From Bradyrhizobium sp. CB3481 (GTDB lineage Bacteria > Pseudomonadota > Alphaproteobacteria > Rhizobiales > Xanthobacteraceae): a stretch of 64,000 bases of DNA. Shown piece after piece: positions 1 to 64,000 of the stretch; position 1 is the first letter of the stretch; each line of letters opens with the position of its first letter. The stretch covers positions 6,344,501-6,408,500 of the forward strand of contig NZ_CP121647.1 of NCBI RefSeq assembly GCF_029714305.1. The letters are read 5' to 3'. The position numbers were made by a program, and so were the translations under genes. The notes under the pieces were generated by a model. That model did no database searches and was not told the origin of the DNA. It saw only the letters and a program-made list of their open reading frames with translations.

Positions 1-157
1 TGCGGGCGTGGCGGTAGTAATGCATATCAGAACCGCAGATGCCGCCGGCGCCGAAGCGGAGGCGCACCATGCCTGCGGCCAGCGGATCGAGCGGCCGCTC
101 GACCATGCGCAGATCTTCCGGGCCGAACAGCGTTGCAGCCAAAGCTTTCGAGGTCAT
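1..157 (-). CDS. L-idonate 5-dehydrogenase-like zinc alcohol dehydrogenase (N-terminal part only)
   Basis: The 52 visible residues begin MTSKALAATLFGPEDLRMVE and reach GGICGSDMHYYRHA. This is the N-terminus of a zinc-dependent medium-chain dehydrogenase; the Cys of GICGSD is the usual catalytic zinc ligand, and the HYYRH continuation is typical of L-idonate/sorbitol-type enzymes. The ATG at 157 overlaps the stop of the upstream permease gene as ATGA, so it is translationally coupled to the TRAP transporter operon. That context suggests oxidation of an imported sugar acid such as idonate to 5-ketogluconate. The gene runs off the left edge of the window, so length and C-terminal domains cannot be judged. 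Confidence 0.72.
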   Translation of the reverse strand, partial: MTSKALAATLFGPEDLRMVERPLDPLAAGMVRLRFGAGGICGSDMHYYRHAR

Positions 158-1560
158 TTGGAGAGTCCCATATATTTAGGAAGCCAGAGCGTCAGCTCCG
201 GGATGTAGGTGATGGCGACGAGCGCCAGGAGCAGCGGCACGAGCCAGGGCAAGATCGCCATGGTCGTGCGCTCGACGGACAGTTTTGCGACGCGCGCCAG
301 CACGAACAGCACCATGCCGAGCGGCGGATGCAGCAGGCCGATCATCAGGTTCAGCGTCATGATCAGGCCGAAATGAATCGGATCGATACCGAGCTTGAGC
401 ACGATCGGCAGCAGGATCGGCACCAAAATGGTGATCGCGGCGATGGTGTCGATGAAGCAGCCGACGAACAGGATCAGGATGTTGGCGAGCAGCAGGAACA
501 CCCATTTGTTGTGGGTGATGCCGAGCATCGCATCCGTCAGCGTCTGCGCCGCCTGCGACACCGTCAGCAGCCAGGCAAAGATCGAGGCCGCGGTAACAAT
601 GAACAGCACGGAGGCCGTGGTCTCGATGGTGTCGAAGGTCGCCTTCGCCACCGTCTGGAGCGTCATCGAGCGGTAGCGCACCAGCCCAAGGAACAGCGAC
701 CAGATCACCGCGGCGACCGCGGCCTCCGTCGGCGTGAACCAGCCGAGCGTCATGCCGCCGATCAGGATCACGGGCGCCATCAGCGCCATCACGGCGGAGA
801 AATCGAAATACCAGTCGAGCGCGAGCAGCGCGACGAGGCCGATGCCGACCGCCATGTTCACCGAGAGCCCGGCGAGAACCAGTAGCCAGACCACCAGCGG
901 GAATGCGAACACGATGACGATTTCGAGCGTGGCCGAACCGAGCTGCGGCCAGGAGAACGGCGTGTCGCTGCCCCAGCCGCGCCGGTGCGCAAACCAGGCG
1001 ACGGTCGCCATCATCGCCAGCGTCATGACGACGCCGGGGATCACGCCGCCGAGAAACAGCGCACCGATCGAAACGTTGGCCATCATGCCGTAAATCACAA
1101 ACGGCAGCGACGGCGGGATGATCGGGCCGAGGGTGGCGGAGGCCGCGGTGACGCCGACCGCGAACTCGGTCGAGTAGCCGTGGTCCTTCATCGCCTTGAT
1201 CTCGATGGTGCCGAGGCCTGCGGCATCCGCAATCGCGGTACCGGACATGCCGGAGAAGATCACCGAGCCGACGATATTGACGTGGCCGAGGCCGCCGCGC
1301 ATCCAGCCCACAAGCGCGACCGCGAACTTGTAGATGCGCCCGGTGACGCCGGCGATGTTCATGAGGTTGCCGGCGAGGATGAAGAACGGCACCGCGAGCA
1401 GCGGAAAGCTCTCGACGCCGGCGATCATGCGCTGCGCCAGCGTTACGTCGGGCGTGATGCCGGTCACGAGAATGTAGACCAGCGACGAGACTGCCATGGA
1501 AAGCGCGACCGGCAGGCCGAGCAACATCAGCAGCAAAAATCCCCCAAGCAGCAGCAGCAT
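154..1560 (-). CDS. dctM: TRAP transporter large permease (DctM family)
   Basis: This 468-residue, very hydrophobic protein starts MLLLLGGFLLLMLLGLPVAL and has about a dozen membrane segments, the usual size and shape of DctM subunits. Family landmarks include the early SxAIADAAGLGTIEIKAM stretch, GGVIPG and the PTEAAVAAV segment. It is the ion-coupled translocation subunit in the inner membrane and works with the DctQ and DctP genes just upstream. The stop overlaps the start of the dehydrogenase gene by ATGA. The substrate is probably a sugar acid, judged only from the neighbouring oxidoreductases and GntR regulator. Confidence 0.93.
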   Translation of the reverse strand: MLLLLGGFLLLMLLGLPVALSMAVSSLVYILVTGITPDVTLAQRMIAGVESFPLLAVPFFILAGNLMNIAGVTGRIYKFAVALVGWMRGGLGHVNIVGSVIFSGMSGTAIADAAGLGTIEIKAMKDHGYSTEFAVGVTAASATLGPIIPPSLPFVIYGMMANVSIGALFLGGVIPGVVMTLAMMATVAWFAHRRGWGSDTPFSWPQLGSATLEIVIVFAFPLVVWLLVLAGLSVNMAVGIGLVALLALDWYFDFSAVMALMAPVILIGGMTLGWFTPTEAAVAAVIWSLFLGLVRYRSMTLQTVAKATFDTIETTASVLFIVTAASIFAWLLTVSQAAQTLTDAMLGITHNKWVFLLLANILILFVGCFIDTIAAITILVPILLPIVLKLGIDPIHFGLIMTLNLMIGLLHPPLGMVLFVLARVAKLSVERTTMAILPWLVPLLLALVAITYIPELTLWLPKYMGLSK

Positions 1561-1564
1561 CGCC

Positions 1565-2143
1565 CTACCCTTCCGTTCCGTCGAAGGCGCCGGGGCGCTC
1601 CAGGATCGAATAGCCCCGCCGCCAGTTCTCGACCGCGATCTGGATCGAGCGTGCGAACATCAGCGCGAAGCCGAGCAGCACGGCGTAGTAGACAAAACCT
1701 TTTTGAAACTTGATCGTGGTCATCCGCTCGTCGCCGATGATCTGGATGAACTGCCAGACCAGCACGATCGCGTAGCCGAAGAACGCGATCCGGATCAGGT
1801 CGATGACGGTCGACAATCCGCGCGCAGCGACATGCGGTAGATAGCGGTACACGAGATCGACCTGGATGTGCCGCGACAGCCGCACGCACATCGCCGAGCC
1901 GATGAAGACCACGCCGATCAGGCAATAGGTCGCGATCTCCTCGGTCCAGGCATAGCTGTCGTTGAGGACGTAGCGGGTGAAGAACTGCAAGAACACGGCC
2001 AGCGCCATAATCCAGAAGATCGTCAGTGCCAGCCAATCCTCGGGCGCATAGCCGCTGAGATCGGCGCCCTTGGGGACTTCGTCCTCGAACGTATGGGCGA
2101 TCTCGTCCGCCGTGATTTGCTTGTGAACTTCAACCGCCGACAT
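1565..2143 (-). CDS. dctQ: TRAP transporter small permease (DctQ family)
   Basis: The protein is about 192 residues with four hydrophobic segments, after a soluble N-terminus starting MSAVEVHKQITADEIAHTFE. This matches DctQ, which pairs with DctM and stabilises the transport complex. I chose the ATG at 2143; an in-frame GTG at 2170 would add nine residues but lies against the edge of an intergenic palindrome. The stop is only four bases before the DctM start, so the two are co-transcribed. The gap upstream (2144-2260) is filled by an inverted repeat that separates dctQ from the binding-protein gene. Confidence 0.9.
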   Translation of the reverse strand: MSAVEVHKQITADEIAHTFEDEVPKGADLSGYAPEDWLALTIFWIMALAVFLQFFTRYVLNDSYAWTEEIATYCLIGVVFIGSAMCVRLSRHIQVDLVYRYLPHVAARGLSTVIDLIRIAFFGYAIVLVWQFIQIIGDERMTTIKFQKGFVYYAVLLGFALMFARSIQIAVENWRRGYSILERPGAFDGTEG

Positions 2144-2170
2144 GCGCTTGTTCCCCAACCTGGCTCCCAC

Positions 2171-2251
2171 GTCATTCCGGGGCGATGCGTCAGCATCGAA
2201 CCCGGAATCTCGAGATTCCGGGTTCGGCTCTTCGAGCCACCCCGGAATGAC
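2171..2251. repeat. Intergenic palindromic repeat (CATTCCGGGG family)
   Basis: The outer arms GTCATTCCGGGG (2171-2182) and CCCCGGAATGAC (2240-2251) are perfect inverted copies, and a second perfect palindrome sits inside at 2198-2225. It lies between dctP and dctQ and could form a long hairpin in the polycistronic RNA. A shorter degenerate copy occurs at 13381-13421. Elements of this type are widespread between genes in Bradyrhizobium. Confidence 0.85.
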
Positions 2252-2260
2252 AGCTCATTG

Positions 2261-3235
2261 CTATTTGACCGCCTGAATGCGTTCCCAGTCGGCCTTGCGA
2301 TAGTCGAAGCTCTCAAAGCTCACGTTCTTGAGCACGGTGTCGCGAAACTCATCCTTGTTGACCTCGGTCACGGTCAGGCCCTTCTGCTTGAAGAAGTCGA
2401 CCAGCTTGCCTTCGTTGGTCTTGATTTCCGCGGTGGCCTTGGCCGCCGCTTCCTGGGCCACGTCGGTGAAGATCTTGCGGTCTTCCTCGGACAGCTTCTT
2501 CCAGAGCGCGCCGGAGACAACGGTGTTGAGGTGATCGACGATGTGGCCGGTCAGCACGATGTGTTTCTGCACCTCGTAGAACTTCTTGGCCTCGATCGTG
2601 GTGAGCGGATTTTCCTGCGCTTCCACGGTGCCGTTCTGTAGCGCCAGATAGACTTCCGCAAAGGCGATCGGCGCGGTGTTGGCGCCGCAGGCGCGCGGCA
2701 TCGCCAGATAGGCCGGCACGTCAGGCACGCGGATCTTGAGCCCCTTCATGTCGGCGCAGGTCTTGATCGGCTTGTTCGATGACGTCTGGCGCACGCCGTA
2801 ATAGGTCACGGCCAGGATGCGGTGGCCCGTCTTGTCCTCATAGCCCTTCGCAAGCTCCTTGAAGACGTCGCTCTTGGTATAAGCCAGGAGGTGATCGGCG
2901 TCGCGGAAGGTGTAGGGATAATAGGTCACGCCGATCGGCGGAAAGCTTTTGGCCGCAAAGCTCGAGCCGGAAATGATCATGTCGACCGAGCCGAGCGAAA
3001 GCCCCTGGTTGATGTCGGTTTCCTTGCCGAGTTGCGAGGCCGGATAGACATCGATCTGGTAGCGCCCGTTGGTGCGCTTGTTGATTTCGCCGGCGGCCCA
3101 GACCGAGGCGGTGTGGAACGGCTCCGAGGTTTCGTACACATGCGCCCATTTCAGCTTGGTCTGCGCCATGCTAGAGGTGGTCGCGGCCAGAAGCGCAGCG
3201 GATGCCGCGAAAGCAATCGTCAATTTCTTCAACAT
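2261..3235 (-). CDS. dctP: TRAP transporter substrate-binding protein (DctP family)
   Basis: A 324-residue periplasmic binding protein. The N-terminus MLKKLTIAFAASAALLAATT followed by SSMAQ is a clear Sec signal with cleavage after the Ala before Gln. DctP hallmarks are KLKWAHVYETSEPFHTASVW, the IRVPDVP segment containing the substrate-carboxylate Arg, and the PIAFAEVYLALQNGTVEAQE segment. The ATG at 3235 is preceded by a good GGAAGGAAA ribosome site; a longer in-frame start was rejected because it would bury the signal peptide. It delivers a carboxylated sugar ligand to DctQM. It is first of the three transporter genes and follows the GntR gene by 80 bases. Confidence 0.94.
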   Translation of the reverse strand: MLKKLTIAFAASAALLAATTSSMAQTKLKWAHVYETSEPFHTASVWAAGEINKRTNGRYQIDVYPASQLGKETDINQGLSLGSVDMIISGSSFAAKSFPPIGVTYYPYTFRDADHLLAYTKSDVFKELAKGYEDKTGHRILAVTYYGVRQTSSNKPIKTCADMKGLKIRVPDVPAYLAMPRACGANTAPIAFAEVYLALQNGTVEAQENPLTTIEAKKFYEVQKHIVLTGHIVDHLNTVVSGALWKKLSEEDRKIFTDVAQEAAAKATAEIKTNEGKLVDFFKQKGLTVTEVNKDEFRDTVLKNVSFESFDYRKADWERIQAVK

Positions 3236-3315
3236 TTGAATTTCCTTCCCTTGTTCTAAATTGCTTTTGTTACTCAACCGGCCCGGCACTTCGCCGAGCC
3301 GCTCGAATTCCTCTC

Positions 3316-4050
3316 TCAGCCGCTCCTCGTAGATGGGCGGGCGGTTGAAGCCTGTGTTCCAAAGTTTTGCGCGAAGCGGGCCTGCGAGCGCGCCAGATGC
3401 TCGCGCATCGCCTCGCGCGCCTTATCCGGATCGTGGGCCGCGATGGCATCGCGGATCGCGCGATGCTCTGCCAGGGCGGCATTCCAGGATTGCGGATTCT
3501 CGAAATAGTGCGCCAACTTGGCGAAGTAGGGATTGAGCCGCTGGTCGAACAATTCGCCGACGACGCGCACCAGCACGGCGTTGTCGAGACAGCCGGCGAC
3601 TGCGACATGGAATGCGCGGTCGTGAACCATCGAGGCTTCGCCCGGGTGTTGCACGGTCGCCATCGCCTCCAGCGAAGCGTCGATGCGCGCGATGTCTTCG
3701 GGCGTCGCCACCTTCGCGGCCTGCTCGGCAATGGCGCCTTCGAGGAATTCGCGGGCGCGCAACAGTTCGAACGGGCCTTCGATCTCGCTTGCTGCCGGCA
3801 GCATTGGCGCAAGGGGCGGTGGTTCGCAGACATAAATGCCGGAGCCGACGCGAATGCGCACCCTGCCCTCGACTTCAAGCGCGATCAGGGCCTCGCGCAC
3901 GGTCGGCCGCGATACTTTGAGCTGTTCGGCAAGGTCACGTTCGGTCGGGAGACGGCTGCCCACGCCATATTCGCCGCTGTCGATCAACGCGCGGAGCTGA
4001 TCGGCAACCTGACGATAAAGGCGTCGTGCTTCCACGGCTTCGAGCGGCAC
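3316..4050 (-). CDS. GntR-family transcriptional regulator, FadR subfamily
   Basis: A 244-residue regulator. The N-terminal winged helix (about residues 8-75) has RLPTERDLAEQLKVSRPTVR and an EVEGRVRIRVGSGIYV wing. The rest is an all-helical FCD ligand domain with the expected D/H metal residues (DRAFHVAVA, EHRAIRDAI). I prefer the GTG start at 4050 because AGGGAGAG lies seven bases upstream; ATG 4125 or TTG 4137 would extend the protein into the operator-like palindrome. It is divergent from the mannitol-dehydrogenase-family gene and heads the TRAP operon, so it probably controls both in response to a sugar acid, like UxuR/ExuR-type regulators. Confidence 0.88.
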   Translation of the reverse strand: MPLEAVEARRLYRQVADQLRALIDSGEYGVGSRLPTERDLAEQLKVSRPTVREALIALEVEGRVRIRVGSGIYVCEPPPLAPMLPAASEIEGPFELLRAREFLEGAIAEQAAKVATPEDIARIDASLEAMATVQHPGEASMVHDRAFHVAVAGCLDNAVLVRVVGELFDQRLNPYFAKLAHYFENPQSWNAALAEHRAIRDAIAAHDPDKAREAMREHLARSQARFAQNFGTQASTARPSTRSG

Positions 4051-4123
4051 GCTCGGCTCTCCCTGACGATCCCGTGAATCGATTTTTCTTGCTTGGTCGG
4101 GGCAAGGCCAATAAATCCGGAAC

Positions 4124-4138
4124 ATTGGCCTTACCAAT
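4124..4138. promoter_or_regulatory. Candidate GntR operator in the divergent promoter region
   Basis: The sequence ATTGGCCTTACCAAT has 5-bp inverted arms ATTGG and CCAAT. It resembles the TTGGTATACCAA operators of the UxuR/ExuR branch of FadR-type regulators. It lies between the GntR gene (start 4050) and the divergent oxidoreductase gene (start 4168). Assignment is by resemblance and position only. Confidence 0.5.
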
Positions 4139-4167
4139 TGACCAGAAATTGATGGATTGAGTCCGCC

Positions 4168-5688
4168 ATGTCAAGCGAAACGGCAAAAAACCCGCCTTCC
4201 AGCCCGAAAAACGGTGATTTGCGCCTGTCCAAGTCCAATCTCGACAAACTGCCCGGCCAGATTCGCCGGCCGGCCTATGACCGCTCGCGGGTCACACCGG
4301 GTATCGTTCACCTCGGCATCGGTGCGTTTCATCGGGCGCATCAGGCGGTGGTGATCGACGACCTCATCGCCGGCGGCGCGACCGAATGGGGAATCGTCGG
4401 CGCCAGCCTGCGCAGTCCGGACACGCGCGACGCGCTCGCGCCGCAGGATGGGCTTTACACGCTCGCGGTCCGCTCCGGCGAAGGCACGGATCACCGCATT
4501 ATCGGCTCGGTCCTCGCCACCGAAGTCGCTAAGGAGAAGCCGGAATACTTGATTGCGCGTCTCGCCAATCCAGCGACGCGCATCGTCTCGCTGACGGTCA
4601 CCGAGAAGGGCTATTGCCATACGCCGCAGACCGGCGACCTCGACGAAGCGCATCCCGACATCGTTCATGACCTGCAGAATCCCGGCACGCCACGCTCGGC
4701 GATCGGATTTCTCGTTGCCGCACTCGCGCGCCGGCGGATCGCCGGCGAGCCGCCTTTCACGGTTCTATCCTGCGACAACCTCTCCGCCAATGGCCACACG
4801 GTCGGACGCATCGTGACGCAGTTCGCGGGTTTGCGCTCGCGCAACCTAGCCAAATGGATCGAGGCCGAGGTCGCCTTCCCTTCGACGATGGTGGACCGGA
4901 TCGTGCCCGAGACGACGGATGCGGACCGCGCCGCAGTGTCCTCCGCGCTCGGCATGATCGACGCATGGCCCGTCATCACCGAGCCGTTCACGCAATGGAT
5001 CGTCGAGGACCGTTTTGTGGCCGGGCGGCCGGATTTCGCGGCCGGCGGCGTGCAACTGGTTTCCAACGTGACGCCGTTCGAGCACATGAAGCTGCGGCTG
5101 CTCAACGCCAGCCACTCGGCGCTGGCCTATCTCGGCTATCTCGCGGGCCATGAGACCATCGCGGCCACGATGACCGATGCGCACTTTGCGGCGTTTGCCC
5201 GGCAGGTGATGCTGGACGCGGCGCCGACGCTCGCGATGCCCGAGGGCACCGACCTGGCGTCCTATGGCGCGTCGCTGCTGCGGCGTTTCTCAAACCCCGC
5301 CCTGCACCACCGCACCTGGCAGATCGCGATGGATGGCTCGCAGAAGCTGCCGCAGCGCCTGCTTGCCACGATGCAGGACCGGCTGCGGCTGGGGCTGCCG
5401 ATCGAAACCCACGCGCTCGCGGTCGCCGGCTGGATGCGTTACGTCACCGGCACCGACGAACAGGCCCGCGCGATCGACGTGCGCGATCCGCTCGCCGCGA
5501 AGCTGAAGGCGATTGCCGAGAGCGCGGGCCCGGTCGCGGACCGGCTTGCGCCGGCGCTGCTGGAGGTCGAGACCATCTTCGGCACGCTGGGTGCCGATCC
5601 CCGCATGCGCAGCGCCGTCACCGGGGCACTGACCAATCTCTACGCACTCGGTGCACGTCAGGCCGTGCAGACGTTTCAGGCAGTGTAA
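4168..5688 (+). CDS. Mannitol dehydrogenase family oxidoreductase (fructuronate/mannonate oxidoreductase-like)
   Basis: A 506-residue member of the long-chain polyol/uronate dehydrogenase family (UxuB, MtlK). Visible marks are the nucleotide-binding start GIVHLGIGAFHRAHQA (residues 45-60), TVTEKGYC, LSCDNLSANG, and the catalytic KLRLLNASHSALAYLG segment, whose Lys and His fit the family KxxxLNxxH active site. It interconverts a keto-sugar (fructuronate, tagaturonate or fructose) with a polyol or aldonate using NAD(H). It is divergent from the GntR gene across a shared control region, which together with the TRAP transporter favours a uronate/aldonate role over mannitol. Substrate choice is not resolved. 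Confidence 0.87.
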   Translation: MSSETAKNPPSSPKNGDLRLSKSNLDKLPGQIRRPAYDRSRVTPGIVHLGIGAFHRAHQAVVIDDLIAGGATEWGIVGASLRSPDTRDALAPQDGLYTLAVRSGEGTDHRIIGSVLATEVAKEKPEYLIARLANPATRIVSLTVTEKGYCHTPQTGDLDEAHPDIVHDLQNPGTPRSAIGFLVAALARRRIAGEPPFTVLSCDNLSANGHTVGRIVTQFAGLRSRNLAKWIEAEVAFPSTMVDRIVPETTDADRAAVSSALGMIDAWPVITEPFTQWIVEDRFVAGRPDFAAGGVQLVSNVTPFEHMKLRLLNASHSALAYLGYLAGHETIAATMTDAHFAAFARQVMLDAAPTLAMPEGTDLASYGASLLRRFSNPALHHRTWQIAMDGSQKLPQRLLATMQDRLRLGLPIETHALAVAGWMRYVTGTDEQARAIDVRDPLAAKLKAIAESAGPVADRLAPALLEVETIFGTLGADPRMRSAVTGALTNLYALGARQAVQTFQAV

Positions 5689-5691
5689 TCG

Positions 5692-6522
5692 CTACGGCGA
5701 CAACAACATCCTGATAAGCTGGTGGCCGGGATCGGCGAGCCCGTCGATGACATCGAAATGATGCCGGCCGGGTTCTTCGACCACGCAGGTTGTCGCGCCA
5801 AGCCCGGTCCAGACGTTGGCGAGCAGCGCGTTCTGGCGGACGAATTCCGGGCGCTCGGCGCTGCCTACCCAGCATGTCACGCGGGCATTGTGCATCGGCT
5901 CCAGCAATGCGGGGCTTTCTGTCAGCGCCTCGGCCGCATCGATGCGCAGCTCCGTGTTCATCGCGGCCTTCATCAGCGGACGCAGATCATGGACGCCTGA
6001 TATCGAGACGGTGTGGCTGACGCGCGCGCGGACATTGTCCGGGAGTGGCGACGTCGCCGAGATCATGCGCGTCACCAGATGGCCGCCGGCGGAATGGCCG
6101 GTGAGAAACAGTGGGCCCTCGACCATCGCGGCGGCGCGCGCGATGGCCGCGCCGATTTCGCGCGTGATCTCGGCGATGCGCACGTCCGGGCATAACGTGT
6201 AGGAGGGCATCGCCACCGCATAGCCGTTTTCGACCGATCCGCGCGCGAGATGCGACCAAAAACTCTTGTCGAGCGCCTTCCAGAATCCACCATGGACGAA
6301 GACGACCATGCCCTTCGGCCGGCCTTCCGGGGTGAAGAGATCGAAGCGGTTTCGTTCGCGCTCGCCATAGCTGATGTCGAGCGTCACGCGGCCGCTGGCT
6401 TGCAACGCATCGCGATAGGCCTGCGCCGGCTGCACCCACGCGGCCGGCCAGCGGTCGCCGCCTGGAATGTTCGGAGCGTTCGCATAGGCGTCGCTCCAGT
6501 CGGAAATCTGATGAAAAATCAC
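5692..6522 (-). CDS. Alpha/beta hydrolase, arylformamidase-like (probable kynurenine formamidase)
   Basis: A 276-residue alpha/beta hydrolase with the oxyanion motif HGGFW near residue 76, the nucleophile elbow GHSAGGH near 142 and a late His in RHHFDVIDGL. This is the carboxylesterase-like fold of the BNA7/AFMID type, unlike metal-dependent KynB. It would hydrolyse N-formylkynurenine to kynurenine, the step between the neighbouring dioxygenase and kynureninase, and it is divergent from them. The start is a GTG inside one copy of a 9-bp direct repeat (CACTTGGGT at 6520-6528 and 6531-6539). Function is inferred from fold plus context; other esterase activity is possible. Confidence 0.75.
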   Translation of the reverse strand: MIFHQISDWSDAYANAPNIPGGDRWPAAWVQPAQAYRDALQASGRVTLDISYGERERNRFDLFTPEGRPKGMVVFVHGGFWKALDKSFWSHLARGSVENGYAVAMPSYTLCPDVRIAEITREIGAAIARAAAMVEGPLFLTGHSAGGHLVTRMISATSPLPDNVRARVSHTVSISGVHDLRPLMKAAMNTELRIDAAEALTESPALLEPMHNARVTCWVGSAERPEFVRQNALLANVWTGLGATTCVVEEPGRHHFDVIDGLADPGHQLIRMLLSP

Positions 6523-6627
6523 TTGGGTATCACTTGGGTTCGGTTTCCATTCGCTTCGGCGGACAGGACTGGGAATGATGTCCGCCGACAGCTAGTCTAT
6601 ACTGAGAAGCGCGCCCTGCGCCCATAA

Positions 6628-6643
6628 ATTTTAAGCTTGAAAT
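6628..6643. promoter_or_regulatory. Palindromic operator-like site A (upstream of kynU-kynA)
   Basis: ATTTTAAGCTTGAAAT pairs at 7 of 8 symmetric positions and is followed by AATTGG. It ends 50 bases before the kynureninase ATG. Five closely similar sites sit in front of other transcription units of the tryptophan/anthranilate block, so it is probably an operator for a shared dimeric regulator such as the MarR protein at 14561-15055. Confidence 0.65.
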
Positions 6644-6693
6644 AATTGGCATCCGCGCAAATAATTGCGCGCGGGCACGGACCAGGGAACGAC

Positions 6694-7887
6694 ATGACCG
6701 ATTTCACGCGAACGAAATCCCTGTTCGCCATCCCCGATGGCGTGATCTATCTGGACGGCAATTCGCTCGGCCCCCTGCCCGTTGCCGCCGCCGAGCGTGT
6801 CGGCCGCATGTTACAGGAGGAATGGGGCAAGCACCTCATCAAGGGCTGGAACGTCGCCGGATGGATGACGCAGCCACGGCATCTCGGCGACCGCATCGGC
6901 CGGCTGATCGGCGCCGCCGACGGCACGGTGGTGGTGGGCGATACGCTGTCCATCAAGGTCTACCAGGCGCTGGCCTCGGCGCTCGAACTCAATCCGTCGC
7001 GCCGCGTGATCCTGTCGGACACCGGCAACTTTCCTTCCGACCTCTACATAGCCAGCGGCCTGCTCCAATCGCTCGGCCGAGGCTATGAGCTGAAGGTGGT
7101 CGCGCCCGAAGAGGTCGAAGCCGCGATCGACGAGACGATCGCGGTGCTGATGCTGACGGAGGTCGACTATCGTACCGGCCGCCTACATGACATGCGCGCG
7201 CTGACGCGCAAGGCGCATGCCGCCGGCGCATTGACGATCTGGGATCTGGCGCATTCCGCGGGTGCGCTGCCGGTGGAATTGGAAAGTGCCAAGGCCGATT
7301 TCGCGGTCGGCTGCACCTACAAATATCTCAACGCCGGTCCCGGCGCGCCCGCCTTCATCTACGTCGCGCCTGTCCATGCCGATACGGCGCGGCCGGCGCT
7401 TTCCGGCTGGATGGGCCATCAGGCGCCGTTTGCCTTCGATCTCGACTACCGCGCCGGTCCAGGCATCGAGCGCATGCGGGTCGGCACGCCCCCGATCATT
7501 GCCATGGCCGCGCTCGATGCTGCCCTCGACGTCTGGGACGGCGTCAGCATGGCCGACGTGCGCCATGCATCGATCGCGCTTTCTGACCTGTTCATCCGCG
7601 AAGTCGAAGCGCGCTGCCCTGAACTGACGCTGGCTTCGCCGCGTGACGGCACGCGGCGCGGCAGCCAAGTTTCGTTTCGTCACCCGGAGGGCTATGCGAT
7701 CATGCAGGCGCTGATCGCGCGCGACGTGATCGGCGACTTTCGCGCGCCCGATATGATGCGCTTCGGCTTTACGCCGCTCTATATCGACGAAGCTGAGGTT
7801 CGCGCGGCGGTCGACATCATCGCCGACGTCGTGGCCCATCGCCGCTGGGATGGCCCGGAATACCGCAAGAAGGCGCTCGTGACATGA
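6694..7887 (+). CDS. kynU: Kynureninase
   Basis: A 397-residue PLP enzyme that splits L-kynurenine into anthranilate and alanine. Marks are [11 protein letters not shown] at residues 19-29, [12 protein letters not shown] near 183 containing the PLP-binding Asp, and [15 protein letters not shown], where Lys210 is the Schiff-base lysine. The start at 6694 has AGGGAA upstream; a more upstream in-frame start is less likely because it runs into the operator region. It shares an ATGA overlap with the tryptophan dioxygenase gene, so the two are coupled. Product anthranilate would feed the CoA ligase at 9401-11086. Palindrome site A lies just upstream. Confidence 0.96.
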
Positions 7888-8723
7888 CTGGCAAGCCCGA
7901 CGAGCCCTCGCGCGAGGGAGCCCAGATGTCGTTCGAAGGACGCATGTCCTACAGCGATTATCTGCACCTCGAGCGCCTGCTGGACGCGCAGAAGCCGCTC
8001 TCGGATGCGCATGACGAACTCTTATTCATCATCCAGCACCAGACTTCCGAACTCTGGATGAAGCTGGCCATCCACGAAATCCGTTCCGCCATAAGAGCGA
8101 TCCGCCACGACCAGTTGCAGCCCGCCTTCAAGATGCTGTCGCGCGTCGCCCGGATCTTCGAGCAACTCAATACCGCGTGGGACGTGCTGCGGACCATGAC
8201 ACCCAGCGAATATACCGAGTTTCGCGATCAGCTCGGGCAATCCTCGGGTTTCCAATCCTACCAGTACCGCGCGATCGAATTCCTCGCCGGCAACCGCAAC
8301 CTGGCGCTGCTGGGACCGCACGCCCACCGCGCCGACATCACCGCAAAGCTCGAGGAAATTCTCGCCGAGCCGGGCCTCTATGACGAGGCGCTACTGCTAC
8401 TATCGCGCAACGGCTTTGGCATCGGCGAAGACGCCCGCCGAACCGACTGGCGCGTCAAGCGCACGCCGAATGACGAGGTTCTGGCGGCCTGGAAGACCGT
8501 CTACGCGGCCCCGGCGAAGCATTGGATGCTCTATGAGCTTGCGGAAAAGCTGGTCGATTTCGAGGACTATTTCCGCCGCTGGCGCTTCAACCACGTCACG
8601 ACGGTCGAGCGCATCATCGGCCTGAAGCGCGGCACCGGCGGCACCTCTGGCGTCTCCTATTTGCGCAAGATGCTCGAGGTCGAGCTTTTTCCGGAACTCT
8701 GGAGGTTGAGAACCGAACTGTAG
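7884..8723 (+). CDS. kynA: Tryptophan 2,3-dioxygenase
   Basis: A 279-residue haem dioxygenase converting L-tryptophan to N-formylkynurenine. It shows the family segments [31 protein letters not shown] (active-site His/Arg region), [14 protein letters not shown], and the proximal haem ligand His237 in [16 protein letters not shown], followed by [11 protein letters not shown], the substrate-contacting loop. The length is typical of bacterial enzymes. Its ATG overlaps the kynU stop (ATGA). It acts in the cytoplasm as the first step of the kynurenine pathway; a convergent hairpin-forming repeat follows. Confidence 0.97.
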
Positions 8724-8770
8724 AGCACAATGATCCTTGGTTAGATGAGTTTAGCCACAGACGCGCTTTA

Positions 8771-8880
8771 CCTCTCCCGCTTGCGGGGAGGTCGGCGCGA
8801 AGCGCCGGGTGGGGGCTCTCTCCACTCGGGCAGTATCGCTCGCGGAGACACCCCCAGCCCTCCCCCGCAAGCGGGAGAGG
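8771..8880. repeat. Inverted intergenic repeat (CCTCTCCCGC family)
   Basis: The ends CCTCTCCCGCTTGCGGG and CCCGCAAGCGGGAGAGG are near-perfect inverted copies enclosing about 75 bases. It fills the gap between convergent kynA and the RidA gene and may act as a two-way transcription barrier. A related copy occurs at 18321-18475. Confidence 0.8.
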
Positions 8881-8920
8881 GAGCACACCTTCTTCGTGGC
8901 CGTAGTCGAATCTATTTTCA

Positions 8921-9376
8921 TCAGCGCGGCACCACTGCCGTTGCCTCGATCTCGACGCGGGCTTCCTTCTCGACCAGGCGCACCACCTGCACCAGCGCCA
9001 TCGCCGGATAATGTGCGCCAAAGATTTCGCGATAGGCGCGGCCGAGCTCTTTCAGGCTTGCGAGATATTCCTCGATATCCAGGACATACCAGGTGAGCCG
9101 CACGAGGTGCTCGGGCCTGGCGCCGCCGGCGGCCAGAATGTCGGAAATGTTGGCGAGCGTCTGGCGCGCCTGAGCGGCAAAACCCTGAGCCAGACGTTGC
9201 TCGGTATCCCAGCCGATCACGCCGCCCGTCACGATAATGCGGCCGTCCGCAGCCATGCCGTTGGCGTAGCCTTTCGGCATCGGCCAACCGCTCGGCTGCA
9301 GCACTTGCGGGCCCGACGAAACATCGGTCTTGGGATGAGGCACCACGCTCAGCGTGGGGCCCTTGGGGACGTTCAC
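8921..9376 (-). CDS. RidA/YjgF-family protein (enamine/imine deaminase-like)
   Basis: A 151-residue RidA-like protein: VTGGVIGWDTEQRL, GFAAQARQTLANISDILAAGG, HLVRLTWYVLDIEEY, ALVQVVRLVEKEARVEIEATAV. The fold and C-terminal VEIEATAV match the family; canonical RidA has a PxR motif before VxV that is replaced here, so it belongs to a divergent subgroup. The GTG start has GGAG eight bases upstream. It lies 24 bases downstream of the aminobenzoate-CoA ligase gene in the same direction, so it is probably in that operon. A plausible role is hydrolysis of the enamine produced when 2-aminobenzoyl-CoA is dearomatised; that is inference. Confidence 0.85.
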   Translation of the reverse strand: MNVPKGPTLSVVPHPKTDVSSGPQVLQPSGWPMPKGYANGMAADGRIIVTGGVIGWDTEQRLAQGFAAQARQTLANISDILAAGGARPEHLVRLTWYVLDIEEYLASLKELGRAYREIFGAHYPAMALVQVVRLVEKEARVEIEATAVVPR

Positions 9377-9400
9377 GGGTTAATCTCCATTAGTTACCAA

Positions 9401-11086
9401 TCATTCCGCCGCAACGCTCGGCGGCGTCGGGCCGGAAGCGGCCATCTGGCGGAGCGCAAAGCGCCGCAGCTTGCCGGTTTCGGTCTTCGGCAGTTGCGTG
9501 ACATATTCGATCGCGCGTGGATATTTATAGGGCGCGATGGTCTGCTTGACGTGATCCTGCAGCGCCTGCGTCAGCGCGGCATCGCCGAGCGCGCCACCCG
9601 CCAGCACCACATAGGCCTTGACGATCATGCCGCGCGCCTCGTCAGGCGCGCCGACCACGCCGCACTCGGCAACAGAGGGATGCGACAGCAGCGCGGCCTC
9701 GACCTCGGGACCGGCGATGTTGTAGCCGGAGGAGACGATCATGTCGTCCGAGCGGGCGACAAAGGACAGGCGACCAGTCGAGTCGCGAACAAAGGTATCG
9801 CCCGTGAGATTCCAGCCGTCGCGCACATAGTTCGCCTGCCTGGCGTCCGCCAGATAGCGGCATCCGGTCGGGCCGCGCACCGCTAGCTTGCCCGCGGTGC
9901 CGTCAGGCAACTCGTTCATGTCATCGCCGACGATCTTCGCCTCATAGCCCGTGACCGGGCGTCCCGTCGCGCCGGCAACGGCATCGCCGACGCGGTTGGT
10001 GATGAAGATGTGCAGCAGCTCGGTCGAGCCGATACCGTCCAGAATGGTCTTGCCGGTCTTCTTCGTCCAGCTCTCGAACACCGGCGCCGGCAGAGTCTCG
10101 CCGGCGGAAACCGCGATCCGCAGCGACGAAAGATCAGCCCCGTTGTCCATCGCCGCCATCATCGCGCGATAGGCGGTCGGCGAGGTAAAGCAGATCGTCG
10201 CCTTGTAGGTCTCGATGATCTTGATCATCTCGGGCGGTGAGGCATTTTCCAGAAGCGTTGCGGTGGCGCCGAAACGCAACGGAAAGATCGCCAGGCCGCC
10301 GAGCCCGAAGGTGAAGGCCAGCGGCGGCGAGCCGACGAACACGTCGTCCTCGGTGACGTTGAGGACTTCTTTCGCGTAACCATCGGCGATGATCATGAGG
10401 TCGCGATGGAAATGCATCGTCGCCTTGGGCTCGCCTGTGGTGCCCGAGGTGAACCCGAGCAGCGCGACGTCGTCGCGGCCGGTCTTCACGGCGTCGAACT
10501 TCACCGGCTTGTTCAGCGCAACACGATCGAGCTCGGCATCGTGGTTCGACGTGCCGTCGAAATTCACGACCTGCTTGAGGAAGCGGCTGGTCTTGGCGCA
10601 GGCGACCAATTCGTCGGCGATGCGGCTGTCGGTCAGCGCCAGCGCTATCTCGGCCTTGTCGATGATCTTGCCGAGCTCGCCGGCGCGCAGCATCGGCATG
10701 GTGTTGACGACGACGGCGCCGGCCTTGGTGGCGGCGAGCCATGCCGCGACCAGCGCCGGGTTGTTGCCGGAGCGGATCAGGACGCGGTTGCCCGGCTTGA
10801 CGCCGTAATTCTCCACCAGCGCATGCGCGAGGCGGTTCGACCAGTCGGCCAGCTCCTTGTAGGTGCGCTGGCGGCCGTTGCCGATCAGCGCGATCCGGTC
10901 GCCCCAGCCTTTTTCGACGATGCGGTCGGTGAGTTCGACCGCGGCGTTGAGATATTCCGGATACCCGAACTCCGGACGGTCCAGCAGCAGATCGGGCCAC
11001 TGCTCTGACGGCGGCAGATTGCGCCGCGCGAAATCATCGACATGGCCGGAGGGGCCAAGAGATCGGATGGGAGTTCTACCTGACAT
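9401..11086 (-). CDS. 2-aminobenzoate-CoA ligase
   Basis: A 561-residue acyl-adenylate-forming ligase. The P-loop LLGFTSGTTGEPKATMHFHRD, the GSTE adenine motif (DGIGSTELLHIF), the YVRDGWNLTGDTFVRD hinge region and the C-terminal catalytic Lys in PKTETGKLRRF are all present. The N-terminal HVDDFARRNLPPSEQWPDLL is characteristic of 2-aminobenzoate/benzoate-type ligases. It would activate anthranilate with ATP and CoA. The reading frame is open further upstream, but I prefer the ATG at 11086 (GAGG eight bases before; ATG 11092 is the alternative) because it fits family length and leaves palindrome site B in the leader. The RidA gene follows. Confidence 0.88.
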   Translation of the reverse strand: MSGRTPIRSLGPSGHVDDFARRNLPPSEQWPDLLLDRPEFGYPEYLNAAVELTDRIVEKGWGDRIALIGNGRQRTYKELADWSNRLAHALVENYGVKPGNRVLIRSGNNPALVAAWLAATKAGAVVVNTMPMLRAGELGKIIDKAEIALALTDSRIADELVACAKTSRFLKQVVNFDGTSNHDAELDRVALNKPVKFDAVKTGRDDVALLGFTSGTTGEPKATMHFHRDLMIIADGYAKEVLNVTEDDVFVGSPPLAFTFGLGGLAIFPLRFGATATLLENASPPEMIKIIETYKATICFTSPTAYRAMMAAMDNGADLSSLRIAVSAGETLPAPVFESWTKKTGKTILDGIGSTELLHIFITNRVGDAVAGATGRPVTGYEAKIVGDDMNELPDGTAGKLAVRGPTGCRYLADARQANYVRDGWNLTGDTFVRDSTGRLSFVARSDDMIVSSGYNIAGPEVEAALLSHPSVAECGVVGAPDEARGMIVKAYVVLAGGALGDAALTQALQDHVKQTIAPYKYPRAIEYVTQLPKTETGKLRRFALRQMAASGPTPPSVAAE

Positions 11087-11150
11087 TTTCATCGCCTCAT
11101 CAAGGAAAGGCTTGAGATCAAAGACGCCCGGCAGCGCTGGCTCGTCAATC

Positions 11151-11166
11151 ATTTTAAGCTTAAAGT
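11151..11166. promoter_or_regulatory. Palindromic operator-like site B (upstream of the CoA ligase)
   Basis: ATTTTAAGCTTAAAGT pairs at 7 of 8 symmetric positions and differs from site A at two positions. It lies 65 bases upstream of the chosen ligase start and downstream of a hairpin terminator for the preceding gene, the expected location of an internal promoter. Confidence 0.65.
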
Positions 11167-11208
11167 ATTTTTCCGCAAGTGCGGAATTGGGCCCTGCCCA
11201 CAAATAGA

Positions 11209-11235
11209 ACGGCCGGGCAGCACGCGCCCGGCCGT
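11209..11235 (-). terminator. Hairpin terminator after the flavin monooxygenase gene
   Basis: ACGGCCGGGC and GCCCGGCCGT form a perfect 10-bp stem with a 7-base loop, 19 bases past the monooxygenase stop. On the minus strand it is followed by TTCTATTTG, a weak U-tract. It separates the monooxygenase from the ligase promoter region. Confidence 0.6.
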
Positions 11236-11253
11236 GGAACTTGGCCCCTGCCC

Positions 11254-12747
11254 CTAGGCCGCAGCCCGGTAATCCGGCGCTGCGGCCAGGAAGCGACCAT
11301 AGGCGGCGGCATCGGGCGGGGTGAATTTCTCGACCAGCGGATTGCGCCGCCGTCCGTTGACGCCGATATCGGCCAGCAATTCGTCGAAGTGCTTGAAGTG
11401 ATAGGGCGCGACACACAGGCCGCCATAGACGCCGGCGGCCGGCCGCTCGACCCGCCGGAAATGCAGCATCATCTCGATGTTGTCCCGCATCTCTTTCGCG
11501 GTCGGCTGACGGGCGAGCTGGCCATCGGCGTAGCGCACCAGCCAGTTCGCCGCGAGGTCTGCGCACAGCACGGTGCAGAAGCTCGAATTGAAACCGACGA
11601 ACCCCATCTCGGGCAGATCGGGATTGGCGATCAGACGATAGAGCCGGTACTGCCCGTCGGGATCGACAAGCTTGTCACGATACGCCTGCGGCAGGAACGG
11701 CACGCCGAGCTTGTAGCCGATCGCAAGCACCGCGACGTCGGCCTCAACGCGCTGCCCGCCCGTCATCACGATCGAATTGCCGTCGTAATGATCGAAGCTG
11801 CCTCTGATAGCCTTGATGCGGCCATCGGCGACCATCGGAAAGAATCCCGGGGTAGCGATCGGCACCGAGCAGTTGACGCCGTCCTCGATTCTTTCCTTCG
11901 GCACCATGTCGCATTTGCCGAGCTTGAGCTGCACCTTCAAAAGGCTCTCCAGCCCGCGCCAGTTGGCCCAGACGAACGGCTTTGCGACCGCATGCGCTAG
12001 CCGCGATAGCGCACCGATACTCCAGCTTTTGAACATCTCCTCCTGGGCGCGGATGTAGAGAATGCGTTTGAAATTGACGAGGCCGCCGATGAAATACGGA
12101 ATCCGCCACACCGGCTCGCGATAGACCAGCGTCACCTCCGCCGCGCCGGAATTGACCGCATTGACGGCAATATCCGTCGCCGACTTCGAGCCGCCGAGCA
12201 CGACGACTTTGCGGCCCTTGGCGATATCAGGATCGTTGTACTTCGAAGAGTGCATGATGTGCCCGCCCTGCGCCCTGAAGGCCTCCTCGCCGGACAGGCT
12301 GAGCGCCTGCGGCTCGTTGAACTGCCCGGTGCAGACCGCGACGAAGTCGAAATCTTCCAGACCGGTGGCGCCATCCGGCCCGCGCATTTCGAGCCGCCAG
12401 CCGGGTGCGGAATCGGGACGCCGCTCCATCCGCACCACCGTCCTGTTGAAGCGCATCGCGCCGAGCAAGTCGTGATCCTTGGCGTAGGCGGTGAGATAGG
12501 CATGGACCTGCGGGCCCTTCGGCCATTCCGGATAGGAATCCGGCATCGCCTTGTCGGTGTAGCGGTAGAGGTCCTTCGGGCTCTGGGTCTGCACTTCGGG
12601 ATAAGAGCGCGCCGGCTCCCAGACGCCGCCGAGATCGCCGCTGCGCTCGATGATCGTGATCTGATGGCCGCGTGCGGCAAAGGCTTTTGCGGCCGCAAGT
12701 CCGGATACGCCTGCGCCGATGACGCAGACCTTCTTTCGCCTGACCAT
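11254..12747 (-). CDS. Flavin-containing monooxygenase (FMO-like, NAD(P)H dependent)
   Basis: A 497-residue class B flavoprotein monooxygenase. FAD binding is shown by VCVIGAGVSGLAAAKAFAARG at residues 7-27 followed by IIERSGDLGGVW; NADP binding by KVVVLGGSKSATDIA near 183. The C-terminal part (PYHFKHFDELLADIG) resembles dimethylaniline/cyclohexanone-type monooxygenases. It would oxygenate a small molecule using NADPH and O2; the substrate is not evident. Its ATG is 33 bases after the stop of a cupin gene in the same direction, so the two form an operon. Location suggests a side route or tailoring step of aromatic or indole-derived metabolism. Confidence 0.82.
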   Translation of the reverse strand: MVRRKKVCVIGAGVSGLAAAKAFAARGHQITIIERSGDLGGVWEPARSYPEVQTQSPKDLYRYTDKAMPDSYPEWPKGPQVHAYLTAYAKDHDLLGAMRFNRTVVRMERRPDSAPGWRLEMRGPDGATGLEDFDFVAVCTGQFNEPQALSLSGEEAFRAQGGHIMHSSKYNDPDIAKGRKVVVLGGSKSATDIAVNAVNSGAAEVTLVYREPVWRIPYFIGGLVNFKRILYIRAQEEMFKSWSIGALSRLAHAVAKPFVWANWRGLESLLKVQLKLGKCDMVPKERIEDGVNCSVPIATPGFFPMVADGRIKAIRGSFDHYDGNSIVMTGGQRVEADVAVLAIGYKLGVPFLPQAYRDKLVDPDGQYRLYRLIANPDLPEMGFVGFNSSFCTVLCADLAANWLVRYADGQLARQPTAKEMRDNIEMMLHFRRVERPAAGVYGGLCVAPYHFKHFDELLADIGVNGRRRNPLVEKFTPPDAAAYGRFLAAAPDYRAAA

Positions 12748-12780
12748 GACGACGTCTCCAGCTAGGATGAAATCAACGCG

Positions 12781-13230
12781 CTATTCGTTGGCCTCGGGCG
12801 GCAGGAAATCCACCTCGTGCTGCGCCGAGATTCGGACCACCTCTTCGGGATCGGTGAGATTGTGGAGCTTGTCGAACAGCGCCTCGAGCTTCTGCATCGG
12901 CGATACCCAGAACAGCGCCCGCGCCGGCCTGTCCGACTTGTTGAAATAGCCATGCGGGATGCCGCGCGGCATCCGGACGAGGTCGCCGGCCTTGGCCTGC
13001 ACCCAGACGCCGTCGAGCTTGAGATCGAGCGTGCCCTCCTGCACCAGGATGAACTCGTCCTGGGTCGGGTGGACGTGCACGGGCACGAACTGGCCGGGCT
13101 CGCTGTTGGTCTCGAAGGCAAAGGTGGAATCGGTGACCGCCTTGGGGAAGTAGACCTGACCCAGGATGTTCCAGGTCTTGCCGCCATACCCGGCGCCGTT
13201 CTTGGTGATGCCTTTTTCGAGTGCCGCCAT
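12781..13230 (-). CDS. Cupin-domain protein (first of two paralogs)
   Basis: A 149-residue single-domain cupin with the metal-site motif HVHPTQDEFILVQEG followed by PRGIPHGYFN, so the two His, the Glu and the later His of a typical metal cupin are present. The start at 13230 has a strong GAGGAGGG site. It ends HEVDFLPPEANE and is clearly paralogous to the cupin at 16458-16913 (shared LGQxYxPKxVT, VSP and FLPP segments). The role is unknown: it could be a small dioxygenase, an isomerase or a binding protein. It is upstream of the flavin monooxygenase, and the divergent region to the AraC gene carries palindrome site C. Confidence 0.85.
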   Translation of the reverse strand: MAALEKGITKNGAGYGGKTWNILGQVYFPKAVTDSTFAFETNSEPGQFVPVHVHPTQDEFILVQEGTLDLKLDGVWVQAKAGDLVRMPRGIPHGYFNKSDRPARALFWVSPMQKLEALFDKLHNLTDPEEVVRISAQHEVDFLPPEANE

Positions 13231-13380
13231 ATCGCCCTCCTCTGTCGCTGTTTTGGTGTGGTTGCGATGTCCGAATTGGTCTGGGCAGGCTGGATCGGGT
13301 TGAGGCGACCGTCTATCCGGAAAACGAATCCGGGCTGACGCGCTGGTGGTTTTTTGAATGCTGCGGCGCAGAAAGGCACC

Positions 13381-13421
13381 GTCTTTCCGGGGACGATGCG
13401 AAGCATCGAACCCGGAATGAC
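13381..13421. repeat. Partial copy of the CATTCCGGGG-type repeat
   Basis: The stretch GTCTTTCCGGGGACGATGCG followed by AAGCATCGAACCCGGAATGA matches the left half of the element at 2171-2251. It lies in the 298-base gap between the divergent cupin and AraC genes, which otherwise contains only palindrome site C. Confidence 0.65.
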
Positions 13422-13493
13422 CGCGGAGCGCCTGCCTCCCTATCGGGCACCCACGGCCATCAAATTGCCTTTCCATCCACCCTGCCCGCAGAT

Positions 13494-13509
13494 ATTATAG
13501 GCTTCAAAT
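13494..13509. promoter_or_regulatory. Palindromic operator-like site C (between cupin and araC-type genes)
   Basis: ATTATAGGCTTCAAATAAT is symmetric in its outer arms, and its core ATTATAGGCTTCAAAT matches site A at 13 of 16 positions. It ends 19 bases before the GTG start chosen for the AraC gene, and about 265 bases from the divergent cupin gene. Confidence 0.55.
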
Positions 13510-13528
13510 AATGCGGAGGAACGGATTT

Positions 13529-14548
13529 GTGGTGACGGGCGTCAGCATTGCCAGGCGTGATCCGGCCGCCCGGCTGGCCGCGTTCACCCGCGTCGCCACC
13601 GACAGCGTCGATGATGCCGCCGACGCTGTGGGGCGCATCTTCTGTCCCCATCGGCTGACACCCGAGCGCAGGACTTCATCTGAATTCTTCGCACTGCATA
13701 ACAGCGCTATTTTCAACGGGCTCTCCGTCAACTACGTCGCCTATGGCGGCTCGGTGTCGATCGATCCCGGCTGTCTGGAGCGGTTCTTCCTGTTGCAAAT
13801 TCCGGTGCACGGCTCGGCGCGGATCAAGACCGCCTCGCGCGACATCGCGACCGTCCCCGGGGCCTGCGCCTCGCTGTTGTCGCCGACGATGCCAACACAA
13901 ATGATGTGGCAAGACGATTGCGCCCAGATCATTCTGCTGGTCGATCGCCGCCTTTTGGAGCAACGCGCCGCGGCGCTGTCGGGCCGGCCGGCGGGCGCCG
14001 TCGAATTCGAGCCCGCGGTCGATCTCTCCTCCGCCGGCGGTCAGGCGCTTCAGTCGCAGATTCTGGAATTCGTTGATATCGCCGAGCGCCTGGGACCGCG
14101 GAAGCCGCTCTCGCCGGTCGCAGCGACTGACATCCGCGAGGCGCTGCTGGGAGCGCTGCTTCACGGCCAGCGCCACAGCGCGAGCGAGGCGATCGACCGC
14201 TTCGCCGGCCGGGCCGAAGTGCTGCCGCCGTCGATACAGCGGGCGCGCGAATTCCTCTATGCGCATGCCGACGAGCCGCTCGATCTCGTGCAGCTTGCCG
14301 CGACCGCCGGCGTCGGCATCCGCGCGCTGCAGCTCGGCTTCCGCCGGCACTTTGGAATGTCGATCTCGGAAATGCTGCGCGATATCCGCCTGGCGCAGCT
14401 CAATGCCCGATTGATCGCCGCCGCTCCTGACGACAGCGTGACCGAGATCGCCTTTGAGCTCGGATTTACGCATCTCAGCCGTACCGCGAGCGCCTACCGC
14501 GCCAAGTTCGGCGAAACGCCGTCGGCAACGCTGCGCGGAATGAACTAG
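13529..14548 (+). CDS. AraC-family transcriptional regulator
   Basis: A 339-residue regulator with an N-terminal AraC-binding-like sensor (about 60-200) and a C-terminal double helix-turn-helix (about 235-335: LDLVQLAATAGVGIRALQLG and SVTEIAFELGFTHLSRTASA). The architecture matches activators of aromatic dioxygenase operons. The GTG at 13529 has a perfect GGAGGA eight bases upstream; the ATG at 13511 lies in frame but abuts palindrome site C and has no ribosome site. It is divergent from the cupin-monooxygenase operon and convergent with the MarR gene, and probably activates part of the anthranilate block. Confidence 0.88.
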   Translation: MVTGVSIARRDPAARLAAFTRVATDSVDDAADAVGRIFCPHRLTPERRTSSEFFALHNSAIFNGLSVNYVAYGGSVSIDPGCLERFFLLQIPVHGSARIKTASRDIATVPGACASLLSPTMPTQMMWQDDCAQIILLVDRRLLEQRAAALSGRPAGAVEFEPAVDLSSAGGQALQSQILEFVDIAERLGPRKPLSPVAATDIREALLGALLHGQRHSASEAIDRFAGRAEVLPPSIQRAREFLYAHADEPLDLVQLAATAGVGIRALQLGFRRHFGMSISEMLRDIRLAQLNARLIAAAPDDSVTEIAFELGFTHLSRTASAYRAKFGETPSATLRGMN

Positions 14549-14560
14549 CGCCCGCCGATC

Positions 14561-15055
14561 TCAGGCCGTGCGCGCTTTCGCCGACCTCTGTGCCGACGCC
14601 TTGGTCTTGGCAAGCAATCGCATCAATTCGCGCACGTCCTTCGGCGTCAGGTCGCCGAACATGTCGGCGATCCATAGTTCGTGCTCTGCCGCCATCTTGC
14701 GGAATTCGGCGCGGCCCGCCTTGGTCAGGCGGATCACCTGGACGCGGCGATCGACTTCCGAGGTGCGGCGGTCGAGATGCCCTGACTCAACGAGGCGCTC
14801 GACGAGGCCGGTGACGTTGCCGTTCGAGACCATCATCCGCTTGGAGACATCAGACAGCGTCATGCCCTCGGGAACCTTGTCGAGCTGCGCCATCAGGTCG
14901 AACCGCGGCAGTGTGACATCGAACCGCTCGCGCAGGCGGCTGCGCACTTCACCCTCGATCAGGGTCGTGCAGGTCAACAGGCGCAGCCATAGCCTGAGCT
15001 CGTCGCCATGATGCTCCGGGAGTTCGACGGCCTTGGTCTCTGAATCGAGGGTCAT
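14561..15055 (-). CDS. MarR-family transcriptional regulator
   Basis: A 164-residue winged-helix protein with the MarR core MTLSDVSKRMMVSNGNVTGL (recognition region) and the RRTSEVDRRVQVIRLTKAGR wing, placed at residues 64-110. MarR proteins of CoA-dependent aromatic pathways usually repress and release DNA on binding an aryl-CoA ligand. It is divergent from the LivK-type gene with palindrome site D in the shared region, consistent with autoregulation. It is my best candidate for the protein that binds all six palindromes in this block. Confidence 0.9.
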   Translation of the reverse strand: MTLDSETKAVELPEHHGDELRLWLRLLTCTTLIEGEVRSRLRERFDVTLPRFDLMAQLDKVPEGMTLSDVSKRMMVSNGNVTGLVERLVESGHLDRRTSEVDRRVQVIRLTKAGRAEFRKMAAEHELWIADMFGDLTPKDVRELMRLLAKTKASAQRSAKARTA

Positions 15056-15097
15056 GAAAGTCTTTATCCGGCTGGGGCCGCGATCATTGCCCAGATT

Positions 15098-15113
15098 TCT
15101 TTAAGTTTCAAGT
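15098..15113. promoter_or_regulatory. Palindromic operator-like site D (between marR-type and livK-type genes)
   Basis: TCTTTAAGTTTCAAGT matches site A at 11 of 16 positions and is followed by the same AATTGG extension. It lies 43 bases upstream of the MarR start and about 140 bases upstream of the binding-protein start. Confidence 0.55.
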
Positions 15114-15249
15114 AATTGGCGCAGGGCTTGCATCAGGGCTTGCATGGAGGCGTTCTGCTTGCAGGTGCGGCGATCGTCAGAATAAGCTGCGCCCCGAGCA
15201 CTTGATGTGGCATGAGTTTCGGCAGCCAGGGCCGAGCGGAGGAATAATC

Positions 15250-16437
15250 ATGAAGCAGTCGTTGAAGCTGACCGGACTCAAGCTGACCGGACTTGCCGTT
15301 TTGCTGGGTACTGTCGCAGCTCCTGCCATGGCGCAGGAGAAGATCAAGGTCGGCATCATCGTGACACTGTCCGGCCCCGCCGCCGTGCTCGGCCAGCAAT
15401 CCCGCGACGGTTTCCAGCTCGCGGTTAAGGACCTCGGCGGCAAGATGGCCGGCAAGGATGTCGAGGTCGTCGTGGTCGACGACGAACTCAAACCGGACGG
15501 CGCCGTATCCAAGGCCAAGGGCCTGCTCGAGCGCGAGAAGGTCGATTTCGTGGTCGGGCCGATCTTCTCGAACATCCTGCAGGCGATTCATCGCCCGGTG
15601 ACCGATAACAAGACCTTCCTGATCAGCCCGAACGCCGGGCCATCGAGCTATGCCGGTAAGGAGTGCAACCCGTTCTTCTACGTCACCTCATACCAGAACG
15701 ACCAGGTGCACGAGATCCTCGGCAAGGTCGCGCAGGACCGCGGCTACAAGCGCGTCTATGTACTGGTGCCGAACTATCAGGCCGGCAAGGATTCGGCCGC
15801 CGGCTTCAAGCTCGACTACAAGGGCGAGATCGTCGAGGAGAGCTACACGCCACTCAACACGCTGGATTTCCAGGTCGAGCTGACCAAGATCGCCAACTCC
15901 AAGCCCGATGCCCTCTTCACCTTCATGCCCGGCGGCATGGGCGTCGGCCTCGTCAAGCAATACAGGCAGGCGGGACTCGCCGAGAAGATCCCCGTGCTGT
16001 CGGCCTTCACCGTCGATGAATCCACCCTGCCCGCGCAGCAGGATGCCGCGGTCGGCATGTTCGGCGGCGCCAACTGGGCGCCGGATATGGACAATCCGCA
16101 GAGCAAGAAATTCGTCGCCGCTTATGAAGCCGCGTACAACAGCGTACCCGGCACCTACGCCATGCAGGGCTACGACACGGCGATGCTGATCGACAGCGCG
16201 GTGAAGGCGGTGAAGGGCGATTTGAAGAACAAGGACGCCGTCTCGGCCGCGTTGAAGAAGGCCGAGTTCATCTCGCTGCGCGGCGACTTCAAGTTCAACG
16301 TCAACGGCTATCCGATCCAGAACTTCTATCTGACCAAGGTCGCCAAGCGTCCGGACGGAAAATTCCAGACCGAGATCGTCGAGAAGGTGTTTTCGAACTA
16401 CGGCGACCGCTACGCCAAGGATTGCCCCGCGAAATAA
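15250..16437 (+). CDS. ABC transporter substrate-binding protein, branched-chain amino acid/aromatic type (LivK-like)
   Basis: A 395-residue type I periplasmic binding protein. A signal peptide ends ...TVAAPAMAQ with cleavage after Ala; the mature protein starts EKIKVGIIVTLSGPAAVLGQ, the standard Peripla_BP_6 opening. The start at 15250 has GGAGG upstream. No permease or ATPase genes are next to it, so it must share a transporter encoded elsewhere. Homologous proteins in aromatic clusters bind aromatic acids, so kynurenine, anthranilate or tryptophan are plausible ligands, by inference. It is followed 20 bases later by the second cupin gene. Confidence 0.9.
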   Translation: MKQSLKLTGLKLTGLAVLLGTVAAPAMAQEKIKVGIIVTLSGPAAVLGQQSRDGFQLAVKDLGGKMAGKDVEVVVVDDELKPDGAVSKAKGLLEREKVDFVVGPIFSNILQAIHRPVTDNKTFLISPNAGPSSYAGKECNPFFYVTSYQNDQVHEILGKVAQDRGYKRVYVLVPNYQAGKDSAAGFKLDYKGEIVEESYTPLNTLDFQVELTKIANSKPDALFTFMPGGMGVGLVKQYRQAGLAEKIPVLSAFTVDESTLPAQQDAAVGMFGGANWAPDMDNPQSKKFVAAYEAAYNSVPGTYAMQGYDTAMLIDSAVKAVKGDLKNKDAVSAALKKAEFISLRGDFKFNVNGYPIQNFYLTKVAKRPDGKFQTEIVEKVFSNYGDRYAKDCPAK

Positions 16438-16457
16438 TCTTGGGAAGGGAACAGCCA

Positions 16458-16913
16458 ATGAAGACTGAAATCGCCGGCATCACCCGCGCCAATGAAGGCA
16501 TCCAGGGCATTTCCTGGAGCATTCTCGGCCAGACCTATGTGCCGAAGAACGTCACCGAGCATTCCTTCTCATGGCATGCGACGTTTCCGGCCGAGACCTT
16601 CGTGCCGCCGCACATCCATCCCGACCAGGACGAATATCTCTACATCCTGGAGGGCCAGCTCGACTTCTTCCTCGACGGCGCCGAGACGCAGGCCACCCCC
16701 GGCGATCTGGTACGGTTGCCGATGGGCAAGCCGCACGGCATCTTCAACAAGTCGGGACGAACGGCGAAGACGCTGTTCTGGGTGTCGCCGACGCGGCGGC
16801 TCTACGATCTGTTCTGGGCGATCCACAACATGAAGGAGCAGAAGCCGGATGCCGTGGTAGCGCTGGCGGCCGAGCACAACATCCACTTCCTGCCGCCGCC
16901 TCCCGGAGCGTGA
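16458..16913 (+). CDS. Cupin-domain protein (second paralog)
   Basis: A 151-residue single cupin with HIHPDQDEYLYILEG and MGKPHGIFN, giving the metal-binding His, His, Glu and His. It aligns along its whole length with the cupin at 12781-13230, including the LGQTYVPKNVT and FLPPPPGA ends. The ATG at 16458 follows GGGAAGGGAACAGCCA. It is in an operon with the binding-protein gene. Function is unknown; retention of two copies in one pathway cluster implies distinct roles or substrates. Confidence 0.86.
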   Translation: MKTEIAGITRANEGIQGISWSILGQTYVPKNVTEHSFSWHATFPAETFVPPHIHPDQDEYLYILEGQLDFFLDGAETQATPGDLVRLPMGKPHGIFNKSGRTAKTLFWVSPTRRLYDLFWAIHNMKEQKPDAVVALAAEHNIHFLPPPPGA

Positions 16914-16927
16914 AGCACGCACGTGGT

Positions 16928-17018
16928 CGTCATGGCCGGGCTTGTCCCGGCCATCCACGTCTTTGCTGCTTCCAACACCGCAAGGCGTGGATGCCCGGGA
17001 CAAGCCCGGGCATGACGG
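16928..17018. repeat. Inverted intergenic repeat (CGTCATGGCCGGG family)
   Basis: The left half CGTCATGGCCGGGCTTGTCC and the right half ending GGACAAGCCCGGGCATGACG are inverted copies. It fills the gap between the convergent cupin and FAD monooxygenase genes and can form a long hairpin. Confidence 0.8.
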
Positions 17019-17031
17019 AGATTGCTGCTCG

Positions 17032-18285
17032 CTATGCGCGCACCGCCGCCAGCCCGAGCTGCGGCGCCGCGAACCCGGCCTTCGAGGCATAGCCGCGCAC
17101 GATGGCCTCGCGCTGGGCGTGGCTCAGCACCTTCTCGATATCGGTGAATCCATCCGGCGCCAGTTGCTCGACGGCGTCGATCACGCCTTCGGGCCCGCCG
17201 CGGCGGTTGGAGCGCACGATCTCGGCCGTCATCGGCAACCGCTTCTTCTCATAGGCCACCAGCGCCTGGCGCGGATGCTCTGATCGCGCGAGTTCATCGG
17301 CCAGCGCGCGGGCATCGAGGATCGCCTGCGAGGCGCCGTTGGAGCCGACCGGATACATCGGATGCGCGGCGTCGCCGAGCAGCGTGACGCGGCCCCAGGT
17401 CCAGTACGGCAAGGGATCGCGGTCGCAGCAGGGATATTCATAAAATTCCGGGGTCGCCGAGATCAGGCTGCGCACGTCGACATAGGGCACCTTGAACCGC
17501 TCGACATGCGGCATCAGCTCCTCGCGCTTGCCGGGCCGCGACCAGTCCTCGCGGCGCGGCGGCTCTGAATTGCCGTCGCCGATCTTCACCATCACAGCCC
17601 AGTTGGTCAGCCGGCTCGACGGGCTGGAGCCTTCCGCGATGGGATAGATCACGACCTTGGCATTCAGCCCGCCCGCCACGATCATCGAGCGCCCGGTCAG
17701 GAACGCCGGCCAATCGCGCGCGCCGCGCCACAGCATGTGCCCGTTCCAGCACGGCGGCCCCTCGTCCGGGAACAGCATCTCGCGCACCCGCGAATGAATG
17801 CCGTCGGCGCCGATCAGGATATCGCCGCGCGCGGTTTTGACATGGGCGCCGGTGCGGTCGAAGAAATGCGCGATCACGCCGCCCTCGTGCTGCGCGAAGG
17901 AGCCGAGCCGGCAGCCGGTGTGGATCAGCTCAGGACCGAGCCGTTCCTCGACGGCGCGGTGGATCACGCTTTGCAGGCGGCCGCGATGAACGGAGAATTG
18001 CGGCACGTCATGCCCGGCGTCGAGGCCGCGCGGCTCGCGCCACACTTCCTGACCATGGCGGCTCAGATAATATAATTGATCGGTACGAACCGCGGCATTA
18101 TCGAGCCGCTCCAAGAGGCCGAGGCCAGTCAGTTCCCGGATCGCATGCGGCAGCGTGTTGATGCCGACGCCGAGCTCGCGGATCGAGTCGGCCTGCTCGA
18201 ACAATTCGCAATCGATGCCGCGTGCACGCAACATCAGCGCAGTGGTAAGGCCCCCGATGCCGCCCCCGACGATGATCGCTTTCAT
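17032..18285 (-). CDS. FAD-dependent aromatic monooxygenase (group A, hydroxybenzoate hydroxylase-like)
   Basis: A 417-residue group A flavin monooxygenase. FAD-binding motifs are MKAIIVGGGIGGLTTALMLR at the N-terminus, DILIGADGIHSRVRE near 160, and RVTLLGDAAHPMYPVGSNGA near 300. The SNGASQAILDARALADEL tail resembles PhzS- and 3-hydroxybenzoate-6-hydroxylase-type enzymes. The start at 18285 has GGAG nine bases upstream. It lies downstream of the bifunctional CoA-monooxygenase gene, separated by a repeat, in the same direction. It would hydroxylate an aromatic acid with NAD(P)H and O2; the substrate is not identified. Confidence 0.82.
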   Translation of the reverse strand: MKAIIVGGGIGGLTTALMLRARGIDCELFEQADSIRELGVGINTLPHAIRELTGLGLLERLDNAAVRTDQLYYLSRHGQEVWREPRGLDAGHDVPQFSVHRGRLQSVIHRAVEERLGPELIHTGCRLGSFAQHEGGVIAHFFDRTGAHVKTARGDILIGADGIHSRVREMLFPDEGPPCWNGHMLWRGARDWPAFLTGRSMIVAGGLNAKVVIYPIAEGSSPSSRLTNWAVMVKIGDGNSEPPRREDWSRPGKREELMPHVERFKVPYVDVRSLISATPEFYEYPCCDRDPLPYWTWGRVTLLGDAAHPMYPVGSNGASQAILDARALADELARSEHPRQALVAYEKKRLPMTAEIVRSNRRGGPEGVIDAVEQLAPDGFTDIEKVLSHAQREAIVRGYASKAGFAAPQLGLAAVRA

Positions 18286-18320
18286 GCGCTTTACTCCACT
18301 CTCGTCCCAGCTCTCCTTCA

Positions 18321-18475
18321 CCTCTCCCCGCTTGCGGGGAGAGGTCGGATCGCCACGAGCGATGCGAAGCATCGTCCGGTGCGATCCGGGTGAGGGGGTA
18401 CCGCACTCACGGCAATCTCGCCCGTTGAGAGAGCCCCTCACCCCTGCCCTCTCCCCGCGAAGGGCGGGGAGAGGG
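18321..18475. repeat. Inverted intergenic repeat (CCTCTCCCCGC family)
   Basis: It begins with a perfect hairpin CCTCTCCCCGCTTGCGGGGA and ends with CTCTCCCCGCGAAGGGCGGG. It is related to the element at 8771-8880 and separates two same-strand flavoenzyme genes. Confidence 0.75.
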
Positions 18476-18504
18476 AGAGATCGAGCCAGAGGGTGCCATC
18501 CGGC

Positions 18505-20853
18505 CTATTCGGCTGCAAGCGGCTTTGTCGCCTCGGCTTTCAGCTCAGCGCGGGTCTTCGGCTTACCCTTAATTTTGAGGTCTTCAAAATCCTGCCGATC
18601 GCGCACGCTGTTGCGGAAGATCTGCTCCTTACCGGGCAGATATTGCGGCGGACAGGCGATATCGGCGCCGTACCAGGCGGCGGCGCGCATCGTGAAGGAC
18701 GGATCGACCAGATGCGGCCGTGCCAGGGCGACGAGATCGGCGCGGCCGGCGGCCAGGATGGTGTTGACCTGATCTGCGGTAGTGATGTTCCCGACGCACA
18801 TGGTGGCGACCCGGGCCTCGTTGCGGACCTGGTCGGAGAACGGCGTCTGGAACATGCGGCCATAGATCGGCTGTGCGTCGCGCACGGTCTGGCCGGTGGA
18901 GACGTCGACCAGATCGACGCCGGCTTCGGCAAAGGCGCGCGCGATCGCCACCGCATCGTCGCCGGTGACGCCGCCGACGGCCCAGTCGGTCGCGGAGATG
19001 CGCACCGACATCGGCTTATGCGCCGGCCACGCCGCGCGCATTGCGGCGAATACTTCGAGCGGATAGCGCAGCCGGTTCTCGAGCGTACCGCCATATTCGT
19101 CGGTGCGCGTATTCGTCAGCGGCGAGATGAAGCTCGCCAGCAGATAGCCATGGGCGCAGTGCAGTTCCAGCATGTCGAAGCCGCAGGCCTCGCCGCGCAA
19201 GGCCGCCGCCACGAACTCCGCCTTGACCCTGTCCATCGCAGCACGGTCCATCTCGCGCGGCACCTGGCTGTCCGGGAAATAAGGCAACGGCGACGCCGAG
19301 ATCGTGTCCCAACCGCCCTGCGCCAGCGGCCGGTCCATGCCCTCCCACATCAGCTTGGTCGCGCCCTTGCGCCCGGCGTGGCCAAGCTGCAGGCAGATTT
19401 TGGCGGCCGAATTGGCGTGGACGAAATCAACGATGCGGGTCCAGGCCGCCTGCTGCTCGTCGTTCCACAAGCCAGTACAGCCCGGCGTGATGCGGGCATC
19501 GCGGCCGACGCAGGTCATCTCGGTGAAGAGCAGGCCGGCGCCGCCGATCGCGCGGGAGCCGTAATGCACCAGGTGGAAATCGGTCGGCACGCCTTCCTTC
19601 GCCGAATACATGCACATCGGCGAGACGACTGCGCGATTCTTGATCTCCATCTCGCGCAGCTTCAGCGGCTGGAACATTGGTGCCACTGGCTTGTCGACAT
19701 CGACGTCGAACCCTTTGGCGCGCACCTGCTTCGCAAAGGTCTGGTCGACCTCGCGGACGAACTCCGGCGCGCGCAGCATCAGATTCTCGTAGGTGATGGC
19801 CTTGGCACGGGTCATGACGCCGAACGCAAATTGTACTGGATCGAAATCCCAGAAGCGGTCGACATGCTCAAACCAGACCAGCGACACGTCGGCGGCGTGC
19901 TGGGTCTTCTCGACCTCCTCGCGCCGGCCGTGCTCGTAGGTCTGCAAGGCGGCATCGACCGAAGGCGCCGCGGCCATCGCGTCCGCGAGAGCAATCGCGT
20001 CTTCCATCGCGAGCTTGGTGCCGGATCCGATCGAGAAATGCGCGGTCGCCTTGGCGTCGCCGAGCAGCACCATGTTATCCTTGATCCAGCGCTGGCTGCG
20101 GATCATCGGGAAATTGCGCCACATCGAGCGGTTGATCAGCAGCGGATGGCCGTCGAGGAACCAGCCGAAGATTTCGGCCATGCGGTCGGCGGATTGCTGT
20201 TCGTCCAGCCCTTCGAGTCCGGCGCGCTGGAACGTCTCGGCATCGGTCTCAAAGATCCAGGTCGAGCGACCCGCCTCATACTGATAGGCATGCGCGATGA
20301 ACGGGCCCCACTCGGTCTCCTGGAAGATGAAGGTGAAGGCGTCGAGCGGTTTGGTCGAGCCCATCCAGGCGAACTTGTTGGAGCGCAGGTCGATCTGCGG
20401 CTGGAAATGGTCGATGTATTTGTCGCGGAAGCGGCTGTTGATGCCGTCGGCCAGCACGATGAGGTCGGCATCGGCAAAACGTTCTTCGTCGTCGATATCG
20501 GTTTCGAACTTTAGCGTGACGCCGAGTTCGCTGGCGCGCTCCTGCAGGATCAGGAGTAGCGTGCGGCGCGAGCAGCCGCAAAAACCGTTGCCGCCGACGC
20601 GATGCACCGTGCCGCGGAAATGCACGGCGATGTCGTCCCAATAGGCGAATTCCTGCGTGATACGGCGATAGCTCGGCGGATCGTATTTCTCGAAATTGTC
20701 GAGGGTCGCGTCGGAGAACACCACGCCGAAGCCGAACGTGTCGTCGGCGCGGTTGCGCTCATAGACGGTGATCTCGGCCTGCGGCCGCTGCTTCTTCAAG
20801 AGGATCGCGGCGTAGAGACCGGCCGGTCCGCCGCCGATAATCGCGATCTTCAT
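18505..20853 (-). CDS. Bifunctional 2-aminobenzoyl-CoA monooxygenase/reductase (salicylyl-CoA 5-hydroxylase-like)
   Basis: A 782-residue fusion. Residues 1 to about 380 are a group A FAD monooxygenase ([51 protein letters not shown]). Residues from about 395 on are an Old Yellow Enzyme-type FMN reductase ([57 protein letters not shown]). This architecture is that of 2-aminobenzoyl-CoA monooxygenase/reductase described in Azoarcus evansii, which hydroxylates and then reduces the ring to 2-amino-5-oxocyclohex-1-enecarbonyl-CoA; a salicylyl-CoA hydroxylase label is the alternative. The nearby aminobenzoate-CoA ligase supports the first. Palindrome site E is in its promoter region. Confidence 0.9.
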
Positions 20854-20894
20854 CTCTCGCCTCCGAGACAGGCTTTCGGGCTAGTCCAGAAATT

Positions 20895-20910
20895 ACTTTA
20901 AGCCTAAAAC
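20895..20910. promoter_or_regulatory. Palindromic operator-like site E (upstream of the bifunctional flavoenzyme)
   Basis: ACTTTAAGCCTAAAAC matches site A at 12 of 16 positions and is flanked by AATT like site D. It is about 42 bases upstream of the minus-strand start at 20853. Confidence 0.55.
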
Positions 20911-20941
20911 AATTTTTGGGCAAGCCCCGTTGCCGCACCTT

Positions 20942-21052
20942 CCCTCATCCTGAGGAGCGGCCTCTTGGCCGCGTCTCGAAGGATGGGCCGCGGGCAAGAT
21001 CAGGGCCTCCATGGTTCGAGACGCCGCCAAGGCGGCTCCTCACCATGAGGGG
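20942..21052. repeat. Inverted intergenic repeat (CCCTCATCCTGAGGAG family)
   Basis: CCCTCATCCTGAGGAGCGGC on the left and GGCGGCTCCTCACCATGAGG on the right are imperfect inverted copies. A second copy of this family is at 29092-29185. It lies between the enoyl-CoA hydratase gene and the promoter of the bifunctional flavoenzyme. Confidence 0.75.
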
Positions 21053-21063
21053 ATAGATGGGCC

Positions 21064-21900
21064 TCAATTCCCTTCGAACACCGGGGTCCGCTTGTTCGAG
21101 AACGCCTCGAATGCGCGTCCAAAATCCTCCGTGGTCATGCAGAGCGCCTGGGCGACCGCTTCGGCCTCGATCGCCTCCTCCACCGACATCGCCCATTCCA
21201 TCGCCAGCATCCGCTTGGTCATGGTGTTGGCGAACGTCGGACCTTCCGATATCTGCTTGCCCAGAAGCTGCGCCTGCGGCAGCACCTGTTCCGGCGTGAC
21301 GATCCTGGAGAAGAAGCCCCACTTCTCTCCCTCCTCCGCGGTCATGAAACGGCCGGTATAGAGCAGTTCCGAGGCGCGCGACTGGCCGATGATGCGCGGC
21401 AGGATCGCGCAGGCGCCCATGTCGCAGCCGGCGAGCCCGACCTTGTTGAACAGGAACGCGACCTTGGCGCCTGACGCGGCGAGACGGATATCTGCGGCCA
21501 TCGCGATGATCGCCCCGGCGCCGGCGCAGATGCCTTCAACGGCGGCAACGATCGGTTGCGGACAGGCCCGCATCGCCTTGACGAGATCGCCGGTCATGCG
21601 GGTGAAGGCGGTGAGGCCCTTGGTGTCCATCTGGATCAAGGGGCCGATGATTTCGAACACGTCGCCGCCGGAGGAGAAGTTGCCGCCCGCGCCGGTCACG
21701 ACGATGGTCTTGACTTCATCATCCATCGCGCAGGCGCGGAAGAAATCGGTGAGTTCGCGATAGCTTTCGAAGGTCAGCGGATTTTTCCGCTCGGGGCGGT
21801 TGAGCGTGACGGTGGCGACGCGGTCGACCACGGCCAGCAGGAAATGCTTTGGCGAGTAATCTGCCAGCGGCAGTGTGACGGGATTGGCGGGCTTGCTCAT
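21064..21900 (-). CDS. Enoyl-CoA hydratase/isomerase family protein
   Basis: A 278-residue crotonase-fold protein with the oxyanion-hole segments [15 protein letters not shown] near residue 75 and [20 protein letters not shown] near 125. It probably hydrates or opens a ring-derived CoA thioester after the bifunctional monooxygenase/reductase step. It follows the SDR gene by 36 bases in the same direction, so both are probably transcribed from the site F promoter. The exact substrate is not shown by the sequence; family members also act as isomerases or C-C hydrolases. Confidence 0.9.
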
Positions 21901-21936
21901 GGGTCTCTCCCTGAATTGGATGTTGTCGTTGGCCGC

Positions 21937-22698
21937 TCAGACCTCGCCGCCGGCGACCGCAATGGCCTGCCCGGTAATGGCGGCAGCACCCTCGCCGCAC
22001 AGCCAGAGTACGGCATCAGCCACTTCCGATGGCGCAATCAGGCGCCCTTGCGGATTGTGCTTGGCAAGTTCCGCGATCGCCTGCTCGCGGCTGCGGCCGG
22101 TCTTCTTGATAATGTTCTCGATCGAGCCTTCCAGCAGATCGGTCTCGGTGAAGCCGGGACAGACGGCGTTGACGGTGACGCCGCTCTTGGCTGTCTCCAG
22201 CGCCAGCGAGCGGACGAGGCCGATCACCGCATGCTTGGCGGCGCTGTAGGCCGAGACATAGGCATAGCCCTTCAGGCCCGCAGTAGAGGCGACGGCGATG
22301 ATGCGGCCATTTCCGCGCTCCAGCATACCGGGCAACACGGCCTGCGCGGCATGCACCACGCCCATGAAGTTGACGTCCATCATCCGCTGGAACAGGGCCG
22401 CGTCGGAGCGGCCAAACGGTGCGGATTCCGCCGCGCCGGCATTGGCGATGAGAATGTCGATCGGCTGCCGCGCGGCGACTTCCGCGATCGCTGATGTCAC
22501 CGACGCGGGATCGGCGACATCGGCAACAGCCACGAACTGTGCTGCGCCGAATGCAACCGCTTCATCGAGCGTCGCGCGGTTGCGGCCGAGCACGGTGACG
22601 GTCGCACCCGCCTTCGTCAGCGCCACGGCAATCGCCCGGCCGATACCCCGCCCGCCGCCGGTGACGAGCGCATGGCAGGAGCGCGATATCAGGGCCAT
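21937..22698 (-). CDS. Short-chain dehydrogenase/reductase (3-hydroxyacyl-CoA dehydrogenase-like)
   Basis: A 253-residue classical SDR with the cofactor motif TGGGRGIG at residues 13-20, NAG near 86, and the catalytic S...YSAAK set (ASTAGLKGYAYVSAYSAAKH). The PG-motif CPGFTETDLL follows. The start has AGGAGG eight bases upstream. In this cluster it would oxidise a hydroxyacyl-CoA or ring alcohol produced from 2-aminobenzoyl-CoA breakdown. It is first in a two-gene unit with enoyl-CoA hydratase; palindrome site F is 34 bases upstream of its start. Confidence 0.9.
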   Translation of the reverse strand: MALISRSCHALVTGGGRGIGRAIAVALTKAGATVTVLGRNRATLDEAVAFGAAQFVAVADVADPASVTSAIAEVAARQPIDILIANAGAAESAPFGRSDAALFQRMMDVNFMGVVHAAQAVLPGMLERGNGRIIAVASTAGLKGYAYVSAYSAAKHAVIGLVRSLALETAKSGVTVNAVCPGFTETDLLEGSIENIIKKTGRSREQAIAELAKHNPQGRLIAPSEVADAVLWLCGEGAAAITGQAIAVAGGEV

Positions 22699-22731
22699 CG
22701 GTGGAACCTCCTGAGGGATGGTCCAGCATAT

Positions 22732-22747
22732 ATTTTAAACTTCAAGC
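22732..22747. promoter_or_regulatory. Palindromic operator-like site F (upstream of the SDR gene)
   Basis: ATTTTAAACTTCAAGC matches site A at 12 of 16 positions. It lies 34 bases upstream of the SDR start at 22698, in a promoter-proximal place similar to site E. Confidence 0.55.
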
Positions 22748-22811
22748 TTTTGCAAGGAAGCGGTGAACGCCCGCATATTGAGGCTCGCTTCAGATGTAGC
22801 CCACCCCTCGC

Positions 22812-22926
22812 CGTCCTTGCGAGCGCAGCAAAGCGATCCACGTCTCCGCGTGCCGCGCGATGGATTGCTTCGCGGAGCCTGTCATCCGGCGGCGCTTCGC
22901 GCCGACCGGGTGGCTCGCAATGACGG
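22812..22926. repeat. Intergenic repeat (CGTCATTGCGAGCG family)
   Basis: The ends CGTCCTTGCGAGCGCAG and GGCTCGCAATGACGG are inverted relatives, and the body shares GCGATCCACGTCTC and GATTGCTTCGC with the element at 29212-29290. It is the first of three repeat units lined up in the 22699-23251 gap, where I see no gene. Confidence 0.75.
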
Positions 22927-22948
22927 GAGATGTCGCCGCATCCACCGC

Positions 22949-23050
22949 TGTCATCCTCCGCGCAGGCGGAGGATCCAGCACGCCGCGGCTTCTCGGTTCT
23001 ATCATTGGCGTCTCTGGGTACTGGGTCGCCCGGTCGAGCCGGGCGATGAC
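22949..23050. repeat. Intergenic inverted repeat (GTCATCCTCCGCG family)
   Basis: TGTCATCCTCCGCGCAGGCGGAGGA at the left and GTCGAGCCGGGCGATGACA at the right end contain inverted TGTCATC/GATGACA ends with internal hairpins (CCTCCGC...GCGGAGG). It is the second repeat unit in this gap. Confidence 0.65.
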
Positions 23051-23133
23051 AACGGAATATGAGGCGGCGTTCTCGCGACATGATTTGCCCGAGGTTTGCC
23101 AGATAACTTCCGCCCCCTCCAATCAGAGGGACT

Positions 23134-23169
23134 CACCCTCCCCCTCCAGGGCCCTTCAGGGGAGGGTAA
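23134..23169. repeat. Short hairpin repeat (CACCCTCCCCCTCCAGGG family)
   Basis: CACCCTCCCCCTCCAGGGCC pairs with TTCAGGGGAGGGTAAG. It is the third repeat unit of the gap and sits 80 bases past the CoA-transferase stop, so it may help end that transcript. Confidence 0.6.
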
Positions 23170-23251
23170 GAGTTAGAGCAGCGTCATCGGTGATGGATGA
23201 TGGGCACGCCGCGCTTACAGTTCGCTCATCCCGTCACATAGCCGCGCTGCG

Positions 23252-24439
23252 TCAGATGATCCCGTCTCTTCGCAGCGCTGCAATCGCGTCCGCATCATAG
23301 CTGACATCGGCCAGCACGCGATCGGTATGCTCGCCGAGCGTCGGCGGACGCCTGGCGATCTCGCCTGGGGTTTCCGATAGCCGCACCGCCGCGCGCGCCA
23401 CTGGCGCCGGGTTTGGCAAGCCTGGATAATCGACATCCTGCAAGAAGCCGGTGGCGCGGATATGCGGATGTTCCAGTGCCTGTTGCGGACTGAGCACAGG
23501 CCCTGCCGGAATCATCGCTTTACCAAGCGCGTCGACCGCTTCCTGCGTGGTGCGTTCGGCGCACCAGCGCGCCATTCTTTCACTGATGATCGGGCCGTTG
23601 TCGCCGCGCTTGATGTCGTCGGCGAAACGCGGATCGCTCAGCCAGCGGTCCGCCTCGCCCATCAGCCTTGCCCAGCGGATGAACAGCGGATGCCCCGTGA
23701 CCTGGCACAGCACCCAGCCGTCCCTGGTGCGGTAGATGTCGGCAGGCGCCGCGGTCTGGCCGAGATTGCCGGTCGGCACGCGGTTGGCCGATATCACCGC
23801 CTGCTCGATCAGTGTCGCGTTGGTAAAGGAAAGCGCGGTCGCCAGCAGCGCGCCCTCGACGATCTGGCCGCGGCCGGATTTGCCGCGCTCGATCAGCGCA
23901 GCCAGCGTGCCGAATGCACAATGCAGCGCGGTGCCGAAATCCACCCAGTTCACCGCGGCTCGGTAGGGCGGATCGCCCTTGCCCGTCATGTAGACCGCGC
24001 CCGACATCACCTGCCCGACCCCGTCGAAGCCGACGCGGTCGGACCACGGCCCGGGGTTGCCGAAAGCGGTCGCCGTGGTCAGGATGATGTCCGGCTTGAT
24101 CGCTTTGAGCGATTCATAATCGAGCTTCATCGCGCGCAGCGTCTGCGGCGGCAGGTTGGCGACGACGACGTCTGCGGTCGCGACCAGGCGCCGCATCACT
24201 TCCTGCCCTTGCGGTTTCATCGGATCGAGCGTGATGCTCTTCTTGTTGCGGTTGACCTGCAGGAACAGCGCGCCCTCGCCGCCTTCGCCGACCGGTGCCA
24301 CGAAGCGATCTTCGCTGCCGTCGCGCTTTTCCACGCGAATGACTTCCGCGCCGAATTCCGCCAGCAGGGTCGCGCAGTAGGGACCTGCGATATAGCGCCC
24401 GAAATCGAGGACGCGAACGCCCTCCAGAACTCCCCCCAT
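23252..24439 (-). CDS. Class III CoA-transferase (CaiB/BaiF family)
   Basis: A 395-residue family III CoA-transferase starting MGGVLEGVRVLDFGRYIAGP. The early GRYIAGPYCATLLAEFGAEV and the RNKKSITLDPMKPQG segment are standard, and the catalytic Asp lies in the NWVDFGTALHCAFG region. It moves CoA between carboxylic acids. It is at the right edge of the anthranilate block, separated by 550 bases of repeats from the SDR gene, and no copy of the shared palindrome was found in front of it. Whether it belongs to the pathway (for example activating a ring-opened dicarboxylate) is open. Confidence 0.88.
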   Translation of the reverse strand: MGGVLEGVRVLDFGRYIAGPYCATLLAEFGAEVIRVEKRDGSEDRFVAPVGEGGEGALFLQVNRNKKSITLDPMKPQGQEVMRRLVATADVVVANLPPQTLRAMKLDYESLKAIKPDIILTTATAFGNPGPWSDRVGFDGVGQVMSGAVYMTGKGDPPYRAAVNWVDFGTALHCAFGTLAALIERGKSGRGQIVEGALLATALSFTNATLIEQAVISANRVPTGNLGQTAAPADIYRTRDGWVLCQVTGHPLFIRWARLMGEADRWLSDPRFADDIKRGDNGPIISERMARWCAERTTQEAVDALGKAMIPAGPVLSPQQALEHPHIRATGFLQDVDYPGLPNPAPVARAAVRLSETPGEIARRPPTLGEHTDRVLADVSYDADAIAALRRDGII

Positions 24440-24547
24440 CGGTCCTCCCTTTTTCTTATCCGCCGGTTACGCCGAGCCTTCTAGCATGTTGATGAACGAG
24501 TTGGACAACCATACAATCACTGATCCCCTCCGAACGGAACATCAAGA

Positions 24548-25477
24548 ATGACCACAACTGCAAAACGGCCCCACCGCGGTGTCTTCCCCGTCGCCCCGAC
24601 CATCTTCGACGAGCGCGGCGAGCTCGACCTCGAGGGACAGCGCCGCTGCATCGATTTCATGATCGACGCGGGCTCCAACGGCCTCTGCATTCTCGCCAAT
24701 TTCTCCGAGCAGTTCGTGCTGACAGATGCCGAGCGCGAGAAGGTGATGCATGCGGTGCTCGACCATGTCGCCGGCCGCGTGCCTGTCATCGTGACGACGA
24801 CGCATTTCGGCTCGCGCATCTGCGCCGAGCGCAGCCGCCAGGCCCAGGAGGCGGGGGCTGCCATGGTGATGATCATGCCGCCCTATCATGGCGCGACGTT
24901 CCGCGTATCCGAAAAGGCGATTTTCGAATTCTACCGCACCGTCTCCGACGCCATCGACATCCCGATCATGATCCAGGATGCGCCGGTCGCGGGGACGCCG
25001 CTGTCGGTCGACCTGCTCGCGCGCATGGCGCGGGAGATGGCGAACATCCGCTATTTCAAGATCGAGGTGCCGATGGCGGCGGCAAAGCTGCGCGATCTGA
25101 TCGCGGCCGGCAGCGATAACATCGAAGGTCCCTGGGACGGCGAGGAAGCGATCACGCTGATGGCCGATCTCGATGCCGGCGCGACCGGCGCGATGACCGG
25201 CGGCGGCTATCCTGACGGCATCAGGCAAATTATCGATCCCTATCTCGCCGGGCGCCGGGTTGAGGCGATGGCGGCCTATGCACGCTGGCTGCCGCTGATC
25301 AATTACGAGAACCGCCAATGCGGCCTGCAGACCGCAAAGATCCTGATGCAGGAAGGCGGCGTGATCGGCTCGGAAGCGGTTCGCCATCCCCTGCAGAAAG
25401 TCCACCCGGCGACGCGCGCCGGGCTGATCGAAATCGCGCGGCAGCTCGATCCGGTAGTGCTGCGCTGGGGGCGATGA
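24548..25477 (+). CDS. DapA-family aldolase/dehydratase, L-2-keto-3-deoxyarabonate dehydratase-like
   Basis: A 309-residue TIM-barrel protein of the DHDPS/NAL superfamily. The sequence RHRGVFPVAPTIFDE-like start (RPHRGVFPVAPTIFDERGEL), SNGLCILANFSEQF, MIMPPYHGATF with the catalytic Tyr, and YFKIEVP with the Schiff-base Lys are visible. The overall pattern, including GPWDGEEAITLMADLDAGAT and NYENRQCGLQ, is that of 2-keto-3-deoxyarabonate dehydratase from non-phosphorylative L-arabinose breakdown, giving 2-oxoglutarate semialdehyde. It stands alone, divergent from the CoA-transferase and convergent with the glucosidase gene. I recall this subfamily well but could not align it. Confidence 0.75.
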   Translation: MTTTAKRPHRGVFPVAPTIFDERGELDLEGQRRCIDFMIDAGSNGLCILANFSEQFVLTDAEREKVMHAVLDHVAGRVPVIVTTTHFGSRICAERSRQAQEAGAAMVMIMPPYHGATFRVSEKAIFEFYRTVSDAIDIPIMIQDAPVAGTPLSVDLLARMAREMANIRYFKIEVPMAAAKLRDLIAAGSDNIEGPWDGEEAITLMADLDAGATGAMTGGGYPDGIRQIIDPYLAGRRVEAMAAYARWLPLINYENRQCGLQTAKILMQEGGVIGSEAVRHPLQKVHPATRAGLIEIARQLDPVVLRWGR

Positions 25478-25492
25478 CTGGCCGGCCGCGGC

Positions 25493-27088
25493 TCAGGGGT
25501 TCAGCTTGATCACCACGCCTTCGTTAGGCCGGAGATGCATCGGGCCCTCGACCTTGTCTTGCTCACGGTCGAGATGGGTCGAGATCAGCGTGACGCCGCG
25601 GCCCTGCCATTCCCAGAGCCGCGGCTCGCCGCAGAGATTGAGACCGACCAGGATTTCGGATTTATCCAGGGTGCGCGCGAACCAGAAGATGTCGTTGTGC
25701 GCCCGCTGCGGCCGGTACTCGCCGTGCAGCAGACATGGCTCGCGGTCCCGTAAGGCGATCACCTCGCGGTAGAGATGCAGCAGCGAACGCTTCTCGCGGC
25801 GCTGCGCCTCAATGTTGCGCGAACGATCCTCGTCCAGGGGCAGCCAGGGCTCGACGGTCGTGAACCCACCCTGCCCGGTGTCGTCCCAACGCAGCGGCGC
25901 GCGCTCGGGATCGCGATTCAAGCCGAACCCCTTCACCAGTTTTTCAAAGGGATCGCGAATCCTGTCGGGCGGAATTTTTACCTGCTCCGCTCCGAACTCG
26001 TCGCCGGCAAACAGAAACGGCGTGCCGCGCAGCGTCATCAAGAGAATCGCGAGAATTCTTGATTGCGCTTCGCCGAGCTTGCTCGCCACCCGGTGCTTGT
26101 CATGGCCACCGATCACGAAGTCGGGCCAGCCACCGTCCGGGATCGCATTGTAATAGGCATCGATTGTCGCCTGCAGCGCGATTGCATTCCATTCCGTATC
26201 GAGCAGCGCGAAGTTCAGCGGCAGGTGCATGCGCGGCTTGTCGTTGCCGTAGAAATGGCCGATACGGTCGGTCTTGCCCTGCACCTCGCCGCAAAGCAGC
26301 CTTTCATCATACTCGTCCAGAACGCTTCGAATGAACTCGATGCAGCCCATCGCTTCGGGCCGGTCATCGGTGAAGACGGGCGCGTATTTTTGCGGCGGGG
26401 GCGTGTTGTCGTCGGCTTCAGGATCTCTGGGATTGTCGCGCAGCAGTTCGTCCTTGATCAGCACCGCGCTGGCGTCGACGCGAAAGCCGTCGACGCCGCG
26501 GTCAAGCCAGAAACGCATGACGTTGGCCATGGCCTGACGCACCTTCGCGTTACGCCAGTTCAGGTCCGGCTGGCTGGTCAGAAAGGAGTGATAATAGAAC
26601 TGCCGACGCGCCTCGCACCATTCCCAGCCGCTGCCGCCGAACCGGCTGAGCCAGTTATTCGGCGGTCCGCCGTTCGGGCCGGCTTCCGCCCATACGTACC
26701 AATCGGCCTTCCGATTGTTTCGCGACGTGCGGTTTTCTTGAAACCAGGCGTGCTGGTCGGAGGTGTGATTGGGGACGAAATCGAGGATGAGTCTGATGCC
26801 GGCCGCGTGCAGCGCGTCTCTGACGCGCTCAAAATCCTGCATCGTGCCACAGCGCGGATCGACGGCGCAAAAATCTGAGATGTCGTAGCCGAAGTCCTGA
26901 TCGGGGCTTTTGTAGATCGGCGTCAGCCAGACCGCGCCGACACCGAGCCATTTGAGATAATCGATCCGTTGCAAGAGGCCCGGAAGGTCGCCATAGCCGT
27001 CGCCATTACTGTCCTGAAACGAGATGGCGGCGATCTCATAGATGACGGCGCTTTGCCACCAGGCCGTCGACTTTTCCTTTGCACTCAC
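25493..27088 (-). CDS. GH13 alpha-glucosidase-family protein (second of a tandem pair)
   Basis: A roughly 531-residue GH13 (oligo-1,6-glucosidase/alpha-glucosidase type) enzyme. Catalytic nucleophile Asp is in GVDGFRVDAS, the acid/base Glu in LLCGEVQG and the third carboxylate in IGGHDKHR; the family normally has NHD here, so GHD is a slight departure. No signal peptide is visible, so it is cytoplasmic. The GTG at 27088 (then SAKEKSTAWWQSAVIYEI) is preferred; a TTG at 27115 is possible. It follows another GH13 gene by about 80 bases. It would hydrolyse or transfer alpha-glucosyl units, perhaps of trehalose or maltodextrin. Confidence 0.88.
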   Translation of the reverse strand: MSAKEKSTAWWQSAVIYEIAAISFQDSNGDGYGDLPGLLQRIDYLKWLGVGAVWLTPIYKSPDQDFGYDISDFCAVDPRCGTMQDFERVRDALHAAGIRLILDFVPNHTSDQHAWFQENRTSRNNRKADWYVWAEAGPNGGPPNNWLSRFGGSGWEWCEARRQFYYHSFLTSQPDLNWRNAKVRQAMANVMRFWLDRGVDGFRVDASAVLIKDELLRDNPRDPEADDNTPPPQKYAPVFTDDRPEAMGCIEFIRSVLDEYDERLLCGEVQGKTDRIGHFYGNDKPRMHLPLNFALLDTEWNAIALQATIDAYYNAIPDGGWPDFVIGGHDKHRVASKLGEAQSRILAILLMTLRGTPFLFAGDEFGAEQVKIPPDRIRDPFEKLVKGFGLNRDPERAPLRWDDTGQGGFTTVEPWLPLDEDRSRNIEAQRREKRSLLHLYREVIALRDREPCLLHGEYRPQRAHNDIFWFARTLDKSEILVGLNLCGEPRLWEWQGRGVTLISTHLDREQDKVEGPMHLRPNEGVVIKLNP

Positions 27089-27167
27089 GCGTGCGACTAA
27101 GCTCCCTCGGTTCAAGCGGAAAAATCCGCCTCAGCGAGGGCCAAACGTCCGCCAGATGTGCTGGTTC

Positions 27168-28766
27168 CTATCGGCTCGCCAGATCGATCACGAGTCCCTC
27201 GTCCCCGACGATCGTGACGATGCCGGGAACGCGTTCGCCGTCGCGCTCCGCCCGGGTCGAGACCAGGATTTTTGCGTGCGCCCCCTCTTCCAGCTTCAGC
27301 GCCTGCGGGCGGTCAGTCAGGTTGAGGACGATGAGCAGCCGCTCGTCATTGAGCTCGCGGTAATAGGCCAGCAGATCCTCGTCCACAGCATAAGGCCTGT
27401 AAGCACCGACCGACAGCGCAGGCGTTTCCTTGCGCAGGCGCAGCAGGCGGCGATAGAGATTGAGGATCGAGCGGGCATCCCCGCGCAATTCAGCTACGTT
27501 GTTCGATCGCCAATCGTTCGCCAGCGGCAGCCATGGCTCGGCCGCGGTGAAGCCGGCGTTTTCGCCGGCCTCCCATTGCATCGGCGTCCGGCAGCCGTCG
27601 CGGCCGACGCCGATGCCGGGGACATTGCGCTCAAAGGGATCCCGCACGCGCTCGCGGGAAATATCGACCTGGGGCATGCCGAGTTCGTCGCCATAATAGA
27701 TCGTCGGCGTCCCGCGCAAGGTCAGCAGCAGCATGGCCGCGACCGTGGCCTGGCGCGCGCCGACTCGGCCGGCAATGCGCGGACGGTCGTGATTGCCCAG
27801 CACCCAATTCGGCCAGCCACCCTCCGGCAACGAGCCCTCATATTCCGCGATCAGCGACTGGATGCACCTTGCGTCCCAGCGCACGTTGAGCAGCGCAAAG
27901 TTGAACGGCAGATGCACGCCGCCAAGATCCCTGCCGTAATAGGCGACGAGGCGCTCCACCGGCAGATAGATCTCGCCGATCAAGAGGCGGTTGGGAAACT
28001 CATCGATTGTCCGGCGCAGCGTGGCGATCACATCATGCACTTCGGGCAGGTCGGTGGTGTAGAGCGGGACCAGCGCTTCGTTCGGCGGCCTACCTGCGTG
28101 GTAGTCCGGGTTGAGCGGATTGTCGCGAAACTGCGCATCCTTGATCAGGTGCCAGATCACGTCAGCGCGGAAGCCGTCGACGCCCTTGCCCAGCCAGAAG
28201 CGCAGCACCTCGCGCATCGCTTCCACGACTTGCGGGTTGCGCCAGTTCAGGTCGGGCTGGGAATTCAGGAAGGCGTGGTAGTAATATTGCGCGGTCGTGG
28301 GATCGAACTCCCAGGCGCTGCCGCCAAACTCGGACAGCCAGTTGTTCGGCGGACCGCCGCCAGGAGCCGGATCACGCCAGATGTACCAGTCGCGCTTCGG
28401 GTTATTTCGCGAGCCGCGACTTTCGACGAACCACGCATGCTGGTCGGACGAATGGTTCGGGACGAAGTCGAGGATCACCTTGATCCCGCGCGCATGCGCC
28501 GCGGCAACCAGCCGGTCGAAATCCGATATCGTTCCGAAGATCGGGTCGATATCGATATAGTCGGCGATGTCGTAGCCGAAATCCTTCATCGGCGAACGGA
28601 AGATCGGTGAGATCCAGATCGCGTCGACGCCGAGATCGACGAGATAAGGCAGCCGTTCGGTGATGCCGTTGAGGTCGCCGATCCCATCGTCATCGCTGTC
28701 CTGAAAGGACCGCGGATAGATCTGGTAGATGACGGCGGATTCCCACCACGGCCTTGATCCATTCAT
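27168..28766 (-). CDS. GH13 alpha-glucosidase
   Basis: A 532-residue GH13 enzyme beginning MNGSRPWWESAVIYQIYPRS. It has all canonical catalytic residues: Asp in GVDGFRADVIWH, Glu in LLIGEIYLPVERL and Asp in LGNHDRPRI. The domain order (TIM barrel, then small C-terminal beta domain) and length match alpha-glucosidases/oligo-1,6-glucosidases. No signal peptide is seen. The frame continues upstream, but residues before the ATG at 28766 do not resemble the family. It is a paralog of the next gene and divergent from a small conserved-looking gene. Substrate is not determined. Confidence 0.92.
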   Translation of the reverse strand: MNGSRPWWESAVIYQIYPRSFQDSDDDGIGDLNGITERLPYLVDLGVDAIWISPIFRSPMKDFGYDIADYIDIDPIFGTISDFDRLVAAAHARGIKVILDFVPNHSSDQHAWFVESRGSRNNPKRDWYIWRDPAPGGGPPNNWLSEFGGSAWEFDPTTAQYYYHAFLNSQPDLNWRNPQVVEAMREVLRFWLGKGVDGFRADVIWHLIKDAQFRDNPLNPDYHAGRPPNEALVPLYTTDLPEVHDVIATLRRTIDEFPNRLLIGEIYLPVERLVAYYGRDLGGVHLPFNFALLNVRWDARCIQSLIAEYEGSLPEGGWPNWVLGNHDRPRIAGRVGARQATVAAMLLLTLRGTPTIYYGDELGMPQVDISRERVRDPFERNVPGIGVGRDGCRTPMQWEAGENAGFTAAEPWLPLANDWRSNNVAELRGDARSILNLYRRLLRLRKETPALSVGAYRPYAVDEDLLAYYRELNDERLLIVLNLTDRPQALKLEEGAHAKILVSTRAERDGERVPGIVTIVGDEGLVIDLASR

Positions 28767-28870
28767 GCCGTCAACAATTCGCTGGGCAGGCCGCGGTTCC
28801 GGAGGCGGTGGGAGATCCGGGCGATCGGGAACCTTCGCGTAACTCGGACGTAGAGCCGACGGAGGATCAC

Positions 28871-29062
28871 ATGACGGATGACAAAAGCTTCGCACCGCTG
28901 CTCGGCGATGCAGCCATCGCCATCTGGGGCGACATGCCCCGCGACATCCAGGAGGCGCTGTTCGAAACCGCGATGAAAGCGCGCCCGGAACTGCGCCACG
29001 ATCTCGCCGTGCTCCTGCACGAGCGCCACCCAAGGACGCTACACCCTGCCAAGCCTGTTTGA
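28871..29062 (+). CDS. Small acidic-helical protein of unknown function (63 aa)
   Basis: The protein MTDDKSFAPLLGDAAIAIWG... is predicted mostly helical, with no signal or membrane segment. An excellent GGAGGATCAC ribosome site precedes the ATG at 28871, which is the main evidence that it is real. The middle (DMPRDIQEALFETAMKARPE) looks like a short amphipathic helix pair. It is divergent from the glucosidase genes and followed by two intergenic repeats. I do not recognise the family; no function is proposed. Confidence 0.62.
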   Translation: MTDDKSFAPLLGDAAIAIWGDMPRDIQEALFETAMKARPELRHDLAVLLHERHPRTLHPAKPV

Positions 29063-29091
29063 AAAAGGATACAGCGAGCCGCGTCATCTAA

Positions 29092-29185
29092 CCCTCATGG
29101 TGAGGAGCGCGTCTTCGCGCGTCTCACCATGAGGCCCGCGGCTCATCCTTCGAGACGCCGCTCCGCGGCTCCTCAGGATGAGGGG
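29092..29185. repeat. Inverted intergenic repeat (CCCTCATGGTGAGGAG family)
   Basis: CCCTCATGGTGAGGAGCGCG and CGGCTCCTCAGGATGAGGGG are imperfect inverted ends with internal TCTTCGCGCGTCTC and GAGACGCC. This is the same family as 20942-21052. Confidence 0.75.
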
Positions 29186-29211
29186 AGAGATTGCGCGCTC
29201 CGCTATATCCA

Positions 29212-29290
29212 CGTCATTGCGAGCGCGGCGAAGCAATCCATCTATCTCCGAGCCGAGACGTGGATTGCTTCGCTGCGCTCGCAATGACGG
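29212..29290. repeat. Inverted intergenic repeat (CGTCATTGCGAGCG family)
   Basis: CGTCATTGCGAGCGCGGCGA and TCGCTGCGCTCGCAATGACG are near-perfect inverted ends. It lies between convergent genes 28871-29062 and 29332-30015 and is the clean form of the element at 22812-22926. Confidence 0.8.
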
Positions 29291-29331
29291 AGCTGGATAG
29301 ATTCACAGACTCTCAGGATGAGGAGTTGAAG

Positions 29332-30015
29332 CTATTCCCCAAACGCGACATCCGCGATCACGGGAAGATGGTCCGAATAGGCGCACGCCTTGCGATCGGT
29401 CCAGGCCGAGCGGATGGTGAGATCGCGCGAGGCATAGACGCGGTCGAGCCGCATCATCGGCAATCGCGACGGAAACGTCCGTAGCCGCGTGCGCACCGGG
29501 CAAATCCGCGCCAGCACGCCGCGCACCGATTTCACCCAGAACCAGTCGTTGAAATCGCCGAGCACCAGCGTTCGCGTCGGTTGCACCAGTTCGGCCAAGG
29601 CATGCGCCTGGGCGTGCCGCTCATGGATGCTCAGGCCAAGATGGGTGGCGATCACGGTGACCTCGCCCTGGTCCGCCAGGATGCGCGCGGCGATCGCCCG
29701 GCGCGGCTCGCGCTCCTGATAGGAGACATCGGAAATGTGCGGCGGCGCGGCGAACGGCCAGCGGCTGAGCAGCACCTGGCCGTAGTCGCCATCCTCGGTG
29801 ACGATCGTCCGCGCATCGACGCTATGGCCGGCGATGGCTTTGGCCAGGAGGGCGAAGGGGTCGTCAGTCCTGCCGCGCGAATCGACCTCCTGCAGCGCCG
29901 CGATATCGGGAGACCAGCGGCGAATGATCGAGCACACGCCCTCCACGTCGAACTTCGGATTGAGGTGGAAGATGCCGTGCACGTTCCACGTCATGATGCG
30001 CAACGTGTTCGTCAC
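29332..30015 (-). CDS. Endonuclease/exonuclease/phosphatase-fold hydrolase
   Basis: A 227-residue EEP-superfamily protein. The metal/catalytic motifs are LRIMTWNVHGIFH at the N-terminus, DIAALQEVDSRG with the metal Glu, ATHLGLS, LGDFNDWF with the catalytic Asp-Asn pair, and the C-terminal YSDHLPVIADV with Asp-His. The GTG start overlaps the stop of the phospholipase D-VTT gene (GTGA), so the two are translationally coupled. This pairing recurs in membrane-lipid modifying loci and suggests a phosphodiesterase acting on a phospholipid or related phosphoester rather than on DNA; that is inference. Confidence 0.85.
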   Translation of the reverse strand: MTNTLRIMTWNVHGIFHLNPKFDVEGVCSIIRRWSPDIAALQEVDSRGRTDDPFALLAKAIAGHSVDARTIVTEDGDYGQVLLSRWPFAAPPHISDVSYQEREPRRAIAARILADQGEVTVIATHLGLSIHERHAQAHALAELVQPTRTLVLGDFNDWFWVKSVRGVLARICPVRTRLRTFPSRLPMMRLDRVYASRDLTIRSAWTDRKACAYSDHLPVIADVAFGE

Positions 30016-32132
30016 GTGCGTCGTCCCGCCCACCAGGTGACCAGGAACTGCACGCCGAGGCACAGCGCGATCCAGGCGAGGATCGCCAGCGCGAGCAGCA
30101 ATGCGTTGCTCCACGAGGCGTTTCGCGCGAGATCGGCGATCTGCGCGCCGAGCGCCGCCATCACTGCAATGCCCGGCGCCATGCCGAGCACCGTGCCGAG
30201 CATGAAATCGCGCAGGCTCAATTTGCTGGCGCCCGCCACCACGTTCACGATCGAGAACGGGGCAATCGGCACCATCCGGATCATGGCAACCGCAACGACG
30301 CCCTTGCCGATGATGCGGCTCTGCACCCGGCCCGCCCGCCGCCCGAGCAGCCGCTGCAGCCGCGCCTGGCCGAGCGCGCGGCCGATTGCAAACAACGTAA
30401 GCGCGCTAAGCAGCACGCCGGCGCCGGCGCTGAAGAACCCCATCCAGGGCCCCAGCGCCGCCGCCGTCGCGGCAATCAGCACCAGCACCGGAAACACGAC
30501 CAGCCCGCCGAGGACAAAGGCGGCGACCGCAAACAGCGGCGCGAACTGCGTGCGCGCGGGCTGAGAAATGACCGAGGAGACGAAGCCGATATCGGTGAAG
30601 TCATGCAGCGACGTATACTGCCAGGCCAGCGCAAGGCCGCCGAGCGCCGCGGCCAAACCGCCTACCGCCAAAATCGTCCTTGGCGTCCACATCCGCGTGG
30701 CGGCGCGGTCGAGATGCAGCGGCTCACGGGGATCGGCGACCGGCTGCACCATGGCCGCCATGCCGCCCGCAGTCGCGGCCGGATCGATCGGCCGTAGCGC
30801 TTTCGCCGCCTCGCCCTCCGCCCGGGGGTCGAGATATCCGAACAGATCGGCCTCGTTGCTTTCGATCTCCCGTTCACCGACGCCGCAGAAATGCCCGATC
30901 AGCTGCCGCCGAAGCCGCGCGATAAATTTCTGCTGCGTCTCGGACGTTGCCTCGAAGGCGAGATCGCATTCGGTGTCCGCGCCCATCGAGCGGTTGTTGA
31001 GGTTGGCCGAGCCGACGCGGAGAATACGGTCGTCGACGATCATCACCTTGCTGTGCACCATGACAGCAGCATCCGCCTCGTCATCCCGCACCGCCGGATA
31101 GAGAAAGCGGACCCGGTCCATGACGCCGGCGGCCACGAACTGGCCAATGAATCCGCCGCGGCCGCTCTGCATCGCCTGCGATTCGAACCAGGACGAATGC
31201 AGTTTTGGCGTCACGATCAGGACGCGAAGCTGCGGCACCTCAACCATCCGCCGTGCCAGCAGGCGCGCGATGTCGGTGGCGCTGGTGAACTGGTTCTCGA
31301 TATAGATGAAACGGTCGGCCGCGTTGATCGAAGCCTCGAACAGCAGCGCGACCTCGTTTACGCCGGGCGTGCTGGCGGTTGCAATCTCGGTACGAGCGAT
31401 CCCGGCCGTCATGCCGCGGCACTGCACCGGCACCGAGGCCGGCCAGCGCTCGTCTGTCACCGCCGCCGATGTCTCGACCGTGCAGCCCGCCGCTCGCCAC
31501 CGGCTCTCCGCAATTTGCGTTATGCTGGCTGCTGCGTCGCCATCCACCATGCACTGCACGTCGTGAAACGGCGGATAGGGCTTGCCGTCGGGATCGATCC
31601 GCAGCGGATCATGAACCTCGTGCGCGCTGGTGTCCCAGCGCCGGATCGTGAGGTCGAGCCCGCCAACGAAGGCGAGCGCGCCGTCGATGACGACGATCTT
31701 CTGGTGCTGCGCGGAGCCGAGCGGCAGGCTGGAATCGAAGCAGAAGCGAAGCCGCTCCGATGCGCCCGCGGTGAATTTGGTGGCGGAATTCCATTCGCGC
31801 TCGGCGGCATAGAGCGCTGGGAAATTCCAGATCAGGATATTGATCCGCAGCTCTGGTTTGGCCAGCAGCAGCGCCTTGAGAAAGGCGCCGAGCTCTTCCG
31901 GGTAGCCGTCCTCGCCCTGCCCTGAGGGCCCGACGAACCGCGTCTGGCTGTGGATGTCCCAGCCGATGATGTAGACCTGCCGCCTGGCAAGCAGCAGGGC
32001 TTCGCGCAGAGCGGCGAAATAAGCGGCTGCGTCGTTGAGGATTGCCAGCCGCCCTGCCTTGCACCTTCTCCAGACGGTTTTACCCGGAATGAGGATGGAT
32101 GAGCTTTGCAGCAGGCGACACCTCGGCAACAC
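30012..32132 (-). CDS. Phospholipase D-like protein fused to a VTT/DedA-type membrane domain
   Basis: About 706 residues. The N-terminal two-thirds carry two HKD motifs: HQKIVVIDGALAFVGG and HSKVMIVDDRILRVGSANLN, as in cardiolipin synthases and phospholipases D. The last 230 residues are membrane segments with a VTT (SNARE-associated/DedA) core, PVLVLIAATAAALGPWMGFF and MIRMVPIAPFSIVNVVAGAS. It probably makes or remodels phospholipid at the inner membrane. The start is uncertain: the frame is open further upstream and lacks an ATG near the natural domain start (PGKTVWRRCKAGR); I used the GTG at 32132. The EEP gene is coupled downstream. Confidence 0.85.
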   Translation of the reverse strand: MLPRCRLLQSSSILIPGKTVWRRCKAGRLAILNDAAAYFAALREALLLARRQVYIIGWDIHSQTRFVGPSGQGEDGYPEELGAFLKALLLAKPELRINILIWNFPALYAAEREWNSATKFTAGASERLRFCFDSSLPLGSAQHQKIVVIDGALAFVGGLDLTIRRWDTSAHEVHDPLRIDPDGKPYPPFHDVQCMVDGDAAASITQIAESRWRAAGCTVETSAAVTDERWPASVPVQCRGMTAGIARTEIATASTPGVNEVALLFEASINAADRFIYIENQFTSATDIARLLARRMVEVPQLRVLIVTPKLHSSWFESQAMQSGRGGFIGQFVAAGVMDRVRFLYPAVRDDEADAAVMVHSKVMIVDDRILRVGSANLNNRSMGADTECDLAFEATSETQQKFIARLRRQLIGHFCGVGEREIESNEADLFGYLDPRAEGEAAKALRPIDPAATAGGMAAMVQPVADPREPLHLDRAATRMWTPRTILAVGGLAAALGGLALAWQYTSLHDFTDIGFVSSVISQPARTQFAPLFAVAAFVLGGLVVFPVLVLIAATAAALGPWMGFFSAGAGVLLSALTLFAIGRALGQARLQRLLGRRAGRVQSRIIGKGVVAVAMIRMVPIAPFSIVNVVAGASKLSLRDFMLGTVLGMAPGIAVMAALGAQIADLARNASWSNALLLALAILAWIALCLGVQFLVTWWAGRRT

Positions 32133-32310
32133 GAAGAAGCAGATAGCGGGCACAGAGTGCCTCGCCCGAGGAGCAACGTTCCGCCAGCAGGTTTGGTTCC
32201 ACCTTCCCGGAACCGAGCGGCTCAGGTGGGAACTGGAGGTGTCGGACCGCCGCTGTGCGGCACAAAACCTAAGAACCGGAGCGTCATGGGTTGGTGCGAG
32301 CGGATTCGCG

Positions 32311-32562
32311 TCATTCCTCGTCAATGGTTTCGATGTAAGTGCTGTGCAGCGACGTCGCCGATTTGAATCCGTCAAACATGATGCGGAACGTGCTGCGGTA
32401 GTGGCCGATGCCGATGATGACCCCTTCCCGCCCGGCCAGGTTTGGGCACCGTATCGCGCCGAGCGCGCTCATTCTGATCCGGATACGTCCCGGCAGCGCA
32501 GGCTGGTCCGGCAACTCATTTTCCGATCTGCTGCCCGGCCCCAAGGTTTTTTCGGGATTCAT
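32311..32562 (-). CDS. Small protein with an SH3/KOW-like segment, unknown function (83 aa)
   Basis: The protein starts MNPEKTLGPGSRSENELPDQ and has a GxxRCPNLAGREGVIIGIGH segment followed by FRIMFDGFKSATSLHSTYIE, which looks like a small beta-barrel of the KOW or SH3 kind. GGAGG lies nine bases upstream of the ATG at 32562, supporting translation. It sits at the downstream end of the secretion locus, 60 bases after the acetyltransferase-TPR gene, and may belong to that operon. No function can be assigned. Confidence 0.65.
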   Translation of the reverse strand: MNPEKTLGPGSRSENELPDQPALPGRIRIRMSALGAIRCPNLAGREGVIIGIGHYRSTFRIMFDGFKSATSLHSTYIETIDEE

Positions 32563-32622
32563 CGAGCGTGCCCTCCTTTCCTCGGCACGCGCCACCCACG
32601 CGGGATCACTCCGACAGCGAGT

Positions 32623-34185
32623 CTATGCCGAAATCACCTGTTCGCGGGCAGCTTGCCGGTCCGGCATGCTCCGCCAATCGCGCCACTTCCTCACCGACGC
32701 TCCGTTTGCAGGTTCGACGGCGGCCAGGAGCGCGGCATTGACTTCCGCCATCCGCCCCAGCTTCACCATGCATCGGGCCGCCGCGACAAACGCATCGGGC
32801 GAATCCGGCTGGAGCCGCATGACCTCCAGATGGTGGCGCAGCGCCTCTTCATGCTGATCGAGGCGTTCGCAGATCTGGCCGAGGCACTGCCACGCTTTGG
32901 GTGCGTCGGGGCGCACCGTCGTCAAGGTGCGGAACGCCCGCTTGGCACCGGCCAGATCAGGTTTCGCCGCCAGCAACTGGCCGAGCCGGTGCAGCGCATC
33001 GGCGTGCTTCGGCTGAACCTCCAGAATTCGCCGGTAGCCGACTTCCGCATCGCCAACCCTTCCCTTGCGGTGAAGTTCGGTCGCCTGCGCGAGCAGATCG
33101 GAGATGCAGCGGGGGTCGATCCGGCCGCCGAGATTTCTGCCGGTCCGGGTCTCAAGAAGGATGGAGTATATCCTCCGCTCGTTGCAGCCGAACGAATATT
33201 TGTATGGTTCGTCGCCGCGTAGGAAATCGTATTCGACAAACCCCCGCCCGATGGCGTCACGAATGCTGTAGGCATGCAGCAGCACGCCGGCCGGCGGCCC
33301 CTCGAACGTTTCGTCGCGCCCGGTCATGTAGAACGAGAATGTCCGCTTGCGCGGCTCCATCAGCGTGGCCAGCGCCGCGACCGCCCGGTCGCCATGCCAG
33401 AAGGTCGGCAGATACACCAGACCGGCTTGGAAGCTGCGTGTCAGCATGCTGCGGTTGGATCGGACCAGGCTGTCGGTCCGATCTCCCTTGCGCGGACGCC
33501 ACTTGGTCTCCCAAAACCCGAGCAAGGTCTCGAGATCCCGCTCGAACGTCTCGGGCGTAGCAACAGTCATGTGGTACTCGCTCGACGCTTCGACCTGCTT
33601 CAGCAGACGTCGAGTTTTCTGCCGCGTATTCGCGCTGAGCTGGTCCAGATAGCCATTCCAGTCCTTTGGAAGCGTGACATAGGGGCAGCGACTGTTATCG
33701 ATGTTGTCGATCTTGATAACCTTATTGACGGTCGTCGAATGGAATCCTGCCTTCGGAAAGCAGGCCGTCAGCAGCCGCCAGCGCCGCTCAGACGTCCTGA
33801 TATTATCGAGATGGAATCGCGCCCAATTCATCTGTTTAATGGCGCGGGCAAAGGCCGGAATAGCCCTGTTGTCCGCCTCCGGCCGGCAGACGATGCCGGT
33901 ATAATCGGCGGCAAAACTTCCCGCCATCCGGAGATTGCCGAGGACTTCGGACTTCTCGAACGTGGTTTGCAGCCGCAGCGGAAAGAAAGCGACGTAAGGC
34001 AGCTCGGCAGCGTCGCGCTCTTTCGCCGCCAGGATAAACCAGGGTCCCGGGATGCTGGACAGCCAGCCGCTCAGCCATTTCCATGACAGGAATATCTGGG
34101 CGTCGTCATCCGCATCGTAGACGGCGTTCCAGTCATCCTCGAGCCTGGCGAGCTGCGGCAAGTTTTCGATGATGTCGATATGCAC
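32623..34185 (-). CDS. Acetyltransferase (CelD/FemX-like GNAT) fused to TPR repeats
   Basis: About 520 residues. Residues 10-360 match the GNAT-type CelD/BioF2 acetyltransferase family (FLSWKWLSGWLSSIP; NTRQKTRRLLKQVE; AALATLMEPRKRTFSFYMTG; FVEYDFLRGDEPYKYSFG). From about 385 to 490 there are three to four TPR units (AEVGYRRILEVQPKHADALH; AKRAFRTLTTVRPDAPKAWQ; ALRHHLEVMRLQPDSPDAFV). The GTG at 34185 has GGAAAGG eight bases upstream; GTG 34194 overlaps it. It is next to the HlyD-type adaptor, so it may modify the secreted proteins or a surface glycan. The fusion itself is unusual. Confidence 0.82.
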   Translation of the reverse strand: MHIDIIENLPQLARLEDDWNAVYDADDDAQIFLSWKWLSGWLSSIPGPWFILAAKERDAAELPYVAFFPLRLQTTFEKSEVLGNLRMAGSFAADYTGIVCRPEADNRAIPAFARAIKQMNWARFHLDNIRTSERRWRLLTACFPKAGFHSTTVNKVIKIDNIDNSRCPYVTLPKDWNGYLDQLSANTRQKTRRLLKQVEASSEYHMTVATPETFERDLETLLGFWETKWRPRKGDRTDSLVRSNRSMLTRSFQAGLVYLPTFWHGDRAVAALATLMEPRKRTFSFYMTGRDETFEGPPAGVLLHAYSIRDAIGRGFVEYDFLRGDEPYKYSFGCNERRIYSILLETRTGRNLGGRIDPRCISDLLAQATELHRKGRVGDAEVGYRRILEVQPKHADALHRLGQLLAAKPDLAGAKRAFRTLTTVRPDAPKAWQCLGQICERLDQHEEALRHHLEVMRLQPDSPDAFVAAARCMVKLGRMAEVNAALLAAVEPANGASVRKWRDWRSMPDRQAAREQVISA

Positions 34186-34224
34186 GTCGGTCACCTTTCC
34201 AAGTCTGCGGGTTGACGGATCGGC

Positions 34225-35589
34225 CTAACGCTCCCTGAATGCGCGCATCATGCTGTCGTGGATCGGCCTGACGAGGTATTGCAGGAATGTCCGTTCCGCC
34301 GTCTTGATATAGACTTCGGCCGGCATACCCGGCGTCGGACTGAAGTCGGGAATGTTCCTGCTCTCCTCGCTGTTGAGCTTGACGCGCACGATATAGATGT
34401 CAGTAGGCCCGACCTGCTGCGACTTCTTCTCATCTGCAAGCGTGTCTGCGGACAAATAGATGACATCACCGGACAACATCGGCGTGATGCGCTGGTTCAG
34501 CGCCGTGAGCCGCACCATCGCCGTCTGACCGTGCTTGACATTGTCGATATCCTGCGGCCGCAACCTTGCCTCGATGATGAGCTCGTCCTTCAGCGGCAGC
34601 AGCTCCATGATGTTCTTGCCCGCCTCAACCACGCCGCCCTTCGTATGGTAGCGAAGCTTCACCACCACGCCGCTCACCGGCGCCGCGACGCGGACCCGGT
34701 CGAGCACGCCCTTTGCGCTCAGCATCCGCTCTCGTACGTCGGCCAGCTCGCCGCGGACCTCGTGCATCTGCTCCACGGCGGTCTTGATAGCGGTCTTGCG
34801 CACACCATTGATCTGCTCCACCGCTCGGGCGATGCGTTCCTTGGCATCGCCGATGTCGCCGAGGATGCGGCCGACCTCGCCTTCCAGATTGGCCTTCTGC
34901 CGCTGCAGCACCATCAGTTCCGGCTTGCGCACCAGTCCCTGCTGCACGAGCTTGTCCTTGGTTACGATCTCCTCATCGAGCAAGACGATCTGGCGCCGGA
35001 CCGCGTCGAGTTGCACGTGCGATCCCCGGATTCGCTCATCGAGGGCGTTGATGCTCTCCTGGATGCTCTTGATGTCGCTGTTTAGATTGTTGCGGCGCGC
35101 AGCGAACGTCATTTGCTGGCTTTCGACGATTTCCCTCACCTCGGGCGAGCTGTCCATCCATTTGACGACTTCGGCCGGCAACGTGACATCGGACTCCTCC
35201 TTCGTCTCGGCCTGCAGCCTGGCGTCGATTGAGGTCAGGCGAATGCGCCGCAGGAACAGCCGCTGCAACTCCGCACGCGCCGCGGTATCGTCAAGCTCGA
35301 GCAATATCTGCCCGGCTTCCACCTTATCGCCTTCGCGCACGTAGATCTCGCGGATCATTCCGCCTTCGAGATGCTGGATGATCTTGTTCTGTCCGGTCAC
35401 CACAAACACGCCGGAGGCGACCACGGCGCCGGCGATCGGCGCCATGTTGCCCCAGACGCCGAATCCCATCAGCACGACGGCCATAATCAGCGCGCCGGCG
35501 ACGGTCGGCAGCCTGGTCGAGCGCGGCAGCGATTCGTACCACGTGCCTTCTGCTTCGGCGGGGCGGGCTGCAATTTTCCTCTTGGCCAT
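34225..35589 (-). CDS. Type I secretion periplasmic adaptor (HlyD/PrsE family)
   Basis: A 454-residue membrane fusion protein. One transmembrane helix at about residues 28-50 follows a cytoplasmic N-terminus. A lipoyl half-motif ([20 protein letters not shown]) precedes a long coiled coil of roughly 200 residues, then the second lipoyl half ([20 protein letters not shown]) and a C-terminal beta domain ([20 protein letters not shown]). This is the standard HlyD/PrtE layout. It bridges the ABC exporter in the inner membrane to a TolC-like outer-membrane channel, which is not encoded here. It follows the ABC gene by 32 bases. Confidence 0.93.
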
Positions 35590-35621
35590 CGCTTGACCTC
35601 GTTGCTTTCACATGGCCGCCC

Positions 35622-37832
35622 CTAGTTCAAGGAAGGCGGGGCGCCCCCTGGGCCGGGCGAGATGTTGTTCGGCTTGCGCCCGGTGATCATCGGAAGGATC
35701 TCGTCGCGGGTGCCGAACGCCTGCACCGAGCCCTGATGCATGATCATGATCTTGTCTACGCTCACCAGCAGCGCTGCGCGCTGGGTGATCGTCACCACCG
35801 TGATCTGTTTCTCCTTGGCGCGCAGCAGTGCCTTGGCGAGCGCCCGTTCGCCATTGGCGTCGAGATTGGAGTTCGGCTCGTCCAGCACGATCAAGCGCGG
35901 GTTGCCGAAGAAGGCCCGCGCTAACCCGATCCGCTGTCGCTGGCCTCCCGATAGCGGGCTGCCGTCCATTCCAACGATCGTTTCATAGCCCTGGGCAAAG
36001 CTGGAGATCATCTCGTGCACGTCGGCAGCCTCGGCGGCGTCGAATACATCCTCGTCGCGGGCGTCGTCGCGCATGCGGCCGATATTGGCTTTGATGCTGG
36101 CTGGGAACAGTTGCACGTCCTGCGGCAGATAGCCGACGCTCTCGCCGAACTGGCGTGGATCCCAGTTGCGCAGATCCATCATGTCAAGCCTCACGCTGCC
36201 TGCCGTCGGGATGATGGATCCCACCAGCATCCGCGCCAGCATGGTCTTGCCGGTGCCGGAGTCTCCGACAATCGCAAGCGATTCGCCGGGCTGCAGTTGA
36301 AAGCTGATGCCGTTCAGGATCACTTTCTTGTTCGGCGGCGGCACATAGAGAATACGCTCGACGTTGAGATAGCCGGCAGGACGCGGCAGGCGGAGCCGCT
36401 CCAGGTTGAGCGGTGAATTCAAGAGCAGCCCCTTGACGCGGAGATAGGCCGAACGCGCCTGCACGAAGTTGCGCCAACCCTCGATCGTGCCTTCCAGCGG
36501 CGCTAACGCGCGGCTGGCGACAATCGAGGCCGCGATCACCATGCCGCTGGTCATTTGGCTCTCCAGCGCCAACCATGCGCCCCAGCCCAAAATGGCGATC
36601 TGGGTGCACAGCCGCAGGAACTTGGACAACCCCGTCATCAGGATGTTGCGATCGTGTCCGATCACCTGCGCCTTCAAGGACTCCACGGTCTCGCGGCCCC
36701 ATACCTGGACGCCTTCCGGGATCATGCCCATCGCGTTGATGACCTGGGCATTGCGGGCCATGGATTCCGCCGTGAGATTCGCCCTGGCTCCATAACTGTT
36801 GGCTTGGTTGAACGGCACCGCGGTGACCCGCTGGTTAGCCAACGCCACGAGGACGAGCGCGACGCCGGAGCCCAATACGATGAGCCCGAGATGAGGATGG
36901 ATCAGGAAGACCACCGCGAAGTAGACCGGCGCCACCGGCGTATCGAACATCGTCAATAGTACCGGGCCGGTGATGAAGGCACGCAAGTGCTGAAGGTCGG
37001 CCAGGGTCTGGAATTCGCGGCTGGAGCCGCTCTGCGCTGCCTTCGCGGCAGCACTCAGGACGGGTCCACCCAACCGTGCCTCGGTTTCGACCGCAACCCG
37101 CATCAGGATCAGACGGCGCATCATGTCCATCAGCACATGTGCTCCGATCGCGATGATCACAATGATGGTCAGCATCACCAGCGTGTCCGTGCTGCGGCTG
37201 GTCAGCACGCGGTCGGACATGTTGAAAAGATAAATCGGGATGGCGAGCACCAGCAGATTGACCGCAACCGAGAAGATGCCCACGGTCACCAGATTGCGGC
37301 GGGCATTCGCGAGACCGCCGCCAAGCACGTCTCTGAATTCCTTGTCGCTGAAACGCCGATGCAGTGGCGGCTTGCCACCACCGCCACCTCCCCCGCCGCT
37401 GCCACCCGAGGATCCGCCACCGTCTTTGTCACCATTGCTGCGAAGCGGAGGAGCCGGCGTCGCCTGCTCGATCACGACAGTCGATCCCGGAGGCGTCTTG
37501 GCCTCTGTCTTGGCTTCTGTCTTGGCTTCTGTCTTGGCTTCGACTTTGGCTTCGACTTTGGCTTCTGGCGCCGGCGCCGGCTTGGTCTCGGACTGACCTT
37601 GTTTCCGCGTCGACGGATCGGCCGATGCCGGGCCGATGTTCCGGGGTGCGGCTTTTGCTTCGGCAAAACCGACATTCGCCCCGGCTAGTCTTCCCGGCAG
37701 ATCTTCCGTGCGAGAATGTGTCGGATCGAACCACGGACGAAGCGGAATTATCTTGGCCGAACTCGCCGTTGCTTCGTCAAGCTGAGTCAGGCGCCAGCTC
37801 CCGGCGCCTGCCCGATCATCCCAGCCCCACAT
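35622..37832 (-). CDS. Type I secretion ABC exporter (PrtD/HlyB-type) with a low-complexity N-terminus
   Basis: A 736-residue half-transporter. Residues 1-155 are soluble and low complexity, with tandem EAKVEAKTEAK units and a Gly-rich linker. Then comes a six-helix permease domain (about 175-470) and an ATPase with Walker A GDSGTGKT, signature LSGGQRQ and Walker B RLIVLDEPNSNLD. PrtD-type exporters lack a peptidase domain, and none is seen here. The long repeat-bearing N-terminal extension is unusual for the family. The ATG at 37832 has GGAG nine bases upstream. It lies between the adaptor and the two repeat-rich genes, which are therefore its likely substrates. Confidence 0.93.
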   Translation of the reverse strand: MWGWDDRAGAGSWRLTQLDEATASSAKIIPLRPWFDPTHSRTEDLPGRLAGANVGFAEAKAAPRNIGPASADPSTRKQGQSETKPAPAPEAKVEAKVEAKTEAKTEAKTEAKTPPGSTVVIEQATPAPPLRSNGDKDGGGSSGGSGGGGGGGGKPPLHRRFSDKEFRDVLGGGLANARRNLVTVGIFSVAVNLLVLAIPIYLFNMSDRVLTSRSTDTLVMLTIIVIIAIGAHVLMDMMRRLILMRVAVETEARLGGPVLSAAAKAAQSGSSREFQTLADLQHLRAFITGPVLLTMFDTPVAPVYFAVVFLIHPHLGLIVLGSGVALVLVALANQRVTAVPFNQANSYGARANLTAESMARNAQVINAMGMIPEGVQVWGRETVESLKAQVIGHDRNILMTGLSKFLRLCTQIAILGWGAWLALESQMTSGMVIAASIVASRALAPLEGTIEGWRNFVQARSAYLRVKGLLLNSPLNLERLRLPRPAGYLNVERILYVPPPNKKVILNGISFQLQPGESLAIVGDSGTGKTMLARMLVGSIIPTAGSVRLDMMDLRNWDPRQFGESVGYLPQDVQLFPASIKANIGRMRDDARDEDVFDAAEAADVHEMISSFAQGYETIVGMDGSPLSGGQRQRIGLARAFFGNPRLIVLDEPNSNLDANGERALAKALLRAKEKQITVVTITQRAALLVSVDKIMIMHQGSVQAFGTRDEILPMITGRKPNNISPGPGGAPPSLN

Positions 37833-37879
37833 GTGAATACTCTCCTGCACCTGCAATCAAAAAACAAAAATCCCGTCCG

Positions 37880-39814
37880 CTAATGCAACATGGCCGCCAT
37901 CGGGTCCGCCTGAGCCGCACTGGTAATCGCTGCCGGAGGTGGGGCCGCCGTCTCCTGCGGATGGTCGTCAACGAAGGCAACAAGTTCGGTCACCAGCGTG
38001 TTGGTGTCGCCCTTGAGCGCTTGATCGGCCTCCCCCGGCATCAGGTCGGCCTGGACCAGAATGGAATCAGTGTAGATCTGCCCCGCGACGTAGGTGGCAT
38101 CGGGATTGACGTCGACGATCGCAGCATCGTTGGTGAGCTGGTTGCCGCCTGATGTGACCGATTGCGTCACGACGCCATCGGGATCAAGCGCCATCAGATC
38201 CTGCGCCGGCTGGTTTTGCAGTTGATACATCACATTGACGTCGGACGTGACGTTGGTCTGCCAGACCGCATTAATGTCGTAATAGTCTCCCGTGATGTAG
38301 AGCACCTTGAGGACGCCGCCATTGCCGACCAGGGCGCTGCCCAGCGCGGGATCGATCGACGTCATGCCGGAGGCCAGCAGGCTCTCGATCAGCGCGAGGT
38401 TCGGCGGCAGCGTATCAAAGGTGTCGCCGCCGAAATTTTCAATGGCCGCCTCGTTCAACAGGCTGTTGGAGCCTGAACTCACCGATTGAGACGGATCGGA
38501 GCCGTCGGCCGCCATTACGATCTTGTCGTCGTTCAACAGGATGTTGTTCTGAAAGATCACGTTCATCCCGTGATAGGCGCCCTTGATGATGATCAGGTCG
38601 TATTGAATGCTGCCATCGAGAACCAGCGACAGGTTACCTTGCTCATTATGGCCGCCGACAAGATTGTAGTGGGTGCTGCTGCTGACCTGCGTTGCGACGT
38701 CGTTGTCGGAGAGGTAATTGACCTGAGCCACCGCATGAACGCTGTAGTAGTCGCCGTCCACCACATCGATGCTCCAGTGCGGGCCGGCCACCGTCGCCGC
38801 GAAGCCGGTGTAGATGCTGGGATCCCGGACGAAGTCGGCAATGTTGGTCGCGACATCCTCTCCGCTGCTCACCGATGGCGAGCCGTGCCCGCCCGATACG
38901 CTGATCTGGTCATGGTCGACGATCGTATTGGTCTGGAAGATGGCATTGGTCTTGAAGTAATCGCCCATCACCACCATGGTGCGGACACCTTCGCCAACAT
39001 CGATAATCAGCGCTGCGTTGACGCTGAAGTTGCTGCCCAGCGTTGCCCACTGGCCGATTCCGTCCCCGGTGTCGGGCAGCGTCGGCGGCTCGGCCGGCGG
39101 CGTCGGCTCGGTCGGGCGATCCTGCAACTCGCCATCGACGTAATAGCCGACCGGCACCGAATGCTGATCCGGCGTGCCGCCGCCGTCGGCCCATGCTGCG
39201 TCGTGGGCGGACAGAAAATCCTTCGCGCCGGCATCGTTCTGCGGCATCTGCCAGTTGGCGGGAATCTCCGCATTGGCATTGGCCGCCAGTTGCTCAATGG
39301 TGGCCATCGCGCTGCTGTTGACCTGCATGATCAGGGGTTCTGCGACGGCAAGCGCGTCCGTCGGCAGATTGGTGTCGTCGTCATGCATGAAGTTGTACTG
39401 GTGGACCGTAAGCTGGGTCTGCTGGCCGCCGTCCTGGTACGTCACCCTGACATGATGGTCGGCATGCCCGCCTCCACCGCCGCCGGCCGGCAACGGCAGC
39501 GGAACGTTCAGTTTCGGCAGGGGTGGAAAGAAGTCGGGATCGTGATCCTGTACATCATGGAGCAATTTGAGCGGACGGCCTCGAACCAGGTGTATCGGAT
39601 CGTCCGTGAGCGGTTCCGGAATCGGACCCGCCGCAGTATCCATATCGTCGGGCACGAAGCGATGATCGTAATTCGGTCGCAGCGTCGTGTAGTCGTCCGA
39701 AGAACGGGCCACGAGACCGTCGTCATATTGGACGCGGTCGCGGGCGATGTCCTGGAAGATCTGCAGATATCCTGCGAAGTGGGAAATAATCTCGGTAATG
39801 CTTGCTGACGCCAT
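37880..39814 (-). CDS. Repeat-containing probable type I secreted protein (644 aa)
   Basis: A 644-residue acidic, Asp/Asn-rich protein without a Sec signal. It has four clear copies of a GDYYxxNAxxQxNxxxDxD unit (about residues 284-301, 354-371, 412-429, 509-525: GDYFKTNAIFQTN, GDYYSVHAVAQVN, GAYHGMNVIFQNN, GDYYDINAVWQTN) and interleaved SVSSGxNxxxNxAxI units near 314, 444 and 552. I see no GGxGxDxUx RTX nonapeptides. Its position next to the exporter and the lack of an N-terminal signal suggest C-terminal-signal secretion by that exporter. Function is unknown: an adhesin or extracellular polymer is possible. Confidence 0.8.
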   Translation of the reverse strand: MASASITEIISHFAGYLQIFQDIARDRVQYDDGLVARSSDDYTTLRPNYDHRFVPDDMDTAAGPIPEPLTDDPIHLVRGRPLKLLHDVQDHDPDFFPPLPKLNVPLPLPAGGGGGGHADHHVRVTYQDGGQQTQLTVHQYNFMHDDDTNLPTDALAVAEPLIMQVNSSAMATIEQLAANANAEIPANWQMPQNDAGAKDFLSAHDAAWADGGGTPDQHSVPVGYYVDGELQDRPTEPTPPAEPPTLPDTGDGIGQWATLGSNFSVNAALIIDVGEGVRTMVVMGDYFKTNAIFQTNTIVDHDQISVSGGHGSPSVSSGEDVATNIADFVRDPSIYTGFAATVAGPHWSIDVVDGDYYSVHAVAQVNYLSDNDVATQVSSSTHYNLVGGHNEQGNLSLVLDGSIQYDLIIIKGAYHGMNVIFQNNILLNDDKIVMAADGSDPSQSVSSGSNSLLNEAAIENFGGDTFDTLPPNLALIESLLASGMTSIDPALGSALVGNGGVLKVLYITGDYYDINAVWQTNVTSDVNVMYQLQNQPAQDLMALDPDGVVTQSVTSGGNQLTNDAAIVDVNPDATYVAGQIYTDSILVQADLMPGEADQALKGDTNTLVTELVAFVDDHPQETAAPPPAAITSAAQADPMAAMLH

Positions 39815-39908
39815 TGGAATCCTTCCCCTGTTGCCGTGAACGGTCAGGGTCGCGGACAGCTTGTTGTCGGCAACTGCGGCGACTGAAATAAAATCATTGA
39901 GAAGAAAT

Positions 39909-39936
39909 GACCCGCGCGGCAGAAGCCGCGCGGGTC
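39909..39936 (-). terminator. Intergenic hairpin after the 275-aa repeat gene (terminator or attenuator)
   Basis: GACCCGCGCGGC and GCCGCGCGGGTC form a perfect 12-bp stem with the loop AGAA. On the minus strand it follows the 275-aa gene stop by 10 bases and is trailed by the T-rich ATTTCTTCTC. Partial read-through here would make the repeat protein much more abundant than the downstream exporter. Confidence 0.7.
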
Positions 39937-39946
39937 GAACGCGGAA

Positions 39947-40774
39947 CTAGAGCGTATCGTGGCTATCGGTCAGGTCGTGACCGGCAACCTGCATGGTGAT
40001 GCTGTTGAACTGGATGTTCGCACCCTGGGTGATGTTCTGGTCGAAAGCAGACTGGTTGAGGACTGCATCGGCACTGGAATGAATGCCGGCGCTTGCGCCT
40101 GCCGCATCGCCCATATGCGCGCCGTCGATCTTGGACTCGCCGCCTTCGATCTTGGCATCCATGTCGAACCCGGAGCCCGGATAACACGAGCCGCCGCCGT
40201 TATAGACGGCATAGGAGCTGTTGGTGTCGTTATCGACCAGGTTGTTGACCTGATCGATGTTGAACTGGTTGCCGCCACCGTACAGCGTCTGGTTCACCAC
40301 GTCGGGCATCACGACGGAATCGGACGTGGTGAAATGCGTGAGGTCGATGACCGGGCTGCTCAGGCCGTCGGCCTTCACGTCGAGATCGACCTTCACATCG
40401 ACATCGACGTTGACCTTGTTGTCGACGGTATTCTCGACCTTGTTGTCGATCTTGTTGTCGATATCGTTGTCGACCTTGTTGTCGAGCTTGTTGTCGACGT
40501 CGTTGTCGACCTTGTTGTCGAGCTTATTGTCTACGTCGTTCGAATTCTTGTTCTCGTTCTTATTCTCGTTCTTGTTGTCGTTGTCGTTGTCGTTCTCGCT
40601 CTTCGAATCCAACGACTGAACGGCGAACTGCAGTTGGCCCTGACCTTGGCCCTGACCCTGTCCTTGGCCCTGAAGCTGAGCCTGGAGATTGGCCTGCGCC
40701 TGTAACTGGTCTTGCTTCTGGTCCTGATCCTGGTCCTGATCCTTGGGATCCCACTTGGGCTTTGGCTTACTCAT
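39947..40774 (-). CDS. Q-rich and DNK-repeat probable secreted protein (275 aa)
   Basis: A 275-residue protein of extreme composition. Residues 12-50 are Gln/Asp/Gly rich (QDQDQDQKQDQ, GQGQGQGQGQGQ). Residues 60-80 are Asn/Asp/Lys/Glu rich. Residues 82-117 are three 12-residue copies of DNKLDNKVDNDV, trailing into VDVDVKVDLDV. The last 130 residues are less repetitive, with YGGGNQFNIDQVNN and TQGANIQFNSITMQVAG motifs that echo the NxxxN pattern of the neighbouring 644-aa protein. There is no signal peptide. The ATG at 40774 has AGGAG upstream. It is a likely substrate of the adjacent type I exporter. Confidence 0.8.
   Translation of the reverse strand: MSKPKPKWDPKDQDQDQDQKQDQLQAQANLQAQLQGQGQGQGQGQGQLQFAVQSLDSKSENDNDNDNKNENKNENKNSNDVDNKLDNKVDNDVDNKLDNKVDNDIDNKIDNKVENTVDNKVNVDVDVKVDLDVKADGLSSPVIDLTHFTTSDSVVMPDVVNQTLYGGGNQFNIDQVNNLVDNDTNSSYAVYNGGGSCYPGSGFDMDAKIEGGESKIDGAHMGDAAGASAGIHSSADAVLNQSAFDQNITQGANIQFNSITMQVAGHDLTDSHDTL
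40424..40531 (-). repeat. Coding tandem repeat, 3 units of 36 bases
   Basis: Three consecutive 36-base units encode DNKLDNKVDNDV, DNKLDNKVDNDI and DNKIDNKVENTV within the 275-aa gene. Units 1 and 2 are nearly identical in DNA, which suggests recent duplication by slippage or recombination. Confidence 0.85.
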
Positions 40775-41041
40775 GACATGCTCCTGCGCTTGGAGCATCG
40801 CGGGCGGAACGAGATCGCTGATCTTCTAAGTCTGCGGTCTTCGATACGCGGCGGTGCTCGTTGACGTCGGTTCTTCCGACTGCCGGCACCTCGCGTTATT
40901 GCAGATGCCGGCTCTGACAATTTGCCGACACATCTCCGCCAACAACATCCACGCATTGGATGGATCGCCGTATCTTGCGATATCAACCATCCGGAGAATC
41001 AGAAGCTGCGCGAGTCGAGGTCGTTCGAGACCGTCTGTCGT

Positions 41042-41629
41042 TCAGGCCGCGTCGCGCGGCACGCTCGGCTGCTCTCCGCCGCAGACATGCGCTTCAAGGC
41101 GCGGCAATAGATCCCAGATCTCGCGATTGATCTTCGTCATTTCGCGGGTCGTCTGCAGCATTTCCTGCAGCCGGTTTTCGTCGAGCGCCTTTATGTCACC
41201 GAACTTCAGGCTCGACCTTGTTTCCATCAACCGCATCGACTGGGTGTGGGTGATGGCGCCCTTCGAATCGAAGATGAACATGCAATGATTCAATTCATTG
41301 CGAACCCGGGTGGATTCCGAAAAGCGCTCGATGAGCGCCGCCAGACTCCGGGCAAGCGCCTTGTCGGTTATCTTGATCTTCGCCAACCGCTGGATCAGGT
41401 CGAGCCTCGCCCTGGTCGTGTTCAGCGTAGCGAATACGACAGCGGCCGCAGCTTCATCTGTCCGCAACAGAATCATAAGGACGTAGATGAAGAGACTTTC
41501 GTTGTTCGACCAGCTGCAGATCAGGTTGCCGATCAGGGCGAGAACGAAAGTGCGGCGATCTGCGGAAGCCGGCGCAGCTGCAGCGAGCAGGTCGAAATCC
41601 GGCTTTGGAGGCAACTTGCTGACAAACAT
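41042..41629 (-). CDS. Hypothetical helical protein (195 aa)
   Basis: About 195 residues starting MFVSKLPPKPDFDLL; mostly helical and without a cleavable signal. A hydrophobic segment around residues 26-60 (FVLALIGNLICSWSNNESLF, IYVLMILL) is not long enough to be a clear membrane helix pair. The middle has ARLDLIQRLAKIKITDKAL and RNELNHCMFIFDSKGAI. The ATG at 41629 is preferred over 41650 because GGGAC lies eight bases upstream. It is the most upstream minus-strand gene of the secretion locus and lies next to the divergent LuxR-type regulator, but its family and role are not recognised. Confidence 0.7.
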   Translation of the reverse strand: MFVSKLPPKPDFDLLAAAAPASADRRTFVLALIGNLICSWSNNESLFIYVLMILLRTDEAAAAVVFATLNTTRARLDLIQRLAKIKITDKALARSLAALIERFSESTRVRNELNHCMFIFDSKGAITHTQSMRLMETRSSLKFGDIKALDENRLQEMLQTTREMTKINREIWDLLPRLEAHVCGGEQPSVPRDAA

Positions 41630-41851
41630 CGCATCTGTCCCGATATGCATCCCATGAGGGACATCATCGTAATCCGCATCACAGCCGCAGATGTACGTAT
41701 CGAAAGATATAGGAGCAACGGTTGCGTGACGCCGCTATTCCAATCGGGGGATGTCAAAATGTGGCTGAAAGACGATGCTTTGACGACATCTCGTCACACG
41801 GCGCCTTCTTGGCATCTACTACTATCGAGTGTAAACTTTTTCTGAACAATT

Positions 41852-41863
41852 ATGATGCATCAT
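41852..41863. promoter_or_regulatory. Palindrome upstream of the LuxR-type gene
   Basis: ATGATGCATCAT is a perfect 12-bp palindrome in an AT-rich stretch, and ATGAACTAATTCAT (41862-41875) is a second weaker inverted repeat beside it. They lie 60-85 bases before the regulator start, in the 307-base divergent region of the secretion locus. Nothing else was seen in that region. Confidence 0.35.
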
Positions 41864-41936
41864 GAACTAATTCATATCAACCAGCGCGGTCCAGAAGGAA
41901 ACTATCGATAGCATCGCCAAAAATCGGGGGCGCGTT

Positions 41937-42815
41937 ATGTCAGTCCCACCACAAAAGACCGTTTTTATTGTAGATTCGATGGCATTTCGACGAGCTCGAA
42001 CCGAGAGCTTCTTGAGTTCCTGGGCCAGCAACGAACAGGTCGAGTTGGTTTCGCTCGATCCCGGCGAAGCGCATGCCAGGCTGGTCGATCGCAGCCGGTG
42101 CGATATGCTGATCTATAGCTCCGGGGCGGCCTCTCACCTCGAGCTGTTCGCCGAGATGCAGCTATTCCACACGCTGCGACGGGAAGCCGCGCTAGTCATC
42201 CTCTCCGACGATGAAAATCCTGCGATGGTCATCGCAGCGATCCGTTCGGGAGCCCAAGGCTACTTCAGCAATTCGATGCCCCCCGACCTGGCGTTACAGG
42301 CACTTTCTTTCGTGCTGCACGGCGGCACCTATTTTCCACCTGCCGCGATCATGGCCGGCCGGCCGCTCGGCGGCAGGCCGTCGATCGAGTCCGGATCATC
42401 CGATTTCATTCAGGAGTCGACATCCCCGGAACTTGAGCCGCAAGATCAACCATCAAGGACAGGGCCGGAAGGGGTCGTTTACGAACCGCAAGGTTCCCTT
42501 TTCGACGGAAAGGCCCCTTCTATCCACCACGGCGATCACTCCGATGGCCTTCGACCCGCTCCCGAGTTCACCGAGCGGCAGTACGCCGTTCTCGTCTGCC
42601 TGTGCGAGGGCGATCCCAACAAGGTCATCGGCCGCAAGCTCGGAATGACGGAAACGACGGTGAAGGTCCACGTCCGGGAGATCATGCGCAAGCTGGGCGT
42701 ATCCAACCGCACACAAGTCGCCATTGCCGCCCGCCGCGGCGCTGTCGGCACCGAGGGCATCGCACTCGTTCCCTCCGACGCGCCGATCCTCATCAAGTCA
42801 TCTCTCCCTCAATAG
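41937..42815 (+). CDS. LuxR/NarL-type regulator with a degenerate receiver domain
   Basis: A 292-residue protein. Residues 8-130 have a receiver-like fold (TVFIVDSMAFRRARTESFL; ALVILSDDENPAMVIAAIRSGAQGYF), but the position of the phosphoacceptor Asp reads CDMLIYSSG and the conserved Lys is replaced (YFSNSMP). After a linker of about 75 residues comes a GerE helix-turn-helix (FTERQYAVLVCLCEGDPNKV; TETTVKVHVREIMRKLGVSN). It may therefore be controlled without phosphorylation. It is divergent from the 195-aa gene and the secretion operon, so it is the likely regulator of that locus. Confidence 0.87.
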   Translation: MSVPPQKTVFIVDSMAFRRARTESFLSSWASNEQVELVSLDPGEAHARLVDRSRCDMLIYSSGAASHLELFAEMQLFHTLRREAALVILSDDENPAMVIAAIRSGAQGYFSNSMPPDLALQALSFVLHGGTYFPPAAIMAGRPLGGRPSIESGSSDFIQESTSPELEPQDQPSRTGPEGVVYEPQGSLFDGKAPSIHHGDHSDGLRPAPEFTERQYAVLVCLCEGDPNKVIGRKLGMTETTVKVHVREIMRKLGVSNRTQVAIAARRGAVGTEGIALVPSDAPILIKSSLPQ

Positions 42816-43184
42816 CGATATTTTCGTCGCGGCATTTGCGAAGTGCGCGCAGAAAAGCTTCCCCCGGGTGACGGAGGCTGCTCCGGAGTGGCTCGGACGG
42901 GGGCCTGCGTTCACCGAAGCTCAGTTTGGGGCCGCTCTTCCTGCCGGGTGATCGCATCACCCATTGGGACCCGTGAAGCCGATTGGTGCATGGACGGATA
43001 TCATTGGTATTAATCCTTTTGATGCGGAAATCGACCGTAAAAGGGGCCTCGCCCGCGCTTCACGGAAAAAAGTGTGGCGGAAGACCTTTAATCCCGTATC
43101 GGCGCATCCCCCAGTTCTGCCCTGCCGGACCGACATGGCAGTATGGTTGTCCTGTTTAGCTGACAAGCTTAGCTGACCGACCTC
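42816..43184. other. Non-coding stretch without a supported gene
   Basis: This stretch follows the LuxR-type gene. Open frames in it are short, have no ribosome site and resemble nothing I know; an AT-richer piece around 42990-43090 contrasts with its surroundings. It may be decayed sequence continuous with the thiolase remnant that follows. Confidence 0.4.
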
Positions 43185-43320
43185 GTGGCCCTTGCCGCGC
43201 AAGGCGGGCTGATCGTGACGTTGCTGTACACGCTGGAAGCGCGCAACGCCTAGCGCGGCGTTACCGCGGTCTGCATCGGCGGCGGCGAGGCGACCGCGAT
43301 CGCGTCGAATGCGCGGTACG
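43185..43320 (+). pseudogene. Remnant of a thiolase (acetyl-CoA acetyltransferase) C-terminus
   Basis: From 43209 the frame reads LIVTLLYTLEARNA, then a TAG stop at 43251-43253, then RGVTAVCIGGGEATAIA. This matches the end of thiolases (...ARILVTLLYALEARGAKRGVAALCIGGGEATA...), including the CIGGG segment with the active-site Cys. There is no upstream thiolase body and the segment before 43209 is frame-disrupted, so it is a decayed fragment between the LuxR-type gene and the histidine kinase. Confidence 0.65.
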
Positions 43321-43348
43321 GTAACAGGGCGCCCGAGGCCCTCGGCCG

Positions 43349-45649
43349 TCAGGCACGCTTCGGGCGCAACGTCACAACCGCATGTGCATCGGTCTGCGCG
43401 CGCATCACTTGATCGATTACGGCGGCGAGCGCTGCCTGGTCGAACGGCTTGGAAATGCGCGGCAGATGCGGCTGCGCGCTGCCGAGTAGCTCCGCATAGC
43501 CCGTGCAGAGCACCACGGGCGTGCCGGGATGCTCGGCGGCCACGGCTTCGGCGAGCTGCAGCCCGTTCATTCCCGGCATCGCGTAGTCGGTCACCACGAT
43601 GTCGATCTTCGGCGTTCGGCGCAGTAGCTGAACGGCCTCCTCGCCGGAGCGCGCCTCGATCACGGCGTGGCCAAAATCGTCGAGCATCGCCGCGACGCTG
43701 TCGAGAACGAGCAGGTCGTCGTCGACGACCAGCACCGAAAGCGGGCGAATGCGGCGCGGCGCACTGGCCGACGGCTCCGCTGCGGCGCGCGACGGCACCT
43801 GTTCGTCCTGGGACGCCGGCAGCCAGATTTCGGCCGTGGTCCCCTCGCCGATCTTGCTCTTCAGTCGCAGCGCGCCGCCGGACTGTTCTGCCAGCCCTTT
43901 GACCATCGACAGGCCGAGACCGGTTCCCTTGCCGACGCCCTTGGTGGTGAAGAACGGCTCCTGCGCATGCTGCAGCGTCTCAGTGTCCATGCCGCATCCG
44001 GTATCGCTCACCGAAAGCGCGACGTAGCGTCCCGCGGCAAGGCCGTCGCTCGCCTGCTCCTCGCGCGCGGCAATGCTGATGGTGCCGCCGCCGGCCGCCA
44101 TGGCATCGCGCGCATTGACCGCAAGGTTGAGGACCGCAAGCTCGAGCTGGTTGGCATCGACCTTCACCTTGGCCAGCTCGATCGGAAACCGGGTCTCGAC
44201 CCGGATCGCCGGATCGAACTTGAGGAGCGCGGACATGCCGCGGACCAGCTCCGGGACGTCGACAATGACGGGCTTGAGATCCTGCTTGCGCGCAAACGCC
44301 AACATCCGCTGGGTCAGCGAGGCACCGCGCAGCGCGCCATGGATCGCATTGTCGAGCAGCCGGTGAATTCTCGGATCTTCCGGCTGCAGGCGCTTCTTCG
44401 CCAGTTCGAGACTGCCGAGGATCACGGCAAGGATGTTGTTGAAGTCGTGGGCGACGCCGCCGGTGAGCTGCCCGACGGTCTCCATCTTCTGCGAGATCGC
44501 CAGCGCGTCGCGCGTGCGTTCCAGCGCTTCCTGAGACAGGCGGCGTTCCGTCACGTCCCGGACGATCTTGGCGAAGCCGATGGTCTCGCTGCGCTCGTTG
44601 CGCACCGCCCTGATCGTCGCCTCGGCCCAGAAGCGGCTGCCATCCTTGCGGACGCGCCAGCCCTCGCCTGCCGACTTGCCGTCGCGCTTTGCGTCGCGAA
44701 GCAGGGCATCCGGAACACCGGCATCGCGGTCTTCGTCGGTGTGCAGGATGGCGTAATGCGCCCCGACGATCTCCTCGCCATAGCCGATCAGCCTATTCGC
44801 GCCGAGGTTCCAGTTCGCGACCCGCCCTTCCGGGTCGAGCATGAAGATGGCGTGATCGGCGACGCCCTCCACCAGCAGGCGGAATCGCTCCTCGCTTCGC
44901 CGCAGCGCCTCGGCTTCGCGGCCGGCGCGTTCGGCCGAGGCGCGGTCATAGACAGCCGCAACAAGCCCGATCATCAGCACCACGATGGTGGTGCCGGCAA
45001 TCAGGAAAGCAAGCGGCGCCTGCCCCACCGTGCCGGAGGCGGCGCGGCCGAGTACCCGTTCGGTCAGGACAAAAGACGAGCCCTGCATCGCCGCGTAGTG
45101 CATGCCTGAGATCGCCAGGCCCATGACGATCCCGGCCGATATCCGCTCGCGGACGCTGGTCATGTGAAAGGCGAGGCGCAACGCCACGATCGATGCGCCG
45201 ATCGCAATGGCGATGGACGCGACCACCCAGGCAGTGTCGTAATTGATCGACGCCGCCATCCGCATCGCGCTCATGCCGGTATAGTGCATGCCGGAGATCG
45301 CGAGCCCCATTCCGATTCCGGATGCGATCAGCGTGCTCGACCGCTGACTGACGATGAGGAATGCCGCCGCCGCGACCAGAATCGGAAGGGCCAGCGAGAG
45401 CAGCGTCAGCAGCGGATCGTAGGAAACGTCCACGCCCGGCAGGGTGAACGCCAGCATGGCGACGAAATGCATCGACCAGATGCCGCCGCCCATGGCGACG
45501 GCTGCGGCCACAAGCCAGCCCAGGCTGACAGTGCCGGAAGCCGCCCGCATGCGAGTCGCAAGATCTAGCGCCGTGTACGAGGACAGCGCGGCGATCAGGA
45601 CCGACAGCGCGACCAGAACAGGATCGTGGGAGCCAGGATGGTGGTGCAT
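43349..45649 (-). CDS. MHYT-PAS hybrid sensor histidine kinase
   Basis: A 766-residue membrane kinase. The N-terminal MHYT sensor (about residues 1-225) has three signature units (GGGIWSMHFVAM, GLAISGMHYTGMSAMRM, GLAISGMHYAAM) over seven membrane helices. A PAS domain (about 255-375, ERFRLLVEGVADHAIFMLDP) follows, then HisKA with GGVAHDFNNILAVILG, HATPase (NLAVNARDAM, DTGCGMD, GTGLGLSMV), and a C-terminal receiver with Asp in DIVVTDYAMPGMNG. MHYT domains are proposed to sense gases through copper. The ATG at 45649 begins at the first MHYT helix. No partner regulator is adjacent. Confidence 0.92.
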   Translation of the reverse strand: MHHHPGSHDPVLVALSVLIAALSSYTALDLATRMRAASGTVSLGWLVAAAVAMGGGIWSMHFVAMLAFTLPGVDVSYDPLLTLLSLALPILVAAAAFLIVSQRSSTLIASGIGMGLAISGMHYTGMSAMRMAASINYDTAWVVASIAIAIGASIVALRLAFHMTSVRERISAGIVMGLAISGMHYAAMQGSSFVLTERVLGRAASGTVGQAPLAFLIAGTTIVVLMIGLVAAVYDRASAERAGREAEALRRSEERFRLLVEGVADHAIFMLDPEGRVANWNLGANRLIGYGEEIVGAHYAILHTDEDRDAGVPDALLRDAKRDGKSAGEGWRVRKDGSRFWAEATIRAVRNERSETIGFAKIVRDVTERRLSQEALERTRDALAISQKMETVGQLTGGVAHDFNNILAVILGSLELAKKRLQPEDPRIHRLLDNAIHGALRGASLTQRMLAFARKQDLKPVIVDVPELVRGMSALLKFDPAIRVETRFPIELAKVKVDANQLELAVLNLAVNARDAMAAGGGTISIAAREEQASDGLAAGRYVALSVSDTGCGMDTETLQHAQEPFFTTKGVGKGTGLGLSMVKGLAEQSGGALRLKSKIGEGTTAEIWLPASQDEQVPSRAAAEPSASAPRRIRPLSVLVVDDDLLVLDSVAAMLDDFGHAVIEARSGEEAVQLLRRTPKIDIVVTDYAMPGMNGLQLAEAVAAEHPGTPVVLCTGYAELLGSAQPHLPRISKPFDQAALAAVIDQVMRAQTDAHAVVTLRPKRA

Positions 45650-46213
45650 TCCATCGACGAAGCAGCGAAAGCATCTCAATAGCACCGAAATTGTGGCGGC
45701 GCATTGTTCCCGCGTGACGGGCGCCGGTTGAAAATGGCAAAATCGGCGAGATCGCAAGTCCGGATGGCGGTAGCCAAATCCGTTTGGTATCCAATATTTT
45801 CAATGCGCATCTGGAGCAATTTGGCTGACAGCGCTCCAGCGATTTCAATAGCTTGGCAGCCGTTTCCATGGCCGTTCGATGTGGATCGGAATTCCCGTTG
45901 GAAAGCCGCATGGATCGCTTCCATTCGATATAAAAACCTCAGGTTGTAAATGTCGGGCTGGAGCAGTAACCTGTCCATGAACAGGAACTGCAGGAAGCTT
46001 CGCGCAGAACGCCGATGCATTGAGCCTGTTATTCAACGCCGGCCCAAAGAGCTTCCTTTTGCGCATCCTCAGCGCGGCGGCCGGTCATGCCTCGAAGCAA
46101 AATCTGTCGGTCATCGATCAAGGCGGCACAAGCAGCGGCGTCACCACTGCGGCGCCAGGACCAGGTGATTTTTCTCACGTGAGCTTCGACAGGGTTCAAC
46201 GGAGAAGCAGAAA
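45650..46213. other. Intergenic region with no supported feature
   Basis: A 564-base gap between the divergent histidine kinase and the 175-aa gene. It is AT-richer than its surroundings around 45750-45960. No open frame has a convincing ribosome site or family resemblance, and I see no repeat or clear hairpin. Confidence 0.45.
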
Positions 46214-46741
46214 ATGTCGATCCCATGCAAGTTCGAACGGAGCCTCCTCAGCCACGAGGAATATGAGACGATCCGCCTCACACATCATCCCGCCATCTAC
46301 GGCGCCGAAGCGGACGCTCTTGCGGATCTGCGATCCCGCCTGCGAAAAATGCACGACAAGGAGCGGACGCTCAGCCGGCAGAAGCGGCGAGAAGTGCGCG
46401 GAAAAGGCGGGGCTCGCGGCACGAACTTCCCTGGAACCGCCGAGCGCCCGTCCCAGCGCAAGCAAATCTTTGCTGCGGCGCTGAAGCGGCTCAACAGGGA
46501 GCTCAGGCGCCTTCACAACCTGACCGCCCGGACCAGCCATGTCGATGCGGCGCGAAAGGCGCTCGCGCTACGTCGCGCCGCGAATTTCATTCCCTACCCC
46601 TCCGCCGGATTGACTGCCGGCGAAGGTATGGCGCCGCGCCTGAGCACGCGCCGAAGAAAGATCGTTACGGGCGCACGAATCGGTCGCGTGTCACAGGCGA
46701 CGAAGGTCGCCCAGGCCATACGCGACGCGCGAGGAGCATGA
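46214..46741 (+). CDS. Basic, Arg/Lys-rich protein of unknown function (175 aa)
   Basis: The protein MSIPCKFERSLLSHEEYETI is rich in Arg and Lys (pI clearly basic) and mostly helical, with no signal or membrane helix. The N-terminal HEEYETIRLTHHPAIYGAEA and DKERTLSRQKRREVRGK segments and the C-terminal RVSQATKVAQAIRDARGA look conserved in character; I recall similar proteins in Bradyrhizobium. A nucleic-acid-binding role would fit the charge but is only a guess. The ATG at 46214 has GGAG upstream. It precedes a run of small envelope genes. Confidence 0.72.
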   Translation: MSIPCKFERSLLSHEEYETIRLTHHPAIYGAEADALADLRSRLRKMHDKERTLSRQKRREVRGKGGARGTNFPGTAERPSQRKQIFAAALKRLNRELRRLHNLTARTSHVDAARKALALRRAANFIPYPSAGLTAGEGMAPRLSTRRRKIVTGARIGRVSQATKVAQAIRDARGA

Positions 46742-46791
46742 AGCCGTGGGCAACATGCCATGAGCAGCTCGACGAACCGATGGAGGCAAGC

Positions 46792-47037
46792 ATGAAGACC
46801 CTACTCATATCAGCTGTTCTGATCGTCGGCCTCGTAACAGCCGTCGGGGCGCCATCAAGACAAGCGCTCGCTCAATCGACCGACCAAAGCACCGTCGCGC
46901 CAAAGAGCGCGAAGCCGAACACCAACATGAATCCGCACAAGCATCGCGCCTGGCGCCACCAAGGCGGACGACATCCGCATTTCGGCAGCAGGCGGGTTCG
47001 TACCGGTGCGCATGCAGAACGGCCTTCGGCCAACTGA
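46792..47037 (+). CDS. Small periplasmic protein (81 aa)
   Basis: MKTLLISAVLIVGLVTAVGA... is a clear Sec signal ending ALAQ, with cleavage predicted after residue 27. The mature part of about 54 residues is His/Arg/Asn rich (NMNPHKHRAWRHQGGRHPHF) and could bind metal. The ATG at 46792 has GGAGG; two upstream in-frame starts are less good. No family is recognised. It lies between the 175-aa gene and a membrane protein gene. Confidence 0.68.
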   Translation: MKTLLISAVLIVGLVTAVGAPSRQALAQSTDQSTVAPKSAKPNTNMNPHKHRAWRHQGGRHPHFGSRRVRTGAHAERPSAN

Positions 47038-47076
47038 TCTGAAAGCGGGGACGGAAAGAGCCGACGGTAGTGTCCC

Positions 47077-47667
47077 ATGAGCGAGACTTACGGACAACAG
47101 AGCGAGGCTGCGCCTCCTTCGACCTATTCCGGGAGAGCCAGCTTCCCCTGGCAGCGGCTATCCTTTGCCGTCGCCCTCGTGCTCGGCATCGCCGGCGTCG
47201 CCTATACCAATATCTCGCATCAGCCGCTCGTCGGGTATTGGGAGTTCCTGGCGCTCGCCATCGCCGTCGTCTGCGTCGTCACCAAATGGCCCGAGCTCGA
47301 CAACAAGCAGGCCCAGTTTCGCTTGATCTGGACCCAGGCGCTCCACTGGGTAGCGGTGCTGGTCACGATGAACATCATGCTGGTTTCCGGCGTGCAACAA
47401 CTGCTCCCCACGCCGGCAACCAGCCTGGTCCTTCTGACCCTGCTGGCGCTCGGCACCTTCCTTGCGGGCCTCAGCCTATTGTCCCCCGAGATCTGTTTCC
47501 TCGGCATTGCCATGGGCGCCGCCGTGCCGGCGCTGTCCTGGCTGAAGCAGTCGATGGTCTTCTTCCTGCTCGCAGCGGTATTGGTGGTCGGCATCGGCAT
47601 GACCTTCTGGCTCGGCTATGGCCGCGTGGCCGCATCTGACAACAGCAAGGATCACGTCGAGGCCTGA
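47077..47667 (+). CDS. Multi-pass membrane protein of unknown function (196 aa)
   Basis: After a polar N-terminus (residues 1-25) there are about five to six hydrophobic segments (for example FAVALVLGIAGVAYT, YWEFLALAIAVVCVVT, WVAVLVTMNIMLVSG, LVLLTLLALGTFLAGLSLL, SMVFFLLAAVLVVGIGMTFW). It is an inner-membrane protein with no recognisable transporter or enzyme motif. The stop is three bases before the start of the DUF992 gene, so the two are probably co-expressed. Confidence 0.78.
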   Translation: MSETYGQQSEAAPPSTYSGRASFPWQRLSFAVALVLGIAGVAYTNISHQPLVGYWEFLALAIAVVCVVTKWPELDNKQAQFRLIWTQALHWVAVLVTMNIMLVSGVQQLLPTPATSLVLLTLLALGTFLAGLSLLSPEICFLGIAMGAAVPALSWLKQSMVFFLLAAVLVVGIGMTFWLGYGRVAASDNSKDHVEA

Positions 47668-47669
47668 AG

Positions 47670-48155
47670 ATGCAGACGAAACAATTGCTTTGCGCCCTGT
47701 GCGTTTCCGCCTTGAATCTCGCCATCGCAACGCCTGCGCAAGGCGAGATGTTCAGGGCCGGCCGTCTCCTGTGTTCCACGAGCCCGAGAATCGGATTCCT
47801 CGTCGGATCGACGCAGTCGCTGCGTTGCGTATTCTACCGGCGAAATTCCGCGCAACGCTACATTTATGCCGGACGGATCAGGCGTGTCGGGCTCGACCTC
47901 GGCGTCACCGGCAGCGGCGTTCTGTCCTGGGCCGTCTTTGCCAGGAACTCGCGGATTGGCCCCGGCACCATGCGCGGCAGCTATGTGGGAGCCAGCGGCA
48001 ATGTTGCACTCGGCCCCGGCTTTGGCGCCAACGTCCTGATCGGTGGCTCCCGCCGAAGCGTCGTCTTGCAGCCATTGTCCACCGAGCGCGCGATCGGCGT
48101 CAATCTCGCGGCGACGGTGACCCATTTGACCCTCGGCGAAAGAGGACGGCGATAA
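47670..48155 (+). CDS. Periplasmic DUF992 protein
   Basis: A 161-residue protein with a signal peptide (MQTKQLLCALCVSALNLAIA) and the DUF992 body: GRLLCSTSPRIGFLVGSTQS, RCVFYRR with its partner Cys, GLDLGVTGSGVLSWAVFA, GSYVGASGNVALGPGFGANV and LIGGSRRSVVLQPLS. DUF992 proteins are small secreted proteins of alphaproteobacteria of unknown function with a conserved Cys pair. It follows the membrane protein gene by two bases. Confidence 0.85.
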   Translation: MQTKQLLCALCVSALNLAIATPAQGEMFRAGRLLCSTSPRIGFLVGSTQSLRCVFYRRNSAQRYIYAGRIRRVGLDLGVTGSGVLSWAVFARNSRIGPGTMRGSYVGASGNVALGPGFGANVLIGGSRRSVVLQPLSTERAIGVNLAATVTHLTLGERGRR

Positions 48156-48388
48156 CGCAGCCGAGAGGACCTGCGCGTTTTACCGCAGCGGCGAGAATTT
48201 ACTAGGCCGGGTCCTTGGCCATTTCGGCGCGGTGCCGCAGAAATTTCGAAACCGGCGGCACATTCCACAACATATCCACTATCGTGCGACCAGCCGTGGA
48301 GAACACGGCAGCCATCGGCCATCGGCGCTCGACGGGGTGCGATCAGATTGTTAAGCCCGCCTGCCTTGAGGAGACTTTGAGTCGGGAC

Positions 48389-49900
48389 ATGACCGTTGCG
48401 ATCGAGATGGGGCACACGACGGCGGGCGCTCCGGCGGGTCTGGACCTTGAGGAACTGCTGGCGACCCGCCTGTTGGTGCAGGGCAATTCGGGCTCGGGCA
48501 AATCTCATCTGCTGCGCCGGCTGCTCGAACAGAGCGCGCCCTGGGTGCAGCAGACCATCATCGATCCCGAAGGCGACTTCGTCACGCTTGCCGACCGCTT
48601 CGGCCACCTCTTGATCGATGCCGAGGACCACACCGAGCGCGGCCTGCAGGTCGCCGGCGAGCGCGCGCGCATTCATCGCGTCTCCACCGTGCTCAATCTC
48701 GAGGGGCTCGACGCCGAAAACCAGATGCGGCGCGCGGCGGCGTTCCTCAATGGGTTGTTCGAGGTCGCGCGCGACCATTGGTACCCGATGCTTGTCGTGG
48801 TGGACGAGGCGCAGCTGTTCGCGCCCGCGGTCGCCGGCGAGGTTACGGATGAGGCGCGCAAGCTTTCGCTTGGCGCCATGACGAATTTGATGTGCCGCGG
48901 CCGCAAACGCGGACTTGCCGGGGTGATTGCCACCCAGCGGCTGGCGAAGCTCGCCAAGAACGTCGCGGCCGAGGCGTCCAATTTCCTGATGGGCCGGACC
49001 TTCCTGGATATCGACATGGCGCGCGCCGCCGACCTTCTCGGCATGGAACGGCGGCAGGCGGAAGCCTTCCGTGATCTGCAGCGCGGCCAATTCATGGCGC
49101 TGGGACCGGCGCTCTCGCGCCGTCCGCTGGAGCTGCGCATTGGTGCAACCGAGACCGCGCCGCGCAACGCGACTCCGCGCCTGATGCCGCTGCCGGAGGC
49201 GACGCCCGATGCACGCGCCATCATCCTGGCCGCACCGCCGCCCGAGACCAACCGGCCGCAGCGCCGGACCCCGCCGCCGGATCTGCTCAACCAGCTGATG
49301 GCGGCGAAATCAGCGGCGCAGGAGATCCGCCCCGACGCGGCGGAGCAGCCCCTCAGCGCCGAGGAGCTGGCGGAGCGGCGTGAACGGGTGGACCGTATTC
49401 TGCGCGCCATCATGGCGGAGCCCGACGCGGGATTCCGCGCCATCGGCGTCCTCTATCAGGAATTCGTGGTCCGCTGCCGGATCGAGGGCCTCGGCGCGAC
49501 CGTGCCTGATCTCGGTGAATTCCGCCGCATGCTGACGCGCGCCCGCGCCGGGCTCGGCTCCGATGTAACCGAGGATGACGGCTGGCAGGACGTCTCGGTC
49601 CGTGCCTCACTCCTGCCGGAGGATATGCAGGGCGTCTTCATGATGATCGCGCGCGCCGCGAAGGAAGGCTGGCCGTGCCCGGGCGATGCGGCGATTGCCC
49701 GCGCCTATGGCTCGCATTCGCTGCGCCGGGCGCGGCGCCTTCTGAGCTATATCGAGGAGCAGGGCCTGATCGTCTGCCAGCTCGACGGCGCCGGCCGGCG
49801 AATCGTGACGCTGGTCGAACTGGCCTGGGCGACGGCACCGGGCGACCCCAATGCCGAGGAAGTTCCGGCGGAGCTGGGTTACCCCTCCTCGGCTCTGTGA
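48389..49900 (+). CDS. HerA-like AAA+ ATPase (DUF87/FtsK-HerA superfamily)
   Basis: A 503-residue ATPase with Walker A VQGNSGSGKSHLLRRLLEQ at residues 31-49, IIDPEGDFVTLADRFGHLL, Walker B MLVVVDEAQLFAP, and sensor segments RKRGLAGVIATQRLAKLAKN and GRTFLDIDMARAADLLGM. The C-terminal half has an EELAERRERVDRILRAIMA helix and a winged-helix-like end (AIARAYGSHSLRRARRLLSY). HerA proteins usually pair with the NurA nuclease in DNA end resection or with defence partners; no nuclease is adjacent here. TTG 48377 is an alternative start. Confidence 0.85.
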   Translation: MTVAIEMGHTTAGAPAGLDLEELLATRLLVQGNSGSGKSHLLRRLLEQSAPWVQQTIIDPEGDFVTLADRFGHLLIDAEDHTERGLQVAGERARIHRVSTVLNLEGLDAENQMRRAAAFLNGLFEVARDHWYPMLVVVDEAQLFAPAVAGEVTDEARKLSLGAMTNLMCRGRKRGLAGVIATQRLAKLAKNVAAEASNFLMGRTFLDIDMARAADLLGMERRQAEAFRDLQRGQFMALGPALSRRPLELRIGATETAPRNATPRLMPLPEATPDARAIILAAPPPETNRPQRRTPPPDLLNQLMAAKSAAQEIRPDAAEQPLSAEELAERRERVDRILRAIMAEPDAGFRAIGVLYQEFVVRCRIEGLGATVPDLGEFRRMLTRARAGLGSDVTEDDGWQDVSVRASLLPEDMQGVFMMIARAAKEGWPCPGDAAIARAYGSHSLRRARRLLSYIEEQGLIVCQLDGAGRRIVTLVELAWATAPGDPNAEEVPAELGYPSSAL

Positions 49901-49974
49901 TGTAGCCGATAGCGCCTGCCTCGCCCGGCGGTGTAAATCGCTGAGCATTGCGCTACTTTGAAGGAGTTTTTGCC

Positions 49975-50457
49975 TTGAGCGTCGCCTTCACCAAGGAAGA
50001 CAGTGCGGAAACGGCATCGGAGACGTTGCTTCCCGACCGCCCGGTTTCGCCTCACCCGAACCTCGTGACCGCAGCGGGATTGAAGACCCTCGAATTCCAG
50101 CTCCGCGAGGCGCAGGAGGCCTACGAGGCGGCGCAGAAGATCGAGGACGTCAACGAACGGCGGCGGCAAAGTGCAAACCCGTTGCGCGATGCGCGCTACT
50201 TCGCGGCGCGAGTCCGAACCGCCCAGGTCATGCCCGATCCGGCGTCGACCGATACGGTCGCCTTTGGCAGCACCGTGACCTTCAGGCGCGAGGATGGCCG
50301 CGTGCAGAAATATCACATCGTGGGAGAGGACGAAGCCGACCCGAAGGCCGGCTCCATCTCCTTCGTATCCCCGGTGGCACGGCTTCTGATGGGCAAAGCG
50401 GTCGGGGATGTCGTCGGCGCATCCGGTCAGGAGTTCGAGATCATGGCGATCTCGTAA
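49975..50457 (+). CDS. greA: GreA/GreB-family transcription elongation factor
   Basis: A 160-residue GreA-family protein: an N-terminal helical hairpin (VTAAGLKTLEFQLREAQEAY...) and a C-terminal FKBP-like domain (FGSTVTFRREDGRVQKYHIV; GSISFVSPVARLLMGKAVGD). It rescues backtracked RNA polymerase through its secondary channel. The start is TTG at 49975, supported by GGAG eight bases upstream, which gives the N-terminus LSVAFTKEDSAETASETLLP. A weak hairpin follows the stop. Confidence 0.87.
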   Translation: MSVAFTKEDSAETASETLLPDRPVSPHPNLVTAAGLKTLEFQLREAQEAYEAAQKIEDVNERRRQSANPLRDARYFAARVRTAQVMPDPASTDTVAFGSTVTFRREDGRVQKYHIVGEDEADPKAGSISFVSPVARLLMGKAVGDVVGASGQEFEIMAIS

Positions 50458-50461
50458 GTCC

Positions 50462-50479
50462 CCGAAGCTGCCCCTTCGG
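50462..50479 (+). terminator. Weak hairpin terminator after greA
   Basis: CCGAAG and CTTCGG form a 6-bp stem with a 6-base loop four bases after the greA stop, followed by TCTGCTTGTTTG. The short stem makes it a weak candidate. Confidence 0.4.
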
Positions 50480-50586
50480 TCTGCTTGTTTGACAGGGTAT
50501 GCTGCCCTTGAGCCTCGGAGTTACAATGAGGTCTCAGCGCAGGCTGCGGCCGACAACGACTTTTGACAGGTCTGGGGAGAGCAAAA

Positions 50587-51750
50587 ATGAAGATGCCAAA
50601 GAGCGCAGCGACGCGCGTCGCGTTCGCGCTGCTGTTCACTATCGGAGTGACCTCGATGTCCGCCGCCAAGACGTTCGTCTACGTGTCGAATGCGCAGGAC
50701 GGCAATATCGACGCCTACAGCATGGACACCGCCACCGGCGCACTGACACCGATCGGCAAGACCGAGGCCGGCAAGCTGGTGATGCCGATGACGGTGAGCC
50801 CGAGCAAGAAGCACCTCTATGCCGTGATACGTTCGCAGCCGACGCGCGTATTGACCTACGCCATCGATCCCGCGACCGGTGCGCTCGCGCAAAAGGCATC
50901 GGCGCCGCTTCCCGACAGCATGCCCTATGTGTCGACCGACCATACCGGGCGTTATCTGTTCACCGCCTCCTATGGCGGCGACAAGCTGGCGGTGAGCCCG
51001 ATCGGGGAAAATGAACTGGTCGAGAAAGAAGCGATCCAGGTCATCCCTACGGGCCGCAATGCGCATGCGATCCTGCCCGACCGCGGCAACAAATTCGTCT
51101 ACGCGACTACGCTCGGCGCCAACCAGGTGCTGCAGTTCACGTTCGATGACAAGACCGGCAAGCTCACGCCCAATGAGCCGCCGTCGGTCAGCCCGGATGC
51201 CGGTCACGGCCCGCGCCACATGGCGTTCTCATCCGATAACAAGAACCTCTACGTTCTGAACGAGCTGTCGGGGCACGTCACGCAATATGCCATCGATACC
51301 GCCAAGGGAACGCTGACGCTCGTCAAGAGCATCAGCTCGGTGCCGGCGGAGGCCGGCCTTGTCTGGGGCGCGCCGCAGGCGCCGGCCGGCACCGCAGCAG
51401 CAGCAGCGGCGGCACCAAAGGAAGAGAAGCCGAAAATCTGGGCGGCCGACGTCCAGATCACGCCCAATGGCAAATTCCTTTATTCGACCGAACGCACCAC
51501 CAACAAGATCGCCCTGTTCACGGTGGCGCCCGGCACTGGCAAGCTCGCCTATGTCGCCAATTTCGCGACGGAGACCCAGCCGCGCGGCATCAAGATCGAT
51601 CCGAGCGGACAGTATCTCGTCGCATCAGGTGAAAAGTCGGATCGCCTGTCGGTCTACAAGATCGACCAGAGCACGGGGAAGCTGGGCGAGCCCAGCCGCT
51701 ACCCGGTCGGCAACGGCGCGAACTGGGTGGAGATTGTCGACGTCCAATGA
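50587..51750 (+). CDS. Periplasmic lactonase-family beta-propeller protein (6-phosphogluconolactonase-like)
   Basis: A 387-residue seven-bladed propeller of the YbhE/Pgl lactonase family. Repeated blade signatures (FVYVSNAQDGNIDAYSMDTA, HLYAVIRSQPTRVLTYAIDP, KLYVLNELSG-type) run through the protein, and the family GHGPRHMAFSSDNKNLYVLN is clear. It has an N-terminal hydrophobic signal region (RVAFALLFTIGVTSMSAAK), so it is probably periplasmic, unlike cytoplasmic Pgl. A Pro/Ala/Lys-rich insertion near residue 265 (APQAPAGTAAAAAAAPKEEK) sits between blades. Substrate is unknown. A classic terminator follows. Confidence 0.85.
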   Translation: MKMPKSAATRVAFALLFTIGVTSMSAAKTFVYVSNAQDGNIDAYSMDTATGALTPIGKTEAGKLVMPMTVSPSKKHLYAVIRSQPTRVLTYAIDPATGALAQKASAPLPDSMPYVSTDHTGRYLFTASYGGDKLAVSPIGENELVEKEAIQVIPTGRNAHAILPDRGNKFVYATTLGANQVLQFTFDDKTGKLTPNEPPSVSPDAGHGPRHMAFSSDNKNLYVLNELSGHVTQYAIDTAKGTLTLVKSISSVPAEAGLVWGAPQAPAGTAAAAAAAPKEEKPKIWAADVQITPNGKFLYSTERTTNKIALFTVAPGTGKLAYVANFATETQPRGIKIDPSGQYLVASGEKSDRLSVYKIDQSTGKLGEPSRYPVGNGANWVEIVDVQ

Positions 51751-51792
51751 CGAGCGCGCTGCTGAGTTGAGCGACTTCTTTGTTCTGAGCTG

Positions 51793-51820
51793 CAAAGCCC
51801 CGGGCCACTCCGGGGCTTTG
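51793..51820 (+). terminator. Rho-independent terminator after the lactonase gene
   Basis: CAAAGCCCCGG and CCGGGGCTTTG form a perfect 11-bp stem with a 6-base loop, 43 bases downstream of the stop. The stem itself ends in TTTG on the plus strand. Confidence 0.75.
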
Positions 51821-51903
51821 TCGCATCGGCTTCTCTTCCGGAAGGATACAGCTTGCTGCAAACTGCATGAACAGCCCGCGATTCGTAGATGTCTTGAGGA
51901 GCC

Positions 51904-52176
51904 ATGAACGAGACTTTGATATCTGCCTGTATGCTGTTTCTTATTCCAGCAACGCTCTTGTTCGGCGCGTTGGGTGTCGCGCACTCGTCCTTCCTCAAGA
52001 TGCTGGTCTGCCTGCTCGGCGTCGCCACAACCGGATTATGGCTTTATCGGATCTGGTGGTGGACAAACCTGTCGTTGATCGATCGCAGGACGGCGCTTGG
52101 TCTTGCCGGCATGTATGCGGCCGCGTGGCTGATCACCTTCCTGGTGCAGATAAAGAATGTGTTCTCGCGTGACTGA
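51904..52176 (+). CDS. Small membrane protein (90 aa)
   Basis: A 90-residue protein with three hydrophobic helices (MLFLIPATLLFGALGVA, MLVCLLGVATTGLWLY, ALGLAGMYAAAWLITFLV). No family is recognised. GAGGAGCC lies just before the ATG at 51904. It is preceded by the lactonase terminator and convergent with the amidohydrolase operon, so it is probably transcribed alone. Confidence 0.68.
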   Translation: MNETLISACMLFLIPATLLFGALGVAHSSFLKMLVCLLGVATTGLWLYRIWWWTNLSLIDRRTALGLAGMYAAAWLITFLVQIKNVFSRD

Positions 52177-52220
52177 TGCCCGTCGTGGGCCGCATCGCGC
52201 CGGTGACGGCCGGCTTGCGA

Positions 52221-53063
52221 CTAAGGAAGACGATAAGCCCGCCGGGCATTCGCGCCAAACGCCTTGTCGCGCACCTGCGCACCGAGCTTCGTCAGGCACG
52301 CCTCAATCGCGCCCTTGATGGCGCCATAGCTTCCCGCGAGCAGACACACAGGCCAGTCCGAGCCGAAGATCAGCCGATCCTCGCCAAAGCATTGGGCGGC
52401 ATGCGCGACGAACGGAAGCAGGCGTTCTGCATCCCAATCGTCCCAATTGGCTTCGGTAGCGAGGCCCGAAATCTTGCACCAGACATTACTGCTGGCCGCA
52501 AGCGCGGCGACAAGATCGGCCCATTCACGGCTGAAGCCTTCAGCGATCGGCGGCTTGGCGGCGTGATCGAGGACAAAGCGCCCTTGCGGAAAGGCCTGCG
52601 CGGTTGCGATCGCCGCCGGCAATTCGCGTGTGCGCACCAGCAGATCGTAAGTGAGACCTTGCGCAAACAGGGCGGCGAGGCCGCGCTGCACATCTTCGCG
52701 CAGCAGCCAATCCGGATCGCTCTCGTCGTGCACCTGGTGGCGAATGCCGACCAGCCTGTCGCCGCCCGGCAAGCCGCACAGCCGCGCGAGCGTCTCGTCC
52801 ACCGCGCCGTCCGTCAGATCGGCCCAGCCGACCACACCGATGACGAAGGGCGTCGCTGCGGCGACACGCAAGAATTCCTCGGTCTCCTCGATCGAGGAAC
52901 GGCATTGCACGAGGATGCTCGCGTCAATGCCGTTGGCGCGGAGCAGCGGCGCGAGATCGGCGGGGCCGAAAGCGCGGCGGATCGGCGCCAGTTCAGGCGC
53001 CTCCATCCAGGGATAATCGGCGCGTGCGGGATCCCAGAAATGCTGATGGGCGTCAATCACCAT
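52221..53063 (-). CDS. Amidohydrolase-2 family lactonase (L-fucono-1,5-lactonase-like)
   Basis: A 280-residue TIM-barrel metal hydrolase of COG3618. The N-terminal MVIDAHQHFWDPARADYPWM metal motif, VCKISGLATEANWDDWD and the late FGSDWPVCLLAGSY with the metal Asp are typical of L-fuconolactonases and 4-sulfomuconolactonases. With the aldo/keto reductase four bases upstream it fits the oxidative path L-fucose (or D-arabinose) to lactone to aldonate. It is the last gene of the long sugar operon. Confidence 0.83.
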   Translation of the reverse strand: MVIDAHQHFWDPARADYPWMEAPELAPIRRAFGPADLAPLLRANGIDASILVQCRSSIEETEEFLRVAAATPFVIGVVGWADLTDGAVDETLARLCGLPGGDRLVGIRHQVHDESDPDWLLREDVQRGLAALFAQGLTYDLLVRTRELPAAIATAQAFPQGRFVLDHAAKPPIAEGFSREWADLVAALAASSNVWCKISGLATEANWDDWDAERLLPFVAHAAQCFGEDRLIFGSDWPVCLLAGSYGAIKGAIEACLTKLGAQVRDKAFGANARRAYRLP

Positions 53064-53066
53064 GGG

Positions 53067-54044
53067 TCAGGCTCCATCCGGCAGTGGTGCCGCCGCATCG
53101 ACCAGCTTGCGCTCGCGGAGTTCCTGCCAGAAGGCTGACGGCACCGGCCGCTCGGCCATCGCGATATTCTCCGAAACCTCGGCGGCGTTGCGCGCGCCCT
53201 GCAGCGCGACCGTAACCGCCGGATGGGCCATGCAGAACTGGACTGCCGCGGCCTTCAGCTCCGTGCCATGCTTGCGGCACAGCGCCTCCAGCGCCAGCGC
53301 GCGGGTGACGAGCGCCGCATCCGCGTCTTCGTAATTGAACTTCGCTCCCGTTCCCGGGTTCGCGAGGATGCCGCTATTGTAGATGCCGCCGAGAATGATG
53401 CCGATGCCCTTTGCCTGGCAGACCGGAAACAATGTCGTCAGCGCGCCTTGGTCGAGGAGCGTGTAGCGACCAGCGAGCAAAAAGCAATCGACCGGCGCGG
53501 CCTCGGCGAAGCGGACGAGCATCCCGGATTGATTCATGCCGGCGCCGATTGCCTTGACGGTGCCATCGTCGCGCAGGCGCCGGAGCGCGCGGAAGGCGCC
53601 GGCGATGGCATCTTCGTAATGGTCATCCGGATCGTGGACGAGCAGCACATCGACGCGGTCGAGCCGGAGACGGGTGAGGCTTTCTTCCACCGAGCGCATC
53701 ACGCCGTCATAGCTGAAATCGAACTGCGGCCGCTCTGCAGACGTTCCCTTGTAGTGATCGTCTTCCGGCGCGGCGTTGGCGGGACGCAGCAGGCGCCCGA
53801 CCTTGGTCGAGATCGCGAACGAATCCCGCTTTTGCCGGCACAGAAAATCGCCGAGGCGGCGCTCGGCCAATCCGAAACCGTAGAGCGGTGCGGTGTCGAA
53901 AAACCTGACACCGAGCGACCAGGCGCGTTTGATGGTCCCTTCTGCATCGGCATCGTTGACCGGCGAGAACAATCCGCCCAGTGGAGCGGTTCCTAGACCG
54001 ATCGCCGTGACGTCGAGCCCCTCCGCAAGCCGCGCACGCTTCAT
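53067..54044 (-). CDS. Aldo/keto reductase (L-fucose/D-threo-aldose 1-dehydrogenase-like)
   Basis: A 325-residue AKR with the catalytic set Asp-Tyr-Lys-His in FFDTAPLYGFGLAERRLG (Asp, Tyr), the ISTKVGRLL region (Lys) and VDVLLVHDPDD (His). The start MKRARLAEGLDVTAIGLGTA at 54044 is supported by GAAGGA seven bases upstream. The sequence is of the D-threo-aldose/L-fucose dehydrogenase type, making a lactone from an aldose with NAD(P)+. Its stop is three bases before the lactonase start. The product would be opened by that lactonase. Confidence 0.85.
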   Translation of the reverse strand: MKRARLAEGLDVTAIGLGTAPLGGLFSPVNDADAEGTIKRAWSLGVRFFDTAPLYGFGLAERRLGDFLCRQKRDSFAISTKVGRLLRPANAAPEDDHYKGTSAERPQFDFSYDGVMRSVEESLTRLRLDRVDVLLVHDPDDHYEDAIAGAFRALRRLRDDGTVKAIGAGMNQSGMLVRFAEAAPVDCFLLAGRYTLLDQGALTTLFPVCQAKGIGIILGGIYNSGILANPGTGAKFNYEDADAALVTRALALEALCRKHGTELKAAAVQFCMAHPAVTVALQGARNAAEVSENIAMAERPVPSAFWQELRERKLVDAAAPLPDGA

Positions 54045-54136
54045 TTCAACATCCTTCCGAGGTCCAAAGCAGCACTCCCTCTCCGGCAAGCCAGAGAGGG
54101 AGTGTAGCGCAGGAACGTTGGGGCTGGCGAACGTTC

Positions 54137-55069
54137 CTACTTCAACAATTGAGCGACGTTGTCCTTGGTCACGAGGTCGAGACCGGTATAGATGACCTCG
54201 GGAACCTTCTGGCCCTTCTTGATGGCCAGCAACGTGTCCATCGCCTTCTCGCCCATCTCGAACGGGCGCTGTCCCGTCAGCGCGTTGGAGTAACCGTCGC
54301 GCAGCAGTTCGAGCTGCATCTTCAGCGTATCGGCGACAACAAGCGTCAGCTTGCCGGCCTCGATGTCCTTCTTATTCTTGTTGACAAAGGCCTTGTAGCC
54401 CTCGGGCGCGAACATCGGCCAGCCGCCGACCGGGACGATCGCCCCGAGATCCGGCGTCGCCGTGCGCAGGTCCGCCATCTGCTGGACCGCGAGCGCGGGA
54501 TCGTCGTTGCAGAAGGTCGGCGAGCCCGCGACTTCGGTCCACTTCGAGCCCTTGAGCGCTTCGCGCACGCCATCGACGCGCTCGGCAAGGTTCTTGGCGC
54601 CGGGACCGCCGGAGACGACCGCATATTTGCCGCCCTCGGGCTTGAGCTGCAGCAACTGCTTGCCGAGCGCGAGGCCGAAATCCTTGTTGTTGGTGCCGAT
54701 ATAGGCGATGCGCTTGGAGCCCGGTGCATCCGCATCGAAGGTGATGACGGGAATGCCGGCCGCCGTCGCGGCGTCAATCGACTTGGTCATCGCCGCGACG
54801 TCGGCGACCGAAATCGCCAGACCGTCCACCTTCTGCGTCACGAAATCCTGGATGATCTGCGCTTGCGTCGCCGGTTCATGCTCGACCGGCCCCTTGTAGA
54901 TGCACTCGACGTTGCCGAGCTCCTTGGCGCGCTTCAGGCAGCCGTCGCGCGCGACGTCGAAGAACGGATTGTTCATCGCCTTGGGCACGATCACGAACTT
55001 GTAGGTCTGGGCGAATGCCGGGGTCGCCATCATCGCGATAGCCATGCCGGCAAGGAGTATCTTCTTCAT
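54137..55069 (-). CDS. Sugar ABC transporter substrate-binding protein (RbsB-like)
   Basis: A 310-residue periplasmic binding protein with signal MKKILLAGMAIAMMATPAFA. The mature part starts QTYKFVIVPKAMNNPFFDVA, the classic Peripla_BP_4 opening for pentose/hexose binders. The middle carries TFDADAPGSKRIAYIGTNN and VAGSPTFCNDDPALAVQQMA. The ATG at 55069 has GGAGGGAC. It delivers sugar to the permease and ATPase genes just upstream. The ligand could be a pentose or L-fucose-like sugar given the neighbours. Confidence 0.92.
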   Translation of the reverse strand: MKKILLAGMAIAMMATPAFAQTYKFVIVPKAMNNPFFDVARDGCLKRAKELGNVECIYKGPVEHEPATQAQIIQDFVTQKVDGLAISVADVAAMTKSIDAATAAGIPVITFDADAPGSKRIAYIGTNNKDFGLALGKQLLQLKPEGGKYAVVSGGPGAKNLAERVDGVREALKGSKWTEVAGSPTFCNDDPALAVQQMADLRTATPDLGAIVPVGGWPMFAPEGYKAFVNKNKKDIEAGKLTLVVADTLKMQLELLRDGYSNALTGQRPFEMGEKAMDTLLAIKKGQKVPEVIYTGLDLVTKDNVAQLLK

Positions 55070-55158
55070 GTGTCCCTCCATTTTGTGCCTATCCTTTTCG
55101 AATTGCGTGCTCCGGAAGGCGGATAGACGATGCGTTCGTTGCTTCCTCCGGAGTAATC

Positions 55159-56240
55159 TCATGTGATGCGTGATCGGATGCGGTCGACCAGCACGGCGAG
55201 GATGATGATCACGCCCACCAGCGTCTGCTGCCAGTAGGAGCTGACCTGCGCCAGCACGAGGCCGTTGCGGATCACCTCGAGCAACACGCAGCCGACGATG
55301 GCGCCAAGCGAACCGCCGACACCGCCGGCGAGATTGGCGCCGCCGATCACCGCCGCCGCGATCACATTGAGCTCGTAGGATGTCGCCATGTTCGCCGGCG
55401 CCGATCCGAGCCAGCCCGAGACGATGATGCCCTGCAGCCCCGCCGCCAGCGCGCAGATCACGTAGACTTCGATCTTGACCCGTACGACCGGAATGCCGGT
55501 CAATTCCGCTGCCTTCTCATTGCCGCCGAGCGCGAAGACATGGCGGCCGAAGCTGGTGTGATGCAGCACGATCGCCATGACCAGAGCGAGGACCACCAGA
55601 TAGATGAACGGCGCCGGCACGCCGAACAGATCGCCCGATGTCAGCGCGTAGAAATAGTCGGCGTCCGGCCCGCCCGGGAAGCTGCCGCGCCCGTTGGAGA
55701 CGACATAGCCGAGACCGCGCACGATCGAGAGCATGCCGAGCGTGGTGACAAAGGGCGACAGCCCAAGCACGGCGATGCAGAAGCCGTTGACGAGGCCGAC
55801 GATCAGCGCGACGACAAGCCCCGCCAGGATCGAGACCAGCAGGATCAGCCCCGGCACATTGGCAACCACGGTCTTGCCGTCGGACGCCAGATGCACGAAC
55901 AGCGACGCGCCGGGCATGCCCGGCGTCGACAGGCCCGACATCACCATGGACGTAATCATGGCGGAGAAGCACATCATCGATCCCACCGACAGATCGATGC
56001 CGCCGGTAATGATCACGAAGGTGATGCCGAGGGTGGCGATGGCGATGAAGGAAAAGTTCTTCGCCACGTTCTGCATGTTGCCCTGCGTGAAGAAGTACGG
56101 GCTGGCAAAATGCATCGCGACCAGCAGCACCAGCAGCGCCAGCAGAACGTAGCCGGTTTGCGATGCAAAGATGCCGCGCTGCCACCATCTGCTGCGGCCG
56201 ACATTGGTGAAGGAGATCGGGGATTCCAGCGGCATGGCCA

Positions 56241-56241
<1 letters not shown>
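55159..56241 (-). CDS. Sugar ABC transporter permease (RbsC-like)
   Basis: A 360-residue inner-membrane permease of the BPD_transp_2 family with about ten membrane segments. It shows the FVIITGGIDLSVGSMMCFSA, NGFCIAVLGLSPFVTTLGML and AGGVGGSLGAIVGCVLLEVI segments standard for ribose/xylose-type permeases. The ATG at 56241 overlaps the ATPase stop by one base. It forms the channel with the ATPase at 56241-57005. Confidence 0.93.
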
Positions 56242-57005
<764 letters not shown>

Positions 57006-57018
57006 GCTCGGCCTCGCT

Positions 57019-58341
57019 TCAGACGTACCGGTTGACCAGCGATTCCAGATATTCCTGACGGCCCGAACGCGGCTGCGGATCGAAACCCGGCGCCAGCGCG
57101 CGATCGGCAAGATCGGCCAGCGAACGCTGACCGGCGAGGATCGCGCGTCCCTCGGCAGCCGTCCATCCGGCGTAGCGATCGGCCATCGGCGCCGTCAGCG
57201 CCTCGGCATCGAGCATATCAGCCGCGGCCAGGAACGCCCGCGCGCAGGCGTCCATCGAACCGACATGGGCGTGGATCAGATCGTCCGGATCGATCGATTG
57301 CCGCCTGATCTTGGCGTCGAAATTGAGGCCGCCCGTGGTGAAGCCGCCGCCTTTCAGAAGATCATGGAACGCCAGCGCCAGCTCCGGCACGTTCATGGCG
57401 AACTGGTCGGTATCCCAGCCAAGCAGATCGTCGCCGCGGTTGATGTCGAGCGAGCCGAACACGCCGAGCGCCTGGGCCAGCGCGATCTCATGCTGGAAGG
57501 AATGGCCGGCAAGGATGGCGTGGTTCTGTTCGATGTTGAGCTTGACGTCGTTCAGAAGATCATAGCGCTGCAGGAAGCCGTAGCAGGTGGCGACGTCATA
57601 ATCATATTGATGCTTGGTCGGCTCCTTCGGTTTTGGCTCGATCAGGATCGGTCCCTCGAAACCTATTTTGTGCTTGTGCTCGACGACCAGCGAGACGAAG
57701 CGGCCGAGCTGGTCGAGCTCGCGCTTGAGGTCGGTGTTGAGCAGCGTCTCGTAGCCTTCGCGTCCACCCCAGAGCACATAGTTCTGCCCGCCCAACCGGT
57801 TGGTCACCTCAAGCGCGGCCCGTACCTGGCCCGCGGCATAGGTGAAGATGTCCGGATCCGGATTGGTCGCCGCACCCGCCATGTAGCGGCGATGCGTGAA
57901 CAGGTTGGCCGTCCCCCAGAGCAGGCGCACCTTAGAAGACGCCATCTTCTGCTCGAACAGGTCGGCAATGGCGTTGAGGTTGGCGACGGATTCGGCGAGC
58001 GAGCCGCCTTCCGGCGCGGCATCGACGTCGTGGAAGGTGAAGAAGGGCACGTCGAGCAAGCGAAACAGCTCGAAGGCGATATCGGCTTTGGCCCGCGCCT
58101 GCGCCATTGCATCCGTGCCATGATGCCAGGGCCGCAGGAATGTCTCGCCGCCGAATGGATCGCCACCGGGCCAGCAGAACGAATGCCAGTAGCAGACCGC
58201 AAAGCGCAGGTGATCCTCGAGCCGCCGTCCGCGCACGAGGATATCCTTGTCGTACCAGCGGAACGCGAGCGGGCTCTTGGCGTCCTTGCCGCCATAGGCG
58301 ATCGGCGCATTCGCCGTGAAGAATTTGGGTAATGCGTTCAC
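57019..58341 (-). CDS. xylA: Xylose isomerase
   Basis: A 440-residue metal-dependent isomerase, the normal length of the class II enzyme. Landmarks are [15 protein letters not shown] with the catalytic His, [14 protein letters not shown], the Glu in [16 protein letters not shown], and [18 protein letters not shown]. The GTG at 58341 overlaps the xylB stop as GTGA and has AGGAG upstream. It converts D-xylose to D-xylulose. Confidence 0.95.
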
Positions 58342-59795
58342 AGGGAAAGCTCCTTCAGCGCGGGATATAATTTTCGCCATTGGTGATAGGCTTCATCGTA
58401 GGCAGACTTCGCAGATGCGCGTGGCGTGAAGCTCGCAAGCCGCCGCGGACGCGTGCAGACTTGCGCGAGATCTTCGCCGGTTGCCGCCAGCCGGCCGAGC
58501 CGTGCCGCGCCGAGCGCCGCACCGACCTCGCCCTCCTCGACGCGGTGGACGGGAATGCCGAGCACGTCGGCGCAAATCTGGGCCCACAGCGCCGAGCGCG
58601 AGCCGCCGCCGACAAGATCGACCTCCGTCATCGCCGCGCTGGCGCTGCCGAGCGCCGCAAGATTGTCGCGCGCGGCGAAGGCCACGCCTTCGAGCACAGC
58701 CTGGACGATCTGATCGCGCCCCGTCGCGCCGCGAAGACCTGCGAATGCGCCGCTGGCGCCAGCGTCGTTGTGCGGCGTGCGCTCGCCATCGAGATAGGGA
58801 AGAAACTTGACCGGGCTCGGGCCGCGGACGGTTTCGCCGAGCGGCGCCAGCAGTGCGGCGGCAGGCGTCGCCATGACGCCCGAGAGCCAGGCCAGCGAGG
58901 CCGCCGCCGCCAGCATCACGCCCATCTGGTGCCAGAGACCTGGAAGCGCATGACAGAAGGCGTGCACGGCCGATGCGGGCGCGGGCGCAAAACTATCGGT
59001 GACGCGAAACAGGACGCCTGACGTTCCCAGCGACAGGAACGCATCGCCCGGGGTGATGGCGCCGAGCCCGATCGCGCTCGCGGCGCAGTCTCCCGCACCG
59101 CCCGCGACCACGACATCCTTCGCCATGCCCCAGCGCTGCGAAAATTCGCCCGCGAGCGCCGCACTGGTCTCACTGCCTTCGACCAGGCGCGGCATGTGGC
59201 TGACATCGAGGCCCGTGGCCTGCAGCAGCAGCTCGGACCAGCTGCGCTGACCGACATCGAGCCAGAGCGTGCCGGCGGCGTCCGACATGTCCTCGACCAT
59301 TTCGCCGGTCAGGCGATAGCGCACATAGGCTTTTGGCAGCAGCACTTTTGCTACTTGCTTGAAAATCTCCGGCTCGTGGCGGGCCACCCACAGCAGCTTT
59401 GGCGCGGTGAAGCCCGGCATTGCGAGATTGCCAGCGATCGCGTGCAGCGAAGGGCAGCGCGCCTCCAACTCCCTGCATTCGGCATGGGACCGGCCATCAT
59501 TCCACAGGATGGCTGGACGCAGCGGCCGGCCGTCCTTACCGAGCAAGGTCGCGCCGTGCATCTGGCCGGACAGGCCGATGCCACGCACCTGCGCAACCTC
59601 GCGCGGATGAGCGGATGCAAGATCGTCGACGGCGCCGATCGCGGCATCGACCCAGGCGTCGGGATCCTGCTCGGACCACAGCGGCGCGGGATGGAAAAGC
59701 GCAAGCTCGCGCGCGGCCGTCGCGACGACCGCGCCAGCCTCGTTCACAAGCACCGCCTTCACACCTGACGTGCCGATGTCAATTCCGAGATACAC
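58338..59795 (-). CDS. xylB: Xylulokinase
   Basis: A 485-residue FGGY kinase. It starts [20 protein letters not shown] (phosphate-binding loop), with [12 protein letters not shown] and [12 protein letters not shown] of the xylulose-specific group, and [19 protein letters not shown] and [20 protein letters not shown] in the C-terminal domain. It phosphorylates D-xylulose to xylulose 5-phosphate, following the isomerase. The start is GTG at 59795 with GGGAGG upstream. It overlaps xylA by four bases. Confidence 0.95.
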
Positions 59796-59875
59796 TTCGT
59801 CGTCCTCCCTGCCCGCCAGATTGGAGATCTTTGTCGCCTTCTCCTGTCGGGCCGCCTTACAATCAGTTCCGCCGG

Positions 59876-60919
59876 CTACGGCAGATTGTCCCGCATCACG
59901 ATGTCGATCCGGATCTTCTCCTGTTCGCTCAGGATCGGCTCGCCGCGGGCGAGCGCGAGCAGCACGCGCACGGCGGCGCGGGCCTCATGTCCCGGGTTTT
60001 GCGAGATCGCCGCATCCATCACGCCCTGCAACAACAGCTTGCGCGTCAGCGAGGTGACGTCGTGGCCGACGAACACCACCTGCTTCTCGCGGCCGGAATC
60101 GGTTAGCGCCTTGGCAACGCCCTGCGTGCCGGCGCCGACATTGTAGAGGCCGACGATATCAGCATGTTTACCGAGCAGCCGCGACATCAGCCGTTCCGAG
60201 CGCTCGTCCTCGTCGCGTCCTTCGAGCAGGGGCAGGACGTCAAGCCCGGGAAACTCCGCTGCCATCACCTGATTGAAGCCGAAGATGCGCTCGGCATGGT
60301 CGCGCAGGCCTTGCGATCCGGCAACGATCGCGACCTTGCCGGATCTTTGACCAACGAGCCGCCCGACCAGCGCGCCGGCGGTGCGCCCGGCGGCGATGTT
60401 GTCGATGCCGACATAATGATGGCGGCGCGACGACGGCACGTCAGAGACCAGCGTCACCACCTTGGTGCCGCCATCGACGAGATCGTTGATCGCGGCCCGC
60501 ACGGCGGGATGATCGAGCGCGACGACCGCTGCCCCGTCATACTCGCCGGCAAGCGCTTCCAGCGCGCTCGCGAGAACGGGGCCGTCGAATACGTCGGTCG
60601 CGACCATCTTGAGCGCGAGGCGGCGCGCCGACAGCCAGCTCGACATCTCACCGAGATAGGACTCGATCTGCTGCATGAACGGGTTCGGCCCCGACGGCAT
60701 CACGAAGGCGAAGCGGCGTGAACGGCTACGGGCGAGCTCGGCGCCGGCGACATGCGGCTGAAACGAGTTGCGCGCGATCGTGTCCTTGACACGGCGCACC
60801 GTGTCCGGCCGCACGCCGGGCCGGTTGTGCAGGACGCGATCGACCGTCGCGAGGCTGACGCCAGCCTGGCGGGCAATGTCCCTGAGCGTCAGCGGGCTGT
60901 CGGTGTCCGGCTCCTTCAT
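59876..60919 (-). CDS. LacI-family transcriptional regulator
   Basis: A 347-residue LacI/GalR protein. The HTH is LTLRDIARQAGVSLATVDRV at residues 10-29, with hinge AELARSRSRRFAFVMPSG, and the rest is a periplasmic-binding-protein-like sugar domain (YVGIDNIAAGRTAGALVGRL). It lies inside the sugar run, between the upstream transporter and xylB, and probably represses the run until a pentose or related sugar is bound. Direct TTTGAGG repeats near 60940-60967 lie upstream of it. Confidence 0.9.
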   Translation of the reverse strand: MKEPDTDSPLTLRDIARQAGVSLATVDRVLHNRPGVRPDTVRRVKDTIARNSFQPHVAGAELARSRSRRFAFVMPSGPNPFMQQIESYLGEMSSWLSARRLALKMVATDVFDGPVLASALEALAGEYDGAAVVALDHPAVRAAINDLVDGGTKVVTLVSDVPSSRRHHYVGIDNIAAGRTAGALVGRLVGQRSGKVAIVAGSQGLRDHAERIFGFNQVMAAEFPGLDVLPLLEGRDEDERSERLMSRLLGKHADIVGLYNVGAGTQGVAKALTDSGREKQVVFVGHDVTSLTRKLLLQGVMDAAISQNPGHEARAAVRVLLALARGEPILSEQEKIRIDIVMRDNLP

Positions 60920-61001
60920 GGCTGAAGGCTAGCAGAGGTTATTTGAGGTACGCAACTCATTTTGAGGGACAAACATGGAAGCTGGCCGTAACCCCCAGCC
61001 G

Positions 61002-62057
61002 TCACTCTGCTTTCGCCCGATCGAGCAGCGGCGCGGCCATCTTGGTTTCTGGCCGCTCAGTTTCCGGCCGTTCAGTTTCCGGCCGTTCCCTGGCAACCTT
61101 GGTGCGGCGTCCGCGCTGTGTGAGATACTGATCCGCGACAACACCGATGAGGATCACCGTCCCCATCACCGCAAAGTTGAGGGAACTCGGGATGCCCAGC
61201 AGATTGACGAGATTTTGCAGCACCTGGAGCAGCACGGTGCCAAGTACGACGCCGATGATCGAGCCCTCGCCGCCACGCAGCGAGCAGCCGCCGAGCACGG
61301 CGGCGGCGATGGCGTAGAGCTCGTAGAACGAGCCGTGCACCGCTGGAGAGATGGAGCGCGTGTACATCGCGATCAGGATTGCCGAGAACGCGGTTAGTCC
61401 GCCACAGATAATGTAGGCGGAGATGACGACGCGATTGGCGCGAATGCCGGAATAGCGCGCCGCCTCCTCATTCTTGCCGACCGCATAGAGATAACGCCCG
61501 AATACGGAGCGGTGCAGCACGACCCAGGCAACCACGGCGACGAGGATCAGCGCCACCACGCTATGTGGCAGTGGAAAGCCCAACACGTTGGTGCGGCCCG
61601 CGGTCAGCCATTCGAGCATCGGGAAGCTCGCGCCGAAACCAAAACCCGCCGTGGCATCTTCGGTATAATAGCGTGCGGCGCCGCGGTAGATCAGCAGTCC
61701 GCACAGCGTGACCACGAAGGCTTGGATACGCATCCTGGTGACGAGCGTGCCGTGCACCACACCGATCGCCAGCCCGGCGGCAATAATGATGGCGAAGGCC
61801 ACGAGCCAGTGGACGTCGTGATTGACGATCAGGTCGATGAACAGGACGCCGAGCAGTGCGATCACCGAGCCGACCGACAGTTCGATTCCGCCGATGATGA
61901 TGACGAAGGCCTCGGCGATGGAGATGATGCCGAACAACCCGATCTGGTTGGCGGTGTTGGAGAGATTGCCGACCAGAAGGAAACGTGGATTGATGAAGGC
62001 GACAACGGCGCCGACCACCAGGATCAGGACGAGCAGGCTCAAGTCTTTCTTGTGCAA
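61002..62057 (-). CDS. Sugar ABC transporter permease (RbsC-like), with a repetitive C-terminal tail
   Basis: A 351-residue permease of the BPD_transp_2 family with about nine or ten membrane segments (AFVIIIGGIELSVGSVIALL; GGCSLRGGEGSIIGVVLGTV). The C-terminal 35 residues are hydrophilic and contain RPETERPETERPETK, encoded by a 15-base tandem repeat; this tail is not typical of the family. The start is TTG at 62057 with GAGGG a few bases upstream. It pairs with the two-domain ATPase at 62069-63583. Confidence 0.9.
   Translation of the reverse strand: MHKKDLSLLVLILVVGAVVAFINPRFLLVGNLSNTANQIGLFGIISIAEAFVIIIGGIELSVGSVIALLGVLFIDLIVNHDVHWLVAFAIIIAAGLAIGVVHGTLVTRMRIQAFVVTLCGLLIYRGAARYYTEDATAGFGFGASFPMLEWLTAGRTNVLGFPLPHSVVALILVAVVAWVVLHRSVFGRYLYAVGKNEEAARYSGIRANRVVISAYIICGGLTAFSAILIAMYTRSISPAVHGSFYELYAIAAAVLGGCSLRGGEGSIIGVVLGTVLLQVLQNLVNLLGIPSSLNFAVMGTVILIGVVADQYLTQRGRRTKVARERPETERPETERPETKMAAPLLDRAKAE
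61046..61090 (-). repeat. Tandem 15-base coding repeat (3 units)
   Basis: Three consecutive 15-base units (TTTCTGGCCGCTCAG, TTTCCGGCCGTTCAG, TTTCCGGCCGTTCCC on the plus strand) encode the RPETE repeats in the permease tail. Copy number is likely to vary between strains. Confidence 0.8.
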
Positions 62058-62068
62058 GGTACCCTCGC

Positions 62069-63583
<1,515 letters not shown>

Positions 63584-63611
63584 CCCGCGAACGGCCTTGG
63601 CGCTCCCGCCC

Positions 63612-64000
63612 TTACTTACGAAGCATCTGCTTCATCTGCCCCATGAAGTCGTCGACGTTCGACTGCTCGATGACCTTGCCGGGCACGATGATGATGCCGT
63701 TCGCGGGAATGCCCGACTTGTCACCCTCGATGTATTTCGCCATCAGTTTCATGCCCTGATAGCCCCACTCGAACGGCTGCTGCACGACGGTGCCGACGAT
63801 TTTGCCTTCCTTGACGCCGCCGAGCGTGATCGGATCTTCGTCAAAGCCGATGATCTTGATCTTGTCGAGCTTGCCCGCCTCCTTCAGCACTTCGTAGATG
63901 CGCGGCGTGTTGTAGGAATAGAAACCGACGAGACAGCTGACGTCGGGCATGGCGGCGAGAATGTCTTCTACATTGCGCTTGGCACGGGTCTGATCGATCT
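63612..64000 (-). CDS. Sugar ABC transporter substrate-binding protein (C-terminal part only)
   Basis: The visible 129 residues carry the C-terminal domain of an RbsB-type binding protein: PDVSCLVGFYSYNTPRIYEV, KIKIIGFDEDPITLGGVKEG and KIVGTVVQQPFEWGYQGMKL. It ends QMKQMLRK. The reading frame is open to the window edge, so the gene begins beyond 64000. It is the first visible gene of the sugar run and serves the RbsA/RbsC pair just downstream. Confidence 0.88.
   Translation of the reverse strand, partial: IDQTRAKRNVEDILAAMPDVSCLVGFYSYNTPRIYEVLKEAGKLDKIKIIGFDEDPITLGGVKEGKIVGTVVQQPFEWGYQGMKLMAKYIEGDKSGIPANGIIIVPGKVIEQSNVDDFMGQMKQMLRK

Follow-up and report, generated by a model that had tools for sequence, protein, structure and literature searches.

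The question raised by this locus is what is exported by a putative type I secretion system whose neighbouring genes encode two repeat-rich proteins. RTX toxins, proteases and very large adhesins are the substrates on which accounts of type I secretion usually rest. Within the window, the whole stretch of 64,000 nucleotides of Bradyrhizobium sp. CB3481 that was analysed, seven genes lie contiguously between positions 32623 and 42815, six on the minus strand and one, encoding the LuxR-type regulator, on the plus strand (Table 1); the positions of the ORFs and their Pfam and NCBIfam matches bear out the layout given in the preliminary description. Rather probably the locus encodes a type I secretion system complete in itself, whose product is a structural material of the cell surface or the extracellular space. 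The best reading is that S283 is an abundant, lysine-modified structural subunit, and S644 a scarcer partner, of a surface or extracellular matrix. If such a matrix or fibre is formed, these bacteria would have a new surface polymer that is open to experiment.

Table 1. Features of the locus and their positions in the window
Feature	Length	Position	Strand	Remarks
ORF	94 aa	32311-32595		Sets left edge of the noted stretch
GNAT (PF13480)-TPR fusion	523 aa	32623-34194	-	PF13480 1.4e-19, TPR models
HlyD-type periplasmic adaptor	454 aa	34225-35589	-	TIGR01843
ABC exporter, PrtD-type	744 aa as listed	35622-37856	-	TIGR01842, Pfam
S644 (candidate substrate 1)	644 aa	37880-39814	-	About 5 alternating A/B repeat units
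GC-rich conserved hairpin	12 bp	39909-39936	-	10 nt past S283 stop codon, before S644
S283 (candidate substrate 2)	283 aa (275 aa if second ATG)	39947-40798	-	
U202	202 aa (195 aa if second ATG)	41042-41650	-	RNELNH motif, residues 117-122
LuxR/NarL-type regulator		41937-42815	+	GerE 7.5e-16; divergent from operon

The spread of the cassette was followed in 85 loci from Hyphomicrobiales and some Rhodobacterales, picked for the presence of S644. The ABC exporter and HlyD adaptor were found in 83 of these, an S283-like C-terminus also in 83 and U202 (195–202 aa) in 82, nearly all of the few absences of core genes being at contig ends. U202 is accordingly among the steadiest components, whereas the GNAT-TPR protein (49/85) is an optional member and the LuxR-type regulator occurred at 60 loci. 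Conservation of neighbourhood order, proposed earlier as a check, was confirmed: S644, ABC and HlyD follow one another in all 30 annotated wider loci, in every one of the 17 loci with contigs reaching the exporter among the 19 named ones of Bradyrhizobium, Afipia and Nitrobacter, and again on annotated Shinella and Rhodobacter plasmids. By genome, the S644 family was present in 30/265 of the genus, 39/391 of the family and 35/397 of the order, in a few as pieces only. U202 was present in 34 of 257 genomes of the genus, including 29 of the 30 with S644, and the thirtieth (G044, locus L033) does carry it. Some S644 records are annotated simply as ‘Type I secretion protein’ and the other substrate records of the cassette as hypothetical. 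Judged by these comparisons, the cassette is not a local oddity and its core is kept across an order, one which includes nodulating, nitrifying and plant-associated bacteria; this supports the earlier proposal of a dedicated type I locus with non-RTX substrates. The 94-aa ORF, matched in seven of the 19 named loci, every one Bradyrhizobium, is on the same comparisons outside the conserved core.

The ABC exporter matched TIGR01842 at 691.1 bits (1e-207, cut-off 510.15) over residues 182–721; the roughly 180 residues ahead of this form an N-terminal extension of low complexity, and no C39 domain was among its Pfam matches. The HlyD adaptor matched TIGR01843 at 377.8 bits (6.7e-113, cut-off 208.65), and three TolC-family matches, two above the TIGR01844 cut-off, were found in the genome unlinked to the cassette. 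An ABC protein of a type I subfamily, a HlyD-type adaptor and a TolC-family protein, three parts expected of a type I secretion system, are thus present. As in the PrtDEF and HlyBD-TolC systems, the PrtD-type exporter and the adaptor exceed their NCBIfam cut-offs, with TolC-family genes unlinked, and the putative substrates, acidic and without a Sec signal, are encoded beside the exporter. The locus differs from those systems in that the substrates lack strict RTX repeats and fall below every curated family cut-off, and in having a constant, probably HEPN-like partner and a hairpin separating the two substrate genes.

In S644, A units lie at residues 260, 318, 388, 448 and 556 and B units at 284, 354, 412, 509 and 578, between a conserved N-terminal helix and a conserved C-terminal end; the GDYYxxNAxxQxN unit was derived from invariant columns. 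The pattern G-x-[ND]-x3-N-x-[AS]-x-[IVLF] occurs five times (mean 0.020, maximum 2, in 1000 composition-preserving shuffles) and [VIAL]-x-Q-x-N-x-[LIVMST]-x(1,2)-[DN]-x-D four times (mean 0.012, maximum 1), both more often than expected by chance. The protein has a pI of 4.07 and no cysteine, and a Pfam search up to E 10 returned no match. Its predicted structure has an all-beta core, for the greater part at pLDDT 70–90, the mean for the whole model being 60; this weak model gave no significant match in the PDB. S283 begins with a Q/GQ-rich part, continues with DNK-type repeats and closes with B and C units that are conserved at the C-terminus. The number of C units found by pattern was one in S283, four in the longer homologue L122, eight in a 1571-aa form and 11 in a 1624-aa form (one, three, seven and five by profile). 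The sole Pfam match of S283 was sub-threshold and unrelated.

As described previously, neither protein has recognisable RTX repeats or a Sec signal: the strict nonapeptide (GGxGxDxUx) occurs in neither, and once in L122, and a simple Kyte-Doolittle scan detected no Sec-like hydrophobic N-terminus in either. Neither of the two reached any curated family cut-off. Family scans of both proteins detected no domain of an enzyme, and homology between the two is unsupported (hhalign probability 0.9%, E 0.064). A surface or structural polymer is plausible in view of the acidic, low-complexity, Q/N/D-rich composition, the range from one to about 11 modules and the predicted all-beta core of S644. Both of the putative substrates proposed earlier are present; since the hairpin separates S644 from S283 and places it with the exporter genes of the operon, they are probably not equal partners.

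Two other readings of these proteins were considered. There is a fair minority case, short of an even chance, that S283 and S644 are calcium-dependent adhesins in which the recurrent Q-x-N-x(4)-DND/DDD unit is an analogue of the RTX loop, taking up Ca2+ outside the cell and thereby driving folding and export. The Asp-rich repeat ends, the pI of about 4.1 and the lack of cysteine in S644 are consistent with this, and, according to a passage of PMC9592583, RTX substrates of type I systems fold in the Ca2+-rich exterior; against it stand the missing strict RTX motif and the empty Pfam search of S644. Slightly less favoured, and unlikely on balance, are functional-amyloid fibre subunits like those of curli or Fap, with type I export replacing CsgG/FapF. 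Curli (CsgA/CsgB, CsgD) and Fap have repeat ladders, a LuxR-type regulator with a degenerate receiver, and major and minor subunits. The locus resembles them in its Asn/Gln/Gly ladder motifs, predicted all-beta core, regulator with a degenerate receiver and probable major and minor subunits flanking the hairpin. Of the four top-ranked Foldseek matches of S644, three are to FapC or CsgA; being non-significant, they no more than hint at a functional-amyloid fold. The regulator was fairly called degenerate, its receiver (PF00072) scoring 13.6 bits (E 0.076) below a cut-off of 30.2 while the GerE domain is above its own. The match of the CsgD model to this regulator (6.8e-8, 32.4 bits, cut-off 250) covers the common HTH only and carries little weight. 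The locus differs from curli and Fap in lacking a Sec signal, and Curlin_rpt (PF07012) matched nothing in S644, S283, L120, L121, L122 or the whole genome, although the E. coli control was matched.

A new observation bearing on the structural subunit is that the lysine content of S283 follows the presence of the GNAT-TPR gene. Among 78 loci, S283 averaged 5.10% lysine in the 47 with GNAT-TPR and 1.15% in the 31 without, presence being scored only inside the fetched stretch of about 5–10 kb on each side. In a PGLS model (lambda 0.96) the slope was 2.57 (t 5.97, p 7.1e-8), and lysine was the most strongly coupled of the 20 residues of S283. No coupling was seen for S283 arginine (p 0.86) or S644 lysine (p 0.54). 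This suggests that GNAT-TPR is a lysine acyltransferase of S283 before export, and gives the earlier idea of modification by the acetyltransferase comparative support, with S283 and not S644 as the putative target. It is rather unlikely that GNAT-TPR is instead a neighbour by history alone and that the coupling reflects a lineage-specific repeat composition. In favour of this, GNAT-TPR was not found at 36 of the 85 loci (at L041, L050, L103, L109 and L125 a contig end lies close by), its state changes only a few times on the tree (at least seven), and lysine is high without GNAT-TPR nearby at L100 (4.5%) and at L103 (4.9%), the latter excluded from the test as its contig ends beside S283. Against this, the coupling survives phylogenetic correction with lambda at either 0.96 or 1.0. 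No other residue is coupled as strongly as lysine, and S644 shows no such effect. The coupling also holds for S283 of 200–345 aa (62 loci, p 1.9e-6) and when the test is confined to the own family (p 7.8e-5 for 47 loci, only five of them GNAT-negative).

The GNAT-TPR protein matched only PF13480, TPR and TPR-protein models, RtxC being absent from its Pfam and NCBIfam matches. The proposed acylation recalls RtxC/HlyC of RTX toxins, for which a passage of PMC8339906 likewise describes a GNAT-fold enzyme encoded next to a type I system and an exported protein acylated on internal lysines. It differs from that account in the enzyme (PF13480 fused to TPRs, not RtxC), in the many repeat-array lysines in place of one or two, and in the substrate, a toxin there, S283 not being known as one. 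The coupling yields a sharp prediction, namely S283 lysine acylation dependent on GNAT; if true, structural proteins would join toxins as type I substrates acylated on lysine.

The second new feature is the covarying GC-rich hairpin 3' of S283. It was found in 49/49 rows of the near set (39/39 distinct loci) and at 33 of 36 distant S283-like 3' ends, the exceptions being the first copy at L112 and both copies at L118; in 300 mononucleotide shuffles per set, none or one was equally good. For covariation 30 hairpins were chosen, 18 of 48 being excluded, including those of different or shifted sequence; within this choice 95.3% of cells were paired against 85.0% when shuffled (0/500 shuffles as high), and both sides had changed in seven of 12 pairs. 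As the hairpin is palindromic, covariation cannot separate an RNA from a DNA site. Its exact core occurs at three places in the 8 Mb genome, the frequency of a control pattern, and the window hairpin, since its tail is only ATTTCTTCTC, is a poor intrinsic terminator.

U202 is predicted to be helical (pLDDT 83.7), with no significant match in the PDB. A pattern search found an RNxxxH-type motif (R-N-x(2,3)-H), which we take to be the defining HEPN motif, in the U202 frame of 81 of 82 loci, L118 having the sole one in which K replaces R. All 63 relatives compared matched PADLOC Csx1 models, weakly (E up to 0.5, best 8e-5), and one of 63 matched Pfam HEPN_Cthe2314 at 0.1. U202 is thus probably HEPN-like, resembling the Csx1/Csm6 ribonucleases in motif and weak profile match and differing from them in that CARF is absent from its Pfam matches. 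It is very unlikely that effectors aimed at other bacteria or at a host are secreted here, U202 then serving as an immunity protein or as a partner of toxin-antitoxin type: toxins are often among the exports of type I systems and the weak HEPN ribonuclease match would fit, but S644 and S283 have no enzymatic domain, S283 varies in repeat number as structural proteins do, and U202 is the most conserved of the three (at L040, for example, 69% against 51% for S644 and 60% for S283), whereas typical immunity proteins are not better conserved than their partners. U202 overlaps or directly trails the LuxR gene on the same strand at 10 of 54 loci.

Under the preferred reading of a matrix built from S283 and S644, the operon would be controlled by the LuxR-type regulator and U202. 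S283 would be made in excess, with the hairpin curbing read-through or shielding the upstream mRNA and so leaving less S644, ABC and HlyD. Where present, GNAT-TPR may acylate lysines of the low-complexity repeats of S283 in the cytosol; the coupling is observed, and the chemistry is our proposal. From family membership and gene order, both proteins would be exported in one step, with no Sec signal, the ABC and HlyD proteins working with a TolC-family protein encoded elsewhere. Outside, the acidic Asn/Gln/Asp modules may fold into beta-rich arrays and assemble; S283 would then be the chief subunit, and S644 a conserved partner for nucleation, capping or anchoring. A fuller version, an undescribed surface-fibre pathway combining type I export of a low-complexity major subunit, its repeat lysines acylated in the cytosol by a TPR-guided GNAT enzyme, with a beta-solenoid nucleator and with U202 as a HEPN-like ribonuclease that reads the conserved GCGCGG hairpin to set the ratio of the two substrates, is improbable. 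At L126 the hairpin is kept with an unrecognisable U202 motif, counter to such reading by U202; a hint in its direction comes from a single case, L118, where absence of the hairpin from both S283 copies coincides with the K-for-R U202.

The preliminary description had claimed seven contiguous genes, and all of them were found where it placed them in the host genome (Bradyrhizobium; 8.04 Mb, one contig). Four of the seven were named by family scans: the acetyltransferase-TPR fusion (GNAT-TPR), the HlyD adaptor, the PrtD-type ABC exporter and the LuxR-type regulator. The others, namely the repeat-rich substrates S644 and S283 and the conserved protein U202, had no NCBIfam match at E 0.1; at the same threshold S644 and U202 had no Pfam match, and the sole Pfam match of S283 was unrelated and sub-threshold. 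Among the 120 S644 relatives listed of 291, those bearing names are mostly 'hypothetical' in the protein database, with a few in UniRef labelled 'Type I secretion protein'. In its workings the cassette resembles type I secretion, with two linked substrates that are not RTX proteins; the earlier observation was correct and is larger in extent than had been stated. The cassette does not qualify as RTX or as curli; its substrates may be functional amyloid, and U202 may be a HEPN protein.

Named genome contigs yielded 19 loci in one scan (L032–L050; Bradyrhizobium, Afipia and Nitrobacter), and the order U202-S283-S644-ABC-HlyD was the same in all 17 whose contigs extend to the exporter (those of L041 and L050 end before it). 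GNAT-TPR follows HlyD in these loci, except in L035, where it is absent, and L048, where it is reduced to a 157-aa remnant. In a survey of 85 loci picked for holding S644, ABC and HlyD were each found in 83 (missing from the cut contigs L041 and L050), an S283-like C-terminus in 83 (missing from L119 and L173; an S283-like frame does appear in L119 under looser clustering), U202 in 82 (missing from L109, L125 and L173, each at a contig end), LuxR in 60 and GNAT-TPR in 49. S644-ABC-HlyD was present in 30/30 wider contexts. The S644 family was detected in 30/265 genomes of the genus with a single-sequence query, and with its profile (A1) in 39/391 of the family and 35/397 of the order, a few of these latter positives resting on pieces only (e.g., G842, G1035, G1186, G1207). 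Within the class it was found in 2/385 and 2/220 genomes, the identical two both times, one being that of the window. S644 relatives also occur in 31 plasmid records (Ensifer, Sinorhizobium, Paracoccus, Sulfitobacter, Shinella and Rhodobacter, among others), with a query coverage of 53–57% among the 20 listed; four records were fetched, and in both annotated ones hypothetical proteins, a type I ABC and HlyD are arranged as in the cassette. It should also be noted that one genome (G1298) has two systems on separate contigs (L114, L120), one with a short and the other with a 1571-aa S283-like protein.

S644 (644 aa) consists of a conserved N-terminal helix, approximately five pairs of alternating A/B repeats and a conserved end (e.g., D-P-M-A-S-V-L-H; D-x-[ML]-x-x-V-L-[AT] in many distant members). 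Its last two residues are LH in the window and LA in some distant members; [FLI][VAI] is reported to be enriched at these positions in RTX proteins (PMC8861453). The core (~200–592) was predicted as mostly beta, with pLDDT of 70–90 in most 10-residue blocks and 54–65 in some, the rest of the protein being low. S283 begins with Q and GQ runs, followed by DNK-type tetrads and a C-terminal module terminating in Q-x-I-x-x-G-A-N-x-Q-x-N. Longer homologues carry several copies of this module, which was counted by pattern four times in L122 and eight and 11 times in the 1571- and 1624-aa forms (0.000 in shuffles), and by profile three, seven and five times, respectively. Three loci (L112, L115, L118) have a tandem pair of S283 genes. 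In Rhodobacter, a protein annotated at 1517 aa seems to be S283- and S644-like genes run together by a frameshift.

The GNAT-TPR state was judged within the fetched stretch for 78 loci (47 present, 31 absent), in which S283 contained 5.10% lysine with GNAT-TPR versus 1.15% without. PGLS on the S644 tree gave a slope of 2.57 (p 7.1e-8, fitted lambda 0.96; p 8.6e-7 at lambda 1). Lysine was the strongest among the 20 residues, followed by threonine (p 3.9e-3); arginine showed no association (PGLS, p 0.86), nor did S644 lysine (p 0.54). The effect lies mainly ahead of the last 135 residues of S283 (7.92% vs 1.64%) and is weaker within them (2.13% vs 0.39%, p 0.0045). It holds in S283 of 200–345 aa (62 loci, p 1.9e-6) and within the window's own family (47 loci, only five GNAT-negative, p 7.8e-5), and GNAT state changed at least seven times. 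Exceptions are L100 (4.5% lysine, no GNAT nearby) and L103 (4.9%, dropped from the test). A precedent for GNAT-fold lysine acylation of type I substrates is RtxC/HlyC (PMC8339906).

Directly 3′ of S283 is a 12-bp stem with 11 G-C pairs. In the lineage near the window a comparable stem lies 8–14 nt past the S283 stop in 49/49 rows tested (39 distinct loci, ten named loci duplicating others). Of 36 distant S283-like 3′ ends, 33 have a stem at most 66 nt away, its sequence not always the same; L122 and L123 of this set are L031 and L029 of the near one, and mononucleotide shuffles were the controls for both. Covariation was analyzed on 30 hairpins chosen from 48, the 18 left out including different or shifted ones (L099, L104, L105, L108, L110, L111, L124, L126, L129); among the 30, both sides changed in 7/12 stem pairs, 95.3% of cells were paired and the inner GCGG/CCGC core was nearly invariant. 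The exact core occurs at three places in the genome, equal to the control pattern; it is rare and not enriched. Any mechanism beyond export is one that we infer; in it, the hairpin would raise the level of S283 over S644 and the exporter.

The U202 profile matched 34/257 genus genomes. S644 is present in 29 of these; among the remaining five, G107 has a full-length match without S644 and four have fragments. The 30th S644 genome, G044, is missing from the U202 list although its locus (L033) has U202, so it was probably outside the genomes drawn; on that assumption, and uncorrected for relatedness, co-occurrence gave a Fisher p of 1.6e-33. An in-frame pattern search, used in place of an alignment column, found R-N-x(2,3)-H in 81/82 U202 frames, one with K for R. 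U202 is predicted to fold into helices (pLDDT 83.7), with no significant match in the PDB. Csx1 models weakly matched 63/63 U202-related members, which are closely related and not independent, and a Pfam HEPN family matched 1/63. U202 overlaps or abuts LuxR on the same strand in 10/54 loci (L096–L098, L108, L111, L113, L118, L126, L127, L129; spans taken from stop to stop), suggesting that they are regulated together; in the window they diverge. A second family, F6 (~160–235 aa, consensus DPYxxGFxxMLIT..IGEE), adjoins U202, usually divergently, in L040, L116 and other loci. It clustered in 26/50 loci, although the frames of at least three (L032, L046, L110) seem to be antisense to U202, and no Pfam or NCBIfam model reached its cut-off in the members scanned.

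Nine of 50 loci (L099–L103, L106, L107, L110, L115) share an IS1595-type zinc-ribbon protein (PF12760 in L101). None of them has a LuxR match, and the protein is possibly a domesticated transposase domain serving as regulator. In five Afipia loci (L040, L042, L043, L044, L049) the cassette is followed by an 845–857-aa protein, with FecR and He_PIG domains in L040. A phospholipase-D-like ORF (labelled from reading) with a membrane C-terminus adjoins the cassette in the window and in five Bradyrhizobium loci (L032–L036). Elsewhere in the window a 15-base unit is repeated in tandem.

Coordinates of additional features
Feature	Sequence	Position
F6 member	L040	7333-8040
F6 member	L116	15071-15682
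1517-aa apparent run-together protein	L129	8575-13128
845–857-aa family protein	L040	17289-19862
Phospholipase-D-like ORF	window	30012-32375
15-base tandem unit, 2.9 copies	window	61045-61088
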